64,000 nt of DNA from Ectothiorhodospira shaposhnikovii (GTDB lineage Bacteria > Pseudomonadota > Gammaproteobacteria > Ectothiorhodospirales > Ectothiorhodospiraceae): assembly GCF_022227765.1 (NCBI RefSeq), contig NZ_JAJMLZ010000004.1, positions 1 through 64,000 on the forward strand, in the 5' to 3' direction. The first letter of the stretch is position 1. Each line of letters begins with the position of its first letter. This document shows positions 1-64,000 of this stretch, piece after piece. The position numbers and the translations under genes are program-made. Below the pieces are notes generated by a model. That model had not been told where the DNA came from and searched no databases. It saw only the letters and a list, made by a program, of their open reading frames with translations.

Positions 1-63
1 GCTGATGAAAGCTTGAGAATATATGGGCGTAAATAGCATTAACGTAAGGGTGTTAAAAAAGAT

Positions 64-1185
64 ATGACTGATCCAATAAGAGTGTTGCAGGTTTTCGCAA
101 GCCTTGACATGGGGGGCGCTGAAAGCATGATCATGAATAACTATCGGCACTTGGATCGTTCAGTAATTCAATTTGATTTTGTGGTAAATAATCCCAGCTC
201 GGAACATGCGAGATATGCATTTGAGAAAGAAATTATTTCTCTTGGTGGTCGTGTCTTTTATGTGCCGAGGTTCAATGGGCTAAATATATTAAGCTATCTT
301 CGCTCCTGGTTTTCTTTGTTAAAGAGTCATCCTGAATGGAGCGTTGTTCATGGGCATCATACATCACCAGGCGCACTTTATCTTGGTTTAGCAAGGTCAA
401 TGGGTCGACATACAGTGGCACATAGTCACACAGGTGGATTCGATAAAGATTTGCGCTCTAGACTGAAGGTGTTAGCCAGGTTTCCTCTAAGATACGTCGC
501 GCGATCGTTGTTCGCATGCTCAATTGATGCAGCTAAATGGATGTTTGGATCACATTGGCGAAGGGCGAGACTAATGAAAAACGCTATTGACGTAAACAGG
601 TTTGAGTTTTCTCCTGAACAAAGAGAGCTGTTTCGGCATAACTTGGGCTTTAAAGAAGAGCTTATCGTTTCCAATGTTGCTCGATTTTCTAAAACTAAAA
701 ATCACGTATTTTTGTTGGAGGTTTTTCATGCATTACTCCAATCAAGGCCAGATGCAATTCTGCTTTTAGTAGGTGATGGCCTTTTACGAAGTGAAATAGA
801 AGAGAGATGTAGGCAGCTTGGGATAGATGAGCGGGTGAGGTTTCTCGGAGTCCGTGATGATGTCCCAGATATCCTTCATGCTAGTGATCTGTTTTTGTTT
901 CCTTCTCTCTACGAAGGGCTCCCTTGCGTCCTTGTAGAAGCCCAGGCAAGCGGACTTCCTTGCGTGGTATCAGATCGTGTGACTAGAGAGGTTGATGCTA
1001 CTGGACTGGTCTCATTTGTATCACTCGAAGAATCGCCTGAAGCATGGGCGGAAGTCATGTTGTCGATGTCACCAATAAGTGACAGGCATATCGTCAAGGG
1101 TCATATTATTAGCAAGGGCTATGATGTTAGGGGTGCATCACGTGAGCTTGCTGATTTCTATTTAAATGCGAGTGGCGCCTGCTAG
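64..1185 (+). CDS. GT4-type glycosyltransferase
   Basis: Predicted retaining glycosyltransferase of the GT-B fold, 373 aa, acting at the cytoplasmic face of the membrane on a lipid-linked sugar during polysaccharide synthesis. The N-terminus has the family opening DMGGAES after strand 1 (about residues 16-22). The C-terminal donor-binding motif is FPSLYEGLPCVLVEAQASG (about residues 279-298), containing the E-x7-E pair of GT4 enzymes. Length is normal. No strong Shine-Dalgarno is visible before the ATG. Local composition is more AT-rich than the genes after 2,894, as is common for transferred surface-polysaccharide genes. Donor and acceptor cannot be told. Confidence 0.9.
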   Translation: MTDPIRVLQVFASLDMGGAESMIMNNYRHLDRSVIQFDFVVNNPSSEHARYAFEKEIISLGGRVFYVPRFNGLNILSYLRSWFSLLKSHPEWSVVHGHHTSPGALYLGLARSMGRHTVAHSHTGGFDKDLRSRLKVLARFPLRYVARSLFACSIDAAKWMFGSHWRRARLMKNAIDVNRFEFSPEQRELFRHNLGFKEELIVSNVARFSKTKNHVFLLEVFHALLQSRPDAILLLVGDGLLRSEIEERCRQLGIDERVRFLGVRDDVPDILHASDLFLFPSLYEGLPCVLVEAQASGLPCVVSDRVTREVDATGLVSFVSLEESPEAWAEVMLSMSPISDRHIVKGHIISKGYDVRGASRELADFYLNASGAC

Positions 1186-1277
1186 CTTCATGTTGCCATG
1201 CATTCTATTTCTTAGTCAATTGACGGGGGTTCCTGCTATATCATTTTTACTATCATTACACTGAGTAGGGAGGGGGT

Positions 1278-2309
1278 ATGAAAGTAGTAATACATCGAGA
1301 TTCAGATAGAAAGACCCACAGCAGTAGCTGGAGTCTTTCTTGGGAGGCGCATTGCAAAGAACAAGGAATATCATACAAGATTCTAGATGTGTTTGAGCCC
1401 GGCTCTTTTCGTACGATCATGGATCATGATGCGCTGCTCATGCACTTTAGTAATTATAGCGTTCGAGACATGCTCCATGCGAGGTCCATCTTGTATGGTG
1501 CAAAGCAAAGAGGTGTTCGTATTTTCCCTGATTTTTTTGACTCCTGGCATTTTGATGACAAGATCGCACAGTCTTATTTGCTAGAAGCTGCCGGTGCAAG
1601 TATCCCTCGGTGGAATATATTTTATAGAAAAAGCGATTGGCAGTATTGGGTCAGTCAGAATAGTGAGTGGCCCGTAGTGGCAAAGCTACGAACCGGGTCT
1701 GGAGCTCATAACGTTAAATTGATTCATGATCGTGGTTCAGCGATCAAATACGGGAACAAAATGTTTTCCCGAGGATTTAAGCCGAACCCGTCTGTGTTAT
1801 TTAAGAGTGCTTCTAACATTCGGAGTGTAAAGAGCAGCGAGATGTTTTTTCAACGTGCACGACGTGTCCCAGAGTTCTTTAGGACATGGCTTGCTGCAAG
1901 GGAATTTCCGAATGAGAAAGGATATGTTTATGTTCAGGAATTTATTCCTAATGCCGGCTTTGACCTGAGGGTAGTGGTGGTTAATGGGAAACTTGGTTAC
2001 TGTGCACGTCGCGTTAGGCATGGTGACTTTCGGGCTTCAGGTGGCGGTGATATTTTTTACGACCACTCGCTGATTGATCATGATCTCCGGAATCAGCTAT
2101 TCGATGTTAGTGACCGATTGCAGTCGGTGTGTATGGGCTTCGATATAGTAATTGATAAATCCAGTAATAAGTCGAAAATTATTGAAATGAGCTACGGATT
2201 TGCTGAAGGTGCTAAGAAGGCGGGAGTTTGGTGGAAAAGAAATGGCGAGTTGGTGGAAGGGCATCTTGATGCTCCTGCTGAGATTCTGGAGTTTATAATA
2301 TCCTATTAG
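1278..2309 (+). CDS. ATP-grasp family protein of a polysaccharide cluster
   Basis: 343 aa. The central and C-terminal parts look like an ATP-grasp ligase domain: PVVAKLRTGSGAHNVKLI (about residues 134-151) resembles the ATP-binding lysine strand and glycine loop, YVQEFIPNAGFDLRVVVVNGK (about 218-238) is the typical family core, and IIEMSYGF (about 304-311) resembles the metal-binding strand. Such proteins join an acid to an amine or amino acid using ATP. In a sugar cluster it could decorate a polysaccharide. A GGGAGGGGG Shine-Dalgarno lies just before the ATG. Substrate unknown. Confidence 0.7.
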   Translation: MKVVIHRDSDRKTHSSSWSLSWEAHCKEQGISYKILDVFEPGSFRTIMDHDALLMHFSNYSVRDMLHARSILYGAKQRGVRIFPDFFDSWHFDDKIAQSYLLEAAGASIPRWNIFYRKSDWQYWVSQNSEWPVVAKLRTGSGAHNVKLIHDRGSAIKYGNKMFSRGFKPNPSVLFKSASNIRSVKSSEMFFQRARRVPEFFRTWLAAREFPNEKGYVYVQEFIPNAGFDLRVVVVNGKLGYCARRVRHGDFRASGGGDIFYDHSLIDHDLRNQLFDVSDRLQSVCMGFDIVIDKSSNKSKIIEMSYGFAEGAKKAGVWWKRNGELVEGHLDAPAEILEFIISY

Positions 2310-2893
2310 CCTAATAACTATTAGCGCGGCAATCAAGCAAATCACTTGACTTTTTTTAGCTGTCCAGGAAATCATCAGCCTATCGGAGCCGCGACGGATA
2401 TGGTAGTGTCGACGACTGGTGCGGTCGACGTTAGGTGCTGGGCGTTTGTTGTAGCTGGCGACTTTCGCGAAAGCCGGTGCATTAGTTTAAACCATATTTC
2501 CTATTTCAGTTACTCGTCGCGCCGGATGTGTGGATTTCTCACATGCGGTGCAAGGAAAAGGTGTCATGCCTACGCTCATGGAGAGCTACGCGTGCGCAAT
2601 AGGAACCGTTTCAACCCTATCCCAAAACGCCTAAAAAAATACCTATATCGCACGGCTACTGGAACTCGCTGTGTGAGGGGAAACGGAAAACTATCTTCAG
2701 TAATAGAAGTAAGTATTATATTGATTTTTAAGTCGTTTGCGGCAAAGGAGCCGGGATTGGTATTATCACTTGATGAGTCGGCTCATGATCTCGCGTCGTT
2801 GTCGGTCCACTTGGTTATCACACTTTGGTGCCTTCACTTATCGGTTGTGGTCAGTTCTCATGCTCGGCGTCAGCTTAGAGGAATATAGCTGAG
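2310..2893. other. Intergenic stretch, no gene supported
   Basis: 584 bp between the ATP-grasp gene and the EpsG-like gene. An open frame exists on the plus strand but its translation has no domain-like pattern and no ribosome site. It may be the decayed remnant of a polysaccharide gene. I see no RNA gene or repeat. Confidence 0.5.
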
Positions 2894-3991
2894 ATGTGGG
2901 TGTATTGGTTCATGTTTCTGGTGCCTGCGGTGCTTGCCGTGCAGGAACACCCCCGGCGGATACGGGTATCGTGGCAGGGGATGCCGCGGATTCGCATTCC
3001 CCCGGTGTGGTGGGGTGTGCTGATGGTGCTGACCTTGATGGTGGGTTTGCGCCATCAAGTGGGTGGCGATTGGTTTAATTACCTGCGAGGTTTTGAAAAC
3101 GCTTTAGATGGCCAGCGTTACTTGGACCCCGATTGGTGGTGGAATGACCCTGGTTATCGTCTGCTGCAATGGATCGCCATGCAGATGGACTGGGGGATTC
3201 ACGGGGTTAACCTGTTGGGCGCTGCGGTGTTCAGTTTTGGGCTGGTGCTGTTCTGTCGCCATCTTCCCCGGCCTTGGCTGGCGCTGGTGGTGGCGATGCC
3301 CTACGTGGTAACTGTGGTGGGCATGGGATACACCCGGCAGGGAATTGCGCTGGGCTGCATCATGGCTGGGTTGGTGGCACTAGGCCATGGCAGGGTGATG
3401 AAGTTCGTGATTTGGGCAGTGGTGGGGGCTACATTCCATAAGACGGCGGTATTGTTGCTGCCCATGGCGGCTTTGGCTGCCAGTCGGCGGCGTCTGACTA
3501 CCTGGCTTTGGGTGGGGGTGGTAGCGGCGGGTAGCTATGTAGTGCTGCTGCAGGAATCGGTTGAAAGGTTTGAAACGAGCTATTGGGATGCCGGCATGCA
3601 GTCTGAAGGCGCGTTTATTCGTTTGCTGATGAATGCGTTGCCGGCTGCGCTTCTTTTGTGGAAGCGGGAGCGCTTTGCTGCGAACTTGCCCCAGAAGCAG
3701 CTTTGGACGTGGTTTGCCGTGGTGTCTTTGGGGTTGATGGCTCTGTATTTTGTGACGCCGTCGACCACGGCGGTGGACCGGATGGCGCTGTATCTGTTGC
3801 CGCTTCAACTGTTGGTGTTTGCCTATCTGCCGGAAGCTCTGGGGCGTCGCGACGGGCGGGGCAATAATCAAGTATGGGTATTTGCGGTGGTGGCCTACTA
3901 TGCGTTGGTGGCCTTTGTATGGTTAAACTACGCCACGCATGCACCAGCTTGGCTTCCCTATCGCTTCTATCCCTTGGAAGGTGTGTTTTGA
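2894..3991 (+). CDS. EpsG-like polysaccharide polymerase, membrane protein
   Basis: 365 aa, almost entirely hydrophobic with about ten predicted membrane segments. The early segment LMVGLRHQVGGDWFNYLRGF (about residues 48-67) matches the R-x-x-x-G-x-D-x-x-x-Y pattern of EpsG-family (Wzy-like) proteins, which polymerise or handle repeat units at the periplasmic face. AGAGGAA precedes the ATG. The TGA stop overlaps the TTG start of the next glycosyltransferase (TTGA), so the two are translationally coupled. Confidence 0.75.
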   Translation: MWVYWFMFLVPAVLAVQEHPRRIRVSWQGMPRIRIPPVWWGVLMVLTLMVGLRHQVGGDWFNYLRGFENALDGQRYLDPDWWWNDPGYRLLQWIAMQMDWGIHGVNLLGAAVFSFGLVLFCRHLPRPWLALVVAMPYVVTVVGMGYTRQGIALGCIMAGLVALGHGRVMKFVIWAVVGATFHKTAVLLLPMAALAASRRRLTTWLWVGVVAAGSYVVLLQESVERFETSYWDAGMQSEGAFIRLLMNALPAALLLWKRERFAANLPQKQLWTWFAVVSLGLMALYFVTPSTTAVDRMALYLLPLQLLVFAYLPEALGRRDGRGNNQVWVFAVVAYYALVAFVWLNYATHAPAWLPYRFYPLEGVF

Positions 3992-5139
3992 AGATTCTCC
4001 TTTTCGCCAATACAGATTGGTATTTGTATAACTTTCGGCGTTCTTTGGCACAGGCACTGTGCGATGCGGGTTATGAGGTGTTGCTGGTCTCGCCGCCTGG
4101 ACCTTATGGGGAACAGCTGCTTTCGATGGGGTTTAGGTGGGTACCAGCGCCAATGGAGCGGCTTAGCCTGAATCCGCTTCGGGAAGCTGCGTTGTTGTGG
4201 TGGTTACGGCGGTTGTTGAAGGCGGAGAAGGTGGATCTAGTACATGGATTCACTATCAAGTGTGCAGTGTATGGCTCTCTGGGGGCCCGCTTGGCGAGGC
4301 TGCCCGCACGGGTTAACGCGGTGGCGGGGTTGGGTTATGTGTTCATCAGTGATAGTCCAAAGGCCCGTCTTCTGCGCCCGGTGGTTCGGTTTTTGTTGCG
4401 GGTGGCATTGGGTGGGCCACGGGCACGTTTGATTTTGCAGAATTGTGATGATGTGGCACTGTTTTTAGAGGCCCGACTGGTGCAGGAGGAGCAGGTTCGG
4501 CTGATCCCGGGATCTGGGGTGGACTGCGGGCGGTTCGTGCCGGCCGATTGGGATGCCGTGGGGTTGAGAAGTGGGCGTTTGAGGGTACTCTTGCCGGCTC
4601 GTTTGCTGTGGGATAAGGGCTTGGCAGAGTTGGTGGAGGCGGCCCGCTGGCTTCGTGCCGCAGGTCGCGGGGTGGATGTGCTGCTGGCCGGGAATCCAGA
4701 TCCGGGTAATCCGGCCAGCGTTCCCGAGTCGGTGGTCCGGGGCTGGGTAGCAGAGGGGGTACTGGAATGGCTGGGTCATGTGGATGACATGCCTGTTTTA
4801 CTGCGTTCGGTGGATGTGGTGGTGCTGCCCAGCTATCGAGAGGGCCTGCCTAAGGGACTGATTGAAGCTGCCGCTTGCGCGTTGCCGTTGGTGACCACGG
4901 ATGTGCCCGGGTGTCGTGAGGTGGTGACTCATGAAGTGGACGGGTTGCTGGTGCCGGTGAAGGATGGTGTTGCCTTGGCGCGCGCGATTGCTCGTTTGCA
5001 GGATGACCCTGGGTTGCGTCGTCGGTTGGGCGAGGCAGCCCGGGAAAAGGCATTGCGGGAGTTTGATGAGCGGATCGTGATTGAGCGGACGTTGGGGGTG
5101 TATGGGGAGTTGGTAGGGAATGTTGCGGGGAAGGTGTAA
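3988..5139 (+). CDS. GT4-type glycosyltransferase (TTG start)
   Basis: 383 aa. I take the TTG at 3988 as the start because it gives MKILLFANTDWYLYNFR, the standard first strand of this family, and overlaps the previous stop by 4 nt. The acceptor half contains DLVHGFTIKCAVYGS and LPARVNAVAGLGYVF, as in capsular/WbpX- and PglA-like enzymes. The donor half carries LPSYREGLPKGLIEAAACALP with the E-x7-E pair. It probably adds a sugar to the lipid carrier intermediate of this locus. An upstream ATG at 3874 is in frame but lies inside the EpsG-like gene. Confidence 0.88.
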   Translation: MKILLFANTDWYLYNFRRSLAQALCDAGYEVLLVSPPGPYGEQLLSMGFRWVPAPMERLSLNPLREAALLWWLRRLLKAEKVDLVHGFTIKCAVYGSLGARLARLPARVNAVAGLGYVFISDSPKARLLRPVVRFLLRVALGGPRARLILQNCDDVALFLEARLVQEEQVRLIPGSGVDCGRFVPADWDAVGLRSGRLRVLLPARLLWDKGLAELVEAARWLRAAGRGVDVLLAGNPDPGNPASVPESVVRGWVAEGVLEWLGHVDDMPVLLRSVDVVVLPSYREGLPKGLIEAAACALPLVTTDVPGCREVVTHEVDGLLVPVKDGVALARAIARLQDDPGLRRRLGEAAREKALREFDERIVIERTLGVYGELVGNVAGKV

Positions 5140-5159
5140 ACCAGCTTGGCGAAAGGGGC

Positions 5160-5215
5160 CTCCACCCAAGCCGCTCTCTCCTTCGGCCGGGGAAAGGCTC
5201 GGGATGAGGGGGCAG
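5160..5215. repeat. REP-like GC-rich palindromic element, copy 1
   Basis: A GC-rich stretch with CTCTCCTTCGGCCGGGGAAAG and then GGGATGAGGGG. A related stretch sits at 11,858-11,905. Such elements commonly scatter between genes in proteobacteria. The only other content of this gap is the ribosome site AAAAGGAGATC before 5,265. Confidence 0.45.
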
Positions 5216-5264
5216 CGGAGGGCCCAATGACTCGCCGCAGTCTGCTCCAAAAGGAGATCAATCA

Positions 5265-6038
5265 ATGTTGTACCTGGACAAACTCCTGGCCCAGCTGGCT
5301 TACCCGCTGGGCCTTTTGTTTTTGTTGGCCCTGCTGGCGCTGTTGCTGTGGCTGATCCGCTGGCGACGCACCGGGGCAGGGGTGTTGTGTCTGGGCCTGG
5401 CCTGGGTGTGGTTGTGGTCCATGCCGGTGGCATCAGACGCGCTGCGGGCGTCGCTGGAGTCGCGGTTCGAGTATGTGCCGGCACACGCGCTGCCGGAGGC
5501 GGATGCGGTGGTGGTGCTGGGGGGTGGCATCAACGTGGGTCCGCCCCAGTGGCCTTATCCGAATCTGGGGCCGGCGGCGGACCGGGTGTGGCATGGTGCC
5601 CGGTTGTATCATGCGGATCGGGCGCCGTGGGTGATCGTGTCCGGTGGTTCGGTGCCGTGGCGGGAGCGTGAGCGGGTGGAGGCCCACGCCATGCGGGAGT
5701 TTCTGGTGGACTTGGGCGTGCCGGCGTCGGCGGTGTTGCTGGAAACGGACAGTGCCACCACGCGCGGCAATGCGGTGTACACGGCGCAGTTGCTGGAGGA
5801 CAGGGGCCTGGAGCAGGTGTTGCTGGTTACATCGGCCTTGCACATGGAGCGCGCCCTGGCCACGTTCCGGGCCGCCGGCGTGGAGGCCTGGCCGGCACCC
5901 ACGGATTTCGAGGTGGAGCCCTTGCCCGCAGATCCCCTGCGCTGGCTCCCGGACGCCCAGGCCCTGGCGGACAGCACCCGGGCATTGAAGGAGTATCTGG
6001 GCTTGTGGGTGTATCGGTGGCGCGGCTGGGCGGAGTGA
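5265..6038 (+). CDS. YdcF/ElyC-type DUF218 protein
   Basis: 257 aa. Two N-terminal membrane segments (about residues 12-30 and 38-55) are followed by a periplasmic DUF218 domain: ADAVVVLGGG, DRVWHGARLYHADRAP, VSGG, TTRGNAVYT and LLVTSALHMERALATF are its conserved blocks. E. coli ElyC (YcbC) of this family affects lipid-carrier recycling and envelope integrity. The position beside polysaccharide genes fits such a role. AAAAGGAG precedes the ATG. Confidence 0.85.
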   Translation: MLYLDKLLAQLAYPLGLLFLLALLALLLWLIRWRRTGAGVLCLGLAWVWLWSMPVASDALRASLESRFEYVPAHALPEADAVVVLGGGINVGPPQWPYPNLGPAADRVWHGARLYHADRAPWVIVSGGSVPWRERERVEAHAMREFLVDLGVPASAVLLETDSATTRGNAVYTAQLLEDRGLEQVLLVTSALHMERALATFRAAGVEAWPAPTDFEVEPLPADPLRWLPDAQALADSTRALKEYLGLWVYRWRGWAE

Positions 6039-6058
6039 AAAGGGGAGAGACCCCTTTT
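6038..6058. repeat. AAAAGGGG...CCCCTTTT palindrome, copy 1
   Basis: Inverted repeat AAAAGGGG-AGAGA-CCCCTTTT just after the YdcF-like gene (its first A is the last base of the stop codon). It can act as a terminator. It belongs to the same sequence family as the copies at 6,558 and 7,034. Confidence 0.6.
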
Positions 6059-6084
6059 CTGGTCCTCTTGTCTGAAGGTTGGTG

Positions 6085-6549
6085 GTGGATAATCAGGTGA
6101 TGCTCTGGGTGTATGTGATCTGTGCGGGTGTGCTGCTGGCTGCCTGGTATCTGGCCCGGCCGATGCCGTGGTTCTGGCGTTTGGGTTTTCTGGCGGCGAT
6201 GGCTTTGCTGTTGGCGGGAATGACTCTGCCGCCGGAGGTGATCCGTGAGTGGGCAGGGGTGGTGTCCAGTTGGTGGCCCTGGTCCCAGGAGCCGGATCTG
6301 GTCACCCAGCAGACCAGTGCATGGGCCCACCTGATCCTGTTCGCGCTGGTGTCGGCCTGGCTGTGCTGGTGGCGGGCGGATCTGGGGGTGTGGGTGTTGC
6401 TGGGTCTGTTGGTGACGTTGTCGTTCGGGACTGAGGGTTTGCAGTTGCTGGTGGACGGGCGTTATGCGTCGTTGACGGATGTGGGCATCAATCTGCTGGG
6501 GGCGGGGATCGGGTTCGTGCTGTTGTGGTTCACGCCGCGCAGGTCGTAA
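6085..6549 (+). CDS. VanZ-like membrane protein
   Basis: About 154 aa, four to five predicted membrane segments. The pattern K/QTSAWAHLILFALVSAWLC and the later E-x-LQ...GRYASLTDVGINLLGAGIGFV (about residues 110-145) is typical of VanZ-like proteins (E-x-x-Q, R-x-x-x-x-D-x-x-x-N-x-x-G). The role in most bacteria is unknown; in enterococci VanZ gives low teicoplanin resistance. The start is uncertain: TTG 6079, GTG 6082 and GTG 6085 are in frame, and 6085 is best spaced from AAGG at 6075. Confidence 0.75.
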   Translation: MDNQVMLWVYVICAGVLLAAWYLARPMPWFWRLGFLAAMALLLAGMTLPPEVIREWAGVVSSWWPWSQEPDLVTQQTSAWAHLILFALVSAWLCWWRADLGVWVLLGLLVTLSFGTEGLQLLVDGRYASLTDVGINLLGAGIGFVLLWFTPRRS

Positions 6550-6557
6550 AAATGCAT

Positions 6558-6582
6558 AAAAATGGGGACAGACCCCTTTTTT
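6558..6582. repeat. AAAATGGGGACAGACCCC palindrome, copy 2
   Basis: Inverted repeat GGGG-ACAGA-CCCC bordered by A and T runs. It lies just upstream of the truncated Rpn-type gene. Its loop is the reverse complement of the loop in copy 3, so the two copies flank that gene in opposite orientation. Confidence 0.75.
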
Positions 6583-6614
6583 GGGCACAAGAGTCGCTGG
6601 GGAACATCCTGCAG

Positions 6615-7031
6615 ATGAACCTGATCGAACTGAACAAGGCGGATCGTCTTGGCTTATCGGAAGGTCCGTTGCATGACTGGATCACCTTTTTCAAGCATTG
6701 GCGGGAGGAATTGATCATGGCCAAGGTTGCCCACGAGCCGGTCAAGCGGGCCATGAGCCGCATCCGGGAACTGAGTGCCGACGAGGAAGCGCAGCGGCTG
6801 GCATTTGTGCGGGAGCGTGCGCTGCGTGATGAGGTGTCGCTGCTGAATGAAGCTCGGCGGGAGGGTGAGCAGAAGGGTCGGCAGGAGGGTCGACAGGAGG
6901 GTGAAGAGATTGGCCTGCAGAAGGGGCAGCGCTTGACGGCCATCAACCTGCTCAAGCTGGGCGTGCTCACCGACGAGCAGATCGCCCAATCGACGGGCCT
7001 GTCCCTGGCAGAAGTGAAGGCGCTGCACTGA
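6615..7031 (+). pseudogene. 5'-truncated PD-(D/E)XK (Rpn-type) transposase-family gene
   Basis: Only the C-terminal part of the family is present: MNLIELNKADR...LHDWITFFKHW corresponds to the segment after the nuclease core, followed by a Glu-rich helix with G-R/K-Q-E-G repeats and the terminal helix LKLGVLTDEQIAQSTGLSLAEVKAL. The nuclease motifs that should come first are missing; the sequence upstream is the palindrome at 6,558 and the VanZ-like gene. I set the feature at the first Met in recognisable sequence. Probably a non-functional remnant. Confidence 0.75.
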
Positions 7032-7033
7032 GC

Positions 7034-7055
7034 AAAAGGGGTCTGTCCCCTTTTT
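7034..7055. repeat. AAAAGGGGTCTGTCCCC palindrome, copy 3
   Basis: Inverted repeat AAAAGGGG-TCTGT-CCCCTTTT immediately after the stop of the Rpn-type remnant, in reverse orientation to copy 2. It may also act as a terminator. Confidence 0.75.
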
Positions 7056-7078
7056 GTGGGCCAGGTCCGTGGCCAGGG

Positions 7079-7570
7079 TTACTGCAGGGAGGAATCGTCC
7101 TGGAAGATGTCTTCGAGGTGTTCAGCGGTGAGGATGTTGTCGATCCACTGGAGTAATTGAGTCTCATCAGCCTGCTGGACGCGCTGTTGGCAGTGCATCC
7201 TGGCCTGGGGGCCGAACTTGCGCTCGATCTGACGCAGCAGGGTCTGAGCCTCGCCCTGTTGAAGGCCTTGCTGAATGCCTTTCTGGAGTCCCTTGGCTTC
7301 GCCGCGATCCATCCATTCTTGAGCCAGCGACATGGTGAGTGCCTCCACGAGATGGGGTTTGGCCATGGCCACCCCTTGCTTGAATTCATCTTCGGTCATT
7401 GTGTGGACCCGGACGATGTAAATCAATATCTGCCGGGTCAGGGGATCACCGGCCATCTTGTCGGTGAGGGCCTTGGGAAGGCTCTCGCGCAGCAGGGCAC
7501 CGGCCCGTTCGGGATCTTCGAGCAGGGCCTTGAACAGGGTGTCGTGGGGGTTGGGGAGGGTGTTGCCCAT
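7079..7570 (-). pseudogene. Rpn-type PD-(D/E)XK gene with internal deletion
   Basis: 163 aa. The first 34 residues (MGNTLPNPHDTLFKALLEDP...) match the family's N-terminus and the rest (LTRQILIYIVRVHTMTEDEF... then G-L-Q-K-G-I-Q-Q-G) its C-terminal region. The catalytic middle of roughly 150 residues is absent, so the frame seems fused across an in-frame deletion. A longer frame extends upstream to 7,774 but lacks family sequence. Such full-length proteins (RpnA type) promote RecA-independent recombination in E. coli. This copy should be inactive. Confidence 0.7.
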
Positions 7571-7766
7571 GTTCTGGGTATCGGGGTGGGTGGGCCCATA
7601 GGGTAGCCGATCAGAGAGGGATGGAGGCAGTGCGTGAAGTCGGCGGTCAGGCCGGGACAGCCCACGTTGACTCCCTTCTTCCCCCCCCCAGCGGGAGAGG
7701 GGCTCTGGCTCTCTTGGGCGATGATAAACTGCCACCGGCATAAAACTTATTCCCGGAGGGCCAGGC

Positions 7767-9326
7767 ATGGCCAACCATCAGCGCCTCACACTCCCCATCG
7801 GTATCCAGTCCTTTGAAAAACTGCGCAAGGGCCACTACTACTACGTCGACAAGACCCCCCTGATCGAGTCCATGGCGAAGATCGGCGGCTACTACTTCCT
7901 CTCCCGTCCCCGCCGCTTCGGTAAAAGCCTGCTGCTGGACACCCTGCGCTGCCTGTTTGAAGGTCACCAGGCGCTGTTCGACGGACTCTACATCCACGAC
8001 CGCTGGGACTGGCAGCAGACCCACCCGGCGATTCGCCTGAGTTTTGGAGATGGCGTGCTGACCAGCCGCGAGGCCCTGGACATCCACATCCATGAACTGC
8101 TCAATGCCCAGGCCGAGGCATTGGGCGTTTCCCTGCGCAACACCTCCATTGCCGGCCGCTTTCGCGAGCTTATCCACCAGACCCACCAGCACCATGGTCG
8201 ACGGGCAGTGGTGCTGATCGATGAATACGACAAGCCCATCCTGGACAACATCCTGGAACCGGAGCGTGCCCGGGAGCTGCGCGAGGGCCTCAAGAACCTC
8301 TACAGCGTGCTCAAGGACGCCGATCCCCATCTGCATCTGGTGCTGATCACCGGGGTCTCCAAGTTCAGCAAGGTCAGCCTGTTCTCGGGGCTGAACAACC
8401 TCAACGACATCACCCTGGACGCACCCTACAGCACGATTTGCGGCTATACCGATGAGGACATCGACACGGTATTCTCCCCGGAACTGCCCGGCCTGGACCG
8501 CGAGGCCATCCGCCAGTGGTACAACGGCTACCGCTGGGGCGGCCCCGAGGTCGCATCGGTCTACAACCCCTTCGATGTGCTGCTACTGCTCCAGAAACGC
8601 GAGTTCGGTCCCTACTGGTTCGAGAGCGCCACGCCGACCTTCCTGGTCAATCTGCTCAAGCAGCGTGGGGTCTTCACGCCATCGCTGGACCAGTGGGAAA
8701 CGGAGTACGAGCTGCTCAGCCAGTTTGACGTTGACGACATCAGTACCGACGCGCTGCTCTTTCAGGCCGGCTACCTGACGATCAAGCAGATCAAGGAGCC
8801 CATGCTGGGTTACCGCCAGTACACCCTGGGCTTTCCCAACCACGAGGTGGAAACCAGCCTGAACCATGCGCTACTCCCATCATTGGGCGTCGAGAACGGC
8901 CCACGTGAACGCCGCACCCTGTTCAAGCACTTGCAGCAGCACGACCTGGCGGGCCTGGAGACTCACCTCAAGGCCCTTTATGCCGGCCTGCCTCACGATT
9001 GGTACCGCAACAACCCGATTGCCCGGTACGAAGGCCACTACGCCAGCGTCTTCTACAGCCACTTCGCCGCGCTTGGGGTCCAGGTCACGGTGGAAGACGC
9101 CAGCCACCACGGCAAGGTGGACATGACCGTTGACTTCGGCGGCCACATCTACCTGTTCGAATTCAAGGTGGTGGAACAACTCCCCGAGGGCAGGGCGCTG
9201 GCGCAGATCAAGGCCAAGGGCTATGCCGACAAGTACCGCGCCTCCGGCAAACCCATTCACCTGATCGGCGTGGAGTTTTCCCGGGAAAAGCGACAGATCG
9301 TGGCGTTTGAGGTGGGCCGGGGATGA
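7767..9326 (+). CDS. AAA-ATPase-like / PD-(D/E)XK nuclease-like protein
   Basis: 519 aa. The N-terminal block LPIGIQSFEKLRKGHYYYVDKT is the signature of the AAA-ATPase-like family (PF09820). A P-loop variant SRPRRFGKSLLL (about residues 45-56) and VVLIDEYDKPIL (about 147-158, Walker B) follow. The C-terminus holds EGHYASVFYSHFAALG, GKVDMTVDFGGHIYLFEFKV: D and E-x-K fit a PD-(D/E)XK core (PF08011, about 425-490). Function unknown; the families occur in many copies in bacteria with large accessory genomes. GGAGGGCCAGGC precedes the ATG. Confidence 0.88.
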   Translation: MANHQRLTLPIGIQSFEKLRKGHYYYVDKTPLIESMAKIGGYYFLSRPRRFGKSLLLDTLRCLFEGHQALFDGLYIHDRWDWQQTHPAIRLSFGDGVLTSREALDIHIHELLNAQAEALGVSLRNTSIAGRFRELIHQTHQHHGRRAVVLIDEYDKPILDNILEPERARELREGLKNLYSVLKDADPHLHLVLITGVSKFSKVSLFSGLNNLNDITLDAPYSTICGYTDEDIDTVFSPELPGLDREAIRQWYNGYRWGGPEVASVYNPFDVLLLLQKREFGPYWFESATPTFLVNLLKQRGVFTPSLDQWETEYELLSQFDVDDISTDALLFQAGYLTIKQIKEPMLGYRQYTLGFPNHEVETSLNHALLPSLGVENGPRERRTLFKHLQQHDLAGLETHLKALYAGLPHDWYRNNPIARYEGHYASVFYSHFAALGVQVTVEDASHHGKVDMTVDFGGHIYLFEFKVVEQLPEGRALAQIKAKGYADKYRASGKPIHLIGVEFSREKRQIVAFEVGRG

Positions 9327-9394
9327 GGGAACGGCACGATGCAGCAACCCCATCACCCGGAAGCACTGTGGGAGTGGGCACTCGTGGCGCAGTT

Positions 9395-11644
9395 TCAATA
9401 TCTGCGCTGGTAGCTGATTGCTCCCAGGGTGTCGGAGGGGGCGTCGGTGCGGTGGCCGGGTTCGCGGATGTGGACGAGGTGGGCCTGGAGGGTGCTGTGG
9501 GCGCTAAGAGGATGGCGTAGGCCCAGTTCCAGGTTGCGCTGACGGCCGTCGGGGGTGAGATCCGCAGTGAGGTCGTCGAACAGGATCCGACCGTCCATGG
9601 TGCGCCCACCGGGGATGCGCAGGTGGGCTCGGGCCTGATGTACCCGTAGCGGTTCGTGGTACATCAGCACCCATTGGGTATCCTCCCGACGCAGTGTCAG
9701 ACCCACCGCCGCCTGGCGCAGGGTCATGCCTTCCAGACGGTGTATCAGGCCATGTGGGTGGCTGCGGTCCCCCCGGCCCTGCTCGAATTCGGCGAACAGA
9801 CTCAGTTGTGGGGTGAAATCGGCTTCGATGCGGCTGTAGAGGAAGTGTGTGACGTGGGTGCCACGGGTGTGCAGGGCGCCGCTGCCGGTGCTGCCCATGA
9901 GACGATCCTGTTCGGTGACCCGGGCGCTGCCCAGATGCCAGGTGAGGCGGTTGTGCAGTTGCAGGGCCAGACGGGTGTCCAGACGCTGCAGGGCGCCGTG
10001 AGGGTTGAGCTGGGTTGCGTCGCCGGACCAGCCGTAGTCGGCACTCAGGGTGATGCGCTCGCTCAGGCGGTAATGGCCGCTCAGGCCGGTGAGGGTCTCG
10101 TCTTCAACAAGCCAGTAGGTACCGCCGCTGTAGGCCAGCAGGGGCATGTGTTCGGCCGGGTGGCCGGGGGTCGGGTTGCCGGCGGTGAACTGGTAGCCGG
10201 TGATTCCGCCGTGAGGTCCGTTCCAGGTCAGTTGCATGTTGACCGGCAGACCGTCGGCATCGTAGTCGGCTCGGGCATGCAGGCTGCCGTCGTGGGTGTG
10301 GTGTCGGACCAGGGTACGCTCTGCAGAGCCAATGCCCTGCTGGAGGCGTCGGTGCAGTGTGCGATAGGGGTCGACGGGTGTGCGCAGACCGGGAGAGAGA
10401 TCCATCAGGTAGTCGCGACCCAGGGCGTCGAACCCGGCCACTTGCGACAGTGCCCGGGGCGGCAGGCGGGCGTCGCCGAAGGCGGCCGGCAGTTGCAGGT
10501 GGGTCTGGCCAGGAGTTGAGCGGCCTTCGGCGGCGTCCACCCGGGTGCCCATGGCAAGCTGTAGCTCTCCCTTGGGGGCCAGGGCGGTGTCCAGGTCCAG
10601 GCGACCCTGTCCATAGTGATAGAAACCGCAGTCCACGGTGCCGCTGGTGCCGCAGCGGGGGTCACCGTAGAGGGGGCTGAAGTGCCGGTCGGCCGTGTCC
10701 AGCAGGTGCTGGGTGAGGGTGGCGGCATCCAGATGCGGCCAGTGGGCGCGCAGGGTGGCGGCGGCCGCGGACACGGCCGGGGCGGCGGCCGAGGTGCCGG
10801 TGAACTGGGTATAGGCCTGGTCGGTGCTGCTGTGGGCGGTACGGATGCGTTCGCCGGGGGCCAGCAGGTAGCGTGCCTGGGTTGCGGCATGGTCTCCGGG
10901 GTGATTGCTGAAGTCGGCGCGATCGTTGCGGGCGGCATTGAGGGCGCCGACGATGAGGTACTGGTGGTAGATCGCGGAGCCGGCCTGCAGGGGTTGGACC
11001 GAAGTACTGCTGTTGCCGGCGCTTTCCACCAGGATCACGTCGTTGTCCGCGGCCTGGCGGATGGCATTTTCTCGGTTGGGCACATGGGTGAGGTTGGCGT
11101 TGTAACTGAGGTTGAAGACGCCTGCCTGCCGGGTGGCGGCATGTTCCAGGCCGTGGAGGATGATGTTGCGGGTGGTGTTGCCGTCCTCGGTGTTCGAGAT
11201 CCGGATGTCCATGAGACGGGCCATCGGGGCGTTGCCGGTGCGATGCCCGGCGATGATGCCGGCGACAGCGGTGCCGTGGGGGTTGATGGGAAGTACCCGG
11301 GACTGATCCTGGTCGGCGGTGGTGGTGTCCGAGCCGTTGTGTCCTGTGTGGTTCTGTACGGCATCGTAGCGATGGAGGATCCGATCGGTGAGTTCCTGGT
11401 GAGTGTGACGCAGGCCGGTGTCGGCGACGGCGACGAGGACTTCTCCTTCGTTGAGTCGGGTGGCGGGTGGGGCGCTGTCGTTCTGCTGTACCGGTGTGGG
11501 GCTGCCGCTGCCCTGGTTCGGGTCGGGGCGGACGTTTTTGCCGCCGCCACCACCGCAGGCCGTTAGCAGTGGCGGTATCAGCAAGGCGATGAGTGTGATG
11601 CGGACGGCATCCCGATGGATGGGGCGAGGGCGGACGAGGGTCAT
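9395..11644 (-). CDS. S8 subtilase, predicted autotransporter-like serine protease
   Basis: 749 aa. The signal peptide ends in a lipobox LLTAC (Cys30) followed by a glycine run. The subtilisin triad is visible: Asp75 in VAVADTGL, His123 in NPHGTAVAGIIAGH and Ser285 in FTGTSAAAPA; Asn211 in ESAGNSS is the oxyanion residue. Residues about 370-749 are rich in alternating polar/apolar strands with a terminal Tyr, resembling the outer-membrane barrel of autotransporter serine proteases. Likely a secreted or surface-anchored protease. The lipobox together with a barrel is unusual, so the final location is uncertain. It converges with the gene ending at 9,326. Confidence 0.85.
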   Translation of the reverse strand: MTLVRPRPIHRDAVRITLIALLIPPLLTACGGGGGKNVRPDPNQGSGSPTPVQQNDSAPPATRLNEGEVLVAVADTGLRHTHQELTDRILHRYDAVQNHTGHNGSDTTTADQDQSRVLPINPHGTAVAGIIAGHRTGNAPMARLMDIRISNTEDGNTTRNIILHGLEHAATRQAGVFNLSYNANLTHVPNRENAIRQAADNDVILVESAGNSSTSVQPLQAGSAIYHQYLIVGALNAARNDRADFSNHPGDHAATQARYLLAPGERIRTAHSSTDQAYTQFTGTSAAAPAVSAAAATLRAHWPHLDAATLTQHLLDTADRHFSPLYGDPRCGTSGTVDCGFYHYGQGRLDLDTALAPKGELQLAMGTRVDAAEGRSTPGQTHLQLPAAFGDARLPPRALSQVAGFDALGRDYLMDLSPGLRTPVDPYRTLHRRLQQGIGSAERTLVRHHTHDGSLHARADYDADGLPVNMQLTWNGPHGGITGYQFTAGNPTPGHPAEHMPLLAYSGGTYWLVEDETLTGLSGHYRLSERITLSADYGWSGDATQLNPHGALQRLDTRLALQLHNRLTWHLGSARVTEQDRLMGSTGSGALHTRGTHVTHFLYSRIEADFTPQLSLFAEFEQGRGDRSHPHGLIHRLEGMTLRQAAVGLTLRREDTQWVLMYHEPLRVHQARAHLRIPGGRTMDGRILFDDLTADLTPDGRQRNLELGLRHPLSAHSTLQAHLVHIREPGHRTDAPSDTLGAISYQRRY

Positions 11645-11857
11645 GACCGTGCCTTGAGCGGTGTCGCGGGTTGCGAGTGGCTTGGGACGGACGTGCCTGT
11701 CCGGCCTGACGGCGTGACCGGGTATCGGTTTTTTGCGCGTCAGGCAGGAGTCAAGTTAAATCAAATCCGAAATGGTGTGTTTTCCATTCGGGAGGGGAAT
11801 TGTTCCGCTGATCGGAATGGTCGGGTTTTAGGCTGAAAGAACCAAGTCAGCGACAGA

Positions 11858-11905
11858 CGCGCCCTTCTCCCCCGAGGGGGAGAAGGGCTGGGGATGAGGG
11901 GTGGG
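11858..11905. repeat. REP-like GC-rich palindromic element, copy 2
   Basis: CCCTTCTCCCCCGAGGGGGA followed by GAAGGGCTGGGGATGAGGGG; the first half folds on itself. Similar to 5,160-5,215. It sits between the divergent start of the subtilase gene and the stop of ppk2. Confidence 0.5.
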
Positions 11906-11915
11906 GTATTGCGGG

Positions 11916-13157
11916 TCAGGCGTCTTGCCAGATCCTTTTCACCATGTCGATGGTGTCTCGGTCTTCGATGTCGTCGCTGATGCTGGCGCGGCCGACGATG
12001 AGGGGGTCGACCAGGCCCAAGCGCTTGACGTCCTTGTTTTGATAGGGGAGATGGTGCAGGACATGACGCATGGCGTTGAGCCGCGCCCGCTTCTTGCAGT
12101 CGGACTTGACCACGATCCAGGGGGATTCCGCCGTGTCGGTGTAGAAGAACATGGCTTCCTTGGCCCGGGTGTAGTCATCCCACTTGTCCAGGGAGGCGCG
12201 GTCCACGGGGCTGAGCTTCCATTGCTTCAGGGGATGGACTTCCCGTTCCTTGAACCGCCGGCGCTGTTCTTCCCGGCTGACCGAGAACCAGAACTTGATC
12301 AGGTGGATGCCCGAGCGCACCAGATTGCGCTCGAATTCCGGTACCTGGCGGATGAATTCGTTGTATTCCTCGTCGCTGCAAAAGCCCATCACTCGCTCCA
12401 CTCCGGCCCGGTTGTACCAGGAACGGTCGAACAGGACGATCTCGCCCCGGGTGGGCAGGTGCTGGATGTAGCGCTGGAAGTACCACTGGAAGTACCACTG
12501 ACCGGCCTCGATGTCAGTGGGCTTTTCCAGGGCCACCACGCGGGCACCGCGGGGATTGAGGTGCTCCATGAAGCGTTTGATGGTGCCGCCCTTGCCGGCG
12601 GCATCGCGGCCTTCAAACAGGATGATCACGCGACTGCCGGTTTCCTTGACCCAGTGCTGGAGCTTGAGCAGTTCCACCTGCAGGTCGTATTTCTGCTTTT
12701 CATAGCTCTTGCGGCGTAGTCGGTTTCGATAGGGGTAACCGCCTTCGCGCCAGTTGCTGGCCAGGGCGTCGTCACCGCCGCTGCCCGGCGGCGCCCCCTG
12801 GCTTCGTTCGTGATGCCAGAGGGCACGTCGCAGCAAGGCCAGATCGTCGGGCGCGGCACCGTCCACGATGGCCGTCAGACCGGTGGCCAGGCGTTCCAGT
12901 TCCTTGGGTTCCGAGGTGTGCTGCTTACGTTTTTTGCCCTTGCGGCCCAGATCCAGCAGCACCGACTCCAATTTGAACTGGGCGCCCTGGGTGGATTCCC
13001 GGGCTTCGAACTGCTGGATGCCGCGCTGGCTGAGATCCGGGGAGATGTCGCCGCTGTCGATGCTGGATGAGCGGGGGGGAGTGGATTTCCCACGGGCGAC
13101 GGTTTTCTTGCCTTGAGTTCTGCGTGCTTTGGGCTTCGGGTCGGGAGTGCTGGCCAT
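11916..13157 (-). CDS. ppk2: Polyphosphate kinase 2 (PPK2 family)
   Basis: 413 aa. Transfers phosphate between polyphosphate and nucleoside phosphates in the cytoplasm. The core has Walker A FEGRDAAGKGGTIKRF (about residues 190-205), the following NPRGARVVALEKPT and the Walker B/lid block LFDRSWYNRAGVERVMGF (about 243-260), all diagnostic of PPK2. The N-terminal ~110 residues are basic and low-complexity and not part of the core. The start is set at MASTPDPK, which has GGAGAA upstream; the open frame continues for 394 codons further but only as antisense shadow of the flavoprotein gene. A single kinase domain suggests class I. Confidence 0.93.
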   Translation of the reverse strand: MASTPDPKPKARRTQGKKTVARGKSTPPRSSSIDSGDISPDLSQRGIQQFEARESTQGAQFKLESVLLDLGRKGKKRKQHTSEPKELERLATGLTAIVDGAAPDDLALLRRALWHHERSQGAPPGSGGDDALASNWREGGYPYRNRLRRKSYEKQKYDLQVELLKLQHWVKETGSRVIILFEGRDAAGKGGTIKRFMEHLNPRGARVVALEKPTDIEAGQWYFQWYFQRYIQHLPTRGEIVLFDRSWYNRAGVERVMGFCSDEEYNEFIRQVPEFERNLVRSGIHLIKFWFSVSREEQRRRFKEREVHPLKQWKLSPVDRASLDKWDDYTRAKEAMFFYTDTAESPWIVVKSDCKKRARLNAMRHVLHHLPYQNKDVKRLGLVDPLIVGRASISDDIEDRDTIDMVKRIWQDA

Positions 13158-13415
13158 GGTTCTCCTCTTTGCGCCTGGAAAGCGCCCCTGCCGAGACGGC
13201 ACAGGCTGGATGTCTGTGCCCAGTGTAGGCAGCGAAGGGCGGGTTTCAGACGGGAAATCCTCCACTCCGGAGGGGATGGCCAGATCCTGAGCGGTCATGA
13301 TCCGCTCTGGAAGGTTTTTCCGTCGGGCGTATCGGGAATGATTTAGGGTAAGTCTAAATTTTGTCTTCCGGCTGCTATGATGGCGGGTTGGCAAAGCCTG
13401 AATAAGGAAAGTGGG

Positions 13416-14654
13416 ATGAGAACAGCGTGTGAAGAGCGGCAGGATCGTGCCGGCATTGAGGTGTGTCCCGATGTCCACTGGGTCGGTGTGCTGGATCATG
13501 ACATCGTCACCTTCGATGTGGTCATGACCACGGAACATGGCACGACCTACAACGCGTATCTGATCAATGCGGACAAGAAGGTGTTGGTGGACGCGGTCAA
13601 GGCGGACTTTTTCGATGTTTATGTGGAGAAGATCCGTCAGGTCATCGACCCGGCGCTGATCGATTACATTGTCTTCAACCATACCGAACCGGATCACAGC
13701 GGCTGTCTGGACCGTCTGCTGGAGCTGGCCCCCAATGCCACGGTGGTGGCCAGCCGGCTGGGGATCGGGTATCTGCGTGAGTTCCTGGGGCGTGATTTCC
13801 CCCACCAGGTGGTGAAGGGCGGCGACACGCTGGATCTGGGCAACAAGACCCTGCAGTTCGTGGCCGCGCCCCATCTGCACTGGCCGGACACCATGTACAC
13901 CTACCTGCGGGAGGATGGGTTGCTGTTTTCCTGTGATTCCTTCGGTTGCCATTATGCCCATGCGGCCATGCTCGATGACCGGGTGGGGGATTTCAGCGAA
14001 GCCTTCCAGTATTACTTTGACGTCATCCTCAAGCCGTTTTCCCGTTTCATGCTCAAGGCCATCGAGCAGGTGCGGGGACTGGATGTGCGGGGGATACTTC
14101 CGGGGCATGGGCCGTTGCTGATGTCCGACTGGCGCAAGTGGGTGGATCTGACCGAGGTTCACGCGCGCCGGGCATTGCAGTATCCGTATCAGGACTATGT
14201 GTTCGTGCCCTATGTGTCGGCCCACCACAATACCGAAGCCATGGCCCGGGCCATCGCCGAGGGGCTCGGTAGTGCCGGTGAGTTCCAGGTGCAGGTGGCG
14301 GATATCGAGACGATGGCCCTGGGCGAGATGGAAGAGCACATGGCCCGCTGCCAGGCGGTGGTGGTGGGCTGTCCCACCATCAACCAGAACATCCTGTTGC
14401 CGGTATACAAGCTGTTTGCGGTGATCAACCCGGTGCGGGACAAGGGCAAGCTCTGCGGTGCCTTTGGTTCCTATGGCTGGAGCGGAGAGGCGGCCAGGAT
14501 CATTCCGTCCAGTCTGGAGCAGTTGAAGCTGAAGATGCAGGGGGAGGGGGTGTTTGTGCGATTTGCCCCGGATGAGGACGCCCTGGCGGCCTGCCGCGAG
14601 TATGGTCGGTCCATGGGGCTGAAGTTGAAGGAGGCACGTCGACAGGCGGCCTGA
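13416..14654 (+). CDS. A-type flavoprotein, flavodiiron O2/NO reductase (FprA/ROO-like)
   Basis: 412 aa. The N-terminal metallo-beta-lactamase-like domain carries the di-iron ligands in NHTEPDHSG (H-x-E-x-D-H, about residues 88-96), H in AAPHLHWPDT and D in LLFSCDSFGCHY. The C-terminal flavodoxin domain begins at FVPYVSAHHNTEAMARAI. There is no rubredoxin tail. Such enzymes reduce O2 to water or NO to N2O. The start follows AAGGAAAG; an in-frame ATG at 13,377 is less likely. It is divergent from ppk2 across 258 bp. NO reduction would fit the FIST/hybrid-kinase genes downstream, but this is inference. Confidence 0.9.
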   Translation: MRTACEERQDRAGIEVCPDVHWVGVLDHDIVTFDVVMTTEHGTTYNAYLINADKKVLVDAVKADFFDVYVEKIRQVIDPALIDYIVFNHTEPDHSGCLDRLLELAPNATVVASRLGIGYLREFLGRDFPHQVVKGGDTLDLGNKTLQFVAAPHLHWPDTMYTYLREDGLLFSCDSFGCHYAHAAMLDDRVGDFSEAFQYYFDVILKPFSRFMLKAIEQVRGLDVRGILPGHGPLLMSDWRKWVDLTEVHARRALQYPYQDYVFVPYVSAHHNTEAMARAIAEGLGSAGEFQVQVADIETMALGEMEEHMARCQAVVVGCPTINQNILLPVYKLFAVINPVRDKGKLCGAFGSYGWSGEAARIIPSSLEQLKLKMQGEGVFVRFAPDEDALAACREYGRSMGLKLKEARRQAA

Positions 14655-14697
14655 CCGGCGTGTCGTCCGATTCGGGTGTGTAAGGGGCAGTACCTTG

Positions 14698-14728
14698 CCC
14701 GGCAGTGCATGCTGCCGGGTTTTTTTTT
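14698..14728 (+). terminator. Rho-independent terminator
   Basis: Perfect stem CCCGGCAG/CTGCCGGG with a TGCATG loop followed by nine T residues, 44 bp after the flavoprotein stop. Confidence 0.92.
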
Positions 14729-14846
14729 GGTTTCAGAATGGACCATTCATTCGCTGCGATACGGTTTGAACCTGTTTACAGTCAATGGATACTTTTTGAC
14801 GATTCATCGAATCGGCACAGCGGGTGAATGTAAGGAGAATATTTTC

Positions 14847-15281
14847 ATGATCGAGGCGGTATCGGGGCGGCTGGAGGATAGCCTTGCCTATACCCGGTTC
14901 ATCGGTACATGGGAGCAGTTGCATGATTGCGGCCTGATCACCGATGACTTTTCAGGACCCTCGAATGGCGTCCCTCAGTCATGGCCCAATACGCATCATG
15001 ACTGTCCCATGAGCACCCTGCACAAGCTGCCTGACGGGCGGTGGGAGGTGCTGTGGTTTCATGAGGGATTCGAGTCCAGGGAGGATGATGAAGCCATCCT
15101 TGCATTGCAGGGTATTTCACCATGGGAAGGACGTGTCTATGAGGAAGTATTTGGTCTGATCCGGCTCTACAGGCGTTTGGGGGAGCTGACCTTGCCGCAG
15201 CGTCAGAGGCTGATTTACCTGTCGGACTGGTTAATGAGGCATTCCAGGAAAAATCCTTCCGATACAGAGGGTAAGGATTGA
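14847..15281 (+). CDS. Hypothetical protein
   Basis: 144 aa, not recognised. The ATG follows TAAGGAGA with good spacing; a longer in-frame ORF from 14,676 runs back through the terminator and is rejected. The protein is soluble, rich in Trp, Leu and acidic residues, with no signal peptide or membrane segment. The C-terminal half (YEEVFGLIRLYRRLGELTL...LIYLSDWLMRH) is predicted helical. It stands alone between two unrelated genes, with about 200 bp of AT-richer DNA after it. Confidence 0.65.
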   Translation: MIEAVSGRLEDSLAYTRFIGTWEQLHDCGLITDDFSGPSNGVPQSWPNTHHDCPMSTLHKLPDGRWEVLWFHEGFESREDDEAILALQGISPWEGRVYEEVFGLIRLYRRLGELTLPQRQRLIYLSDWLMRHSRKNPSDTEGKD

Positions 15282-15484
15282 TTTTATGTTCAAAATGGAG
15301 GTTTCTGGTTTTCCGGTTTTACTTTTATTGCTTGTTTTTTAAGTTATCACTTTCATTTTGAATCAGTCTTTTGTTGTGCCCTGGTTTCATGCTGCTAACT
15401 TGAGAAAAGAGTGACGTTCAGCGCATCGGGTGATGTTGGTTTTTCACTCGCTGATGGTTTCGGTCTTTTCAAGGGAGAGTATGC

Positions 15485-16675
15485 ATGGGCAGTGCGGAAC
15501 GGGACATGCTGCTTGTACAGTTTTTCCCTTCATCGGAATGGATGCCGATGGTCATGATGCTGACGGCGATGATTGTCGTCGTTGTCTCCCTGGCTCTCAG
15601 TCTGAAAGTGGGTACCGATTATTTCGGTTTGCTGGATCATCCCGGTGCTCACAAAACCCATGTCACACCCACTCCGCTCATCGGCGGCATTGCCGTCATC
15701 CTCACCTTGCTGCTTTGCACATTGCCGGTCTGGGCCTGGCACCTGTCGGGCGCGGGCGAAGTGCTTCTCCTGCCTCCCGGGGTGCTGTCGGCCCTGCTGC
15801 TGTTGCTGGTGGTGGGCGCGGTGGATGATGCCAGACCCGTTTCCGTCCGACTGCGGTTGGTGGCGCAGATCCTTGCCGTGGGCATGATGGCGTGGTCCGG
15901 CGTTCTGATTCTGGATATCGGCCTGTTTGCACTGAATGACGTGTTCGGTGTCTGGGGATGGGCCGTGGCCGCTCTGGTGACGCTCTTTGCCGTGGTGGGA
16001 TGCATCAATGCCTTCAACATGATCGACGGCATGGATGGCCTGGCCGCCGGACTGGGGGTGGTGTCTCTGGCAGGGCTGGCGGCGGTGCTGTTCATGGCCG
16101 ACCTCGGCGCACAGGGGATGTTGCTACTGATTCTGCTCGGCGCACTGGCTGGTTTCTTGTTGCTGAACATGCGCCTGGGGCGTCCCCGTGGGCTGGTTTT
16201 TCTCGGCGATGCCGGCAGCACCACCCTGGGGTTCCTGATGGCCTACTGGGTGATCGTCATGAGCCAGTCGACCGATGCCCTCATTCCGGCCACGGCCGCC
16301 CTGTGGTTCCTCGGGCTTCCCGTCATCGATACCCTGCGCGTGATGCTCAAGCGCATGGCTGCCGGTGCTTCGCCTTTTCAGCCTGGGCACGATCACCTTC
16401 ATCACCTGCTGCAGGCTCGCGGCCTGGGCGTCAATCAGACCCTGGCGGTCATGCTGGGTGTGCAGGCCGTCATGGTCGGCACGGGCATCTGGCAGGCGCT
16501 GTTTGCGACATCGGCCCTGGTCATGACCTTGCTGTGGGTGGCGCTGATAGCGGCCCTTACGGTGACGGCGGAATGGTTGCGCGTGGGCCGGCCCGCCATT
16601 CCCAGCCCAGCGACCGATTCGGTGCGAACCAGACAGGTGGTTGATTTGTCTATTGAAAACGTGAAGAGGAGGTGA
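15485..16675 (+). CDS. WecA/MraY-family undecaprenyl-phosphate sugar-1-P transferase
   Basis: 396 aa, about ten membrane segments. It should load a HexNAc-1-phosphate onto undecaprenyl phosphate to start O-antigen, capsule or a similar glycan. The family motifs are all present: DHPGAHKTHVTPTPLIGG, VDD at about residue 113-116, NAFNMIDGMDGLAAG (about 176-190), LGDAGSTTLG (about 240-249) and HDHLHHLL (about 301-308). The HxH motif fits the bacterial WecA branch. AAGGGAGAG lies before the ATG. It is physically separate from the sugar genes at 64-5,139. Confidence 0.9.
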   Translation: MGSAERDMLLVQFFPSSEWMPMVMMLTAMIVVVVSLALSLKVGTDYFGLLDHPGAHKTHVTPTPLIGGIAVILTLLLCTLPVWAWHLSGAGEVLLLPPGVLSALLLLLVVGAVDDARPVSVRLRLVAQILAVGMMAWSGVLILDIGLFALNDVFGVWGWAVAALVTLFAVVGCINAFNMIDGMDGLAAGLGVVSLAGLAAVLFMADLGAQGMLLLILLGALAGFLLLNMRLGRPRGLVFLGDAGSTTLGFLMAYWVIVMSQSTDALIPATAALWFLGLPVIDTLRVMLKRMAAGASPFQPGHDHLHHLLQARGLGVNQTLAVMLGVQAVMVGTGIWQALFATSALVMTLLWVALIAALTVTAEWLRVGRPAIPSPATDSVRTRQVVDLSIENVKRR

Positions 16676-16795
16676 TTTGGATCGATCCATCCGAAATGGA
16701 TGCTTCGTTTTTGTGATTGCCGCCATTTCGGGCTTATAGTCCACCAGGCTTGGCACGGCCGGTGCCGGGTACTGAACCGAAACGTGGGGTATGTG

Positions 16796-16963
16796 ATGGA
16801 AATCAATTGCTGGCTTGCGGTCTATGCGGCTCTGATGCTGGGCGGTGCCGCCGGCATGGTGCTGGCAGCCTTGCTGGCCATGGCCGCCCGGCGCCGTGAT
16901 GAAGATGATTCCAGTGCCGTGACTTCCGTACTGAACTCAAGTCCCGATAAACTGAAGGGATGA
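16796..16963 (+). CDS. Small single-pass membrane protein
   Basis: 55 aa. One predicted membrane segment (about residues 5-29, rich in Ala, Gly and Leu) followed by RRRDEDDSS and a polar tail. A GGGTATGTG sequence precedes the ATG but no strong ribosome site. The gap of only 19 bp to the next gene suggests co-expression with the sensor kinase. Unknown function. Confidence 0.5.
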   Translation: MEINCWLAVYAALMLGGAAGMVLAALLAMAARRRDEDDSSAVTSVLNSSPDKLKG

Positions 16964-16982
16964 TGCTTCTTATTTCCCGCTT

Positions 16983-19032
16983 TTGTCACTGATGTTCATG
17001 CCAGGTATCCGGTCCCCCCAGTGGCAGCGCTGGTTGTGGACGCTGCTGCTGGGCGGCCTGGGTGCCGCGCTCAATCTGTTCCCGATGGTGTCGCTGCACC
17101 ATCCGGGTCTGCCACTTCAGCTGTACCTGCTGCCAGGCCTGGCGGCGGCCTTCCTGGTCCTCATTCTGTTCGGAACCCGATGGGCATTGCTGGCGACCGC
17201 CATCGTTGCCTTGCCGACCCTCTGGCTGTGGCACACCGTGCTTGCAGTCCTGGTCCTGCTGCTGGAGATGCTGGTGGTGGCCTGGCTGGTCCATCGCCGG
17301 CATCTCATGCTGCCGGTGGCCGATATTGCCTTCTGGGGGTTGTTGGGTTTGCCCCTGTGGTGGTTGGTGCATCAGTTCGATCCGCGTCTGGACCAACTCG
17401 CCGCTGCGGTGGTGTTGTTCAAGCAGGCCTTGAACGGGGTGGCAGCCGCCGCGACGGCAGGACTGATCGTGCTGGTATTCAAGCGCGATCTGATGGATAT
17501 TGCCGAGCCCATCCGGCAGCGGGTGTATTCCATTCGCGCGGTCGTATTCAACCTTTTCGTGCTGATGACCCTGCTGCCCGCCGTCGTTTTCATTTTTTTT
17601 CCATGCCTACCTGCTGGGCGATGACATGGCGTGGCTGCGCTCCACTCATGCCTTTCTGGACTATCTGGCCCTGTCGATACTGATGCTGTTGTCCGGCCTG
17701 ATGCTGGCACACTGGTTCAGTGTCGTGATCAGCCGTTCGCTGATGCAGACTGCCGTTGCGGTGCAGGGTTTGACCGAGGAACAGACGGTGCCGAGGATGG
17801 CGACCCGGCTCCTGGAGCCGGATGTGCTCAATCAGGCCCTGGTGAACCTGTCCCTGGCCCTGCGCGAGGAGCGGCATCAGGTGGAGATGCAGTCAAAGCG
17901 GCTGCAGCGCTTGGTGTTCAACGCGCCCATCGCCATCTGGTGCGGACGGGCGCAAACGGATGGCGCGGTGAAAACCACCTTTGCCAACGGCCGATTTGAA
18001 GAATTCATCGGTCTGAATGCCATTCCAGATTCCACTGCCTTCTTTGAGCGCGTGCATCCGGTGGATGCGGACAAACTGGCAGGGATGTTCCGTGCGGTAC
18101 ACCTGCGGGGCTATGTGAAGGAAGAGTTGCGTTTCAAGGACTGCAACAATCGCCAGGTTTGGCTCTACATGAATATCAGTCTGCTGGAAGATCCGGTCGG
18201 CGAGAACCCGGAAATGGTCTGCCTGATGATGGATATCAGCGAACTCAAGTACAGCCAGTCGCAGCTGGTGCAGGCGGCCAAGATGGCGACCCTGGGGGAG
18301 ATGACCACGGGGGTGGCCCACGAGCTGAACCAGCCGCTGCAGGTGATCCAGTTGGCGGCGGATAACGCCTATGAAGTCCTGGAGGATGCCGAACTGACGC
18401 CGGCAAGCGTGGCGTATGTGCGGGCACGACTCAACCGGGTGACGGATCAGGCCCGTCGCGCGGCGGACATCATCGATCACATGCGGGTGTTTGGCCGGCG
18501 CTCCGAACAGGAGTGTCGGGTGCTTTCTCTGTCCGAGGTCACGGAGGGTGTCCTGTCCCTGGTGGGACAGCAGTTGCTCATGAGCGGGATTCGGCATGAA
18601 GTGTCCCACCAGGAGCCGCCGGCCCTGGTGAATGGAAAGCTTCAGCAACTGGAGCAGGTACTGCTCAACTGCGTCAGCAATGCCCGGGATGTCCTCAGGG
18701 AGCGGACCGCCCTGGCCTCCCAGGAGGGGCGTGATGATTACCATCCCCGGGTTTGGCTGCGCACCTTTGTTCGCGACTCGGGCTGTGGGAAGAAGGAGGC
18801 GGTACTGGAAATCCGTGACAATGGCGGTGGCATCTCCGAGGAAGCCATGGAACATCTGTTTGAACCGTTTTTTACCACCAAACCGGTGGGGCAGGGTACC
18901 GGGCTTGGACTTTCCATCAGTTACGGGATCATCCGGGATCTTGGCGGCCACCTTGATTGTTGCAATACGGAGGATGGTGCCGTGTTCCAGATCGTTCTGC
19001 CCGCCGTGGAGCCGGAGCAAGCGACCCCATGA
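16983..19032 (+). pseudogene. Membrane-bound sensor histidine kinase split by a +1 frameshift in an 8-T run
   Basis: Two open frames, 16,983-17,624 and 17,626-19,032, read as one protein of about 682 aa if one T is removed from the eight T residues at 17,593-17,600: the joint then reads IFFHAYLLGDDMAWLR. The first part has six to seven membrane segments (MASE-like sensor region). The second has a PAS-like domain (FNAPIAIWCGRA...), HisKA with VAHELNQPLQVIQLAADN, and HATPase with VLNCVSNARD, DNGGGI and GTGLGLSISYGI. This is a complete sensor kinase of the type with a P-Q-proximal H-box. Either a sequencing/real deletion, or slippage on the T run. The stop overlaps the FIST gene start (ATGA). 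Confidence 0.82.
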
Positions 19033-20162
19033 TCGGAGCCCTGTTTGACAAAACCGGCACCCTGACCGGGATGGCGCACCTGATGAAGGCGGCGTCGAAC
19101 ATGCCGGGATGCGCCGGCCTGATGGTGTTGGCCTGCGTGGACAATGTCTGGACGCCGCCGCGGTTGGAAGCCCTGATGCGCGCCCAACGACTGCCTGTGT
19201 TCGGCGGGATCTTTCCTGGGCTGCTGTATGAGGGCCAGCGTTTTGAGCGTGGCACCATCGTGGTGGCCCTGTCGCAGGCGCCGACCATGGTCGTGGTACC
19301 GGATCTGGCGGCGGCTTCGGAGCAGTCCATCGCCTTGTCTCTGGAGGGGGCTTTTACCTGTCATCAGGAGCAGGATGCCGTCATGGTTGTGCTGGTGAAC
19401 GGCTTTTCAAGCCATATTTCCAAGCTGATCTCCGGCGTGTTTGACGGCATGGGCCTGAGTTGCAACTATCTGGGAGGCGGGGCCGGGAACCTGTCCTGCC
19501 CCGAAACCCCGTGCCTGTTCACCGGTGACGGCCTGCTCAAGGATGGCGCAATCATGGCCCTGATGAACCTCAAGTCCGGCATCGGTGTTTCCCACGGGTG
19601 GCGATCGATCTCTTCGCCGGTCAAGGTTTCCAAGTCCCTCAGGAACCGGGTTCTGTCCCTGAATTCCCGGCCGGCCCTGGACGTGTATGCGGAACTGATC
19701 GCGGCCCATTCCGGAGTTCGTATCCGTGCCGACAATTTCTTTGATGTGGCCAAGGGCTATCCACTGGGCATCTGCCGTTTGCGGGGGGAGTTCGTGGTGC
19801 GTGACCCACTGAGCCTGGATGAGGAGGGTGCCTTGGTCTGTGTGGGGGATGTGCCCGAGGGAGGTTATGTGGAAATCCTGCATGGAGATGTGCGGGATCT
19901 GACACAGGCGGCGGATTCGGTGGTGAAGGCGGCCGAGCGGTTGTACCCGGGGCAGGGGCTGCCGGCGCTGGGGTTTGTCTGTGATTGTATTTCCCGATCC
20001 TTGTACCTTCAGGACAAATTTCCTTCCGAGCTGCGCAAGATGCAGCGTGATTATCCCATGGTGGGGATTCTGTCCATCGGCGAGATTGCCAATAATGGTC
20101 AGGAGTGTCTGGAGTTTTACAACAAGACCATCGTCCTTGGACTGCTGGGATCACAGCATTGA
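19029..20162 (+). CDS. FIST domain sensory protein (possible NosP-like)
   Basis: 377 aa. The N-terminal FIST half contains AGLMVLACVDN, PVFGGIFPGLLYEG and VVLVNGFSS...GMGLSCNYLGGGAGNLS, and the C-terminal FIST_C half includes RADNFFDVAKGYPLGI, VRDPLSLDEEGALVCVGDVPEG and FVCDCISRSLYL. FIST proteins sense small ligands; the NosP members bind haem and report NO to a co-transcribed hybrid kinase. Here the gene overlaps the upstream kinase by 4 nt and is 9 bp from a hybrid kinase, which matches that arrangement. Haem binding cannot be judged from sequence. Confidence 0.85.
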   Translation: MIGALFDKTGTLTGMAHLMKAASNMPGCAGLMVLACVDNVWTPPRLEALMRAQRLPVFGGIFPGLLYEGQRFERGTIVVALSQAPTMVVVPDLAAASEQSIALSLEGAFTCHQEQDAVMVVLVNGFSSHISKLISGVFDGMGLSCNYLGGGAGNLSCPETPCLFTGDGLLKDGAIMALMNLKSGIGVSHGWRSISSPVKVSKSLRNRVLSLNSRPALDVYAELIAAHSGVRIRADNFFDVAKGYPLGICRLRGEFVVRDPLSLDEEGALVCVGDVPEGGYVEILHGDVRDLTQAADSVVKAAERLYPGQGLPALGFVCDCISRSLYLQDKFPSELRKMQRDYPMVGILSIGEIANNGQECLEFYNKTIVLGLLGSQH

Positions 20163-20171
20163 GTCGCCGGT

Positions 20172-22421
<2,250 letters not shown>

Positions 22422-22510
22422 ATGTCTGGAATGCTTCCAGAATGGATGGGTATGATCGGTCGGTCGGTTCCGGACATGCTCTAATAGCGTGAAAAATCGG
22501 AAGCTTGGCC

Positions 22511-22996
22511 ATGCAGCAGAATCAATCGCCTCTGACCGCCGAAGAGATCGCCTTCATCAACCACTTGAACTCTCATCCCCGAAACTCCAGCCATTCCCTG
22601 GATCGCTGGGCGCTGATCGTCGAGGACGATGGTCTGATCCGCAGCGAGCTGGCTTCGGCCATTTCCAGGATGGGCATCCTGTGTTGGCATGCAGCCAATC
22701 TGGGCGAGGCCAGGCGTCTGATGATGGATGACCCGCCGCCTTCCATCGTGTTCCTCGATCTGCGCCTGCCGGACGGCAGCGGCATGGAGTTGCTGAAGGA
22801 TCCCGCCTTCCGAAGCTGGCGTGCCCACCATGGCATTCAGGTGGTGGTCATCACCGGGCATGGTACGCCCGTGCTGGCCGAGGAAGCTCGGACCCAGGGT
22901 GCCTTTGCCTTTCTGAACAAGCCGGTAACCATCCGCCAGCTACGGGAAATCACCCGGGCCAGTCTGGATGTCCACGATGCTCTGGTCAGTCAATAA
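22511..22996 (+). CDS. Response regulator, receiver domain only
   Basis: 161 aa. After a 35-residue polar lead, the receiver shows LIVEDDGLIRSEL, the phospho-acceptor Asp in IVFLDLRLPDGSG, T in VVITGHG and K in FLNKPV. There is no output domain. The ATG at 22,511 is preferred over an in-frame TTG at 22,505. Likely relays phosphate within this kinase cluster. Confidence 0.85.
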   Translation: MQQNQSPLTAEEIAFINHLNSHPRNSSHSLDRWALIVEDDGLIRSELASAISRMGILCWHAANLGEARRLMMDDPPPSIVFLDLRLPDGSGMELLKDPAFRSWRAHHGIQVVVITGHGTPVLAEEARTQGAFAFLNKPVTIRQLREITRASLDVHDALVSQ

Positions 22997-23014
22997 CCGG
23001 CGTGAGCAGGGCTG

Positions 23015-23650
23015 ATGACGATTGCAAACGAGTTTCATGGCGGCGGCTTGCGTTATCGTGACGAGATCTCCGGCGGCGATAGCGCCGGGACAGGGAATGG
23101 TTGCTCGGCATTGCGGGTGCTGATCGTTGAAGATGAGCAGGGCATTTCCCAGGAGCTGATCTCCGATCTGGAAAGGCGGGGCGTGGAGAGTGTCCCGGTG
23201 GAGTCATCCGAGCAGGCGTTGCTGCTCCTGCACGACGGTTTTCGGCCTGATTGCATCCTCATCGATCTGATGATGCCCGAGGGAGACGGGTTCTGGCTGG
23301 TGGATCATGTCCGACGGTTTTACACTCACCATGGATGGCTCATCCCTGCGCTGGTGGTCATGACCGGGAGCGTGGAGCAGGCGTTCATCCGAGGTATCTT
23401 TCGCAAGAAGGTGGATGACTTTCTGCTCAAGCCCGCGGATATGGCGGGCTTTCGTGACGTGGTCCTGAGAGGATGCGCCCTGACCCGGTTGAGGATGCAA
23501 CTGCTGCGTCAAGGCATTCCCGGCTGCCAACCCTCCATTTCAGCCCAGGAGGCCCGCTCGATTCTGCAATCTCTGGTGCCCGAGGAGAACCTGGAAGAAG
23601 TGATTCAGGCCCTGTACAGGGAAGGGGTGTTGCCGCCGGTGACCCTGTAG
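23015..23650 (+). CDS. Response regulator with divergent C-terminal tail
   Basis: 211 aa. A receiver begins near residue 34: VLIVEDEQGISQEL, CILIDLMMPEGDGFWL (Asp), VVMTGSVEQ and DFLLKPADM. The final ~60 residues (RLRMQLLRQGIPGCQPSISAQEARSIL...) form a short helical region, not a known DNA-binding domain. The last 46 bp overlap, tail to tail, the minus-strand gene 23,605-24,156, so one of the two ends may be shorter in practice. Confidence 0.82.
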   Translation: MTIANEFHGGGLRYRDEISGGDSAGTGNGCSALRVLIVEDEQGISQELISDLERRGVESVPVESSEQALLLLHDGFRPDCILIDLMMPEGDGFWLVDHVRRFYTHHGWLIPALVVMTGSVEQAFIRGIFRKKVDDFLLKPADMAGFRDVVLRGCALTRLRMQLLRQGIPGCQPSISAQEARSILQSLVPEENLEEVIQALYREGVLPPVTL

Positions 23651-24156
23651 GAGGGCACCGGGGCCATGGACGTGTCCGAAACCGTCTGCGGAAGCGACCG
23701 GGCGCCGGCACGATTGAGAGCCGCACACCAGCCGCCGATGGATTCGGAGATTCGGGTGATGACGTCGAGGAGGTTTTCCCGGTCATCAGGGTCCGGCTCG
23801 AAGAGTTCCCGTGAACTCCATTGTGCAACCCTGAAGATTTTGTGCCGGCAGTCGGGGAACTGCTGTATGAGGTGTTGTTTTTGACGGTTGTCCTGTACCA
23901 GGACATGGGTGGCCGAGATCAGGGCGGACCGGCTGAATGCCATGCCCGTTGTCTGATCGGGTTCAATGCCGACCGGGTGCAGAATGTCCCGTAGCTGTGG
24001 CCGGGTCGGCGCGGGCGGGTGTGAGGTCAGGCTCATGGACCGAATGCGGGTATCCGGGGGCAATCGGGCGGTATGCTGGAATAGGGCGACGATCACGTTG
24101 CCAAGGCTGTGGCCTTCTCCCGTGATGATGAGGATGTCCAGGGGGCGCTTGATCAT
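23605..24156 (-). CDS. Degenerate low-molecular-weight phosphatase-like protein
   Basis: 183 aa. The order of elements follows LMW protein tyrosine phosphatases: first strand PLDILIITGEGHSLGNVIVALFQH, then SATHVLVQDNRQKQHLIQQFPDCRHKIF and FEPDPDDRENL (the D-P acid loop). The catalytic C-x5-R loop that should follow the first strand is missing: no Cys is there. It therefore may bind rather than hydrolyse phosphorylated receivers. The C-terminal 25 residues overlap the end of the opposite response regulator. It follows 24,158-24,406 with a 1-bp gap. Confidence 0.6.
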   Translation of the reverse strand: MIKRPLDILIITGEGHSLGNVIVALFQHTARLPPDTRIRSMSLTSHPPAPTRPQLRDILHPVGIEPDQTTGMAFSRSALISATHVLVQDNRQKQHLIQQFPDCRHKIFRVAQWSSRELFEPDPDDRENLLDVITRISESIGGWCAALNRAGARSLPQTVSDTSMAPVPSYRVTGGNTPSLYRA

Positions 24157-24157
24157 G

Positions 24158-24406
24158 TCAGATGACCCACAGAAGGTAGCTCAGGGTGAAGATCACCATG
24201 CTGATCAGTAACGTGACCGCGGATATGGCGATCATGAGACTGACCTGTGGATCTTCATGCCGTCGCTGGATGCCGTGATCCTGCTTCAGGTCCTTGTCGT
24301 CATTCACAAGAATGAGATTGATCTGCATCGGGGTCTGAGGGCTTTTGGGGAGCAGGGTTTCCACGCTGCGATAGACTGCGGCCGGCCGATGCACGATGTG
24401 TGTCAT
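24158..24406 (-). CDS. Small membrane protein, C-terminal anchor
   Basis: 82 aa. A polar N-terminal part is followed by one membrane segment at the very end (about residues 58-80, SLMIAISAVTLLISMVIFTLSYLL). It is directly upstream of the phosphatase-like gene, with a single base between stop and start, so they form an operon. Not recognised by family. Confidence 0.6.
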   Translation of the reverse strand: MTHIVHRPAAVYRSVETLLPKSPQTPMQINLILVNDDKDLKQDHGIQRRHEDPQVSLMIAISAVTLLISMVIFTLSYLLWVI

Positions 24407-24678
24407 TTCAAGATCCCTGAAGTGTCAGGTTTTAACGATGCCTTTGCCGTGCCCGGAATGGAAATGAAAAAGAATCCATTCCGGAGGTGGCTCGCTTCAG
24501 GTGTATGTCGCTTCCCGTGTTTTCCGACAAAAGGCTCGGATTTGGAACTATTGGGTGGTCATCGTCCTGTCACTACTGCATTGCAAAGGATAAAATATCC
24601 AAATTAATTAAGGCTTTGGATATTTTCAGAAGTGCAACGCGCGAGGGATGTGGCTTGAAGGCACTGCCGAATCATGAA

Positions 24679-25563
24679 ATGAGCAGGGTGCTGGTTCTGG
24701 ATGACGAGCCGGATATCCTTGAGGAACTGGAGGCGATGCTCAAGCGCGCCGGCTTCGATCCCATCGTCAGAACGGACCCTCGCCAGGCGCTGGAATGCCT
24801 TGAACAGGACATCGGCATTCGCATTCTGGTATCCGACATCCGGATGCCCGGCTGGGACGGTATGGATCTGGTCAGGGCCCTGACCAAGAGCCAGGGGGAG
24901 GATCGTGCTGAAATCGTCTTCATGAGCGGCTACGCCTCCCGTGATCATGTGCAAAGTGCATTGCGCATGGAGGCGGCCGATTTCCTGTTCAAGCCATTCC
25001 GGGAGCAGGAGTTCATCCTGGCGGTGCGGCGTGCCCTGCGCCGGGATCTGGAAAAGCGTCAGCTCAGGGAAGTCCTGAGCATCACCCAGGGACAACTCAG
25101 CAAGATTGAGTCCCGTCTACGCTACCTGCATTCGGAAAAGGAAGATATCGAGCCGGAATCGGTCAGGGGGGGTAGCCGGACGGCGGCTGACGGCAAGGAC
25201 GGCGGGCTGGCCAGTGCCGGTGCCCGGCGCATCCTGAAAAATGCCGCGGAAGCCCGCGCCCTGCGCGGCCGTTTTTTTGACCCGGAACTGTGCTCCGGGG
25301 CAACCTGGAACATTATGGTGGATCTGATGATTGCCCGGCTGGCCAACCGGCCCGATTATGTGTCCAGTCTGGCGGTGGGGTCCGGCATCCCGCTGACCAC
25401 CGCGCTGCGCCACGTGGAGGACCTGGTCAACCGGGGGTTGGTGCGCAAGGAGCGTGATCCTTCCGACCGGCGTCGTGTGTTCCTGTGGCTGACCGACGAG
25501 GCGGCGAGAAAAATGGAAGGCTTCCTGGAGGCGTGCGCCAGCGACAGCCTGCTGGAGATTTGA
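24679..25563 (+). CDS. Response regulator with MarR-like winged helix output
   Basis: 294 aa. The receiver (1-120) carries VLVLDDEPDILEEL, LVSDIRMPGWDG (Asp), FMSGYA and FLFKPF. A coiled segment and a low-complexity linker follow. The C-terminal domain (about 195-294), LMIARLANRPDYVSSLAVGSGIPLTTALRHVEDLVNRGLVRKERDPSDRRRVFLWLTDEA, is a winged helix of the MarR kind. This output is rare among response regulators. A longer frame from 24,487 exists, but MSRVLVLDDE is the natural receiver start. Confidence 0.85.
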   Translation: MSRVLVLDDEPDILEELEAMLKRAGFDPIVRTDPRQALECLEQDIGIRILVSDIRMPGWDGMDLVRALTKSQGEDRAEIVFMSGYASRDHVQSALRMEAADFLFKPFREQEFILAVRRALRRDLEKRQLREVLSITQGQLSKIESRLRYLHSEKEDIEPESVRGGSRTAADGKDGGLASAGARRILKNAAEARALRGRFFDPELCSGATWNIMVDLMIARLANRPDYVSSLAVGSGIPLTTALRHVEDLVNRGLVRKERDPSDRRRVFLWLTDEAARKMEGFLEACASDSLLEI

Positions 25564-25622
25564 GCCTGGATCGGCACCGATTCGGCGATTGAAATTTTTC
25601 GTGCATTTTTCAAAAAAGCCGT

Positions 25623-25628
25623 TATAAT
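25623..25628 (+). promoter_or_regulatory. -10 element of the tRNA promoter
   Basis: Perfect TATAAT 38 bp before tRNA-Asp, followed by GCGCCTCC, a GC-rich discriminator-like stretch usual for stable RNA. No good -35 hexamer is at the ideal spacing. Confidence 0.55.
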
Positions 25629-25665
25629 GCGCCTCCATCACACAGGCAGTGTGGTGAAGCAATCT

Positions 25666-25742
25666 GGAGTGGTAGTTCAGTTGGTTAGAATACCGGCCTG
25701 TCACGCCGGGGGTCGCGGGTTCGAGTCCCGTCCACTCCGCCA
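25666..25742 (+). tRNA. tRNA-Asp (GTC)
   Basis: 77 nt with CCA encoded. Acceptor GGAGTGG/CCACTCC, D loop AGTTCAGTTGGTTAGAAT, anticodon stem-loop CCGGC-CTGTCAC-GCCGG (anticodon GTC) and T loop GGGTTCGAGTCCC are all intact. Confidence 0.98.
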
Positions 25743-25796
25743 TTTTTGAATCCCTGGAGCAGAAGGCTGCAGGGTGTATTGTTTTTCAAGTGTCTT

Positions 25797-25871
<75 letters not shown>

Positions 25872-26041
25872 CCCCCCCTCCTATCTGTCTCCCATGCCCC
25901 CTGAGTTGTCCGGCGGCATGTTCCTGCGTTTCTCGTCTTCAGCATCTTGCCTGAATGAGGCATGATGGTTCCGTGGTACCGATGCACCCCCTGTGTGCGG
26001 CATCGGCATCCAATCCTGGTTAACCGGAACGGGACTGATTC

Positions 26042-26836
26042 ATGCGTCAAAGGGTGTGTGTGGAAGATCTGGCCATCTTGCTCATCGAGCCGTCACGGAC
26101 ACAGCGCCAGATCATCATCCGGCTGCTGTCCGAGGGGCATATCCTCAAGATCGAAAGCGTGGGCAGCGCGGCGGCCGCCCTTGAACTCATGGCCACCTAC
26201 ATACCGGACCTGCTGATTTCCAGTTTCTACCTGCCGGACATGGAAGCACCCGAGCTGTTTGCCAGGATGCTGGAGGACCCGCGCCTGGTGGAGGTGCCCA
26301 AGATGGTCATTTCCAGCGAGCAGCACCATGACAAGCTGGATGCGGTGCGTCAGAGCGGCGTGCTGGCCCTGCTGCCCAAGCCCTTTGATCGAGATGATCT
26401 GGAACGGGCCCTGACGGTGACCCTGGATTATCTGGAGGAAGAGGAACTGGAACTGGAGGATCGGGACATCGCCGACGTGAGGGTGTTGCTGGTGGATGAT
26501 TCCCGCATGGCGCGCAATCATTTGTCCCGGGTGCTGGAGCATGTGGGGATACAGCACATCGACCAGGTGGAAAACGGTGCCCTGGCCCTGGAGCAGTTGC
26601 GCCGGCATGAGTATGACCTGGTGGTGACCGATTACAACATGCCGGTCATGGATGGCCAGGCCCTGGTCAACGAGATCCGCGGCAACCCCGCCTATGTTCA
26701 TATTCCTGTGATGATGGTGACGTCCGAGTCGGACGCCTCCCGGCTGTCCTCGGTAAAGAAGGCGGGAGTGTCCGCCATCTGCGACAAGCCCTTCGAAGTG
26801 GATCAGGTACGCAGGTTGTTGCGGCGGATGATCTAG
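26042..26836 (+). CDS. Response regulator with two tandem receiver domains
   Basis: 264 aa. Receiver 1 (about 10-130) is degenerate: LLIEPSRTQRQII has Glu-Pro for the acid pair and LLISSFYLPDME has Ser where the phospho-Asp should be, although LLPKPFDRDDL keeps the Lys. Receiver 2 (about 143-262) is complete: VLLVDDSRMARN, LVVTDYNMPVMDG (Asp), MVTSES and ICDKPFEVD. Such proteins work like CheY or in phosphorelays. An acidic linker (LEEEELELEDRD) joins them. It lies alone after the tRNA genes. Confidence 0.87.
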   Translation: MRQRVCVEDLAILLIEPSRTQRQIIIRLLSEGHILKIESVGSAAAALELMATYIPDLLISSFYLPDMEAPELFARMLEDPRLVEVPKMVISSEQHHDKLDAVRQSGVLALLPKPFDRDDLERALTVTLDYLEEEELELEDRDIADVRVLLVDDSRMARNHLSRVLEHVGIQHIDQVENGALALEQLRRHEYDLVVTDYNMPVMDGQALVNEIRGNPAYVHIPVMMVTSESDASRLSSVKKAGVSAICDKPFEVDQVRRLLRRMI

Positions 26837-26884
26837 CCGCGTCGCCGGTGATCGAATCAATCCCAGTCAAGGCATCCGAATAAT

Positions 26885-26907
26885 AAAGTCGACACGCGGT
26901 CGACTTT
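26885..26907. repeat. 9-bp perfect inverted repeat
   Basis: AAAGTCGAC-ACGCG-GTCGACTTT, midway between the double receiver gene and the large gene at 26,932. No T run follows. It can be an operator for the downstream gene or a weak terminator. Confidence 0.6.
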
Positions 26908-26931
26908 ACGGGGTGCTTGCGCCGTACAACC

Positions 26932-29900
26932 ATGAGCTTCTTGGTTGACGGGAGCGCACACGTGTCCAGCAGATTGTCTTCCAGCAGTCTTCGGCGGTCG
27001 GTTGTCTTGGCGTCCGGCCTTGTGGTCGTGGGTACACTGGTGCCCTTGGCCCTGGAATCCTCACGGTTGCACGCCGGGCCATTGTTGCCGGAGGCGTTGC
27101 GCACGGAAGAGGCGCTGACGGTCCGGGCGCTGGTGGGGTTCGATCTGCTGCCGGCACAGACCGTCTCGGAGTTGGTCCGCCTGCGTCAGGCCGGCATCGA
27201 TGTATTGCCCATGACGATCGGGGACCTGGAGCGGCTACTGACCGGGGCACCGGCCGATCTGCCCGAAGCTTCGCGCCGGACCCTGACCGCGATCCTGCAA
27301 CAGATGCAGGATACGCTCGGTCTCGCGGAAGGGGCGGGAGAGGCCGCTCCCGTACCCGCCTTTGTCTCCCTGCCGGCCTTGCCGATGCCGCCCTCGTTCC
27401 CGTTGGAACAGATGGGGGAGACCCATTACACCGCCCTGATCTCCATTGCCATGGAAGGTACCCGGGCGATGATGGGGCCGATGTCTTCGGCGGATGAGGC
27501 GCGGTTCGAGGCCTACTGGAAACCCTATTTTGATTTTCCCGATGCATCGATCATCGCGTACTTCAAGGCGGCGATCCCCTTGTTGTCGGAATTCGTGGTG
27601 TTGCGTCAGGCGCAGGCGAAGGCCGCCGAAGCGTTCGATGATGCCTGGGAGGAGGCCATGCTGGCGGCCGCCTATGACAGCGAGGCGGACACCCGGGCGG
27701 CATTGAATCTGGCGCTGATGCAGCAGGACTACATGCGTGCCCTGCAGGCGCGCATGGATGACGTGACCCGTGCCATGGATGCGCTGGGTGACCCGCCCGA
27801 TCCGGTGGAACAGAAGGCCGAGGCCGCCCGCCGTCATCAGTCCGCCATCGATGCCATTCTGGAAGCCTTGCCGCCCGATGCCCCCCATGAGGGGCTTTGG
27901 GTGGGGCAAGGGGGTGTGGCCGGCAGTATGGTGATGGACGAGCTGCCCGGTTTTCCCGTGCTGTTTCTCGTCTATGCGGTGGGGGATCGGGATGATCCCG
28001 AATACCGGGCCTTTTTCCTCGGTGAGCCGGACGAGGAGGAAGGCATCCATGAGTATGTGCAGATACTGCCCATGCGCGATGGGGAGCACGCGTTCATTCC
28101 GGGGCTGTTCCATGGGTTTTCCCGAGGGCATTTCCACGCGGAATTCGAAGATGAGGATGGGGAGGATACCCTGATCATCCAGGCCAGGCAGCTGACCGAT
28201 CCGAACCAGGCGGTGGTCTATCCTTCCGACATCGATAGCGCCGCCTTTGAAAGGGCGTATCGACAGAAGATGGCAGCGTTGGCGCGGGAGCGGGAGGCGT
28301 TGGTGGCGGCGGAAGGTGGAGACCCGGTGGAAAATGCCGCCCGCCTGGTTGGTGCCCATGCCGGGCTGGCGGTGGCCGAAGCCATCACGACGGCCTATGT
28401 GAACATGGCGCGCACCACGTTCGCCCTGACGCCGGCGTTTCAGCGGGCGTCCCGGGAATGGCTGAGTCAGCGCCCCTGGAGCGAGGATTCCAGCCTGCAA
28501 GAGGACTTGCGTCAGTTCAACGCCCTGTTCGACCGGCACGCCGCCGGCGTGACTGTGGCCACCGGCGATGCCCCAGGGCCTCGGCCGTCCGCGCCTCCCG
28601 TGGCGCAGAGCTCGGAGGAGGCGGCACGGCAGCAGGCTGAGCTGGCCGAAGCGCAGGCCGAAGCCGAGCGAAAGCAGGCGCGGATCAAGACTCACGAGCA
28701 CAACATCACCATGATCGGGCACTATCTGCGTCGGGAGCAGGAAGAGCTGGCCGTAGAGACCGACCCGGAGCGCCGTGCCGCCCTGGAGTTCCGCATCATC
28801 ACCCGCATGGCCGACCTGCAGTCGGAGCAGGATCTGATCGATTCCATTCGTACCGGTACGCTGGTGCGCACCCGCAGCGTGTTCGATGACTATGCCCATC
28901 AGGGCTTTATCGAGAACATCCGCCAGTCTCAGCGGCAGATGGAGGATTTCACCCGGGGCGTGGATGCCCTGTATCGGTTGAGCGGGATGTTGCCCGACCA
29001 TGAGCGAGAACAGGCGCGGCGCTTCATCGAAAACCAGCTCACCCCAGAGGTGCGTCAAAAAATGGATCAGGATGTCGTGCAGCGGATGGCCTCTGCCATC
29101 GGCCAGCAGGTACGGGGATTCCACGAGCTGGAGCAGGCCCGGGCCGAGGAGGAACTGGCCTGGCATCAGTACAAGGTGGAAACCGCCGAAACCCTTCAGG
29201 CCGCGGCCAACCGGAGCATGATGGTGGCTTCGTTGTTCGGAGGGCGCCCCGCCAATCTGGCCTACCAGGGCATCACCGGGTACATACAGGGGGGGCCGAG
29301 GGAGGCGATGTTGCAGACCGCGGCCTACATGGGACCCAAGGTGAACGCGGCCGCCGAGGCGGTCCGCGGCTATCAGGAGGATGGCCTGATGGAGGGTGTC
29401 CGGCGCGGGGCGGTTTCTTTTGCCACTTCCAAGGCCATGGAATATGGCTTCAGCAAGCTGCTCGGGGGTGGGGCAGGGACTCGGCAGCAAACCCAGGGGG
29501 CCTCCGGCGCCGGGCAGCGGCCGATGGCGCTGCCTTCGGCCGCGGATCGCCAGGCCCAGGCGGAATTCCATCGGGCACGTGCCGAGGGCGAGCGTCTGGT
29601 GCGAGAGTTTCAGGCCAGCCAGCAACAGCTCCTGGCGGCGGGTAGGGCGGGCAGGTCTGCCAGTGAGATCACCCTGCTGCAGAACATGGTTCGCAACAAG
29701 GCGGCGGCCATCAACGGCAATCCCAGTGCAAAGAATTTTCTCAAATATCAGGGCGCCTATGGCACCCAGGCTGCCTACAACGCCCATTTGAAATCGATTC
29801 ATGCCGAAGTGGAGGCCGGTTTCCATGCGGGCATGGGCAGTCGTGGCTGGAATCGACAGCCGTTGCGGGAGTTCCGCAATGCCGCCAGTGCCGGCTCGGT

Positions 29901-30492
29901 GGGCATGGATTATGACATCGGTCTGGATGAGGCCCTGGTGCGTTCATTGCAGAAAGGCGGCAGGCCCGCGGGCGTGCATGAATGGCAGCGGGATGCCCAG
30001 CGGGCCTGGGACGAGGCTTATCGCAAGGTGACCGGACGCAGTGCTCAGCAGGCCTGGGAGAACGTGACCACCAGCGTTCATCCCGAGAGCTACAGGGACG
30101 TGGCCTGGCTATCCTCCAACCGACGCAATATCTCCAGGGCCTGGGGGCAGCAGGCGGCGGATGTGACCCGTTACAAGTCCTGGCACATGCTCAACGATCC
30201 TTCCTTGAGTCATTTTGAAAGGCTGCAGGAGGTTTCGAGGGGGGCGGCGAAGGATTTTGCCAAGATCGGCCGGGTGACCGCCGCCTCGCCGGCTTCTGCC
30301 GAGGCGCTTCGGCAGTCCCGGAATCACTGGGGGGAGGTGGTTCGTGTGCTGGAGGATTTCGGCAACAACACGCTGGACCCGCTGGAGGCCAATCGCCGTA
30401 TCCATCAGCTCACCGGCGGCAAGTCGATCCCGGATGTGGTGGAGGACATGGCCATGCTCATGGAGAGCATTACCCGATTTGGACCGAGATAG
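26932..30492 (+). CDS. Large protein of unknown function, modular, secreted-toxin-like layout
   Basis: About 1,186 aa, not recognised. Residues about 20-42 are a hydrophobic stretch (SVVLASGLVVVGTLVPLAL) after SSSLRR, consistent with a signal/anchor. Residues 50-480 are mixed; about 530-680 are helical with Ala/Glu-rich coiled coils. Near 760-850 there is a Gly/Ala-rich part with weak hydrophobicity. The last ~320 residues (from ADRQAQAEFHRARAEG) form a distinct module with NPSAKNFLKYQG and GSVGMDYDIGLDEAL. This layout resembles polymorphic toxins, but no known toxin motif or immunity gene is visible. The start may also be TTG 26,917; neither has a strong ribosome site. Confidence 0.7.
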   Translation: MSFLVDGSAHVSSRLSSSSLRRSVVLASGLVVVGTLVPLALESSRLHAGPLLPEALRTEEALTVRALVGFDLLPAQTVSELVRLRQAGIDVLPMTIGDLERLLTGAPADLPEASRRTLTAILQQMQDTLGLAEGAGEAAPVPAFVSLPALPMPPSFPLEQMGETHYTALISIAMEGTRAMMGPMSSADEARFEAYWKPYFDFPDASIIAYFKAAIPLLSEFVVLRQAQAKAAEAFDDAWEEAMLAAAYDSEADTRAALNLALMQQDYMRALQARMDDVTRAMDALGDPPDPVEQKAEAARRHQSAIDAILEALPPDAPHEGLWVGQGGVAGSMVMDELPGFPVLFLVYAVGDRDDPEYRAFFLGEPDEEEGIHEYVQILPMRDGEHAFIPGLFHGFSRGHFHAEFEDEDGEDTLIIQARQLTDPNQAVVYPSDIDSAAFERAYRQKMAALAREREALVAAEGGDPVENAARLVGAHAGLAVAEAITTAYVNMARTTFALTPAFQRASREWLSQRPWSEDSSLQEDLRQFNALFDRHAAGVTVATGDAPGPRPSAPPVAQSSEEAARQQAELAEAQAEAERKQARIKTHEHNITMIGHYLRREQEELAVETDPERRAALEFRIITRMADLQSEQDLIDSIRTGTLVRTRSVFDDYAHQGFIENIRQSQRQMEDFTRGVDALYRLSGMLPDHEREQARRFIENQLTPEVRQKMDQDVVQRMASAIGQQVRGFHELEQARAEEELAWHQYKVETAETLQAAANRSMMVASLFGGRPANLAYQGITGYIQGGPREAMLQTAAYMGPKVNAAAEAVRGYQEDGLMEGVRRGAVSFATSKAMEYGFSKLLGGGAGTRQQTQGASGAGQRPMALPSAADRQAQAEFHRARAEGERLVREFQASQQQLLAAGRAGRSASEITLLQNMVRNKAAAINGNPSAKNFLKYQGAYGTQAAYNAHLKSIHAEVEAGFHAGMGSRGWNRQPLREFRNAASAGSVGMDYDIGLDEALVRSLQKGGRPAGVHEWQRDAQRAWDEAYRKVTGRSAQQAWENVTTSVHPESYRDVAWLSSNRRNISRAWGQQAADVTRYKSWHMLNDPSLSHFERLQEVSRGAAKDFAKIGRVTAASPASAEALRQSRNHWGEVVRVLEDFGNNTLDPLEANRRIHQLTGGKSIPDVVEDMAMLMESITRFGPR

Positions 30493-30502
30493 CCGAAGGC
30501 AC

Positions 30503-30541
30503 AAAAAAAGCGGCCCGGGTATCCCGTAAGCCGCTCTTTTT
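30503..30541. terminator. Bidirectional Rho-independent terminator
   Basis: Stem AGCGGC/GCCGCT with an inner CGGG/CCCG pair, A run to the left and T run to the right. It can end the large gene (+) and the tRNA-Val transcript (-). Confidence 0.88.
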
Positions 30542-30552
30542 ACTGCATTTTT

Positions 30553-30597
30553 TGGTAGGCGCGATTGGACTCGAACCAACGACCCCCACCATGTCAA
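30553..30597 (-). other. 3' fragment of tRNA-Val(GAC): left attachment site of the element
   Basis: The minus strand reads TTGACAT (anticodon loop, anticodon GAC), GGTGG (3' anticodon stem), GGGTC, T arm GTTGGTTCGAGTCCAAT, acceptor CGCGCCT and ACCA: the last 45 nt of a tRNA-Val. The 5' half is absent; unrelated sequence begins exactly at the 5' edge of the anticodon loop. This is the scar left when an element inserts at the 3' end of a tRNA gene; the rebuilt tRNA should be at the far end of the element, outside the window. The integrase gene starts 139 bp away. Confidence 0.9.
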
Positions 30598-30663
30598 AAT
30601 AATCCTAGCAATCCTTCAAGCTCTTGTTTTTATGGCATTTTCTTCTGGAATGTGGTTAAAAAA

Positions 30664-30679
30664 GTAAGCAGTTGCTTAC
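30664..30679. repeat. Inverted repeat beside the att site
   Basis: Perfect GTAAGCA-GT-TGCTTAC between the tRNA fragment and the end of the integrase gene. It shares AAGTAA with the operator family but has different spacing. It may be an integrase or excisionase arm site. Confidence 0.5.
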
Positions 30680-30735
30680 CCCTCTAATATCAAATAGTTA
30701 CAGGCGATCTTTGCCAACCAATAGCGTCAAAATCG

Positions 30736-31932
30736 TCATCGGCCAGCAAGGCGCTTAGCAAGGTCCAGATCCAGGTCCGCATCGACAAGATTGTACCGGA
30801 CCTCATGCCCTGCGGCGTAAAGGTCTGTCATCTTTCTGTCCGAATGACCCGCCAAATCCTGCGTGTAGGACTCGCTTTTCCCCAGTTTTTTCTCGTAAAC
30901 ATGGACTCCGAGCGAGCGGATTTCGTGGAAAGTGGGGCGCTCAGCCGGCTGCAGGCGCTTGAACAGGCCGGTTGCATTCCTGACCTCGGCAAACGTGTTG
31001 GTCAGAAGGTTCGGCGTGACCTGAGTCCAGTGCTCCTTGGCCGCCATTTGATCCCGACACTTGCGAAGTGGTGAGTAATGCACGACGAAAGGCGAGGCGA
31101 TGTTGTTCCTTGACCTGGAAATTACCGCCTGCAGCGCGTCCGTCACCCGGATTGCCAGGAACGCCTTATCGGACTTCTTCTTGGTCTTGTTCTGCACCAA
31201 GTACCAGCGCAGCACGCCATCTTGATCCTTTCGGATGTCGTCATAGCGCATCTCCACAATGTCGCCACGACGCTGCAAGGTAATAAGGGCGATCTCCATG
31301 GCGATCTTCAAGAACTCCGGCGCCTTATCGTGAATGGCGTAGAACTGCTCCAGAGTCAGGCGTTTTCGCACCTTGTCCTCGGGCCTGAAGGTCTTTGCCA
31401 GGGTTGCGTCCGCCGGGTTCTCCTTGACGTATCCGCAGGCAATGGCGTAGGCAAAGATGTCGATCAGGCGGGTGCGGTACTTCGTGTGTGCCGCTGGCGT
31501 CATCGTCTTGAGCCAGTCCGAGAGTGTCAGCACGTCAATCTGATCCAGCTTTTTGGTGCCGATCTCACGCTTGATTTTGGCCATCAGCGCCATGTAGTTC
31601 TTCTCGGTTTGCTTGCCCCACCGCTTCTCAGGCACCCGTTCCACGATGTACTCGTCAATGAGCTTGCTTAGGGTCATGGCCTGAATCCTGCGGGGCTTGA
31701 CCACGCCGGCCTCGACATGCTCAATCAGGGACTCCGGCTTGTCGCCCTTCAGCATCAACCTCAAGTTGAGCTGGTTGCCCACCTCGATAGCCTTGGCCCG
31801 ATTCTTCCCCAGGCTGAAAAAGCGCCGGGTGACGGGGTGGTGATAGCGGTAATAGACGTTGCCCTTGGATTCGTTCCGGTAGACGTTTGGGGGCAGGTTG
31901 GCGGAAACGCCCTTTTTGATGGCCATGCTCAC
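30736..31932 (-). CDS. int: Phage tyrosine integrase
   Basis: 398 aa. Carries out integration at the tRNA-Val site. The N-terminal ~75 residues (PPNVYRNESKGNVYYRYHHP...) are an arm-binding domain, followed by a core-binding domain (SKLIDEYIVERVP...) and the catalytic domain. The active residues appear in order: Arg in LITLQRRGDIV, Lys in NKTKKKSDK, H-x-x-R in FHEIRSLG, His in LAGHSDRKM and Tyr in TDLYAAG. The gene is oriented towards the att site, with its GTG start overlapping the stop of the excisionase gene (GTGA); ATG 31,926 is an alternative start. Confidence 0.96.
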   Translation of the reverse strand: MSMAIKKGVSANLPPNVYRNESKGNVYYRYHHPVTRRFFSLGKNRAKAIEVGNQLNLRLMLKGDKPESLIEHVEAGVVKPRRIQAMTLSKLIDEYIVERVPEKRWGKQTEKNYMALMAKIKREIGTKKLDQIDVLTLSDWLKTMTPAAHTKYRTRLIDIFAYAIACGYVKENPADATLAKTFRPEDKVRKRLTLEQFYAIHDKAPEFLKIAMEIALITLQRRGDIVEMRYDDIRKDQDGVLRWYLVQNKTKKKSDKAFLAIRVTDALQAVISRSRNNIASPFVVHYSPLRKCRDQMAAKEHWTQVTPNLLTNTFAEVRNATGLFKRLQPAERPTFHEIRSLGVHVYEKKLGKSESYTQDLAGHSDRKMTDLYAAGHEVRYNLVDADLDLDLAKRLAGR

Positions 31933-32135
31933 CCTCTCAGGATGCGGTTGATCAGTTCGTCCTCCGTGGCGGCAGACGCTTCCGCCTCCACCTCAACGTA
32001 GTATAGGTTCCCGAGCCTTTTGCCCGGCAATTCGCCTTCTCTGATCCACTTCTTCAGGGTGTTGATGCTTGGGCGTGAGCCTGGCGTGAACCGCAGATGG
32101 CGGTATTCGGACACCAGCATGAGACGTTTGGACAT
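31929..32135 (-). CDS. xis: Excisionase-like protein
   Basis: 68 aa, small and basic. RPSINTLKKWIREGELPGKRLGNLYYVEVEA is a MerR-type winged helix as in lambda-type excisionases: helix-turn-helix, then a wing with the K-R-L-G-N-x-Y-Y-V pattern. It overlaps the integrase start by 4 nt, as xis-int pairs often do. It should bend attL/attR DNA and favour excision. Confidence 0.82.
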   Translation of the reverse strand: MSKRLMLVSEYRHLRFTPGSRPSINTLKKWIREGELPGKRLGNLYYVEVEAEASAATEDELINRILRG

Positions 32136-32168
32136 AAAAATACCCTCCGCGACAAAGCCGGGGAGGGT

Positions 32169-32184
32169 AAGTTACTGGTTACTT
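32169..32184. promoter_or_regulatory. Operator-like palindrome, xis-int promoter region
   Basis: AAGTTAC-TG-GTTACTT, one mismatch from a perfect 7-2-7 palindrome. It lies 34 bp before the xis start and just after the repressor stop, where the promoter of the xis-int operon would be. Confidence 0.75.
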
Positions 32185-32196
32185 CTTGGCAAGAGT

Positions 32197-32604
32197 TTAA
32201 TTTTCGGCTACATTACGCGCCCATTCGATAAGCTGCCGCTTCTGTTCTTCGGTGGCAATATGTACGTCTTTTCCGTCCGCACCCTCACGGATAACCTTGA
32301 GGATCGCACGCTCCTTCTCGGTGACGACATCGCCCATGATTTCCTCAATGGTTTCGAGGACTTCCGGCATGTAGTCGTTCATGGCGATTCGGAGCATGTA
32401 CGCCGGGTCAACATTTAGAGCCTTTGCCAAAGGCCCGACTTTGCTGACCGGGATCTTGGTGATTCCCTTCTTGAACATGGTCATGATGTTCGCGTTGGGA
32501 TAGCCAAGTTCTGCTGCGATCTCGCGCTGGCTCTTTTCCGACATTTCGAGCTGCGCGTTGAAATAGTCCTTCATCGAAGGCAGATTAACCTGCTTTTTCC
32601 TCAT
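32197..32604 (-). CDS. Putative phage repressor, HTH protein
   Basis: 135 aa. The N-terminal half is a lambda-repressor-type helix-turn-helix: SEKSQREIAAELGYPNANIMTMFKKGITKIPVSKVGPLAKALNVDPAYML. The C-terminal half is short, helical and acidic and lacks a LexA-type peptidase, so induction would not be by self-cleavage. It is encoded divergently from the early genes and upstream of xis-int, the usual place of a lysogeny regulator. It is the best candidate to bind the repeated AAGTAAC-NN-GTTACTT sites, which is inference. Confidence 0.8.
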   Translation of the reverse strand: MRKKQVNLPSMKDYFNAQLEMSEKSQREIAAELGYPNANIMTMFKKGITKIPVSKVGPLAKALNVDPAYMLRIAMNDYMPEVLETIEEIMGDVVTEKERAILKVIREGADGKDVHIATEEQKRQLIEWARNVAEN

Positions 32605-32929
32605 TGCTTCTTCCCCTTGACACTGCGGCCTTTTTGTACTAGCCCCCTCTGGGCTTGATTCTGAGTATAGTCTAACCCACGACTTACATACATGGGTACA
32701 AAAAAAATCAAGTATGTGATGAGTGTGGCAAATTCATGAATGGCGGTGTAAGATCCGCCGATCCCTCCGATTCGGAGGTTTTTTTTCTGATGGTGTCGCA
32801 AGACAGGGGCCATGGATTGACAGGGGTTGTTCTGGCACAGCCATAGCCGCCAAAGCTGGGTCTATACCCAAGAACTCTCGTTCTATACTGAACGGCTCGG
32901 TACGGTAACTTTCGAGGAAAAGGTTGCAA
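32605..32929. promoter_or_regulatory. Divergent control region of the element
   Basis: 325 bp between the repressor (-) and the first early gene (+). It holds an operator-like AAGTATG-TG-ATGAGTG at 32,710-32,725, a weaker partner GTCTAAC-CC-ACGACTT near 32,670, an internal terminator at 32,764-32,786 and ribosome site GAGGAAAAGG before 32,930. Small open frames inside it have no coding character. Confidence 0.65.
32764..32786 (+). terminator. Terminator/attenuator inside the control region
   Basis: CCTCCG-ATT-CGGAGG followed by eight T. It lies between the rightward early promoter region and the first early gene, so transcription would have to read through, suggesting attenuation or antitermination, or a short leader RNA. 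Confidence 0.75.
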
Positions 32930-33163
32930 ATGAGTGAGGTTGGCGCGTTTCAAGAGGGCGCAAAGCCCGAAGTGTTGGGCATCGAAAGTCTTGAGGAATT
33001 GTCAGATGCCCTGGAAACGGAAGTTCTGAAGCCTCTCAAAAGTGTTGACTTTGGAGAATTTTCTTTGCTGGTTTGCGATGCTGGCAATGGGTCACTGTTC
33101 ACGGTGGTTTCGGGATGCAACGGGAGTCTCGCGGTCGTAGGCGGCGAACCAGCCGCAGTGTAA
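32930..33163 (+). CDS. Small acidic early protein
   Basis: 77 aa, strongly acidic, no Lys/Arg clusters, with a C-terminal half FSLLVCDAGNGSLFTVVSGCNGSLAVVGGEPA predicted as short strands. First gene of the rightward series, with its own terminator at 33,185. Position and acidity would suit an anti-repressor or DNA-mimic role, but nothing in the sequence proves it. The ATG follows GAGGAAAAGG. Confidence 0.65.
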   Translation: MSEVGAFQEGAKPEVLGIESLEELSDALETEVLKPLKSVDFGEFSLLVCDAGNGSLFTVVSGCNGSLAVVGGEPAAV

Positions 33164-33184
33164 CTGGAAGCTGCTTTGGCAGAA

Positions 33185-33215
33185 AAGCTGGGGTCTTCTG
33201 ATCCCAGCTTTTTTT
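33185..33215 (+). terminator. Rho-independent terminator
   Basis: AAGCTGGG/CCCAGCTT stem, loop GTCTTCTGAT, then a T run. Isolates the small acidic gene from the CobT-like gene. Confidence 0.9.
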
Positions 33216-33229
33216 GTGCATCATTTATT

Positions 33230-33245
33230 AAGTCAGAAATTACTT
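33230..33245. promoter_or_regulatory. Operator-like palindrome before the CobT-like gene
   Basis: AAGTCAG-AA-ATTACTT, 28 bp before the start at 33,273. Same family as 41,836 and 53,744. Confidence 0.65.
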
Positions 33246-33272
33246 ATTGTTGCGCAGAGAAGGAGGTGTCAG

Positions 33273-35327
<2,055 letters not shown>

Positions 35328-35335
35328 GGCAATCG

Positions 35336-35369
35336 CGGGCAGTCCGTTGTAACCCCATCGGGCTGCCCG
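35336..35369 (+). terminator. Hairpin after the CobT-like gene
   Basis: CGGGCAG/CTGCCCG stem with a 20-nt loop, no T run. It may be a weak or factor-dependent terminator or an RNA-stability hairpin. Confidence 0.4.
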
Positions 35370-35382
35370 TATCATTGAAAAT

Positions 35383-35398
35383 AAGTAACCGATGAATC
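35383..35398. promoter_or_regulatory. Operator-like site before the CobS-like gene
   Basis: AAGTAAC-CG-ATGAATC, with an exact left half and a poor right half, 27 bp before the start at 35,425. Confidence 0.5.
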
Positions 35399-35424
35399 AC
35401 CTTCAAAACGAGAGAGGGAGCAAC

Positions 35425-36612
35425 ATGAGCCAGAAAATCACCTGTCAGATTTGCGGTGCCGCCGTTCACGCCGTCGCCATTCACCTGCGTGACGAGCATC
35501 CGGAGGTGTCCCTGGACGCTTACAAGAGAATGTACCCGGACGCACCTTTGCTGTCCGAAATGGCACGTCAGCGCCTGGCCGAAAAGAAGGCCGCTGCCGC
35601 TGCGGCCCCTGAGTCCGAGCCGCTGAAGGCTGAAATGGCCGAATCTGCGACCGTGACCACGCTTCGGCCGGGCGCTGTCAAGAAGCCCATGCACGAAGTT
35701 TTCAAGCTGGGCAAGGTCAAGGCCGCCCTCAATGGCCGTGGCGAGCCGATCCCGATTACCGTCCTGGGCAATGACGGCTTTGAGGACATGATTCCGGACG
35801 AGGACACTGCCTACGTCTTCAACATCGAACTGCTGAAGACTGTCCTGCTGGGTCTGGAGCTGAAAATCCCGACGTATTTGTGGGGCCATGCCGGCGTAGG
35901 TAAGTCAACGGTGATTGAACAAATCTGCCATTACACCCGCCGCCCCTACATGCGTGTTCAGCACACGGCCAACACCGAAGAGGCGCACATCGTCGGTCAG
36001 ATGCTGGCGAATGAAAAAGGCACCTACTACGAGCCGGGTCCGCTGGCACTGGCAATGAAGCACGGCTGGACCTACAACGCCGACGAATACGACTACGCCT
36101 CTCCCTCCGTGTTGGCCGTGTATCAGGCTGTGCTCGAAGGCAAGCCGCTGGTCATCAAAGAGGCTCCGCCGGAGTGGCGGGTGGTCCGTCCGCACGAAAA
36201 CTTCCGCTTCCTGGCGACGGGCAACACCAACGGCGCCGGGGATGACACCGGCCTTTACCTGGGCACGAATCTCGGCAACGCGGCCAACTACAGCCGCTTT
36301 GGTATCACTGAGCATGTGCCCTACATGCAGAAGAACATGGAGGTCGCGGTGATCTCGAATCAGGCCGGCATCGTCAAGGAAGACGCCGAGAAGCTGGTCG
36401 AGTTTGCCCAAGCCGTTCGCAAGTCCTTCGACGGCGGGAAGATGGCGTCCACCATCGGTCCACGCGAACTGATCTACGCCGCCAAGCTGGGTCTGCGTCG
36501 AGGCTCTTGGACCGTCGGCCTGCAGCTCGCCTTCATCAACCGCTTGAACAAGGTTGACCGGGAGACTGCAGAGGGCGTGGCGCAGCGCATTTTCAGCACC
36601 GTCGGCGCCTGA
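35425..36612 (+). CDS. CobS-like AAA+ ATPase with N-terminal zinc finger
   Basis: 395 aa. The first ~40 residues, CQICGAAVHAVAIHLRDEHPE, are a C-x2-C...H-x4-H zinc finger of the MucR/Ros shape found on phage CobS proteins. The MoxR-type ATPase domain has Walker A GHAGVGKST (154-162), a Walker B region YNADEYDYA, sensor FLATGNTNGAG and an arginine-finger part NYSRFGI. It likely forms a ring that acts through the CobT-like vWA protein encoded just upstream. GAGAGAGGGAG precedes the ATG at 35,425; ATG 35,392 is in frame but overlaps the operator-like site. Confidence 0.88.
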   Translation: MSQKITCQICGAAVHAVAIHLRDEHPEVSLDAYKRMYPDAPLLSEMARQRLAEKKAAAAAAPESEPLKAEMAESATVTTLRPGAVKKPMHEVFKLGKVKAALNGRGEPIPITVLGNDGFEDMIPDEDTAYVFNIELLKTVLLGLELKIPTYLWGHAGVGKSTVIEQICHYTRRPYMRVQHTANTEEAHIVGQMLANEKGTYYEPGPLALAMKHGWTYNADEYDYASPSVLAVYQAVLEGKPLVIKEAPPEWRVVRPHENFRFLATGNTNGAGDDTGLYLGTNLGNAANYSRFGITEHVPYMQKNMEVAVISNQAGIVKEDAEKLVEFAQAVRKSFDGGKMASTIGPRELIYAAKLGLRRGSWTVGLQLAFINRLNKVDRETAEGVAQRIFSTVGA

Positions 36613-36622
36613 GTCTAAGTTT

Positions 36623-36658
36623 GGCCATAGAGATGGCCGTGGGGGCTTATGCCCCCAC
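36623..36658 (+). terminator. Two adjacent hairpins between the CobS-like and sigma-like genes
   Basis: GGCCAT-AGAG-ATGGCC followed directly by GTGGGGGC-TTAT-GCCCCCAC. There is no T run. They may be a processing or attenuation signal in front of the ribosome site AAGGAGA of the next gene. Confidence 0.45.
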
Positions 36659-36677
36659 ATGCTTGAAGGAGATACGG

Positions 36678-37301
36678 ATGGACATGAAAGATCAAACCAG
36701 CTACGAGAACAACCTGGGCCTCATTCTCCACATTGCCCGCAAGTGCCACGCCCGCATTCTCGCCTGTCATATTCCGATGGAGTTTGATGACGTTGTGCAG
36801 GAGATCAGCCTGACATGGCTGATGGCAAGGGACAAGTTTGACCCAGACGCCGGCTTTCGCTTTTCGACCTACTTTGTGAAGTCGGCCTATACCGGCATCA
36901 ATCGCCTGGTCGAAACGCAGACCCGCCTTACGACCTTCAGCTACGACGAACCGATGGGTGACGATCAGGAGGGCAGCACGATGCTGGATCTCTTTGAGTC
37001 GGATATACCCGGACCTGAAGCTGAGTATGACCGTGAGGCTCAGTATGAAAGAAACTGCCGCAGCCTCTCCAAGCTCGCGCTGACCGCTCTGAACTGGCTT
37101 ATTGATCCGCCAGACTTTGTGATGGATGAGTACCGGGCAATGAGGGCGCAAGCCGACATGGCACAACGGCAGGGCTTTGCTACCCGCTGCGCGAAGGACG
37201 TTGACTTGGTTCTTATCTTGAATTGCCTATGCAAGACCTTCGGCGTGAGCAAGGCGGAGCGGTATTCCATTTTGCGTGAACTGAGAGCGATTTATGAGTG
37301 A
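36678..37301 (+). CDS. Sigma-70 region 2-like protein
   Basis: 207 aa. ECHIP-type opening is followed by MEFDDVVQEISLTWLMARDKFDPDAGFRFSTYFVKSAYTGINRLV (about residues 35-79), which matches sigma region 2: DDVVQE, then the F-D-P-x-x-G-x-x-F-S-T-Y pattern. The C-terminal third (VLILNCLCKTFGVSKAERYSILREL) could be a degenerate region 4. It could direct host RNA polymerase to phage promoters, or inhibit it. AAGGAGA precedes the ATG, and its end overlaps the next gene by 8 nt. Confidence 0.7.
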   Translation: MDMKDQTSYENNLGLILHIARKCHARILACHIPMEFDDVVQEISLTWLMARDKFDPDAGFRFSTYFVKSAYTGINRLVETQTRLTTFSYDEPMGDDQEGSTMLDLFESDIPGPEAEYDREAQYERNCRSLSKLALTALNWLIDPPDFVMDEYRAMRAQADMAQRQGFATRCAKDVDLVLILNCLCKTFGVSKAERYSILRELRAIYE

Positions 37302-37863
37302 AGTCAGCCTCTACAGGCCCGGCTGTTTTGGCTCAATCATCTCCTTCAGTCCCTCCAATGTTCTGTGTGCAGGCTGTCCGTGTTCAGCGGATTGCGGAGA
37401 ACAGGCAAGCCAGACGCTGAGGGCAATTCGGGCGGAAGAGGGTATCGCCGTGCCAGAGTCACCGGCCGCGAAGACGAGGAAGGCCGAAAAGCCTGTCACG
37501 CCGCGAACCAGGGCGACCGGCCTTGATGCAGACAGCCAAAGAGTGCTGGAGCGGATCACGGCAAAAAAGCCTGCAGAGTATGCCGAGCGTTTGTTGCGTC
37601 AAGGCTTCACCTGCGAAGTTATGGGCCTGAATCTGCGGAAGAGGCAAAACCCGTTCGCAATCAAAGGCCCGAAGTACATGAGGATCATCATTGACGGACT
37701 GATTGATGGCGGACTGTCCAAGAACGATCTTGCCACGCTTTACATGCAATCTGGCATGTCAAAGGCCACCGCTTATTCGCACGTCAGTATCGCCATTCAC
37801 TTTTTGCTGGCTATGGATTTGATCAGTGAATCCGATGGCCGCTTTGTTCTTACCGGAGGCTGA
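37294..37863 (+). CDS. Hypothetical protein with Cys-rich N-terminus and HTH-like C-terminus
   Basis: 189 aa. Residues 24-33 (CAGCPCSADC) are a Cys cluster able to bind Zn or Fe-S. A basic, unordered linker follows. The C-terminal part includes SKNDLATLYMQSGMSKATAYSHVSIAIHFLL, which looks like a helix-turn-helix, then LISESDGRFVL as a wing. It overlaps the sigma-like gene and its TGA is followed directly by the polymerase ATG, so the three are one operon. Perhaps a transcription or replication co-factor; not recognised. Confidence 0.6.
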   Translation: MSEVSLYRPGCFGSIISFSPSNVLCAGCPCSADCGEQASQTLRAIRAEEGIAVPESPAAKTRKAEKPVTPRTRATGLDADSQRVLERITAKKPAEYAERLLRQGFTCEVMGLNLRKRQNPFAIKGPKYMRIIIDGLIDGGLSKNDLATLYMQSGMSKATAYSHVSIAIHFLLAMDLISESDGRFVLTGG

Positions 37864-40800
37864 ATGAACTACCAACATGCACTTGCCGTCCGCTCCTACT
37901 TCTCGATGGGAGAGGCGCTGATGGCACCAAAGCAAATACCAACGCTGATGAAGGCTGCCGGCTATAAGAGCGTGGCTTTGGTGGACACTATGAGCATCAA
38001 CGGCCTGGTGGATTTTTGTACCTGCGCCGAGAAAGAGGGTGTCAAGCCCATCGTCGGAGTTCGCCTGAAGATTGTGCCGGACCCGACGCTCAGGGAGAAA
38101 AGCGTGTCGAAAAAGGAGGCGAGAGCAAATGGGCCGTGGTATCCGAAGGTGTACGCCAGAAACCATGCCGGGGTACAGGATATTATGAAGCTGCTGTCGC
38201 GCTCCTATCAGGAGGATCGCTTCTACATTGAGCCTCGTCTTGGGCTTGAGGACTTGTTGCCGGCCTTGGCGCGGGGCAATTTGGCAGTCTCTTCCGGGGA
38301 CTTCTACAGCGTCCTTCACCGCGAAGACTGCCGGGAGCTGCTTTTGAAAATGAGGACCGCCGCAGCGGGCTGTGCTTTCGTTGAAATCGTGCCCATCAAT
38401 ACTCCGCTCTTTGACCGTCTGAATGAGCGAGGGATTGAATTGGCCCGAGAGCTTGAGATGGATACCGTGCTGACGATGCCAGTCCTTTACGAGTCGGCAG
38501 AGGATGCGGACGCACGCGATGTCATGGCCGCTATCGTCGCCAACGGCAAAATGGACAGTCCGGCGAGACACATCCCCTACATGCGCGATCTGACCGTCAA
38601 GGCGCCGCTGGAAGTGGGCCGGTGTGGGGTGGCTCTTGCGGCAAGGCTCAAGCGTTGGACAACGCTGGAGAACCCGTCCGGGGCCATTGCCGGCGCCATT
38701 GCCGGGATGCAAAAGCTGGTTGATGCCTGCAGCTTTGAGTGGAAGAAGCAAGCCATCTCCTTACCCGCGATGGCTGAAAATGAACAGGCCCGCCTGGTGG
38801 CTGAGTGCAAGATCGGCTGGAAAGAGCGTCTGTCGAAGCCGACGATGGGGTACATGCCTTCCCCGGCCGACATTCCCAAGTATCTTGAGCGCCTGAAGTA
38901 CGAGCTTGGCGTACTGAACAGAATGGGGTTTGAGCGGTACTTCCTGGTTGTGCAGGAGCTGGTTCAGTGGTCAAAGCGAAACGGCATCACGGTAGGGCCG
39001 GGACGCGGGTCGGTTGGCGGATCGCTGGTCGCGTATTTGCTTGGCATCACCGATGTGGACCCGATTCGGTTCAACCTCATTTTTGAGCGTTTCATCAACC
39101 CTGAGCGTCTTGACCTTCCCGACGCCGACCTGGACTTCATGAGTTCCAGACGGGGCGAGGTGATTCAGCATCTGGTGGAGAAGTATGGGGCCGAACGGGT
39201 GGCCGGCATCAGCAACTACACCACGATGGGCGCGGCCTCTGCCTTGCGCGATACTGGGCGAGTGTTCGGGTTATCCAAGTTCGACATTGAGTGCTCCAAG
39301 TACATCCCAAAGGACACTGATTTGGTCCCGGCCTGCGAGACGGTTCCGGAGCTTGAAAAATTCAGAGAGGCACACCGGGAGGTTTGGGATCATGCCGTTC
39401 GCCTTGAAGGCAAGCTCAGATCATTGGGGCAACACGCGGCCGGTGTGGTGATTGCCGGCGAACCCATCATCAACCGGGCCACCTTGATCCAGCGGTCGAG
39501 CGATCTGCCTGTCGTCAACTGGGACAAGCGGGTGGTCGAAGACTGGGGGCTGGTCAAGATCGACATTTTGGGCCTGTCCACGTTGGACTTGCTTACCTGC
39601 GCCAAGAGCATGATTCAGGCCCGGCACGGTGTCACCATCGACTTTATACAGCTTCCCCTGGACGACAAGGACGTGATGAAGGCATTTGGTCAGGGGGACA
39701 CGGTGGGCGTATTCCAGTTTGAAAGCTCTGGCATGAGAAAGCTCCTGAAGGATCTGGCCGTGGGCGGCGACTTGACCTTTGATGACCTGGTTGCGGCCAC
39801 TGCGCTTTATCGTCCCGGTCCCATGCAATCGGGCCTGCTGGACGATTTTGTGTCCATTCGCCAGGGCATGAACGCGCCTCACTATGAGCATCCGAATATG
39901 AAGGCTGCGCTTGAATCCACGCAAGGCGTCATTGTGTATCAGGAGCAGGTCATGCAGCTTGCGGTGGATTTGGCCGGATTCACTCACGCCGAATCGGACC
40001 ACATGCGGAAAGCTATGGGTAAAAAGGATGCGGACAAGATGGCCGAAATGCGCGAAAAGTGGGTGAGCGGCTGCAAATCACACTCCGGTATGGATGAACG
40101 TCGCGCAAGGGATATTTTTGACAAAATCGAAAAGTTCGCAGGGTACGCCTTCAACCTTTCGCATAGTGTGGAGTACGCGATTATTTCTTACCTTGCAATG
40201 TGGATCAAAGTGAAATATCCACCTGAATTTTATGCCGCCTCGCTTTCCGTCATGAAAGAGGAAAAGCTGACAGAAATAGTGAAGGACGCAGAGAGGCGAA
40301 ATGTCTTTGTGGCCCCGCCGGACATCAATTTGTCCGGACCTGATTTTGAGATTCACGCGGACCCCGCCGGCAATCCACTGTTGGTCGCACCTTTCAACCG
40401 TCTCAAGGGCGCCTCCGACAAGACTGCCGACGCCATTCTTGAGGCCCGCAAGCGTATTGGCAGGCCGTTTACCAGCAAAGAGGATTTCCTGGCAAACGTC
40501 AACAAGCGAAACGTCAATGTCAGGGTTCAGGAGGCGCTGGAGCGGGTCGGCGCTTTCGCTTCGGTAACGGCCGGTTCGCTGCCGGCAAGGCATCCGGATC
40601 GCCTGAAGGATCAAATGGAGCTGCTGCCGGGGCTTGTGGTTGAACTGCTGAAGGCGGATCGGAAAATCGACATTTCGCCTTACATCAAAGGTGAAATCGT
40701 CAAGTTGGCCAACGAAGTCAGGTCGTGCGAAAAATGCAGCCTGCAGGGTAACGCGCACCCATTGCCGCGCATGGGCAAGTCGCCAAAGTTCATGGTTGTC

Positions 40801-41232
40801 ACCGACTGCCCAAACTGGGCCGAAGAGAAGGCCGGCAAGATGATGGAGGGTGACGCTGCCACCTTCGTCAAGAGCGCCATCAAGGAGGCGGGGCTATCGG
40901 TTGGCGATGGCTACTTCACCGCGTTGGTTCGCTCGCCAAAGGTGGATAAGCAACTCACCAACGAGCAGATCAACGGCTGCTGCGGGTATCTGGACCGAGA
41001 GGTGGGACTGCTCAAGCCGCCAGTGATTGTGGCCCTGGGTGGCGCGGCCATCAGGCACTTTGTTCCTGACGTGAAGGGTGGCTATGCGGACCTATGCGGG
41101 CAGGTTCACTATCTGCCCAAGCTCGATGCCAGTGTGATCTTCGGCATCAGTCCGTTGATGTGCCACTTTGACGGCTCCAAGCAGAAGATGTTGGACGACC
41201 TGTTCGCCAAAGTAGCCGAAATGGTACTTTGA
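37864..41232 (+). CDS. DnaE-type DNA polymerase III alpha fused to a UDG-like domain
   Basis: 1,122 aa. The PHP domain (1-280) is degenerate: the usual H-S-x-x-S motif is replaced by RSYFS, so phosphoesterase activity is unlikely. The polymerase palm holds GPGRGSVGGSLVAYLLGITDVDP and all three catalytic Asp: D422 and D424 in PDADLDF and D567 in VKIDILGL. The helix-hairpin-helix block follows (NRLKGASDKTADAILEARK). From about residue 950, CEKC (955-958), VVTDCPNWAEEKAG, NGCCGYL and PPVIVALGGAAIRHF match a family-4/5 uracil-DNA glycosylase-like fold with Fe-S cysteines; the catalytic HPS motif is replaced by SPLMCH. The fused module may sense uracil in the template rather than cut it. Confidence 0.92.
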   Translation: MNYQHALAVRSYFSMGEALMAPKQIPTLMKAAGYKSVALVDTMSINGLVDFCTCAEKEGVKPIVGVRLKIVPDPTLREKSVSKKEARANGPWYPKVYARNHAGVQDIMKLLSRSYQEDRFYIEPRLGLEDLLPALARGNLAVSSGDFYSVLHREDCRELLLKMRTAAAGCAFVEIVPINTPLFDRLNERGIELARELEMDTVLTMPVLYESAEDADARDVMAAIVANGKMDSPARHIPYMRDLTVKAPLEVGRCGVALAARLKRWTTLENPSGAIAGAIAGMQKLVDACSFEWKKQAISLPAMAENEQARLVAECKIGWKERLSKPTMGYMPSPADIPKYLERLKYELGVLNRMGFERYFLVVQELVQWSKRNGITVGPGRGSVGGSLVAYLLGITDVDPIRFNLIFERFINPERLDLPDADLDFMSSRRGEVIQHLVEKYGAERVAGISNYTTMGAASALRDTGRVFGLSKFDIECSKYIPKDTDLVPACETVPELEKFREAHREVWDHAVRLEGKLRSLGQHAAGVVIAGEPIINRATLIQRSSDLPVVNWDKRVVEDWGLVKIDILGLSTLDLLTCAKSMIQARHGVTIDFIQLPLDDKDVMKAFGQGDTVGVFQFESSGMRKLLKDLAVGGDLTFDDLVAATALYRPGPMQSGLLDDFVSIRQGMNAPHYEHPNMKAALESTQGVIVYQEQVMQLAVDLAGFTHAESDHMRKAMGKKDADKMAEMREKWVSGCKSHSGMDERRARDIFDKIEKFAGYAFNLSHSVEYAIISYLAMWIKVKYPPEFYAASLSVMKEEKLTEIVKDAERRNVFVAPPDINLSGPDFEIHADPAGNPLLVAPFNRLKGASDKTADAILEARKRIGRPFTSKEDFLANVNKRNVNVRVQEALERVGAFASVTAGSLPARHPDRLKDQMELLPGLVVELLKADRKIDISPYIKGEIVKLANEVRSCEKCSLQGNAHPLPRMGKSPKFMVVTDCPNWAEEKAGKMMEGDAATFVKSAIKEAGLSVGDGYFTALVRSPKVDKQLTNEQINGCCGYLDREVGLLKPPVIVALGGAAIRHFVPDVKGGYADLCGQVHYLPKLDASVIFGISPLMCHFDGSKQKMLDDLFAKVAEMVL

Positions 41233-41237
41233 AAGAT

Positions 41238-41253
41238 AAGTCATGGATGACTT
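41238..41253. promoter_or_regulatory. Perfect operator-like palindrome after the polymerase gene
   Basis: AAGTCAT-GG-ATGACTT, a perfect 7-2-7 palindrome, 6 bp after the stop of the polymerase gene and 74 bp before the next start. Confidence 0.75.
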
Positions 41254-41311
41254 TTATTCCCTGAAAACGTGCGAGACAATGCACATACTGCAACAACGAC
41301 CGGAGGAAAGA

Positions 41312-41824
41312 GTGACTACTGAAACCAGCGTTGAGAAGTTCATCGACGCCGACCAGCTCATGCGGGATTCGAGCTTTGGCGACACCAACTTTGATGAGGC
41401 CGTGCAGGAACAGGCCGGATTGATGGCGCACTACGGTGTGCTTGCGGCCAAAGCCGAGCGCCAGGCCGCAATCAAAAAGCTGAGCCTGGAGGCGCTTGAA
41501 GCCAAGCTCGACAAGGAGATCCGCGACGAGGCCGCATCGTCGGGCACCAAGATCACCGAAACTCAAATCGAAAAGGCGATCAAGCGCGATTCCCGTTACG
41601 TCAGGGCCGCTCTGGCCGTGATCGAAGCGAAGACGGTGGAAACGATGGCGAAGAATGCCATTCGCGCCATCTCCGACAAGCGGGACATGCTGATCCAGAC
41701 CGGATCGGATCGACGCAAGGACATGGACGGCACCCTTCGGGTGATGGCAAAGGAGGCCGCAGAAACTCGCGCCAACTCGCTCCGTGACCGGGCGCTGGCA
41801 ATCGCAAAGGGTGCCGAACATTAG
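41312..41824 (+). CDS. Helical protein, possible UvsY-like recombination mediator
   Basis: 170 aa from a GTG that follows CCGGAGGAAA. A longer frame from 41,243 has no ribosome site. KFIDADQLMRDSSFGDTNFDEAVQEQAGLMAHYGVLAAKAERQAAIKKLSLEALEAKLDKEIRDEA follows the layout of T4 UvsY (F-I-D start, long helix with residues A/K/E, then LKARLD). UvsY loads UvsX on gp32-covered ssDNA. Location next to the SSB and near UvsX supports this. Sequence identity is low, so the assignment is tentative. Confidence 0.5.
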   Translation: MTTETSVEKFIDADQLMRDSSFGDTNFDEAVQEQAGLMAHYGVLAAKAERQAAIKKLSLEALEAKLDKEIRDEAASSGTKITETQIEKAIKRDSRYVRAALAVIEAKTVETMAKNAIRAISDKRDMLIQTGSDRRKDMDGTLRVMAKEAAETRANSLRDRALAIAKGAEH

Positions 41825-41835
41825 CCTTAAAAGAT

Positions 41836-41855
41836 AAGTAACAGGTGACTATACT
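41836..41855 (+). promoter_or_regulatory. Operator-promoter: palindrome overlapping TATACT
   Basis: AAGTAAC-AG-GTGACTA runs into TATACT (41,850-41,855), a good -10 element. It drives the SSB gene at 41,936. Binding of a repressor here would block RNA polymerase. Confidence 0.78.
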
Positions 41856-41935
41856 TGTGCTTGTGAAGTCTGAAACGGCGACACAAGCACAAAACAACCC
41901 AAGTACAAAAACAACCAAGCAAAAGGAAACGAAAC

Positions 41936-42817
41936 ATGCCTACCCCAAGAGAACTGATGGAACTCGTCCGCAACAAGAAGGCTGCCATTCAGGCTCAGTC
42001 CGGACGCCGCGCCAATACCGTCAAGCCCACCCCCGGCAAAAGCAAGTGGCGCATTCTGCCCGGCTGGCGTGGCGAAAGTGATCCGCAGTTCTACCACGAC
42101 TTCAGCCAGCACTTCGTCAAGGGCGTGGACGGCTCGATCAAGGCGGTCTATCTGTGCGTGGAAAAGACCTTCGGCAAGATGTGCCCGGTCTGCGAAGCCA
42201 TCAACGGCGGGATTTCCAAGGCCGGCTCCGACGAAATCATCAATGCCCTCAAGGAAGCGAAGTCGAAGGGCCGCGTTCTGCTGAACGCGCTGCACCTGGA
42301 CGGCGAAGATCCCTCTGCCCCGGTCATTCTGGATCTGACCCCCGGCACCTTCGAGAAGATTCTGGAGGTGATGGAGCAGTACGGCGACGAAGGCATCAAC
42401 ATCCTCGATCTGAAAGAGGGCGTTGATCTGGTGATCAACCGTACCGGCAAGGGGCTGAATACCGAGTATTCGGTGATGGCTGCGGTGAAGTCCAACCCGG
42501 TCGATCCTGCAGTGCTGAAGAAGCTCCACAATCTCGATGAATACGTCCAGCAGGAGTACAAGGAGGGCGAGACGAAGGCGCTGTCCGCAGTGGCTACCGT
42601 GTCCGGCCTGGCATTGGCGGCTCCGGCAGTCTCTCCCGACAAGCCGACCACCCCCGCTCTGCCTTCTGATTTCGATGATGATCTGCCCTTCGAGTTGGAC
42701 GGCGCGACCGCTGCCCCTGCGCCCGCAGCGGCCAGACCCACCGTGACGGTGGCGGCCACGGTCGAGGCGTCCGAGGACGATCTTGAAGCACTCCTGGGCG
42801 ACCTGGAAAACGTCTGA
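41936..42817 (+). CDS. gp32-like single-stranded DNA-binding protein
   Basis: 293 aa. The basic N-terminus is followed by an OB-fold region with PGKSKWRILPGW and a zinc site H-x14-C-x8-C-x2-C (HFVKG...YLC...KMCPVC, about residues 62-88), equivalent to the zinc ribbon in T4 gp32. The C-terminus is a Ala/Pro-rich linker ending in acidic SEDDLEALLGDLENV, used by SSBs to recruit partners. Own promoter at 41,836, terminator at 42,830. Expected to coat ssDNA for the polymerase and UvsX. Confidence 0.88.
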   Translation: MPTPRELMELVRNKKAAIQAQSGRRANTVKPTPGKSKWRILPGWRGESDPQFYHDFSQHFVKGVDGSIKAVYLCVEKTFGKMCPVCEAINGGISKAGSDEIINALKEAKSKGRVLLNALHLDGEDPSAPVILDLTPGTFEKILEVMEQYGDEGINILDLKEGVDLVINRTGKGLNTEYSVMAAVKSNPVDPAVLKKLHNLDEYVQQEYKEGETKALSAVATVSGLALAAPAVSPDKPTTPALPSDFDDDLPFELDGATAAPAPAAARPTVTVAATVEASEDDLEALLGDLENV

Positions 42818-42829
42818 TCGCAGCAAAAG

Positions 42830-42854
42830 AGGCCGGCCTCGCGCCGGCCTTTTT
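42830..42854 (+). terminator. Rho-independent terminator
   Basis: AGGCCGGC/GCCGGCCT with a CTCGC loop and a T run, 13 bp after the SSB stop. It separates abundant SSB expression from the nuclease gene. Confidence 0.92.
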
Positions 42855-42869
42855 CTATGGGGGTGCAGT

Positions 42870-43802
42870 ATGTCCAATATTCTCATTGTCGATGGCAACA
42901 ATATCGGCTTTGCCGCGCAGACCGGAGGCGCGAAGCTCTCGGTTGGCGGCCGCGATGTTCGTTCCATCTTTGGTTTTCTCAAAACGCTTCGGATGTTGGC
43001 CCAAGCCCACTCCGACTATTACCCCATTGTCCTGTGGGACGGGAAGGATAATTGGCGTTTCAAGGTTTATCCCGAATACAAGGGCAACCGCAACAAGGAC
43101 AGCAAGATGGCTCAGGCAAAGGAAGCCTGGTCCGAGCAAAAGTCTGATCTGCAGCAGGCGCTGCGTTTGCTGGGCGTGGCTCAGTGCTTTCCCGAGCAGG
43201 CCGAGGCTGACGATGTGGCCGGGCTTTTGGTCCGCAAGCGTGCCGGGCGAAAGGCCATCCTGGTTACTGGGGACAAGGACTGGGTGCAGTTGGTGAGCAA
43301 CGATGTGCGCTGGTATGACCCGATCCGTGACCGCTGGTGTTTCCCGTCCAATTTTGCCGAGTTCACCGGCTACGCCTCGGCCCGTCAGTTCTTGGACGGC
43401 AAGGCGCTGACGGGGGATTCGTCCGACAACATCAAGGGCGTTGGCGGCATTGGTGAGAAGGGCGCCCAGGAGTTGATGATGCAGTATGGCTCCGTTGAGG
43501 CGTTCTTCCATAAGGTCGATGCGATGGGCCATGCCCCTGCCAGTGCGGTCCTCAAGCGTTTTGCTGCCAATGAGGTGCCACCCAAGTCTTCCGTCCCCAT
43601 GCGGGACGCTTATTACCGCAACCTGCGGCTGATGAATTTGATCGACAACATGGAGCCAATAGGCTTGGTGACATGGGACCGTTCGACCCCTGACATCGCG
43701 GGCTTCAAAGCCTTCTGTGAGGAATTTCACTTTCTGTCCATCTTGTCGGTTCTCGACCAGTGGCAGTCCGTTTTCAGCATCGAAAAAAGGAGAGCAGCAT
43801 GA
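42870..43802 (+). CDS. 5'-3' exonuclease (FEN/RNase H-type)
   Basis: 310 aa. The acidic metal-binding clusters are in order: IVDGNNI (Asp8), LWDGKDNWRFKVYPEYKGNR, EAEADDVAG (about 108-116), VTGDKDWVQL and TGDSSDNIKGVGGIGEKGA (H3TH region). This is the fold of T4 RNase H, T5 FEN and the Pol I 5' nuclease, which remove RNA primers and flaps. The DnaE-type polymerase lacks such an activity. It overlaps the UvsX start by 4 nt (ATGA). Confidence 0.92.
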   Translation: MSNILIVDGNNIGFAAQTGGAKLSVGGRDVRSIFGFLKTLRMLAQAHSDYYPIVLWDGKDNWRFKVYPEYKGNRNKDSKMAQAKEAWSEQKSDLQQALRLLGVAQCFPEQAEADDVAGLLVRKRAGRKAILVTGDKDWVQLVSNDVRWYDPIRDRWCFPSNFAEFTGYASARQFLDGKALTGDSSDNIKGVGGIGEKGAQELMMQYGSVEAFFHKVDAMGHAPASAVLKRFAANEVPPKSSVPMRDAYYRNLRLMNLIDNMEPIGLVTWDRSTPDIAGFKAFCEEFHFLSILSVLDQWQSVFSIEKRRAA

Positions 43803-45859
43803 GCAGTGCATTGGCAGAACTTGAGGCCCTGATTGGCGCGGCAGCGGCGTGTGAAGACGAGGTGAAGGGTTGGCTCAGCACTGGCTTCCCTCAGCTCAAC
43901 AAGATCCTCTCCGGGCGTTACGACGGTGGCTTTGCTTATGGGCGCATGTACGAGATTTATGGTCCATCTTCTTCCGGCAAGACCGTGATCGCGGCCAATG
44001 CCATGATCGAGGCGCAAAAGGCCGGCGGCATCGTCATCATGGCCGACTTTGAGCGGGCCTTCATGGTTGAGCTGTCCGCCAAGATGGGTTTGAACGTGGA
44101 AAAGCCTCATTTCATCCACATGCAGCCGACAACCTGGGAGCAGGGCAACACTTTGGCGATGCAGGCGGCGGAATTGATCCGCAAGCGCGGCCTGATTGAT
44201 CCGCAAGCGCCGATCCTGTTTGTGCTTGACTCCATCGCGGCGGCAGTGCCTAAGTCGATGGTCGATAAAGAGCTGGATGAGTTGTCCATGAACGACACCA
44301 CGGCCCTGGCCCGTGTCACCAGTACAACGCTCAAGGTCATCAATGCCAGAGCTTCGGCCATCAACATGACCTGCTTGTACCTCAATCAGATCCGCACCAA
44401 ACCTGGGGTCGTTTATGGCGACCCGACCTGCCTCAGAGGGGACGTAATGATTCCCTTTGTTGATGGGACTTCCGCAAGCATTGCCACGGTGGTCGAGCGG
44501 AAAATTGATAAGGAGGTTTGGTCTTACAATGAGGCCACTCAGTCCATTGAGCCGCGCAGAATTATCGGTTGGCATGACAACGGCCCGAAGCCGGAGGGTA
44601 AGGCTTGGGTTCATATTCGTGCGCAGGGCTTCGGCACAAAGAATGGGATCTTTGGCATGACAGTGACCAATGACCACCTCATCTTGACGCAAAGGGGGTG
44701 GGTGGAGGCCGGAAGCCTGACCACTGACGACAAGGTTGTTTCCAGTGTGGAACGTATGTTTGCTGGTCGCGCTCTTGAGTTTCTGAAGGCGGTCATGGCC
44801 TTTGACTGCAGTTTGGTTCAGCCATCACGTCAGAGACTGACTGCCTGTTTGAATCTGCAAGACAACAGGAACCCTGAGTATGCCAAGTGGAAGGTTGAAA
44901 TGCTGAGTGAGCACCTGTCTTTCAAGGCGACTGAAATCAAGTGGAAAGGTGGGAGTGGCATCAAGTACGCCTCCAACTTTTCCAACGAACTGAAGCTGCT
45001 TTCTGATTGCGCCAGAAACCCTCTGAGAGCCTTCGAGGATGGCATCACCAAGGAGCAACTTGCCATTGCGATCATGGATGATGGGCACATGAGTGACGAC
45101 CGGGCACGGTACACCTTGAGCTTCAGGAGGTTCGCCGGGAACCACGATCATCTTGAGAGGATAGGGGAGATTTTTGCCGACCTCGGACTCACGTTCTCGA
45201 TTCGCTATGGTCTTGGCGCAATCGTGTTTGATGCGAATTCCTCGCGGAAGATTGCCGGGATGATTGCCGAGCATGTCCCGTCTTGCATGGAGTACAAGCT
45301 GCCACCTGAGTTCAGAGGTAAGTACGTTCATCGGCCTTTGGCTTGCACTCCGATGACTGAGGCGGAATTTGCCGACGTTGTTGAGGTTCGTCCTGGTGGC
45401 AAGACGCACCAGAGTCATCGGATGTACGACATTACCGTTGAGGGGAACCACAACTATCTGGCTGGCAACGTACTCAATGGGTTCGTCGTGCATAACTGTA
45501 CCCCAGGTGGAGGCGCGATGGAATTTTACGCCTCTGGTCGGTTGGCCGTGGGTCGCAAGAAGATCATGGACAAGGAGAAGGAATTTGCCGGCCAGTTGAT
45601 CTCGCTCAAGGCGGTGAAGAACAAACACACCAGACCGTTTCAGGAAACCGAACTGTACTTCATGTTCAGGGAGGACGGATCGGGCTACTTCGACCACATC
45701 CATTCGATGATCGACTACTTGGTGAAGATTGGCAAACTCACGCAGTCCGGCGCCAGAATCGCATGGACGGACGGCAAATCCTACTTTGTCAGTCAACTGA
45801 TCAAGAAGGTCGAGGAAGAAGGGCTTTACGGCGAGCTTTTGGCCATGTTGCCATCATGA
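43799..45859 (+). CDS. uvsX: RecA/UvsX recombinase interrupted by an in-frame intein
   Basis: 686 aa precursor. The extein halves are 210 and 120 residues, giving a mature protein of 330 aa. N-extein: Walker A GPSSSGKT (55-62), IMADFERAF, FVLDSIAA (Walker B) and LNQIRTKPGVVYGDPT. C-extein: CTPGGGAMEFYASGRLAVGRKK. The join GDPT-CTPGG is the L2 DNA-binding loop of RecA. It should catalyse strand exchange for phage recombination and replication with the SSB, UvsY-like protein and gp46/47 pair. Host-cell RecA proteins are somewhat longer at the C-terminus. Confidence 0.95.
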   Translation: MSSALAELEALIGAAAACEDEVKGWLSTGFPQLNKILSGRYDGGFAYGRMYEIYGPSSSGKTVIAANAMIEAQKAGGIVIMADFERAFMVELSAKMGLNVEKPHFIHMQPTTWEQGNTLAMQAAELIRKRGLIDPQAPILFVLDSIAAAVPKSMVDKELDELSMNDTTALARVTSTTLKVINARASAINMTCLYLNQIRTKPGVVYGDPTCLRGDVMIPFVDGTSASIATVVERKIDKEVWSYNEATQSIEPRRIIGWHDNGPKPEGKAWVHIRAQGFGTKNGIFGMTVTNDHLILTQRGWVEAGSLTTDDKVVSSVERMFAGRALEFLKAVMAFDCSLVQPSRQRLTACLNLQDNRNPEYAKWKVEMLSEHLSFKATEIKWKGGSGIKYASNFSNELKLLSDCARNPLRAFEDGITKEQLAIAIMDDGHMSDDRARYTLSFRRFAGNHDHLERIGEIFADLGLTFSIRYGLGAIVFDANSSRKIAGMIAEHVPSCMEYKLPPEFRGKYVHRPLACTPMTEAEFADVVEVRPGGKTHQSHRMYDITVEGNHNYLAGNVLNGFVVHNCTPGGGAMEFYASGRLAVGRKKIMDKEKEFAGQLISLKAVKNKHTRPFQETELYFMFREDGSGYFDHIHSMIDYLVKIGKLTQSGARIAWTDGKSYFVSQLIKKVEEEGLYGELLAMLPS
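44429..45496 (+). other. Intein with LAGLIDADG-like homing endonuclease, inside the recombinase
   Basis: 356 residues. It begins with Cys1 (CLRGDVMIPFVDGTSASI), block B is VTNDHLILTQRGWVEAGSL, the endonuclease region has EQLAIAIMDDGHMSDD (a LAGLIDADG/DOD-type helix), and block F/G is MYDITVEGNHNYLAGNVLNGFVVHN followed by +1 Cys. All splicing residues are present, so splicing should be active. A second LAGLIDADG helix is less clear (DHLERIGEIFADLGL), so endonuclease activity is uncertain. It sits in a loop that binds DNA, so an unspliced protein cannot be a working recombinase. Confidence 0.95.
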
Positions 45860-45909
45860 CGGCAGCGTAATTAGGGGTATGATTATGGGCATCTTCAGAG
45901 GGGGTGCCC

Positions 45910-46455
45910 ATGATCAATCCGGATATGCGTTACATAGAGCCAGTCATCGTAGAGAACACCTGTCACTATGCCTCAAAAACCCGCCTTCTGTGTGACCACT
46001 GTGGTCGACAGGGGCGGTGCCTCGACGAAGCGGGTAGGCGAGAAATCTTCGATCACCTCCGTATCAAATCCTGCCATCGGTTCATCCCGATTTTCGCCTT
46101 CAGACCGCCTCTGGTGGGTTTTGAGGATGAGTTCAACACGTTCCGAATGGGCACGGCTTGGGCGCGTCGAATCTTTCCGGGCAGCGTGGTTACGCTGTTG
46201 GATACGAAGTCTGAGAGCTTGTTTGCGGCCGCCTCGGTCACGCGGGTATACAGCGGCAGCATCGACGATATGGCGACGCTGTATGCGGCTCAGAATCATT
46301 TAGCTAAAGCTGGGCTGATAGAAAAAGATAACGCCGCTCAAAGCATGAAGGCAACTCTCAGGAAGATGTACGGCAATCTGATTTATTCCCAAAACAAAAA
46401 CGCTACAGTAGTTTTTATGAAAGTTACGCGAAGGTTTGTTCAGGCGACAACGTAA
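45910..46455 (+). CDS. Hypothetical protein with Cys cluster and ASCH/PUA-like segment
   Basis: 181 aa. The N-terminus has NTCHYASKTRLLCDHCGRQGRCLDEAG, a C...C-x2-C-x5-C pattern that may hold zinc. The middle part FNTFRMGTAWARRIFPGSVVTLLDTK is reminiscent of ASCH/PUA RNA-binding domains (F-R-x-G-x-x-W-A...P-G-x-x-V-x-L). The ribosome site AGAGGGGG lies within a small hairpin GGGCA/TGCCC (45,887-45,909) that ends at the ATG. GTG 45,904 is an alternative start. Similar neighbours of recA occur in phages but the function is unknown. Confidence 0.6.
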   Translation: MINPDMRYIEPVIVENTCHYASKTRLLCDHCGRQGRCLDEAGRREIFDHLRIKSCHRFIPIFAFRPPLVGFEDEFNTFRMGTAWARRIFPGSVVTLLDTKSESLFAAASVTRVYSGSIDDMATLYAAQNHLAKAGLIEKDNAAQSMKATLRKMYGNLIYSQNKNATVVFMKVTRRFVQATT

Positions 46456-46464
46456 GGAGAATTT

Positions 46465-47502
46465 ATGGCTTTTGTGATTATTTCAGACACACACCATCAC
46501 GCCTGGAGTGCATTTGGGAAAACGCTCGACAATGGCGTAAACAGCAGAAACCAGATCATTCTGGACGAAACACGTCGGGCCGGCGAGTTGGCCCTGGAGC
46601 ACGATGCCGTCCTGATCCACGCCGGCGATCTGTTTCATGTGCGCGGAAACATCGCGCCTTCAGTCTTTAATCCCGTCATCAAGCTCTATGGCGAGCTGGT
46701 TGAAAGAGGTCTGAAGGTGGTCATGATTCCCGGCAATCACGACATGGAGGCCCGTGAGTCGGGTTCCATGACCAACGCCGTGACGGCGATGGAGTCGGTG
46801 GGTGTGACGGTGTGCCACGCCCCTTCGGTGATCGAGAAGTATGGCCTGACCCTTGTGCCCTGGCAGCCCACGGTGATGCAGTTGAAGTCCATCCTTGAGG
46901 GGGTGGATGCAAATAAAAATCACAGCCTGATCCTTCATGCGCCCATCGACGGCGTGATCGAGGGGCTGCCGGATCATGGACTGACGGCAGAATGGCTTGC
47001 CAGTCTTGGGTTTGGTCGCGTGTTCTCCGGTCACTACCACGCCTTCAAGGCGATGGACGGCGGGGTGTATTCGATTGGCGCCTTGACGCATCAGACCTGG
47101 GGCGATGTGGGTACAAGGGCCGGCTTTCTGTTTGTTGACGACGAGGGGAAGGTGCTTCGTTGCGCCACTCATGCGCCCTCGTTCATCGACCTGGACCCTA
47201 CCTTGCCGGAGGATGATGTGGCCTTGATGGTGGATGGCAACTACGTTCGGGCCAGGGTTGAAGTAGAGCGGGAGAGCCAGATTGCCGACATGCGCGAGTG
47301 GTTGATCAGCTTGGGCGCGGCGGGTGTGGTGATTCACCCGATCAAGAAGGCTGCGGTGGTCAGCCGCACCGGCACCACAGTGTCAGCAGGGGTTAGTCTG
47401 GGCGCGTCCGTGGCCGAGTTTATCAGGCTCAAGGGCTTGGCCCGTCAGGAAAAGCTCAATGTCTTGTGTGCTGAAATCCTTTCTGAATCGGAGGCGGTAT
47501 GA
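46465..47502 (+). CDS. gp47/SbcD-type metallophosphoesterase nuclease subunit
   Basis: 345 aa. The Mre11-family metal-binding motifs are all present: ISDTHHH (7-13), HAGDLFHVRG, IPGNHDME, LILHAP and FSGHYHAFK. With the SbcC/gp46-like protein at 48,130 it should form the ATP-dependent double-strand break resection complex that feeds UvsX. AAGGAGA precedes the ATG. Its stop overlaps the next ATG by 4 nt. Confidence 0.94.
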   Translation: MAFVIISDTHHHAWSAFGKTLDNGVNSRNQIILDETRRAGELALEHDAVLIHAGDLFHVRGNIAPSVFNPVIKLYGELVERGLKVVMIPGNHDMEARESGSMTNAVTAMESVGVTVCHAPSVIEKYGLTLVPWQPTVMQLKSILEGVDANKNHSLILHAPIDGVIEGLPDHGLTAEWLASLGFGRVFSGHYHAFKAMDGGVYSIGALTHQTWGDVGTRAGFLFVDDEGKVLRCATHAPSFIDLDPTLPEDDVALMVDGNYVRARVEVERESQIADMREWLISLGAAGVVIHPIKKAAVVSRTGTTVSAGVSLGASVAEFIRLKGLARQEKLNVLCAEILSESEAV

Positions 47503-47906
47503 GTAACAATAACGACGCAAAAGACACTTATGCTTCCTGGTTGGAATCACTGAAGCCGGGCGACAAGGTGGTAGTCAAGCGATTCAATTATGGTCACTCA
47601 AGCATATCTTTGGATGTGGTGGACAGGGTTACGCGCACTCAAATTCTACTGAAGTCGTCAGGCAGGAGATTTCGCAGAACCACCGGGAATTTGATAAGTA
47701 GCGATCACTGGGGGCGGTCAGTCAGAATTGTTCAGCCAACCGATGAAATTTTGCAAAAAATCAAAGAGGCAAAACTCAGAGGTTATGTACTGCGCTTCTT
47801 TGACGATAAAAAGAATTTGGGCTTGCTTACGTTTGAAGAGGTGCAGAAAATCTGCGAAATCATTGACGCAGCCAAGAACAAGAACAAGGATGGAGAAGCG
47901 GCATGA
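47499..47906 (+). CDS. Hypothetical protein in the gp47-gp46 operon
   Basis: 135 aa. Residues 20-85 (PGDKVVVKRFNYGHSSISLDVVDRVTRTQILLKSSGRRFRRTTG) look like a small beta-barrel of SH3/KOW shape. The last part is helical (EEVQKICEIIDAAKNK). The ATGA overlap at both ends shows tight coupling between the two nuclease subunit genes. Unknown function. Confidence 0.65.
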   Translation: MSNNNDAKDTYASWLESLKPGDKVVVKRFNYGHSSISLDVVDRVTRTQILLKSSGRRFRRTTGNLISSDHWGRSVRIVQPTDEILQKIKEAKLRGYVLRFFDDKKNLGLLTFEEVQKICEIIDAAKNKNKDGEAA

Positions 47907-48133
47907 CAGTCAAAAGCCGATACGAGGGGCGCATCAAGGTGGTGGGAGAGGATTTGATGTGCTTCCCCGTGGACCCAAAAACGCTGGAGCCAATGGGTTG
48001 CAGTTGTTATGACCCTTACGCATGGGCGGACCCGGAAGTTGGCCCTGTTGAGACGATTGGAGTGAGTGAATGGAATCTCCGACGAAACAAGGCTCATGAA
48101 AGGGAAAGGCGGGCAAAGAGGATTGGTAGATGA
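47903..48133 (+). CDS. Small basic hypothetical protein
   Basis: 76 aa. MGCSCYDPYAW and a very basic C-terminus (LRRNKAHERERRAKRIGR) that could contact nucleic acid. Translation is coupled to genes on both sides through ATGA overlaps. Not recognised. Confidence 0.6.
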   Translation: MTVKSRYEGRIKVVGEDLMCFPVDPKTLEPMGCSCYDPYAWADPEVGPVETIGVSEWNLRRNKAHERERRAKRIGR

Positions 48134-50076
48134 AAATCGAGCGACTGGAAATAGAGAACTTTCTGACCATCGGCCAAGCTGAATTGGAGTTGGCCGGCAA
48201 GAGCCTGGTGTTGATCCAAGGGCGCAACGAGGATGACGACAGCGCAAACAGCAATGGCGCCGGCAAGAGCACCCTGCCAGACGCACTGTGTTGGGCGCTG
48301 TACGGCGAAACAGCCAGAGGTGTTACTGGCGATGCGGTCATCAGCAAAAAGGCCGGAAAGGGCACCAGAGTGGCTTTGGTGGTGGTCGATGACACCGACA
48401 TCTACCGCATCGTTCGCCACCGTAAGCACAAGGAAGGCAAGAGTGCGCTTTGGGTGTTCAGGCTCAAGCCAGACGGCACCGAGGACGATCTGACGCTGGG
48501 CACCGACAAGCAAACTCAGGAGGTGGTGGAGAGAATCATGGGGTGCTCCCTGGAGGTATTCAGGGCGGCGGTGTATGCCGGCCAAGAAGCGATGCCAGAC
48601 CTGCCGGGCATGACCGACAAAGCTCTCAAGGTGCTGGTGGAAGAGGCTGCCGGAATCCACCGGCTGCAGGCTGCTTATGATGTGGCCCGCAAGCGCCTGT
48701 CCACTGCGGAGAGTGAACTTGCGGCCAAAGTCTCAAGACTGGAGGCTAAGCGCGATGCGCTTTCGCACTCAAAACTGGGCCTGGCAGAGATCGAAAAGTC
48801 CATTATCAAGTGGCGTGAAGATAATTCACGGCTTACTGATGAAGTGGTGGCGTCGGCAAAGAGCCTTTCCGAAAAGATAAAGCTCATGGAAAAGGAAGAG
48901 TCTTACTTATCGGAGTCGGAGGTTAAGTCGGCGCTGGATGAAGTCACCAAGACGTTGACGGGCCGTGGCGAGCAGGAGAAGGCGGTGGAGAAGGCTCAAG
49001 CCGCCCACAGCTCGGCGCAAAGCGAGATGGACCGCCTGAAGTTTGTGGTGCAAACCAAGAAGGCCGAACTGGCGAAGGCCAGGGCTGATCTTGATGGGAT
49101 CAAGGAGCGCGTTGGCAAGCCTTGCGGCGAGTGCGGCAAGCCCTACGAAGAGAAGGACTTGGAGGCTGCGGAAAAGCTGAGTCGAAAGAGGGTGGCTGGG
49201 GTTGAAGCGGAAGCCATCAATGTGCTGAAGGCTTACAGGAAGGCAGTCGAGGTGGCCGAGACAAGGGCGGCCGAGGTCGAATCGCTCAAGGCGGCCCTGC
49301 CGGACGTGAGCGCGGCCCTGCACCTGCAAAGTCAGTTGCTGGAGAAGGCGGAGAAGATCCGCGACCACAAGAACGCGATTGTGCGTTCAAGGGAGTCATT
49401 GGCCGGCATGGTCAACGAGGTCAAGCGGCTCCGTGCGGCAGTCAATCCACACGAGGAAATGCGGGCCAAAATCGCGGAGCGGTGCAAAGACCTGGAGCGG
49501 GGAGTTTCCGAGTTGGAGCAGGAGGTTTCGGCGCAGGAAGAACTCCGTGAGCTTGCGCGGGACGCGGCCACGGTCTTCGGTCCCGCCGGTGTGAGAGCGC
49601 ACATTTTGGACACGGTGACGCCGTTTCTGAATGAGCGGACGGCGCATTACCTGGGGGCGCTGTCGGACGGCAACATCACGGCAACATGGAGCACGCTGTC
49701 CGCCACGGCAAAGGGCGAGCTGAGGGAGAAGTTCAACATTGAGGTAAGCAACGACAAGGGCGCCGAGTCCTTTGGTGGGCTGTCGGGCGGCGAAAAGCGC
49801 AAGGTCCGGGTGGCCACCACGATGGCCCTGCAGGATCTGGTAGCAAGCCGGGCCACCAAGCCCATCGACCTGTTCGTGGCGGACGAGATCGACCATGCCC
49901 TTGACGACGCCGGCCTGGAGCGTTTGATGGGTATTCTCGACGAAAAGGCCCGTGATCGCGGCACTGTGTTGGTCATCAGTCACAATGACCTGGCCGACTA
50001 CATTGGGCAGGTCTGCACTGTGACCAAGAAGGGAGGGGTTTCAACCGTCTCTGGCGCACTGACGAAGGAGATTTGA
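48130..50076 (+). CDS. gp46/SbcC-type Rad50-like ATPase
   Basis: 648 aa. Rad50-like SMC ATPase: Walker A NSNGAGKSTL (about residues 38-47), long coiled coils around a zinc hook C332-G-E-C335, the signature LSGGEKRKVRVATTMAL (about 553-569), Walker B LFVADEIDHALDD and a D-loop/His-switch region VLVISHND. The coiled coils are short compared with bacterial SbcC, close to the T4 gp46 size. Works with the protein of 46,465-47,502. Confidence 0.94.
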   Translation: MKIERLEIENFLTIGQAELELAGKSLVLIQGRNEDDDSANSNGAGKSTLPDALCWALYGETARGVTGDAVISKKAGKGTRVALVVVDDTDIYRIVRHRKHKEGKSALWVFRLKPDGTEDDLTLGTDKQTQEVVERIMGCSLEVFRAAVYAGQEAMPDLPGMTDKALKVLVEEAAGIHRLQAAYDVARKRLSTAESELAAKVSRLEAKRDALSHSKLGLAEIEKSIIKWREDNSRLTDEVVASAKSLSEKIKLMEKEESYLSESEVKSALDEVTKTLTGRGEQEKAVEKAQAAHSSAQSEMDRLKFVVQTKKAELAKARADLDGIKERVGKPCGECGKPYEEKDLEAAEKLSRKRVAGVEAEAINVLKAYRKAVEVAETRAAEVESLKAALPDVSAALHLQSQLLEKAEKIRDHKNAIVRSRESLAGMVNEVKRLRAAVNPHEEMRAKIAERCKDLERGVSELEQEVSAQEELRELARDAATVFGPAGVRAHILDTVTPFLNERTAHYLGALSDGNITATWSTLSATAKGELREKFNIEVSNDKGAESFGGLSGGEKRKVRVATTMALQDLVASRATKPIDLFVADEIDHALDDAGLERLMGILDEKARDRGTVLVISHNDLADYIGQVCTVTKKGGVSTVSGALTKEI

Positions 50077-50077
50077 T

Positions 50078-50575
50078 ATGGCAACTACAAAGACAAAGGG
50101 CTTGGTTGGCGAGCAAGAAATCGCGCACATGCTCGCCAATCCAGAATTGGTGGCGAAGATCAACGAGATTCTTGAGAGCGAAGATATCGAGGTGGTACTG
50201 AATCAGCCGGCCACTGTCACCTTTCTTTTCGAGAAGGGTTATCGCAAGGTGCCGTTGATTGGCAGCGAAGCATTCAGGCTCAAGAAATTCAAAACCGGGA
50301 AGCGAGTACCACTTTTGATTGAGGCGGAGCCGCTTTTGCCGGTCGGTGGGCCACCCGGGCCACCCTCAAACCCCTTCGACGCAAAACATGCTGAGTTTGG
50401 CATTTTTGAGGCGCTTATTGCGCTTGATGGTCTTCGGGGGTTTATGGATCGGGTTTTGGGGCGCTCTATTGACGAGGTGGCAATGGAGATCGGTCTGGCG
50501 AAAAAAGAGGCCGAGAGAGCCGTTGCAATCCTGAAGAACGCAGAAGTTTACGGGCAATCCTTTGGAAGCTGGTGA
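50078..50575 (+). CDS. Hypothetical protein
   Basis: 165 aa, one base after the gp46-like stop. The C-terminal part, DRVLGRSIDEVAMEIGLAKKEAERAVAILKNAEVYG, looks like a helix-turn-helix; the N-terminal part is alpha-beta. Both flanks are recombination genes, so an accessory role in DNA repair or its control is possible. No family recognised. Confidence 0.6.
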   Translation: MATTKTKGLVGEQEIAHMLANPELVAKINEILESEDIEVVLNQPATVTFLFEKGYRKVPLIGSEAFRLKKFKTGKRVPLLIEAEPLLPVGGPPGPPSNPFDAKHAEFGIFEALIALDGLRGFMDRVLGRSIDEVAMEIGLAKKEAERAVAILKNAEVYGQSFGSW

Positions 50576-50582
50576 GGAAATG

Positions 50583-51155
50583 ATGAAGCAAATCATGGTG
50601 GCAGGCATTGACCCAAGCCTGCGTAATCTTGGCACGGTCAGAGCGTTGATTGATCCGATCACCCGGCGGGTGGAGGTGGTTGGCATGACGCTCTACACCA
50701 CCGAGTCGAGGGACAAAAAGACAGTCAGGAAGAACTCCGACGATCTGCGTCGGGCCAGGGAGTTGAGGTCGGGCATCGACCGCGCCTGCGTCAACTGCTC
50801 AGTGGCGATGGTTGAGGTGCCGGTAGGCAGTCAGTCGGCCAGGGCGTCGTGGGGGCTGGGCATCGCCGTGGGCGTTCTGGCGTCTTGCCCGGTGCCTATG
50901 ATCGAAGTGACGCCCACGGAGGTCAAGTTGGCCACTGTGGGATCAAAAACCGCCTCCAAAGAGGACATGATCTTGTGGGCGATGGAGCGGCACCCGAATG
51001 CGCCCTGGATTCGGCGCAAGATGAAGGGGAAGGAGGTCATCACCAACGCCAACGAGCATCTGGCGGACGCTCTCGGGACGATTTACGCGGGCCTGCACAC
51101 CGAGACGTTCCAGATGGTGTGCGCTGTTCGTGGCGCTGCCGAAGTCGCAGCCTGA
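50583..51155 (+). CDS. RuvC-like Holliday junction resolvase
   Basis: 190 aa. RNase H-fold acid residues: Asp in VAGIDPSLRNLG, Glu in AMVEVPVGSQSARASWGLG, then VTPTEVKLATVGSKTASKEDMILWA and the last acids in NANEHLADALGTIYAGL. These fit the RuvC family used by phages to resolve junctions and trim branched DNA before packaging. Start is ATG 50,583 (ATG 50,580 is also possible) behind GGTGAGG. Confidence 0.88.
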   Translation: MKQIMVAGIDPSLRNLGTVRALIDPITRRVEVVGMTLYTTESRDKKTVRKNSDDLRRARELRSGIDRACVNCSVAMVEVPVGSQSARASWGLGIAVGVLASCPVPMIEVTPTEVKLATVGSKTASKEDMILWAMERHPNAPWIRRKMKGKEVITNANEHLADALGTIYAGLHTETFQMVCAVRGAAEVAA

Positions 51156-51177
51156 CTGTTTTCGTGCAATAAAAAAT

Positions 51178-51198
51178 AAGTTAGCAATTACCTAACTT
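51178..51198. promoter_or_regulatory. Operator-like double palindrome before thyA
   Basis: AAGTTAG-CA-ATTACCT fits the 16-bp family, and in addition AAGTTAG-N7-CTAACTT is a perfect larger palindrome. It lies 80 bp before thyA, between the RuvC-like and thyA operons. Confidence 0.65.
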
Positions 51199-51277
51199 TT
51201 TCTTTAGACTACCACTCGATACCCCTGTTGCCGGGGCATATTCTGTCCCGGCAATCAACAAAAACGGGAGATAATCC

Positions 51278-52252
51278 GTGACCTATCAAATGAATAACTA
51301 CCACGAGCTTCTGGATAACGTCCTTCGCGCCGGCATTGACCGCGAAGACCGAACCGGCACTGGCTCTCGCGCCGTGTTCGGTCGCCAGATGCGCTTTTGG
51401 TTGGGGGGCGAGGAATTTCCTCTGCTGATCACCAAGAAAGTACCCTTCAAGCTGGTGGCTTCCGAGCTGCTGTGGTTCTTGAAGGGCAACCAGAACATCG
51501 ACTACCTGCACGAGCAGAACAACCACATCTGGGATGAATGGGTCCGCGAGGATGGCACCTTTGGTCCCATCTACGGGCAGCAGTGGCGGTCTTGGCCGGA
51601 CGGGAAGGGCGGCCATATTGACCAGCTCGCCAAAGTGATTGAGCAGTTGAAAGTGAATCCCAACAGTCGCCGGCTGCTGGTCAGTGCCTGGAACGTGGCT
51701 CAACTGGATGAAATGGCCCTGCCGCCGTGCCATACGATGTTTCAGTTTTTCAGTGAGCCGCTGAATCCGACTTGGATATGGAGTCGCCTGGTAGAAAAGA
51801 ATGATCCGAGTCTGATTTGGGGCATTCACAAGCCTAGCTCAATCAGATTCAAGTCCACTCAGAATGTGAACACCATTCATGCCGCCGCCAAGAAGGCGGG
51901 GATTCCTGCGCGGGCCTTGTCCTGCCAGCTCTACCAACGCTCGGCGGACATTTTCCTCGGTGTACCCTTCAACATCGCCTCCTACTCACTGCTGCTGCAC
52001 ATGGTAGCCCAGGTGACGAACCATGAGCCGCGTGATTTTGTCTGGACAGGCGGCGACATTCATCTTTACCACAACCACTACGACCAGGCGCACGAACTGC
52101 TGGGTCGGTGGGTGAAAGTGAAGGGCGAAGGAGCCTCCCCGGCACTGACTCTGAATCCGGCCATCACCAGCATTGACGACTTCACCCTGGAAGATATGCA
52201 GGTGGTCGGATACAACCCGATGCCGGCCATCCCGGCGCCCGTGGCTGTGTGA
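51278..52252 (+). CDS. thyA: Thymidylate synthase with a ~55-residue insertion
   Basis: 324 aa against about 264 for E. coli ThyA. Converts dUMP to dTMP. Family motifs: DREDRTGTGSRAVFG, the active Cys151 in ALPPCHTMFQF, RSADIFLGVPFNIASYSLL, WTGGDIHLYHNHYDQ and C-terminal APVAV. The extra part (about residues 159-213, EPLNPTWIWSRLVEK...KKAGIPAR) is placed between FQF and LSCQLYQRSAD, normally joined by a short turn. It lacks intein motifs. The enzyme's fold is likely kept, with the insert as a surface excursion. GGGAG precedes the start. Confidence 0.95.
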   Translation: MTYQMNNYHELLDNVLRAGIDREDRTGTGSRAVFGRQMRFWLGGEEFPLLITKKVPFKLVASELLWFLKGNQNIDYLHEQNNHIWDEWVREDGTFGPIYGQQWRSWPDGKGGHIDQLAKVIEQLKVNPNSRRLLVSAWNVAQLDEMALPPCHTMFQFFSEPLNPTWIWSRLVEKNDPSLIWGIHKPSSIRFKSTQNVNTIHAAAKKAGIPARALSCQLYQRSADIFLGVPFNIASYSLLLHMVAQVTNHEPRDFVWTGGDIHLYHNHYDQAHELLGRWVKVKGEGASPALTLNPAITSIDDFTLEDMQVVGYNPMPAIPAPVAV

Positions 52253-52256
52253 CGCC

Positions 52257-52499
52257 ATGCAGCGATACAGAAGTCGCTTGCATGTTAAGAAGCTGGAGAG
52301 CTTCGCACGCTTCTGCGAATCCCAGGGTTGGAGTCGGGAGAGTTCGGTTGGGCATTATGAGGCGCTTAGGATGAGGCATCCAAGTGAAAAAGCTCCGCTA
52401 CTTGTTTATGAGCGGAATGACGCTAAGGAACATCTGACGATCTTTGGGCATAGCGCCAAAATGTTTGATCGCTGGATGAGCCAAAGAAGGAGATACTGA
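52257..52499 (+). CDS. Small basic hypothetical protein
   Basis: 80 aa. Pattern of helices, many Arg/Lys, KLESFARFCESQGWSRESS...LLVYERNDAKEHLTIFGHSAKM. Four bases after thyA. No clear ribosome site, and function unknown. Confidence 0.5.
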   Translation: MQRYRSRLHVKKLESFARFCESQGWSRESSVGHYEALRMRHPSEKAPLLVYERNDAKEHLTIFGHSAKMFDRWMSQRRRY

Positions 52500-52500
52500 C

Positions 52501-52725
52501 ATGAGCCTTTGCATTTGCGTTCCGTTGCCGTCTAGTGAATTTATTGGTTTGACCATGTGCATCTGGTATTTGGGCGCCATTTATGCGTGGTCTGTTTTTG
52601 CGGCTTATATGTACACAAGGGAAGATAGTAATGAGGTCAGTGGTTGGGAGTATTTTAATTTCATGGCATTGATATTTTTCATCTGGCCTCTTTGCGCTTA
52701 TTGGCATTTGAAGAGCAAGTTTTAA
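52501..52725 (+). CDS. Small membrane protein
   Basis: 74 aa with two predicted membrane segments (about 14-38 and 52-70) separated by a polar YTREDSNEVSG loop. Ribosome site AAGGAG overlaps the end of the previous gene. It is the first of three membrane-associated genes up to 53,722. Confidence 0.6.
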   Translation: MSLCICVPLPSSEFIGLTMCIWYLGAIYAWSVFAAYMYTREDSNEVSGWEYFNFMALIFFIWPLCAYWHLKSKF

Positions 52726-52757
52726 CTGGTGACGTTGGGTTTTGTGAGGGTTTCGAT

Positions 52758-52931
52758 ATGGTAAGGGCGCTTGTTTTGTGGTTGTTTGTTTATGCGGTGG
52801 TGGCCGCCCTCATTCTGGGCTACCGGCACATACACGGCAAAGACATCAAGGTTGCCGCCAAGATGGGTTTTGCCGCTTTTGTCACGGCAGTCATTGTGGC
52901 TGTCATTTTTGTTCTGGAGGTAAGTCACTGA
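52758..52931 (+). CDS. Small two-segment membrane protein
   Basis: 57 aa: membrane segment about 3-21, a short basic loop YRHIHGKDIKVAAK and a second segment about 35-54. Its TGA overlaps the ATG of the SPFH gene (TGATG), so it is coupled to it. A GTGAGGGTT precedes the ATG. Confidence 0.6.
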   Translation: MVRALVLWLFVYAVVAALILGYRHIHGKDIKVAAKMGFAAFVTAVIVAVIFVLEVSH

Positions 52932-53722
52932 TGAAAAAGGTTATTGGAGTTTTTCTGTTGCTGGCGATGGCCCTGGCACTGACTGGGTGCGGGACCGTCG
53001 AGACGGGTAACGTGGGGGTACGCACCGCCTGGGATGGTCATGTCCAGCTCACCGAATTGCCGCCCGGCTTTTACACGGCCTTCATGTCTTCGGTGCAGGA
53101 GTTTTCGACCAAAGAGATCACCGTGCCCATGAGTGGCCTCAAGCCGAAAGCGAGGGATAACCTATCCCTGGCGAATGTGGATGTGGAGGTCTATTACACG
53201 GTCAGACCCGACCAGGTGGCCGAGTTGAGTACGAAATACGCCAATCGGCATTTGCTCGAAGGAGGTATTTGGTATCCGGCGTTTGAACTGGTGAGGTCGA
53301 TGGGCCGGGATGCTGTTTATGCCACATTTGCCGAGTACGACAGCCTGATTGTCCACCAGAAACGCGACGAGGTGAGGGAGGCGATTGAGGCCCGCACCCA
53401 AAGGGCTTTGGAGCAATCCGACCCTGGCGTGTTTCGGGTGACGAAGGTTGTGGTCCGTGACATCAGAACTGATCCATCCGTGGAAGAGGCCATCAAGACG
53501 GCTGTAAGCCGAAACAAGGAGTTGGAAGCGAAGAGCGTTGAGCTTCAGATTGCCGGTGAGCAGGTTCTGATCAACCAGGCGCTAACCCAATCACTGACGC
53601 CGGAAATCTTGCGTCAACGGGAGTTGGAGGTGATCGAGGCCGCTTGTACGTCCGGCAAGAGCACCTGCATTCTCACGGTCGGCCAGGGCACTGGACCGCT
53701 GCCTTTGGTGAACGTCAGGTAA
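52931..53722 (+). CDS. SPFH/prohibitin-like lipoprotein
   Basis: 263 aa. A signal peptide ends in a lipobox LALTGC (Cys near residue 20). An SPFH (prohibitin/HflC-like) domain follows: VETGNVGVRTAWDGHV, PMSGLKPKARDNLSLANVDVEVYYTV, then a coiled helical part with VVVRDIRTDPSVEEAIKTAVSRNKELEAK. Phage SPFH proteins may organise membrane patches or counter host proteases such as FtsH; this is only possible here. Co-expressed with two small membrane proteins. Confidence 0.85.
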   Translation: MKKVIGVFLLLAMALALTGCGTVETGNVGVRTAWDGHVQLTELPPGFYTAFMSSVQEFSTKEITVPMSGLKPKARDNLSLANVDVEVYYTVRPDQVAELSTKYANRHLLEGGIWYPAFELVRSMGRDAVYATFAEYDSLIVHQKRDEVREAIEARTQRALEQSDPGVFRVTKVVVRDIRTDPSVEEAIKTAVSRNKELEAKSVELQIAGEQVLINQALTQSLTPEILRQRELEVIEAACTSGKSTCILTVGQGTGPLPLVNVR

Positions 53723-53743
53723 AGTCTTTTTGATCTGAAAGTT

Positions 53744-53763
53744 AAGTAATTGGTTACTATACT
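53744..53763 (+). promoter_or_regulatory. Operator-promoter: palindrome overlapping TATACT
   Basis: AAGTAAT-TG-GTTACTA runs into TATACT (53,758-53,763). It is almost the same as 41,836. Transcription from here would start about 53,770, just ahead of the structured region. Confidence 0.78.
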
Positions 53764-53788
53764 CTAAAGCGAAGAAGCAGTACGCCGT

Positions 53789-54210
53789 CTCACCAGGGCG
53801 TTATCTGGTGAGCATCGGGAAGGGCTTTGGTCGAGTGTTGACCACACCCACGAGGTAAGTGTCCGGCGGTTTACATGACGGCCACCAAAGCCCTTCCCGA
53901 TGTGGTGAATGCGTAGGCTGATACGCAAGGTGGTACAGCCCTTGAGGACTGCCCTGTAACCAGACCTCTAAGTTGGGGATCAGCGCCGACCACTGCATCA
54001 ACGGAACCCCTCTCGCCGTAGTACAAAGGAGAGGGCATCGGGAAGGGTTCTGTGGCACCTCGTGGCCGCTGTAACTCAAGTGCTTGGCGGGTAACGGTAA
54101 ATCAAAAGGTCTTCGGGCACAGCGATAGCCGCCGCGACTGGACGCACCGAAACGCGGATTAACGGAGCGCAGGTAATAAGTCCGCAGATCCCTTCCCGAT
54201 GTGGTGAATG
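53789..54210 (+). ncRNA. Predicted structured RNA of two homologous folded units
   Basis: Unit 1 begins with hairpin CTCACCAG/CTGGTGAG (53,789-53,812), directly followed by a perfect 19-bp stem: 53,813-53,831 pairs with 53,884-53,902. Unit 2 begins with hairpin CCCTCTC/GAGAGGG (54,008-54,035), directly followed by CATCGGGAAGGG (54,036-54,047) pairing with CCCTTCCCGATG (54,190-54,201) and extended by TCTG/CAGA. After both closing stems comes TGTGGTGAATGC. The outer stem is the same, but the leading hairpin and the inner stem differ in sequence while staying paired, which supports RNA structure. No reading frame fits. It could be a stand-alone RNA or the leader of the dUTPase operon. I cannot assign it to a known RNA family. 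Confidence 0.7.
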
Positions 54211-54264
54211 CCGCACGGCCATCACATCGCCACACCTCATCAACCAACTATGGGAGAAAACGCT

Positions 54265-54735
54265 TTGAACCTTCCCGTTCAAATCAAAATTCTGGACGAC
54301 CGTATCGGCGCCACTTTCGATCTGCCCGCCTACAAGAGCGACATGGCCGCCGGCCTGGATCTTCTGGCTGCAATCGACAAGCCTCTGCGCTTGGCGCCCA
54401 ATCAGGTTGAGCTGGTAGGGACCGGCATCGCCATCTGGATCAACAACCCCGGCTACGCCGCCATGATCGTTCCCCGCTCCGGGCTGGGTCACAAGCATGG
54501 CATCGTCTGCGGCAACCTGACCGGCATCATCGACGCCGATTATCAGGGACAGCTTCACATCAGCGTCTGGAACAGAAGCGAAGAGCACTACGTCATCAAC
54601 CCTGGCGACCGGATTGCCCAGCTCCTGTTTGTGCCCATCGCCAGAGCCGATTTTGAAGTGGTGTCTGATTTCCATGCCAACACTGTTCGGGGCTGCGGTG
54701 GCTTTGGCAGCACGGGCATTTCTGGAGTCGCATGA
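54265..54735 (+). CDS. dut: dUTPase
   Basis: 156 aa from TTG at 54,265, which has GGGAGAAA at the right distance; ATG 54,250 in frame has none. Trimeric dUTP diphosphatase motifs: 1, [12 protein letters not shown]; 2, [12 protein letters not shown]; 3, [13 protein letters not shown]; 4, [13 protein letters not shown]; 5, [10 protein letters not shown]. Keeps dUTP low and gives dUMP to the phage ThyA. Its stop overlaps the next start. Confidence 0.95.
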
Positions 54736-55346
54736 TGATTGGCGTGACGGGCGCTCACCGCGTTGGCAAGTCAACGCTCTGCAAGGCGTTCGCGGAGTCT
54801 TGTGGTCTGCCTTTTGTACAAACCGATGTGTCAGGCGTCTTCGTCGAGCTTGGACTCGATCCGAAGGAAGATTACGACTTCGACATTCGCCTGATGATTC
54901 AGGGGCGGATTCTGGCTCTCATGAGCAAGACCTTTGAAGGGGCGCCGTCGCGCTTCATCACGGACAGAACACCCATTGACCTCCTGGCCTACACCCTGGC
55001 TGATGTCCGCAGAACCAATCTGTCTCCGGAGCGCGTTGGGTGTTTGATGGCTTATTCGGACGCCTGTTTTCGCGTGGTCAATCGCCACTTTTCCTCTTTG
55101 GTGGTTGTTCAGCCGGGCATCAAGCTGGTAGAGGCTGAAGGTAAAGCGCCGGCCAACCCTGCTTACATTGAGCACATCAACAGCCTCATTATGGGGCTGG
55201 CGGCGGACGAGCGGTGCAAGGCGACCAAGCACTATATGTCGCGGTCGGCCACCGATCTTTCCGAAAGGGTGATGGGTCTGCATCGTGTCCTTCTTGGTGT
55301 TGAAAAGCGTCATGAGGAAGTAGTCAGGAGAGTTGCTATTCACTGA
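54732..55346 (+). CDS. P-loop kinase-like protein (AAA_28/NadR type)
   Basis: 204 aa. Walker [10 protein letters not shown] (about residues 7-15), a [11 protein letters not shown] segment equivalent to the D-R-S/T block of deoxynucleoside kinases and NadR-type proteins, and [17 protein letters not shown] with a variable lid. Located right behind dUTPase, so a deoxynucleotide kinase role is attractive. The exact substrate cannot be named. Starts ATG ATG overlapping the dut stop. Confidence 0.7.
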
Positions 55347-55425
55347 ACACTTCCCTGAGTTCGATTGTTACTATTTGCATCGTTGAAGTTTGAAGTGAAG
55401 CACAACATAAGCGGAGGGTATGTCC

Positions 55426-55983
55426 ATGTCTGAAGAAAAAGTCGTATCTCACAAGATGAACAAGGCCATTCGTTCTGGCCTCGTGACGCTTTTGGTCGAG
55501 GATTCGATTGACAAGAAAATGAATGAGCTTAAAAAGAGAGAGGCTGAGATCGCAAGGAAATTCTACGAAAGGGAAATGGCGGGTTTTGCCTATGTTATCA
55601 AGTCCAAGCCGTTCCGCTTCTTTACCACGACCAGAGACATCCTGCTGAGTCGTGAAGGCCACTCTATCGTAATTGAGATGGACGACTTTCGTCCGGCCTT
55701 CAATCGTCATGTTTTTGTTGAGGTTCGAGCGGACGATCCCGATTACATTGAGGCAAGGGAGATCAAAGATAAAATCGACGAAATTCGCGCCTCGCGGAGA
55801 TCGGTTTGTCAGGAAATCATGAAAGCTCTGACTCTCATTAACACCACTGCCCAGTTGAAGGAGCAATGGCCGGAAGCATGGGATCTGCTTCCTCCTGAGT
55901 ACAAAGATCCCAAAAAAAATCTTCCCATGAAGCCTGTTGACGGCATTCGCAAGACGCTGGCCGAATTTAAGCAGGCATCGTGA
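55426..55983 (+). CDS. Nmad5-like phage protein (tentative)
   Basis: 185 aa, helical N-terminus (VTLLVEDSIDKKMNELKKREAEIARKFYE), a middle beta part, and a C-terminal segment RRSVCQEIMKALTLINTTAQLKEQWPEAWDLLPP. The final 'LKEQWPEAWDLLP' pattern resembles the Nmad5 family, proposed to be linked to phage nucleotide modification. ATG 55,426 is preferred to 55,420 due to spacing from GGAGGG. A weak operator-like GTTACTAT lies at 55,367. If the assignment holds, phage DNA might carry modified bases. Confidence 0.5.
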   Translation: MSEEKVVSHKMNKAIRSGLVTLLVEDSIDKKMNELKKREAEIARKFYEREMAGFAYVIKSKPFRFFTTTRDILLSREGHSIVIEMDDFRPAFNRHVFVEVRADDPDYIEAREIKDKIDEIRASRRSVCQEIMKALTLINTTAQLKEQWPEAWDLLPPEYKDPKKNLPMKPVDGIRKTLAEFKQAS

Positions 55984-56213
55984 TGAAAGAACTTAATGCC
56001 TACGAGGAACTGCGGTACGAAATCAACCGCAAGGCAACCGAAACGCTCATGCACCTGCTGTTGTGTTATGAGCATGGTAAATTGTCCACCGAGGCATTGA
56101 GCGCATCAATCGACACGTTGTTTATGGCTGTATCGGGGCTGGTTGACGGCGATCTGTTTGACATGATCACGGCAACCAGTGAAATCTTCAAATCTACCAA
56201 TTCAAACCCCTGA
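55983..56213 (+). CDS. Small helical hypothetical protein
   Basis: 76 aa, fully helical prediction, acidic, no cysteine cluster or membrane segment. ATG overlaps the preceding stop (TGATG). Unknown. Confidence 0.55.
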   Translation: MKELNAYEELRYEINRKATETLMHLLLCYEHGKLSTEALSASIDTLFMAVSGLVDGDLFDMITATSEIFKSTNSNP

Positions 56214-56218
56214 ATTTC

Positions 56219-56247
56219 GTTACTAAGATAAGTAACGAATCAATTAC
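56219..56247. promoter_or_regulatory. Operator cluster before the HTH gene
   Basis: GTTACT-AAGATA-AGTAAC is a perfect 6-6-6 palindrome (56,219-56,236); AAGTAAC (56,230) is followed by a second half ATTAC. So there are two or three half-sites ahead of a regulator gene, which suggests self-control. Confidence 0.7.
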
Positions 56248-56263
56248 AAGTGGAGCAATTACA

Positions 56264-56755
56264 ATGGCAAAGACGGTAAAAGAAAAAGGCGTTCTGACTC
56301 AATTCGGCAAGGAGCTGCGCAAGATTCGCATCGACCGCGACCAGACTCTGCAGGACATGGCCGGTGAGCTTGGCATGTCGAGCGTGAAGCTGGCGAACAT
56401 CGAGTTCGGCCGCATCCCGGTGTCCAACCGTCTGCTGGAGATTATCGTGGGTATGTACGCAGAGGACGAGGCCCACGCTCAGAAGCTGACCAATGCCTCC
56501 GCCCTCAGCACGCCGGCCCTGACCTTCCATCGGCACGAAATGTCCGCCGAGGACTGGGAGACGCTGGTGGAGCTGCACCGGATGGTGATGGAGAAGCGCG
56601 GTGAGAGCGTCGTGGATGCCACTCAGGATGACCTGCCCGAAACCGAGCTGGAAGAGGCCGCGAAGGCCGGCGAGGAATTTGTCCCTGAATGCTGCGCTAC
56701 GTCCGAAGCCGAGGACGATGAGCTGGAAATCCTGAAGGAGCTGGAAAGCCTCTGA
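56264..56755 (+). CDS. HTH (XRE-type) regulator with acidic tail
   Basis: 163 aa. N-terminal helix-turn-helix: FGKELRKIRIDRDQTLQDMAGELGMSSVKLANIEFGRIPVSNRLLEII (about residues 14-62). The second half is very acidic (TELEEAAKAGEEF...SEAEDDELEILKELESL). It is a second candidate for the binder of the distributed palindromes, because the site just ahead is the densest. Flanked by its own promoter and terminator. TGGAGCAATTACA precedes the ATG. Confidence 0.8.
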   Translation: MAKTVKEKGVLTQFGKELRKIRIDRDQTLQDMAGELGMSSVKLANIEFGRIPVSNRLLEIIVGMYAEDEAHAQKLTNASALSTPALTFHRHEMSAEDWETLVELHRMVMEKRGESVVDATQDDLPETELEEAAKAGEEFVPECCATSEAEDDELEILKELESL

Positions 56756-56762
56756 TCCTGAC

Positions 56763-56792
56763 AAGGGCCGGGGCTTCGGTCCCGGCCTTTTT
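56763..56792 (+). terminator. Rho-independent terminator
   Basis: AAGGGCCGGGGC-TTCG-GTCCCGGCCTTTTT, strong GC stem with a UUCG-like tetraloop and a T run. Confidence 0.93.
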
Positions 56793-56818
56793 GCTGCCCA
56801 TCAATCAGTGAGGTTGAT

Positions 56819-57382
56819 ATGAGAATTGGCGTGATAGACACGGAAACGACCGGACTTCATCAGGAGAAGGGCGACCGCATTATTGAAATCGCTCTGGTGG
56901 AGTATGACCTGGAAACGGCCAAGCAAGTGGATCAGTACGTCCAACGTATTCATCCTCTGCGAAGCATTGACCCGAAGGCTCAGGAGGTGCATGGGATCGG
57001 CATTGAGGATCTGGTTGGGTGTCCGACCTGGGAGAAGGTAGCGCCGGAGGTCCATGCTCGCCTTTCACGCCTGGATCTGCTGATTGCACACAACATGGGG
57101 TTCGACGGACCCTTCATCGGTCTGGAGTTGTTGCGGGTAGGCATGACGCCGCCGGCACTGCAGTCCTTCTGCACGATGGAGAGCGCAAGATGGGCAACCC
57201 CGATGGGTAAGTTGCCGACGCTCAAAGAGCTGTGCTTTGCGCTGTCCGTGCCCTACGACGAATCTGCCGCTCACGCCGCTTTGTACGATGTCCAGAAAAC
57301 TGCCGAATGTCTGTTCCGGGGCTTAGCGCGTGGCTTCTATACTATCGAAACGACGAATGACGAAGGCCGTAAGGCCGCTTGA
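56819..57382 (+). CDS. DnaQ-like 3'-5' exonuclease
   Basis: 187 aa. Proofreading exonuclease motifs: ExoI IDTETTGL, ExoII LLIAHNMGFDGPF, ExoIII SAAHAALYDVQKTA (H-x4-D form). Resembles Pol III epsilon. It likely supplies proofreading for the DnaE-type polymerase, whose PHP domain looks inactive. Confidence 0.9.
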   Translation: MRIGVIDTETTGLHQEKGDRIIEIALVEYDLETAKQVDQYVQRIHPLRSIDPKAQEVHGIGIEDLVGCPTWEKVAPEVHARLSRLDLLIAHNMGFDGPFIGLELLRVGMTPPALQSFCTMESARWATPMGKLPTLKELCFALSVPYDESAAHAALYDVQKTAECLFRGLARGFYTIETTNDEGRKAA

Positions 57383-57397
57383 TACGAGGGGACGACG

Positions 57398-57664
57398 ATG
57401 CGACACGGTGAAATTTTTGGCTTCAAATGCAGCATTGGCAAGAATGAAAAGTGGATCGACTCTGTGGTGGCCGGCGCCTACATCTGGCTGATCCTGCCGA
57501 GACTTCTTTTCGGCCTGATTGCCATGCCCATTGTGAGAGTCTTTTTCGGCCTGGCCATATTCTCCTTCAACATTCTGCTTCTGGTCATCTTGCTTCTGGT
57601 CATGCCGATTCTTGGTCTGCTTGGTCGGGTCAAGCTGCAGAAGGTGGTCAAGGCTGCTACCTAG
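57398..57664 (+). CDS. Small membrane protein
   Basis: 88 aa. Polar first 25 residues, then two or three hydrophobic segments (about 27-75) and a basic tail RVKLQKVVKAAT. ATG 16 bp after the exonuclease stop behind GAGGGGACG. Unknown function. Confidence 0.6.
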   Translation: MRHGEIFGFKCSIGKNEKWIDSVVAGAYIWLILPRLLFGLIAMPIVRVFFGLAIFSFNILLLVILLLVMPILGLLGRVKLQKVVKAAT

Positions 57665-57684
57665 TCGGTCGCTCGGTGTGATAG

Positions 57685-57722
57685 GCTCCGCTTGCTCATC
57701 CTTGCGGGTGGGCAAGCGGAGC
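57685..57722 (+). other. Long RNA hairpin
   Basis: GCTCCGCTTGC pairs perfectly with GCAAGCGGAGC, and the inner CATCC pairs with GGGTG around TTGC. It is an almost uninterrupted 16-bp stem without T run, 38 bp before the true terminator. Could protect the 3' end or form a small RNA with 57,760-57,787. Confidence 0.6.
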
Positions 57723-57759
57723 AGGTCATGACTTGCTCCATCTCCGTTTGTGTGTGTTT

Positions 57760-57787
57760 GAGCCTCCGTTCGGAGGCTCTTTTTTTT
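57760..57787 (+). terminator. Rho-independent terminator
   Basis: GAGCCTCC-GTTC-GGAGGCTC followed by eight T. Confidence 0.95.
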
Positions 57788-57797
57788 GCTGAAAAAT

Positions 57798-57813
57798 AAG
57801 TAATTGGTGAGTG
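57798..57813. promoter_or_regulatory. Operator-like site before the kinase-like gene
   Basis: AAGTAAT-TG-GTGAGTG with an overlapping GTGACTT right behind it; same family as 53,744. About 60 bp before the GTG start. Confidence 0.65.
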
Positions 57814-57872
57814 ACTTTCCTGCATCCGGCGCTTAACATTGCAGCGTGATCAAGAGAAAGAAGGAGGTACTT

Positions 57873-58511
57873 GTGAGACTGTTCAGCCTGCGCCATTTTG
57901 AAAACGCTTCCCTCAGAAGAAAACTCACCACTGACTTTCCTGCGCTTGCCGGAAGCCCGATTGGGCGTGGTCACTTTTCCGCCGTGTGGGACAACGGTGA
58001 CACGGTGCTGAAGCTGACCTGCGACCCTGGCCAGTGGGACTTGTGGGAGAAGGTGACTGGCGAGTTCATGGAGCCAAAGCACATCCCCAACATTATCCGC
58101 GAGCCTCTGCGGGTTGGCATGTTGCAGACAAGGGTTCCCGGCCTCAAGGCGCCGGCCTATCTCATTGAGATGGAGAAGCTGCAAAAGCCCACCGGGACTG
58201 CTGCCAAGCATAAGAGAGTCATTTTGAAGGCGATAAACGAATTTGGCTTTCAAAGCGCAACCACGGCTTTGTCGAAAGCCTCGGAGAAACTGGAGGGTCT
58301 ATTGCCAGACAGCATCATCCAAACCATGCAACTGATTGATGAAATTTTGGTAGATCAGAGCGTGAGGCATGATTTGCATGGTGAAAATTTCATGCAGCGG
58401 GGTGAGGACTTGGTGTTTTGCGATCCTTTTGTATCTTTGAAGGCTGATCACCTGAAACCTTACTCGCTTGCAAACCTTGCATGGCAACGTAATGTCGGGT
58501 TTATGAGATAG
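57873..58511 (+). CDS. Small protein kinase-like protein
   Basis: 212 aa. GTG start chosen behind AAGGAGG; GTG 57,846 in frame lacks a ribosome site. The kinase fold is suggested by the glycine-rich loop IGRGHFSAVW (30-39), K47 in DTVLKLT, the catalytic loop RHDLHGENFM (H166, D167, N172) and the metal Asp in FCDPF (D184). The domain is compact, missing much of the C-lobe of standard Ser/Thr kinases. It may phosphorylate host proteins, as T7 0.7 kinase does, or a small molecule such as an aminoglycoside-type substrate. Alone between its own promoter and a short gap. Confidence 0.7.
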   Translation: MRLFSLRHFENASLRRKLTTDFPALAGSPIGRGHFSAVWDNGDTVLKLTCDPGQWDLWEKVTGEFMEPKHIPNIIREPLRVGMLQTRVPGLKAPAYLIEMEKLQKPTGTAAKHKRVILKAINEFGFQSATTALSKASEKLEGLLPDSIIQTMQLIDEILVDQSVRHDLHGENFMQRGEDLVFCDPFVSLKADHLKPYSLANLAWQRNVGFMR

Positions 58512-58589
58512 GAGTCTTTCTGTCGGAGGCCATAGCCATAGCTGCCTTCAACAATAGCAGTCCTTCATTTTCAGGCATGGGAGATAGTT

Positions 58590-59057
58590 ATGAAGTATTA
58601 CACCAAAGACAGAGCAAGAATCACAAAGGAAATCTGGCTGAAGTTGAGGTTTGATAAAAAATACTCAACCATTAAGGAATTTGAAAACGAAAAGATCAGG
58701 GTTGTTGCAGAGTGGTACGGCGCCATTGATGACAATCAATCTGTCACGATTGGGTTTGGGGCGCCTCTGTTTCGCGTCGTTGTGATGAATGCCACCGATA
58801 TTGGCGCCGGGATTCAGTGGGTAGAGGATCATTCTCTGTCAAAGGGCTTTGAGATTGAAAAGGAAGCCATTGCCCACTACGAAAGCGTTGTGGCGAAGTG
58901 GACCGAAAGCTACCTGGAAGAAGTTGAGTTGGACAATGGCAATGTCGTCGAGGTGCTGGTCGAAATTGGGAACAAGGTAGCGCCCGAAGTGCCGCCGGAC
59001 CCACGCTCGGTCAACGTCGAAGCCTACTCCGGTAACGACGCGGCCGGATCGTGGTGA
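58590..59057 (+). CDS. Hypothetical protein
   Basis: 155 aa. N-terminal mixed alpha/beta part, mid-part VEDHSLSKGFEIEKEAIAHYESVVAKW, acidic C-terminus. No family recognised. The ATG at 58,590 has GGGAGATAG upstream. It is the last gene before the repeat-rich gap. Confidence 0.6.
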   Translation: MKYYTKDRARITKEIWLKLRFDKKYSTIKEFENEKIRVVAEWYGAIDDNQSVTIGFGAPLFRVVVMNATDIGAGIQWVEDHSLSKGFEIEKEAIAHYESVVAKWTESYLEEVELDNGNVVEVLVEIGNKVAPEVPPDPRSVNVEAYSGNDAAGSW

Positions 59058-59076
59058 CGGCGTGACTCAAGGGGTC

Positions 59077-59159
59077 TGGCGGCAAATCTGCCTACGGATA
59101 CAGACCTCTGGCTTTTGAGGTATGGCGGCAAATCTGCCTACGGGTACGGGCCTTCTGGC
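59077..59159 (+). repeat. Two ~36-bp direct repeats
   Basis: 59,077-59,112 and 59,123-59,159 share TGGCGGCAAATCTGCCTACG and continue with GTAC/ATAC and CCT(T)CTGGC. Each contains the small palindrome GGCGGCAAATCTGCC-like arm. They open the 550-bp gene-free gap. Confidence 0.85.
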
Positions 59160-59237
59160 CCGTGCCTTTTCCCAGATATAGACCCATGGGGAAGGCGGTG
59201 GATTGCCATGGTTGCCCTGCGCTGCCCAACAGGAACG

Positions 59238-59342
59238 CCTCCAGTCCCAACAACCTCCAGTCCCAAGGAAAAATGCGCCAATCCCAACAGCCTCCAGTCC
59301 CAAGGAAAAATGCGCCAATCCCAACAGCCTCCAGTCCCAAGG
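59238..59342 (+). repeat. Iteron-like 37-bp tandem repeats
   Basis: Two full 37-bp units (59,254-59,290 and 59,291-59,327) plus partial units on both sides. Each unit has two related boxes, CCAGTCCCAA and CCAATCCCAA, separated by AAAAATGCG. At least six CCARTCCCAA boxes lie in about 105 bp. This resembles iterons of replication origins; no spacer or cas-type logic is present. Confidence 0.8.
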
Positions 59343-59611
59343 TCTTCCCACCCTTTTTCCTGGTCGCTTCCTAAGCCACTTTGTTGCGAATCCTGCAGCT
59401 TTATTTTATCGCGTGTGCGCGCTCATTGAATAAAGCGAAAAGCGAGAGGATTGGAAGCATCACACCTCCAGTTCTAAGCCCTAAAGAATCGCGGGATTCT
59501 ATATTCAAGCCGGGAAGCCCGGCGAGGGACGGAACGAAGATTGTTCCAGTTCTAACACCATAAAGTCGAACGTAGTATTCGACACATAACACACAAACGA
59601 GAGGTTCTGTC
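59343..59611. promoter_or_regulatory. Repeat-rich leader of the next gene
   Basis: Contains AT-rich TTTATTTTATCG, palindrome AGAATC-GCGG-GATTCT, two copies of CCAGTTCTAA (near 59,467 and 59,546, related to the iteron box), TCGAA...TTCGA and ribosome site ACGAGAGG. No reading frame is convincing. Confidence 0.5.
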
Positions 59612-60589
59612 ATGACCAAGAAAGCCGCTTCTACCAGCACCCGCAAGCCCAGCACCCGCAAGCCCAGCCGCAAGCCTAAGCTGGCCCAGAACATGACCAC
59701 CGAAGTGCAGATGGATCTGCCCGAAGTTGATACCGGCGTGGTCGGTATCGAAGACCTGCTCGCGGCCGAGTTTGCCGATCTTGAAAAGGAGCTGGGCGTC
59801 GAGCCTGAAGCCGAGCAGATCACCATTGTCGATGACCTGCCGGAAGCCGCCATCGCTGAAGTCGAAATGGCCCCGGTTGAGGCTCAGGGCAGTCTGGATG
59901 ACCTCGAACTGCTGAAGGATCTGGAGTCCGACCCGGCCCCGGAAGAGGTTGTCGCCATTGCCGAAGTCGAGATGGCCGCCGCCATCGCAGAAATCGAAAT
60001 GGAGGAAGTGAAGGCGGAAGCCTACGCCGAACAGGAATCGGAGAGCGACATCATCTCCACGGAGCCTGTCGAGTCCACCGCCGGCGAGAAGGTTGTGGAG
60101 GCCCGCGAGCCGCGCAAGACCATGACCGGCCACCGGAAGTCCGAGGTGGTCAAGGACAAGCTCGGTGCCAAGCTCGGGGAGGTTGTGATCCTCGAAGTCA
60201 CCGACGCCATGCTGCCGCCTGCAGTCCTGAAGGAAAGACAGGACGAACTGCTCGCCAACATCGACAAGATGGCGAAGAAAGTGGGCGAGAAGGCGGTGAA
60301 CCTGCTTTCCCATATCAACGGCACGGCCAAGCTCTCTGCCTACACCGACATCGCCATCGCCTACCTGGCCAAGCACGGCAGCATGACCACGAACGACCTC
60401 ATCAGTCACCTGACGAGCGGGGATCACTCCTACCGCAAGCCGTACTCCATCGGCACTGCCAGAAGCCAGACGCACCAGATGTTCGCCTTGCTGCCCCAGT
60501 TCAAGATCGGGGTGATGGAGGGCAAGACGATGAAGGTCAACCCCAACAGCGTGATTTTCGCTCACCTGGCCGAAAAGCCCGCTTCCTGA
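59612..60589 (+). CDS. Modular phage protein: basic head, acidic middle, helical C-terminus
   Basis: 325 aa. Residues 1-25 are Lys/Arg/Ser/Thr-rich (STRKPSTRKPSRKPK). Residues 30-170 are very acidic with repeats like IAEVEMA. The C-terminal domain (about 185-325) contains SAYTDIAIAYLAKHGSMTTNDLISHLTSGDHSYRKPYSIGTARSQTHQMFALLPQF, a winged-helix-like layout. It sits directly after the iteron-like repeats, so it is a candidate origin-binding or DNA-organising protein; this is inference. Codon use is strongly GC-biased, suggesting high expression. Confidence 0.65.
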   Translation: MTKKAASTSTRKPSTRKPSRKPKLAQNMTTEVQMDLPEVDTGVVGIEDLLAAEFADLEKELGVEPEAEQITIVDDLPEAAIAEVEMAPVEAQGSLDDLELLKDLESDPAPEEVVAIAEVEMAAAIAEIEMEEVKAEAYAEQESESDIISTEPVESTAGEKVVEAREPRKTMTGHRKSEVVKDKLGAKLGEVVILEVTDAMLPPAVLKERQDELLANIDKMAKKVGEKAVNLLSHINGTAKLSAYTDIAIAYLAKHGSMTTNDLISHLTSGDHSYRKPYSIGTARSQTHQMFALLPQFKIGVMEGKTMKVNPNSVIFAHLAEKPAS

Positions 60590-60601
60590 TCCACAACAGA
60601 C

Positions 60602-60623
60602 GGGGCCGGAAAAGTCCGGCCCC
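60602..60623 (+). terminator. Strong hairpin after the modular protein gene
   Basis: GGGGCCGGA-AAAG-TCCGGCCCC, without a T run; partial terminator or RNA stabiliser ahead of the next gene's AAGGAGA. Confidence 0.55.
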
Positions 60624-60653
60624 ACCACCAAGCTCACTTGAAGGAGAAAACCA

Positions 60654-60980
60654 ATGACCTCTCTCGCTATCGCCATCACCCGCGCCCCTGACGATGCCGT
60701 GATGATGAACTACCAGTTCCGGATTGATCATGGTCTGCTTGCCGTGACCCGGTGCTGGGATCTCGAAGTGGCAACCCGGCGGATGCAGCAGATGTGGCCC
60801 CGCTCCAAGATCGAGTTCGTCAAAGCAGTGTCCGACGAGGAAGCTGGTAGCCGGGTCTACGGCCTGACGCCGGCCAAGCCCAGACCCATCAGTGTTCTGC
60901 CCAGGGAAGAAGTGGCCGAAGACGATGCCATCGAAGAGATGGAGAGTTCGATTCTCGAAGCCTATCACGGGCGTCGGTAG
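60654..60980 (+). CDS. Hypothetical protein
   Basis: 108 aa. LAIAITRAPDDAVMMNYQFRIDHG and LEVATRRMQQMWPRSKIEFVKAV appear as alternating strand-helix; the tail is acidic (EEVAEDDAIEEMESS). AAGGAGAAAACC precedes the ATG, terminator follows. Not recognised. Confidence 0.65.
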   Translation: MTSLAIAITRAPDDAVMMNYQFRIDHGLLAVTRCWDLEVATRRMQQMWPRSKIEFVKAVSDEEAGSRVYGLTPAKPRPISVLPREEVAEDDAIEEMESSILEAYHGRR

Positions 60981-60985
60981 GAAAA

Positions 60986-61009
60986 GCGGGGGCAGGGATG
61001 CCCCCTTTT
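60986..61009 (+). terminator. Rho-independent terminator
   Basis: GGGGGC-AGGGAT-GCCCCC followed by TTTT. Confidence 0.9.
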
Positions 61010-61407
61010 CTGTCTCCCGGCGTATTCCATGGAACCCGGAGGTAGCTTACCAGTGACTGACCAACAGCGCCCCCAAAGCCCGAACGAGAGCCGTTTTGAG
61101 CGCAGGTAAGAGTCGGGCCGCTACGTCGGCATACCCCGTGTCTGGAGGCGGGCTTGTACGCGCTCACAGACGCTCACAGACCGCAGGGATAAGCCCGGAA
61201 GTACCGCATTTTAAGACTTTCCCGATGCGGATCTTTTTGCCATGGGCCGCTTGTTTTCCAGTTCCGATCCCATACAATTCGGCACAAGATTTCCCCGAGT
61301 GCGAAGACAAGCCGAGGCTTAGATTTTCGTGGTCCTGGTTGATCCAAAAAATCAGTAACCACATACTAAATCCAAGCCAAAAATTTAGCCTAGCATGGGG
61401 AAGTCCA
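61010..61407. promoter_or_regulatory. Long leader region of the cell-wall hydrolase gene
   Basis: 398 bp without a convincing gene. Contains a weak operator-like AGCTTAC-CA-GTGACTG (61,044), a tandem CGCTCACAGA repeat (about 61,160-61,180), hairpin CCGCAT/ATGCGG (about 61,204-61,232) and the operator CAGTAAC-CA-CATACTA (61,353-61,368). Confidence 0.5.
61353..61368. promoter_or_regulatory. Operator-like site before the hydrolase gene
   Basis: CAGTAAC-CA-CATACTA; keeps AGTAAC and TACT of the family. 39 bp before the start at 61,408. Confidence 0.6.
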
Positions 61408-61851
61408 ATGAAGTCCAAACGATTCCTGAAAAGCGCGTTGGCTGCGGCCGTGCTTGCGATCACACCCACCCAGGCGCCGGCCATCGACCTTCAAACCCTC
61501 TGTCTCGCCACGAACATCTACCACGAGGCCCGTGGTGAATCCGGGTGGGGGCAGGCGGCGGTGGGCATGGTCACGCTGAACAGGGTGGACGATCCACGTT
61601 GGCCGGACACCGTTTGCGAGGTGGTGTTTCAGGACCGGCAGTTCAGTTGGGTGGGCGTCATGTACCGGATGGAAGAGCCGCTGGCTTGGGACCGGGCATT
61701 GATGATCGCCAATACGCTTATGGCGTACCCAGAAGCTCGTCAGTCGTTTCCGGCGACCCACTACGTCCACCGGCGTCTTGATCAGCGAGTCGTTTGGACC
61801 AGGGATCTTGAAAGGCTCTACACCATCGGGAACCACGTTTTCTACAGATAG
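61408..61851 (+). CDS. SleB-type cell wall hydrolase, exported
   Basis: 147 aa. Signal peptide KSKRFLKSALAAAVLAITPTQAPA, then the hydrolase_2 domain: CLATNIYHEARGESGWGQAAVGMVTLNRV (with the catalytic-type Glu of NIYHEARGE), VVFQDRQFSW and the ending FPATHYVH. It should cut peptidoglycan in the periplasm. In a phage it may be a lysis or superinfection factor. The longer frame from 61,096 passes through non-coding sequence; MKSKRF is the natural start. Weak ribosome site GGGGAA. Confidence 0.85.
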   Translation: MKSKRFLKSALAAAVLAITPTQAPAIDLQTLCLATNIYHEARGESGWGQAAVGMVTLNRVDDPRWPDTVCEVVFQDRQFSWVGVMYRMEEPLAWDRALMIANTLMAYPEARQSFPATHYVHRRLDQRVVWTRDLERLYTIGNHVFYR

Positions 61852-61859
61852 GGGGATAC

Positions 61860-62192
61860 ATGAGTGACGCATCCACTGCGGCCATTGAATTTGCATTGAA
61901 ACTTGGCGCTGGAGACTGCGGCCTGGAATTTCTTAGATGCTGGCGTGATGGGGAGTTTGGCAGCATCCGAGAAGAGTGGCCGGAGGCGCCGGAAGAGGTG
62001 TTTGTTGGGGCGGACCCACTTCACCCATCGACCAAAAAAAGGGAGTTGACCATGTTGGATCTGAATAAAGAAATCGAGCGAATCATGGAGCGTCTTGTGG
62101 ACTCCGAGGAACACGCCACCGATAGCGCCATACCCCAGGTGGCTCTGGATGCCAATGACCTGCTCGCCAAAATCCAGAACGAACTGAACTGA
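61860..62192 (+). CDS. Hypothetical protein
   Basis: 110 aa, 9 bp after the hydrolase. The first half (EFALKLGAGDCGLEFLRCWRDGEFGSIREEWPEAPEEVFVGADPLHP) has the 'REEWPEAPEEVFVGADPLH' phrase seen in small phage proteins of unknown role; the rest is a helix (EIERIMERLVD). A second start in frame at 62,052 is also possible. GGGGGATAC precedes the ATG. Confidence 0.65.
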   Translation: MSDASTAAIEFALKLGAGDCGLEFLRCWRDGEFGSIREEWPEAPEEVFVGADPLHPSTKKRELTMLDLNKEIERIMERLVDSEEHATDSAIPQVALDANDLLAKIQNELN

Positions 62193-62208
62193 TCAAGAGG
62201 GAAGTGCC

Positions 62209-62589
62209 ATGAAAAAGACCGCAATCGCAGCAGCAATCGCCCTGGCGCTGACCGCCTGCGGCTCGGACAACCCGCCCAAGGGCAAAGTCTGGTTTGACCC
62301 CTTCGACCCGGACCACGTTGAGATCGTGGAGGACTTTGCCTCCGAATCATGGATGAACCGCTGCCCGGTGGTAGAAACCGTCAAGCTGGTTATGGACAAA
62401 CAGAAAAACATTCTGGTTCACCCCGACCAGACCAACGACTTCCTGAGCATCATCAGGAACGAACTGCAAAATTGGGACACCAGCTACATCATTGGCGATG
62501 GAACCGACTGCCCGCAAGCGTTCCCCTCATTTGAAGCGTGGCAAAAGGAAATTGACCGGCGGAATCAGGAATACCTGAACTCCCTTTGA
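62209..62589 (+). CDS. Small phage lipoprotein
   Basis: 126 aa. Signal peptide with lipobox LTAC (Cys18), then a soluble domain with two further Cys (NRCPVV, TDCPQA) that may form a disulfide. AGAGGGAAG precedes the ATG. Lysogenic-conversion or superinfection-exclusion lipoproteins look like this, but there is no direct evidence. Confidence 0.7.
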   Translation: MKKTAIAAAIALALTACGSDNPPKGKVWFDPFDPDHVEIVEDFASESWMNRCPVVETVKLVMDKQKNILVHPDQTNDFLSIIRNELQNWDTSYIIGDGTDCPQAFPSFEAWQKEIDRRNQEYLNSL

Positions 62590-62607
62590 CCCATCAACAA
62601 TCCAAGC

Positions 62608-62634
62608 GACACCCCTTCACGGGGGTGTCATTCT
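62608..62634 (+). terminator. Terminator-like hairpin
   Basis: GACACCCC/GGGGTGTC with TTCACG loop, followed by ATTCTGT; weak T run. Confidence 0.65.
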
Positions 62635-62653
62635 GTCTATGTCTTCAAAAACA

Positions 62654-62669
62654 AAGTAAGGGGTGACTT
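62654..62669. promoter_or_regulatory. Operator-like palindrome abutting a start codon
   Basis: AAGTAAG-GG-GTGACTT ends one base before ATG 62,670 and contains the ribosome site (AAGGGG). A protein bound here, or a folded mRNA, could also affect translation. Confidence 0.65.
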
Positions 62670-62918
62670 ATGGAAAGCGCATTCAACGCCTGGCTCGACA
62701 CGTTCCTGCAGGAGAAGGGAATCGACCTTGAGGAATATATCACGGTTCTTGGGCACTCCGGAGAGAACCACATGCCCCTTCTGGCCGTCGTCAACGCCAT
62801 CAAGAAAGCACCAAAGCACGAGCAAAGCGCCATCAAGGATACGATGGTCAAGCTCGATTTCAACAACGCGCCCATCAAGCCGTATCTGGCTTGGCTGGCC
62901 AAAGCCATCGCTCAATAA
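62670..62918 (+). CDS. Small hypothetical protein
   Basis: 82 aa, helical. HMPLLAVVNAIKKAPKHEQSAIKDTMVKLDFNNAPIKPYLAWLAKAI resembles a common small protein of phages with early regulons. Unknown role. Ribosome site overlaps the operator. Confidence 0.65.
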   Translation: MESAFNAWLDTFLQEKGIDLEEYITVLGHSGENHMPLLAVVNAIKKAPKHEQSAIKDTMVKLDFNNAPIKPYLAWLAKAIAQ

Positions 62919-62929
62919 GGAGGTCAAAC

Positions 62930-63163
62930 ATGGCTTACGCAACCAAAGAAGAGCGCGAGTTGGCCGAGTCCCTGGGTTTTGAGCGGGAAACCAACGTGCA
63001 GTTTGGGGATAGGTTCAAAAAGAACGAAAGGCACGTTTGGTTTGCCACTTACGCCTACGTTGGTTGGCAGACTGCCGATCTGATCGACGGCAGATTCTGC
63101 AACCATCAAAAGTTCCGGACCCTGACCGAAGCGTTGAACCGTCCTTTGAGGGGTGAACCGTGA
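62930..63163 (+). CDS. Small hypothetical protein
   Basis: 77 aa. KNERHVWFATYAYVGWQTADLIDGRFCNHQKFRTLTEALNRP appears as a compact alpha/beta fold. AAGGAGG precedes the ATG. It overlaps the next GTG start by 4 nt (GTGA). Confidence 0.65.
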   Translation: MAYATKEERELAESLGFERETNVQFGDRFKKNERHVWFATYAYVGWQTADLIDGRFCNHQKFRTLTEALNRPLRGEP

Positions 63164-63345
63164 GCGACACCGAAGCCTACGCCCTTTGGCCTGATGGATT
63201 CTACTGCCACATAGAAGAGCTTATGGAGCAGACCCACCGTTCCGACGACTACCGGATCATTCAGGTCAGCGACATCGACGACCAGGGCCGCATCCACGCG
63301 GTAGACCCTAAAACCGGACAGCTTTACATCGTCAACGAGGAATGA
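63160..63345 (+). CDS. Small hypothetical protein
   Basis: 61 aa, acidic, GTG start. ALWPDGFYCHIEELMEQTHRSDDYRII then a beta-hairpin. Coupled by 4-nt overlaps on both sides. Confidence 0.6.
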   Translation: MSDTEAYALWPDGFYCHIEELMEQTHRSDDYRIIQVSDIDDQGRIHAVDPKTGQLYIVNEE

Positions 63346-63590
63346 CCATAAGCACCTACGAACAATTCTTAACACGGAGCAACGAAATGACCAAGACCGA
63401 TGAGGCCGTTCATGCCGCAGTCCAGGCCATGATCAACGAGATAGGTGAGCTGAGAATGCTTGTTGCCATCGACAGTATGCCCGAGAAGCTCCAAAAGGCG
63501 CGCCAACTGCTTCGTGAGCTTGATGAGGAGCTGCATCAGCGCGCCAACCAGTCCCGGTTAATGCGGGAAGAAGACAGCTTGCGCCAATAA
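63342..63590 (+). CDS. Small hypothetical helical protein with copied N-terminus
   Basis: 82 aa. The first residues TISTYEQFL repeat the start of the next gene at DNA level (20 identical bases). The remaining part from MTKTDEAVHAAVQAMINEI is a coiled helical domain. ATG 63,342 overlaps the previous stop; ATG 63,387 with GGAGCAACG before it is a plausible second start that leaves out the copied part. Confidence 0.6.
   Translation: MTISTYEQFLTRSNEMTKTDEAVHAAVQAMINEIGELRMLVAIDSMPEKLQKARQLLRELDEELHQRANQSRLMREEDSLRQ
63351..63370 (+). repeat. 20-bp direct repeat, copy 1
   Basis: AGCACCTACGAACAATTCTT, identical to 63,624-63,643 at the start of the next gene. Confidence 0.95.
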
Positions 63591-63620
63591 CTAGCCACCA
63601 CAACACACAGAGCGCCAGAC

Positions 63621-64000
63621 ATGAGCACCTACGAACAATTCTTGAGCGACGTAAAAGACCACGAAATCACAGTCTTTCAGAACGATGGACCGTACAGGAC
63701 CGTGCGGTTCGCCATCCGCGACAAGTCCCAATACCATTTCTATCTGACCACCTGGCCGGGGCATCTGGTGATTTCCGGCGACATGGGGACTTATGCCTTC
63801 AGAAGACTTACGGATATGTTCCAGTTCTTCCGTGGGAAGCCCGGCAAAATCAACCCCGGCTATTGGCACGAAAAACTCATCAGCCAAGACGTAAGGACGC
63901 CGGCCGAAAGTTTTTCCCGCGAGCAGTTCAAGGCCGCAGTGGTCAAAGAGTGGCGCAAATACTGGAGAAATTCTTTCAGGGATAGATGGGCCAACCTCGA
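63621..64000 (+). CDS. Conserved-looking phage protein, cut by the window end
   Basis: At least 126 aa, open to the last base. Starts MSTYEQFLSDVKDHEITVFQ and contains FYLTTWPGHLVISGDMGTYAFRRLTDMFQFFRG and INPGYWHEKL. I recall similar proteins in many unrelated phages, without known function. It holds copy 2 of the 20-bp direct repeat. No clear ribosome site: GCGCCAGAC precedes the ATG. Confidence 0.75.
   Translation, partial: MSTYEQFLSDVKDHEITVFQNDGPYRTVRFAIRDKSQYHFYLTTWPGHLVISGDMGTYAFRRLTDMFQFFRGKPGKINPGYWHEKLISQDVRTPAESFSREQFKAAVVKEWRKYWRNSFRDRWANL

Follow-up and report, generated by a model that had tools for sequence, protein, structure and literature searches.

The locus that we analyze here lies in a 64,000-nt stretch of an Ectothiorhodospira shaposhnikovii contig (NZ_JAJMLZ010000004.1; hereafter, the window) and is the leader of a phage operon, with a dUTPase gene and a kinase-like gene downstream, that contains a representative of an RNA family widespread among phages. 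The conserved core of this family, which we designate J, appears to define a real and largely overlooked class of RNAs, and comparative sequence analysis supports both its structure and the family membership of the window copy with high confidence. The initial annotation of the locus had put forward a structured RNA made of two homologous units. Covariation across phages backs the structured RNA, and it relocates the element: the conserved core spans the end of the first unit and the spacer before the second, and the long hairpins originally described are accessory, variable stems upstream of J.

The hairpin and long-stem pairs first noted are present at both units, with verified coordinates (Table 1). 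The first hairpin is directly followed by a perfect stem of 19 bp, as reported, and the second by a long stem in which a T-T mismatch separates 12 bp from another 7, including one G-U, where only 4 had been counted. The leading hairpins and the inner parts of the stems differ in sequence between the two copies and retain their pairing, again as originally described, and TGTGGTGAATGC directly follows the 3′ arm of both long stems. A 496-nt stretch of the locus folds more stably than 100 of 100 dinucleotide shuffles (z −4.2). The TATACT promoter-like site is found upstream, at a frequency near chance (one found versus 0.5 expected in shuffles), and its attribution to a phage operator family is weakly supported by TTGGTTACTATACT, which occurs six times in the window with up to three mismatches, the promoter site counted, against 0.75 expected. 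The start codon of the dUTPase gene is uncertain (ATG at 54208 or 54250, TTG at 54265), and both of its profile matches were computed on 54265-54735. No intrinsic terminator was detected in 53500-54400, so a free-standing small RNA (sRNA) is not evident in the window.

Table 1. Features of the leader locus, in window coordinates.
Feature	Position	Strand	Remarks
Sigma-70-like promoter CTGAAA-17-TATACT	53735..53763	+	Match to the consensus alone; frequency near chance
Hairpin Y1, directly 5′ of arm A1	53789..53812	+	Fold −13.4 kcal/mol
Arm A1 of 19-bp stem (first unit of initial annotation)	53813..53831	+	
Variable interior of stem 1	53832..53883	+	Without Rfam or ARAGORN match
Arm A2 of 19-bp stem	53884..53902	+	Final four bases shared with the start of J
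Conserved RNA core J, whole	53899..53999	+	64.2 bits, E 1.6e-13, model built without the window
Closing (acceptor-like) stem, 5′ strand, GATGTGGTG	53899..53907	+	Pairs with 53991-53999, two G-U pairs
D-like hairpin GCGTA-GGCTGA-TACGC	53911..53926	+	Two-sided changes at 4 of 5 pairs across the family
Variable linker between D-like and T-like hairpins	53927..53971	+	
T-like hairpin GTTGG-GGATCAGCG-CCGAC	53972..53990	+	9-nt loop
Closing stem, 3′ strand, CACTGCATC	53991..53999	+	Directly after T-like hairpin
Hairpin Y2, directly 5′ of second long stem	54008..54035	+	
Arm A1′ of second long stem (second unit of initial annotation)	54036..54055	+	
Variable interior of stem 2	54056..54181	+	
Arm A2′ of second long stem	54182..54201	+	
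Shortened second core, GATGTGGTG / CATCACATC around AAT-GCC-GCAC-GGC	54198..54228	+	Predicted fold
dUTPase gene, downstream	54250..54735	+	PF00692 E 2.5e-34; phrog_135 E 1.7e-50

The right part of the window is phage or prophage DNA, encoding a DNA polymerase, UvsX, SbcC-like, thymidylate synthase, Band-7 lipoprotein, dUTPase and kinase-like proteins, and its left part encodes proteins of bacterial appearance (EpsG, histidine kinase). A tRNA-Asp and a tRNA-Thr at 25666-25871 sit between the bacterial-looking and the phage genes, at a possible integration boundary. The UvsX-like recombinase (699 aa, 43760-45859) contains in its middle a predicted intein-like insertion that matches the LAGLIDADG homing endonuclease family phrog_11023 (E 1e-6).

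J begins in the 3′ arm of the first long stem and stops before the second unit, and the conserved unit therefore straddles the boundary drawn by the initial annotation. The first strand of its 7-bp closing stem is followed by AAT and by a hairpin of 5 bp whose loop reads GGCUGA; after a variable linker comes a second 5-bp hairpin (loop ..AUCAGC.), which directly adjoins the other strand of the closing stem. The two hairpin loops are complementary (TCAGC at 53980-53984 to GCTGA at 53917-53921), and J alone folds into the family structure at −34.8 kcal/mol. In its predicted structure, J has the layout of a tRNA, with an acceptor, a D arm, a variable region and a T arm; the D-like hairpin, the T-like hairpin and the CACTGCATC/GATGTGGTG closing stem had all been missed in the earlier reading. 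The shortened second core lacks both the D-like hairpin and the linker, and it is undetected by covariance models.

Membership of the window core in the J family is indicated both by model score and by the layout of stem, hairpins and loops. The covariance model R2, built without the window, scores J at 64.2 bits, and the next match in the window reaches 13.2 bits. Scanning IMG/VR with GGTGAATGCGNAGGCTGAT yielded at least 120 matches, and a pairing descriptor yielded 179, 158 of them distinct, with matches in 0 of 80 mononucleotide-shuffled stretches. A first alignment comprised 85 of 109 diverse cores, drawn from 157 of up to 150 nt; the 24 cores omitted are mostly longer than the rest, a few having no noted reason. 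A second alignment also omitted the window and three loci, L180, L198 and L199 (T hairpin badly placed by MAFFT in the first alignment). Across the 85 aligned cores 95.1% of cells pair, and 12 of 24 pairs present two-sided changes, totaling 137 such cells; shuffles average 42.8, with 0 of 500 reaching the observed values, and slid pairing partners give at most 42. The loop-loop pairs GCUGA/UCAGC are paired in 99% of cells, with three of the five pairs invariant and no two-sided changes in the 85-core alignment; the loops vary too little, and the contact is thus unproven by covariation.

Since the cores in both alignments had been selected by the pairing descriptor, which favors pairing in the 85-core covariation count, the analysis was repeated on 170 distinct, sequence-anchored cores with enough flank, with no pairing demanded. 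The second loop (TCAG[CT][AG]C) is located within 300 nt downstream in 159 of these 170 cores, compared to upstream in 12 of 151, and the T-loop anchor sits in a hairpin directly followed by a strand that can pair with the bases preceding AATGC. At positions 5, 6 and 7 of the closing stem, unconstrained on either strand, pairing is retained in 156, 153 and 152 of the 159 cores, with TA, GC, AT and CG all used at pairs 5 and 6, and TA, GC and AT at pair 7. Pairing drops to 101/159 and 68/159 at pairs 8 and 9, and we therefore take the closing helix of J to be 7 bp long. Homologues with covarying stems, which the initial annotation had named as the supporting check, have been found for J across phages.

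With an E limit of 1, a 33-nt query placed on the T-like hairpin has matches in 179 phage records out of 50,697. Carriers of J according to covariance models R1 and R2 are HK620, P1, IME207, PAJU2, mEp460, Kintu, CSP3, ZC08, ST16-OXA48phi5.2, Magnus, HC6, IME11, D14E, R656, CobraSix and N133; many of the phages with J are unrelated to one another, and N4-like and Ackermann phages are among them. The phage regions examined were our choice among the matches listed, not a random draw; J is annotated as an RNA in 0 of these 17 regions, and in 13 of the 16 annotated ones it lies on the same strand as the closest annotated feature that overlaps or follows it, which is not so in mEp460, CobraSix and N133. 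Searched as a whole with blastn, the locus has no match among phages at E 1e-5 and only short core matches at E up to 10, and in relatives of the host genome there are, besides the window itself, short matches only (best E 0.001). The exact T-like hairpin occurs in 20 genome-contig stretches, 11 of them from Enterobacterales and 5 from Burkholderiales as judged from names. With strict filters, R1 detects J in 2 of 274 genomes of the window's class, one being the window's own; a short J-like match with unusual linker length (31 bits; G219 contig 20, 11169-11223, locus L360) was seen in the same class. A weak J-like match (R1, 19.7 bits) lies in the Qin prophage of K-12, between cspB and essQ, which is a late-leader position (L252, 11062-11172, minus strand). 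A 14-base pattern was discarded as a marker, most of its sites having no J-like surrounding. Literature on phage and related RNAs, with most subscription papers outside the scope of the search, provided no description of J, and a full-text search for its letters returned only papers unrelated by title.

Phage P1 illustrates the variability of these arrangements. Isolate OP279344 has three J matches between tRNA-Thr and tciA, and the reference NC_005856 has one in the part examined, which ends before the place of the third copy, so that J copy number differs between P1 records. For the OP279344 copy located right after tRNA-Thr (L350, 2898-3032), the model finds no counterpart in the P1 reference. 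Two parts of that reference (L381, 6792-6893 and 7473-8001) are notable: a 'dicF-like region' is annotated upstream in the same leader, before the tRNA genes begin, and the J match (7818-7919) underlies the antisense ORFs plp and upl, which may therefore not be genes. In IME11, a 2-kb stretch without annotated features (L382, 1370-3453) holds two Rfam tRNAs and a J copy, and further long-stem units can be made out in it by eye.

In many phages J is preceded by a long stem whose 3′ arm enters J, often with a hairpin before the stem. Stem scores of at least 24, 30 and 35 are reached by 121, 78 and 60 of 166 upstream sequences, as opposed to 65, 7 and 0 of 494 base-shuffled ones. A cruder stem score, applied to 109 of 119 contexts (the rest being too near an end), assigns stems to 55 cores upstream only, 13 downstream only, 17 on both sides and 24 on neither. 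The interiors of the upstream stems differ widely in length and sequence. They enclose T-arm-like 17-mers in 8 of 72 cases, compared to 0.8% of control stretches, and no whole tRNA according to ARAGORN, so only T-arm-like pieces are retained here. At one locus (L228) a tRNA-like sequence can be discerned by eye inside a long flanking stem; ARAGORN reports none in the stems examined. Linkers are similar in 42 pairs of loci, of which only 4 also resemble each other over the 56 nt upstream and 7 downstream; in 17 more pairs the upstream sequence is alike and the linkers are not. Because like linkers have unlike flanks, J and its neighbors seem to be exchanged as separate modules, which suggests that J moves between phages independently of its neighbors, often with long variable stems just upstream.

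The initial annotation had recognized in the locus no tRNA, tmRNA, group I intron or other known RNA, and this holds insofar as the whole-window Rfam scan returned only two tRNAs, both distant from the locus, with no relevant match in 53500-54500 at E up to 10 and no ARAGORN tRNA gene at the locus. The implication of an RNA without known relatives does not wholly hold, for J is best seen, on sequence and layout, as a distant sister of the core shared by the STnc100 and PasD prophage sRNAs, and not as a member of it. The Rfam consensus core of STnc100 (RF02076) consists of UGGUG-AAUC, a 5-bp hairpin with a 6-nt loop, a linker with hairpins and a 5-bp hairpin directly before CACCA, and the window J presents the same layout (GGUG-AAU, 5-bp/6-nt hairpin, linker and 5-bp hairpin abutting CAC). 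The loops differ, being complementary in J (GCUGA/UCAGC) and reading GUGCGG and AGGCA in STnc100. Two copies bridge the families: the leader of dicB in an O157:H7 prophage (STnc100, 39.8 bits, E 1.2e-5; R2, 37.2 bits, E 9e-7) and the third P1 copy of OP279344 (STnc100, 33.9 bits, E 4e-4; R2, 24.4 bits, E 1e-3). The kinship rests on these bridging copies, both below the Rfam gathering score of 47 bits, and our placement of J as a sister follows from the fact that they score with both models and the other scanned copies are unmatched. STnc100 has no match in 53500-54500 at E up to 10, where its gathering score is not reached; a scan at E up to 1 leaves the window locus, HK620 and the first two P1 copies unmatched, and the HC6 copy is unmatched too. 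Conversely, the STnc100 match in phage Magnus, about 1.3 kb from the J copies of that phage, is missed by R1 (E up to 10) and R2 (E up to 0.1). The intrinsic terminator found 3′ of STnc100 is absent from the window J locus (53500-54400). The dicB leader of E. coli prophages, between dicF and dicB, resembles J in being an operon leader and in being matched by both J models, in O157:H7 as well as in K-12 (R2, 28.6 bits in K-12), and departs from it in having no UCAGC loop; a 42-nt query from the 5′ half of the dicB leader finds matches in 4375 of 5426 E. coli genomes, with gene context checked in two. PasD is a reported structural relative of STnc100 and is found near Q (PMC13192938), a phage or prophage location being common to J, STnc100 and PasD; STnc100 copies are reported to be transcribed in EHEC, one being visible on a Northern blot (PMC5331693), and PasD1 and PasD2 are described as Hfq-dependent sRNAs in EPEC (PMC8550237). 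Skipping-rope RNA (RF02924), also reported in phages and with a pseudoknot (PMC8501573, PMC7779021), a feature predicted for J as well, was considered for its name and its phage occurrence, and was rejected: none of nine records, the window's genome included, reaches 36.7 bits, eight carrier virus records have no match at E up to 10, and the window genome has only sub-threshold matches, none at the J locus.

We consider the chances about evenly balanced that the locus, taken as a whole, is best explained as a phage leader carrying J as a protective or delimiting module. The mechanism itself, in which J would serve phage RNAs as a stable scaffold or as a module for their processing, is proposed somewhat more tentatively. 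The leader would be transcribed from the promoter-like site upstream of Y1; the closing stem and the T-like hairpin would stack into one helix and the loops would kiss; and the resulting compact, RNase-resistant J would delimit and protect the upstream RNA, parting it from the downstream mRNA. The variable linker and the upstream stems would remain free for base pairing, as in the STnc100 and PasD sRNAs. The 19-bp stem and J share four bases (GATG) that are able to pair with either arm A1 or the 3′ strand of J. Forcing both J and the upstream stem, each slightly shortened, costs about 6 kcal/mol over the free fold, loop-loop pairing uncounted, a gap that would allow a co-transcriptional hand-over between upstream stem and J. 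On a broader and more speculative reading, to which we assign a clearly minor chance, Gram-negative phages share exchangeable RNA cassettes in which a fixed, tRNA-shaped scaffold follows interchangeable stem-enclosed RNAs, some of them tRNA-like, arrayed in leaders and tRNA clusters; these might include a co-transcriptional switch, because a strand of the core pairs with either the upstream stem or the core's own 3′ strand.

The genomic positions of J also invite comparison with RNA antiterminators or pausing elements such as HK022 put, in which the nascent fold lets polymerase read through terminators. The HK620 copy is bracketed by pR′ and the annotated late terminator tQ; in PAJU2, CobraSix and R656 J has Q-like or Nin genes upstream of it and lysis genes downstream; and in mEp460 it adjoins a cI-like gene on that strand. 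Terminator-like hairpins occur within 80 nt after 25 of 158 cores, compared to 88 of 1580 random places (5.6%). The put sites share with J a leader position in early and late operons, and differ from it in consisting of two hairpins without a closing multibranch stem. As 133 of the 158 cores are without a terminator within 80 nt, with none in the window (53500-54400), and some J copies lie in tRNA arrays and STnc100 relatives are sRNAs, we regard an antiterminator role as unlikely.

The resemblance of J to tRNA raises the possibility of a mimic or decoy, directed at a tRNA-handling factor or a tRNA-attacking defense nuclease, with upstream stems carrying decayed or altered tRNA parts. Such a role would account for the 7-bp stem and abutting 5-bp hairpin arranged as acceptor and T arm with zero bases between, for the D-like hairpin 2-3 nt after the stem, for the complementary loops and for the T-arm-like 17-mers of the upstream stems, and it fits the copies found in the tRNA clusters of OP279344, ZC08, Kintu and ST16-OXA48phi5.2, the last after Q and tRNAs and before the holin. 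However, the window J escapes both ARAGORN and the Rfam tRNA model, and the HC6 copy escapes the latter; the T-like loop is usually 9 nt long; and of 108 T-anchored IMG/VR copies, only 17 lie within 1 kb of a tRNA on the same strand. CCA follows the stem at no favored position, in at most 16 of 158 cores, and J as an aminoacylated or tRNA-like matured molecule was rejected on this count. We judge mimicry to be somewhat less probable still than antitermination.

A more mundane role for the stems, as plain RNase III sites or mRNA stabilizers with nothing further to do, would suit the perfect 19-bp stem and recalls the dicBF operon, where RNase III and RNase E are reported to shape DicF (PMC10448788). 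The RNase III cleavage reported there falls upstream of dicF and generates the 5′ terminus of the 190-nt DicF, whereas J lies downstream of dicF, and the conserved loops and the 7-bp limit exceed what a processing stem needs; this role ranks lower again in our estimate. A DNA-level palindrome or recombination site with pairing as a by-product is very improbable: cores with like linkers and unlike flanks, and short conserved ends that could be crossover points, are compatible with it, but J follows the strand of the nearest feature in most of the hand-chosen phage regions, and instead of homologues that keep the DNA and lose the pairing, as the initial annotation had envisaged for a DNA site, the opposite is seen, with stem sequences varying between phages and pairing maintained.

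The J core places the window locus in a wider context. It would unite STnc100, PasD, the leader of dicBF and the tRNA-tci region of P1 in one superfamily, and it covaries, is present in P1, HK620, N4-like and Ackermann phages and is detected by no Rfam 15 model in the stretches tested. For phage genomes, J provides a frame in which to interpret the long unannotated gaps of their tRNA regions.
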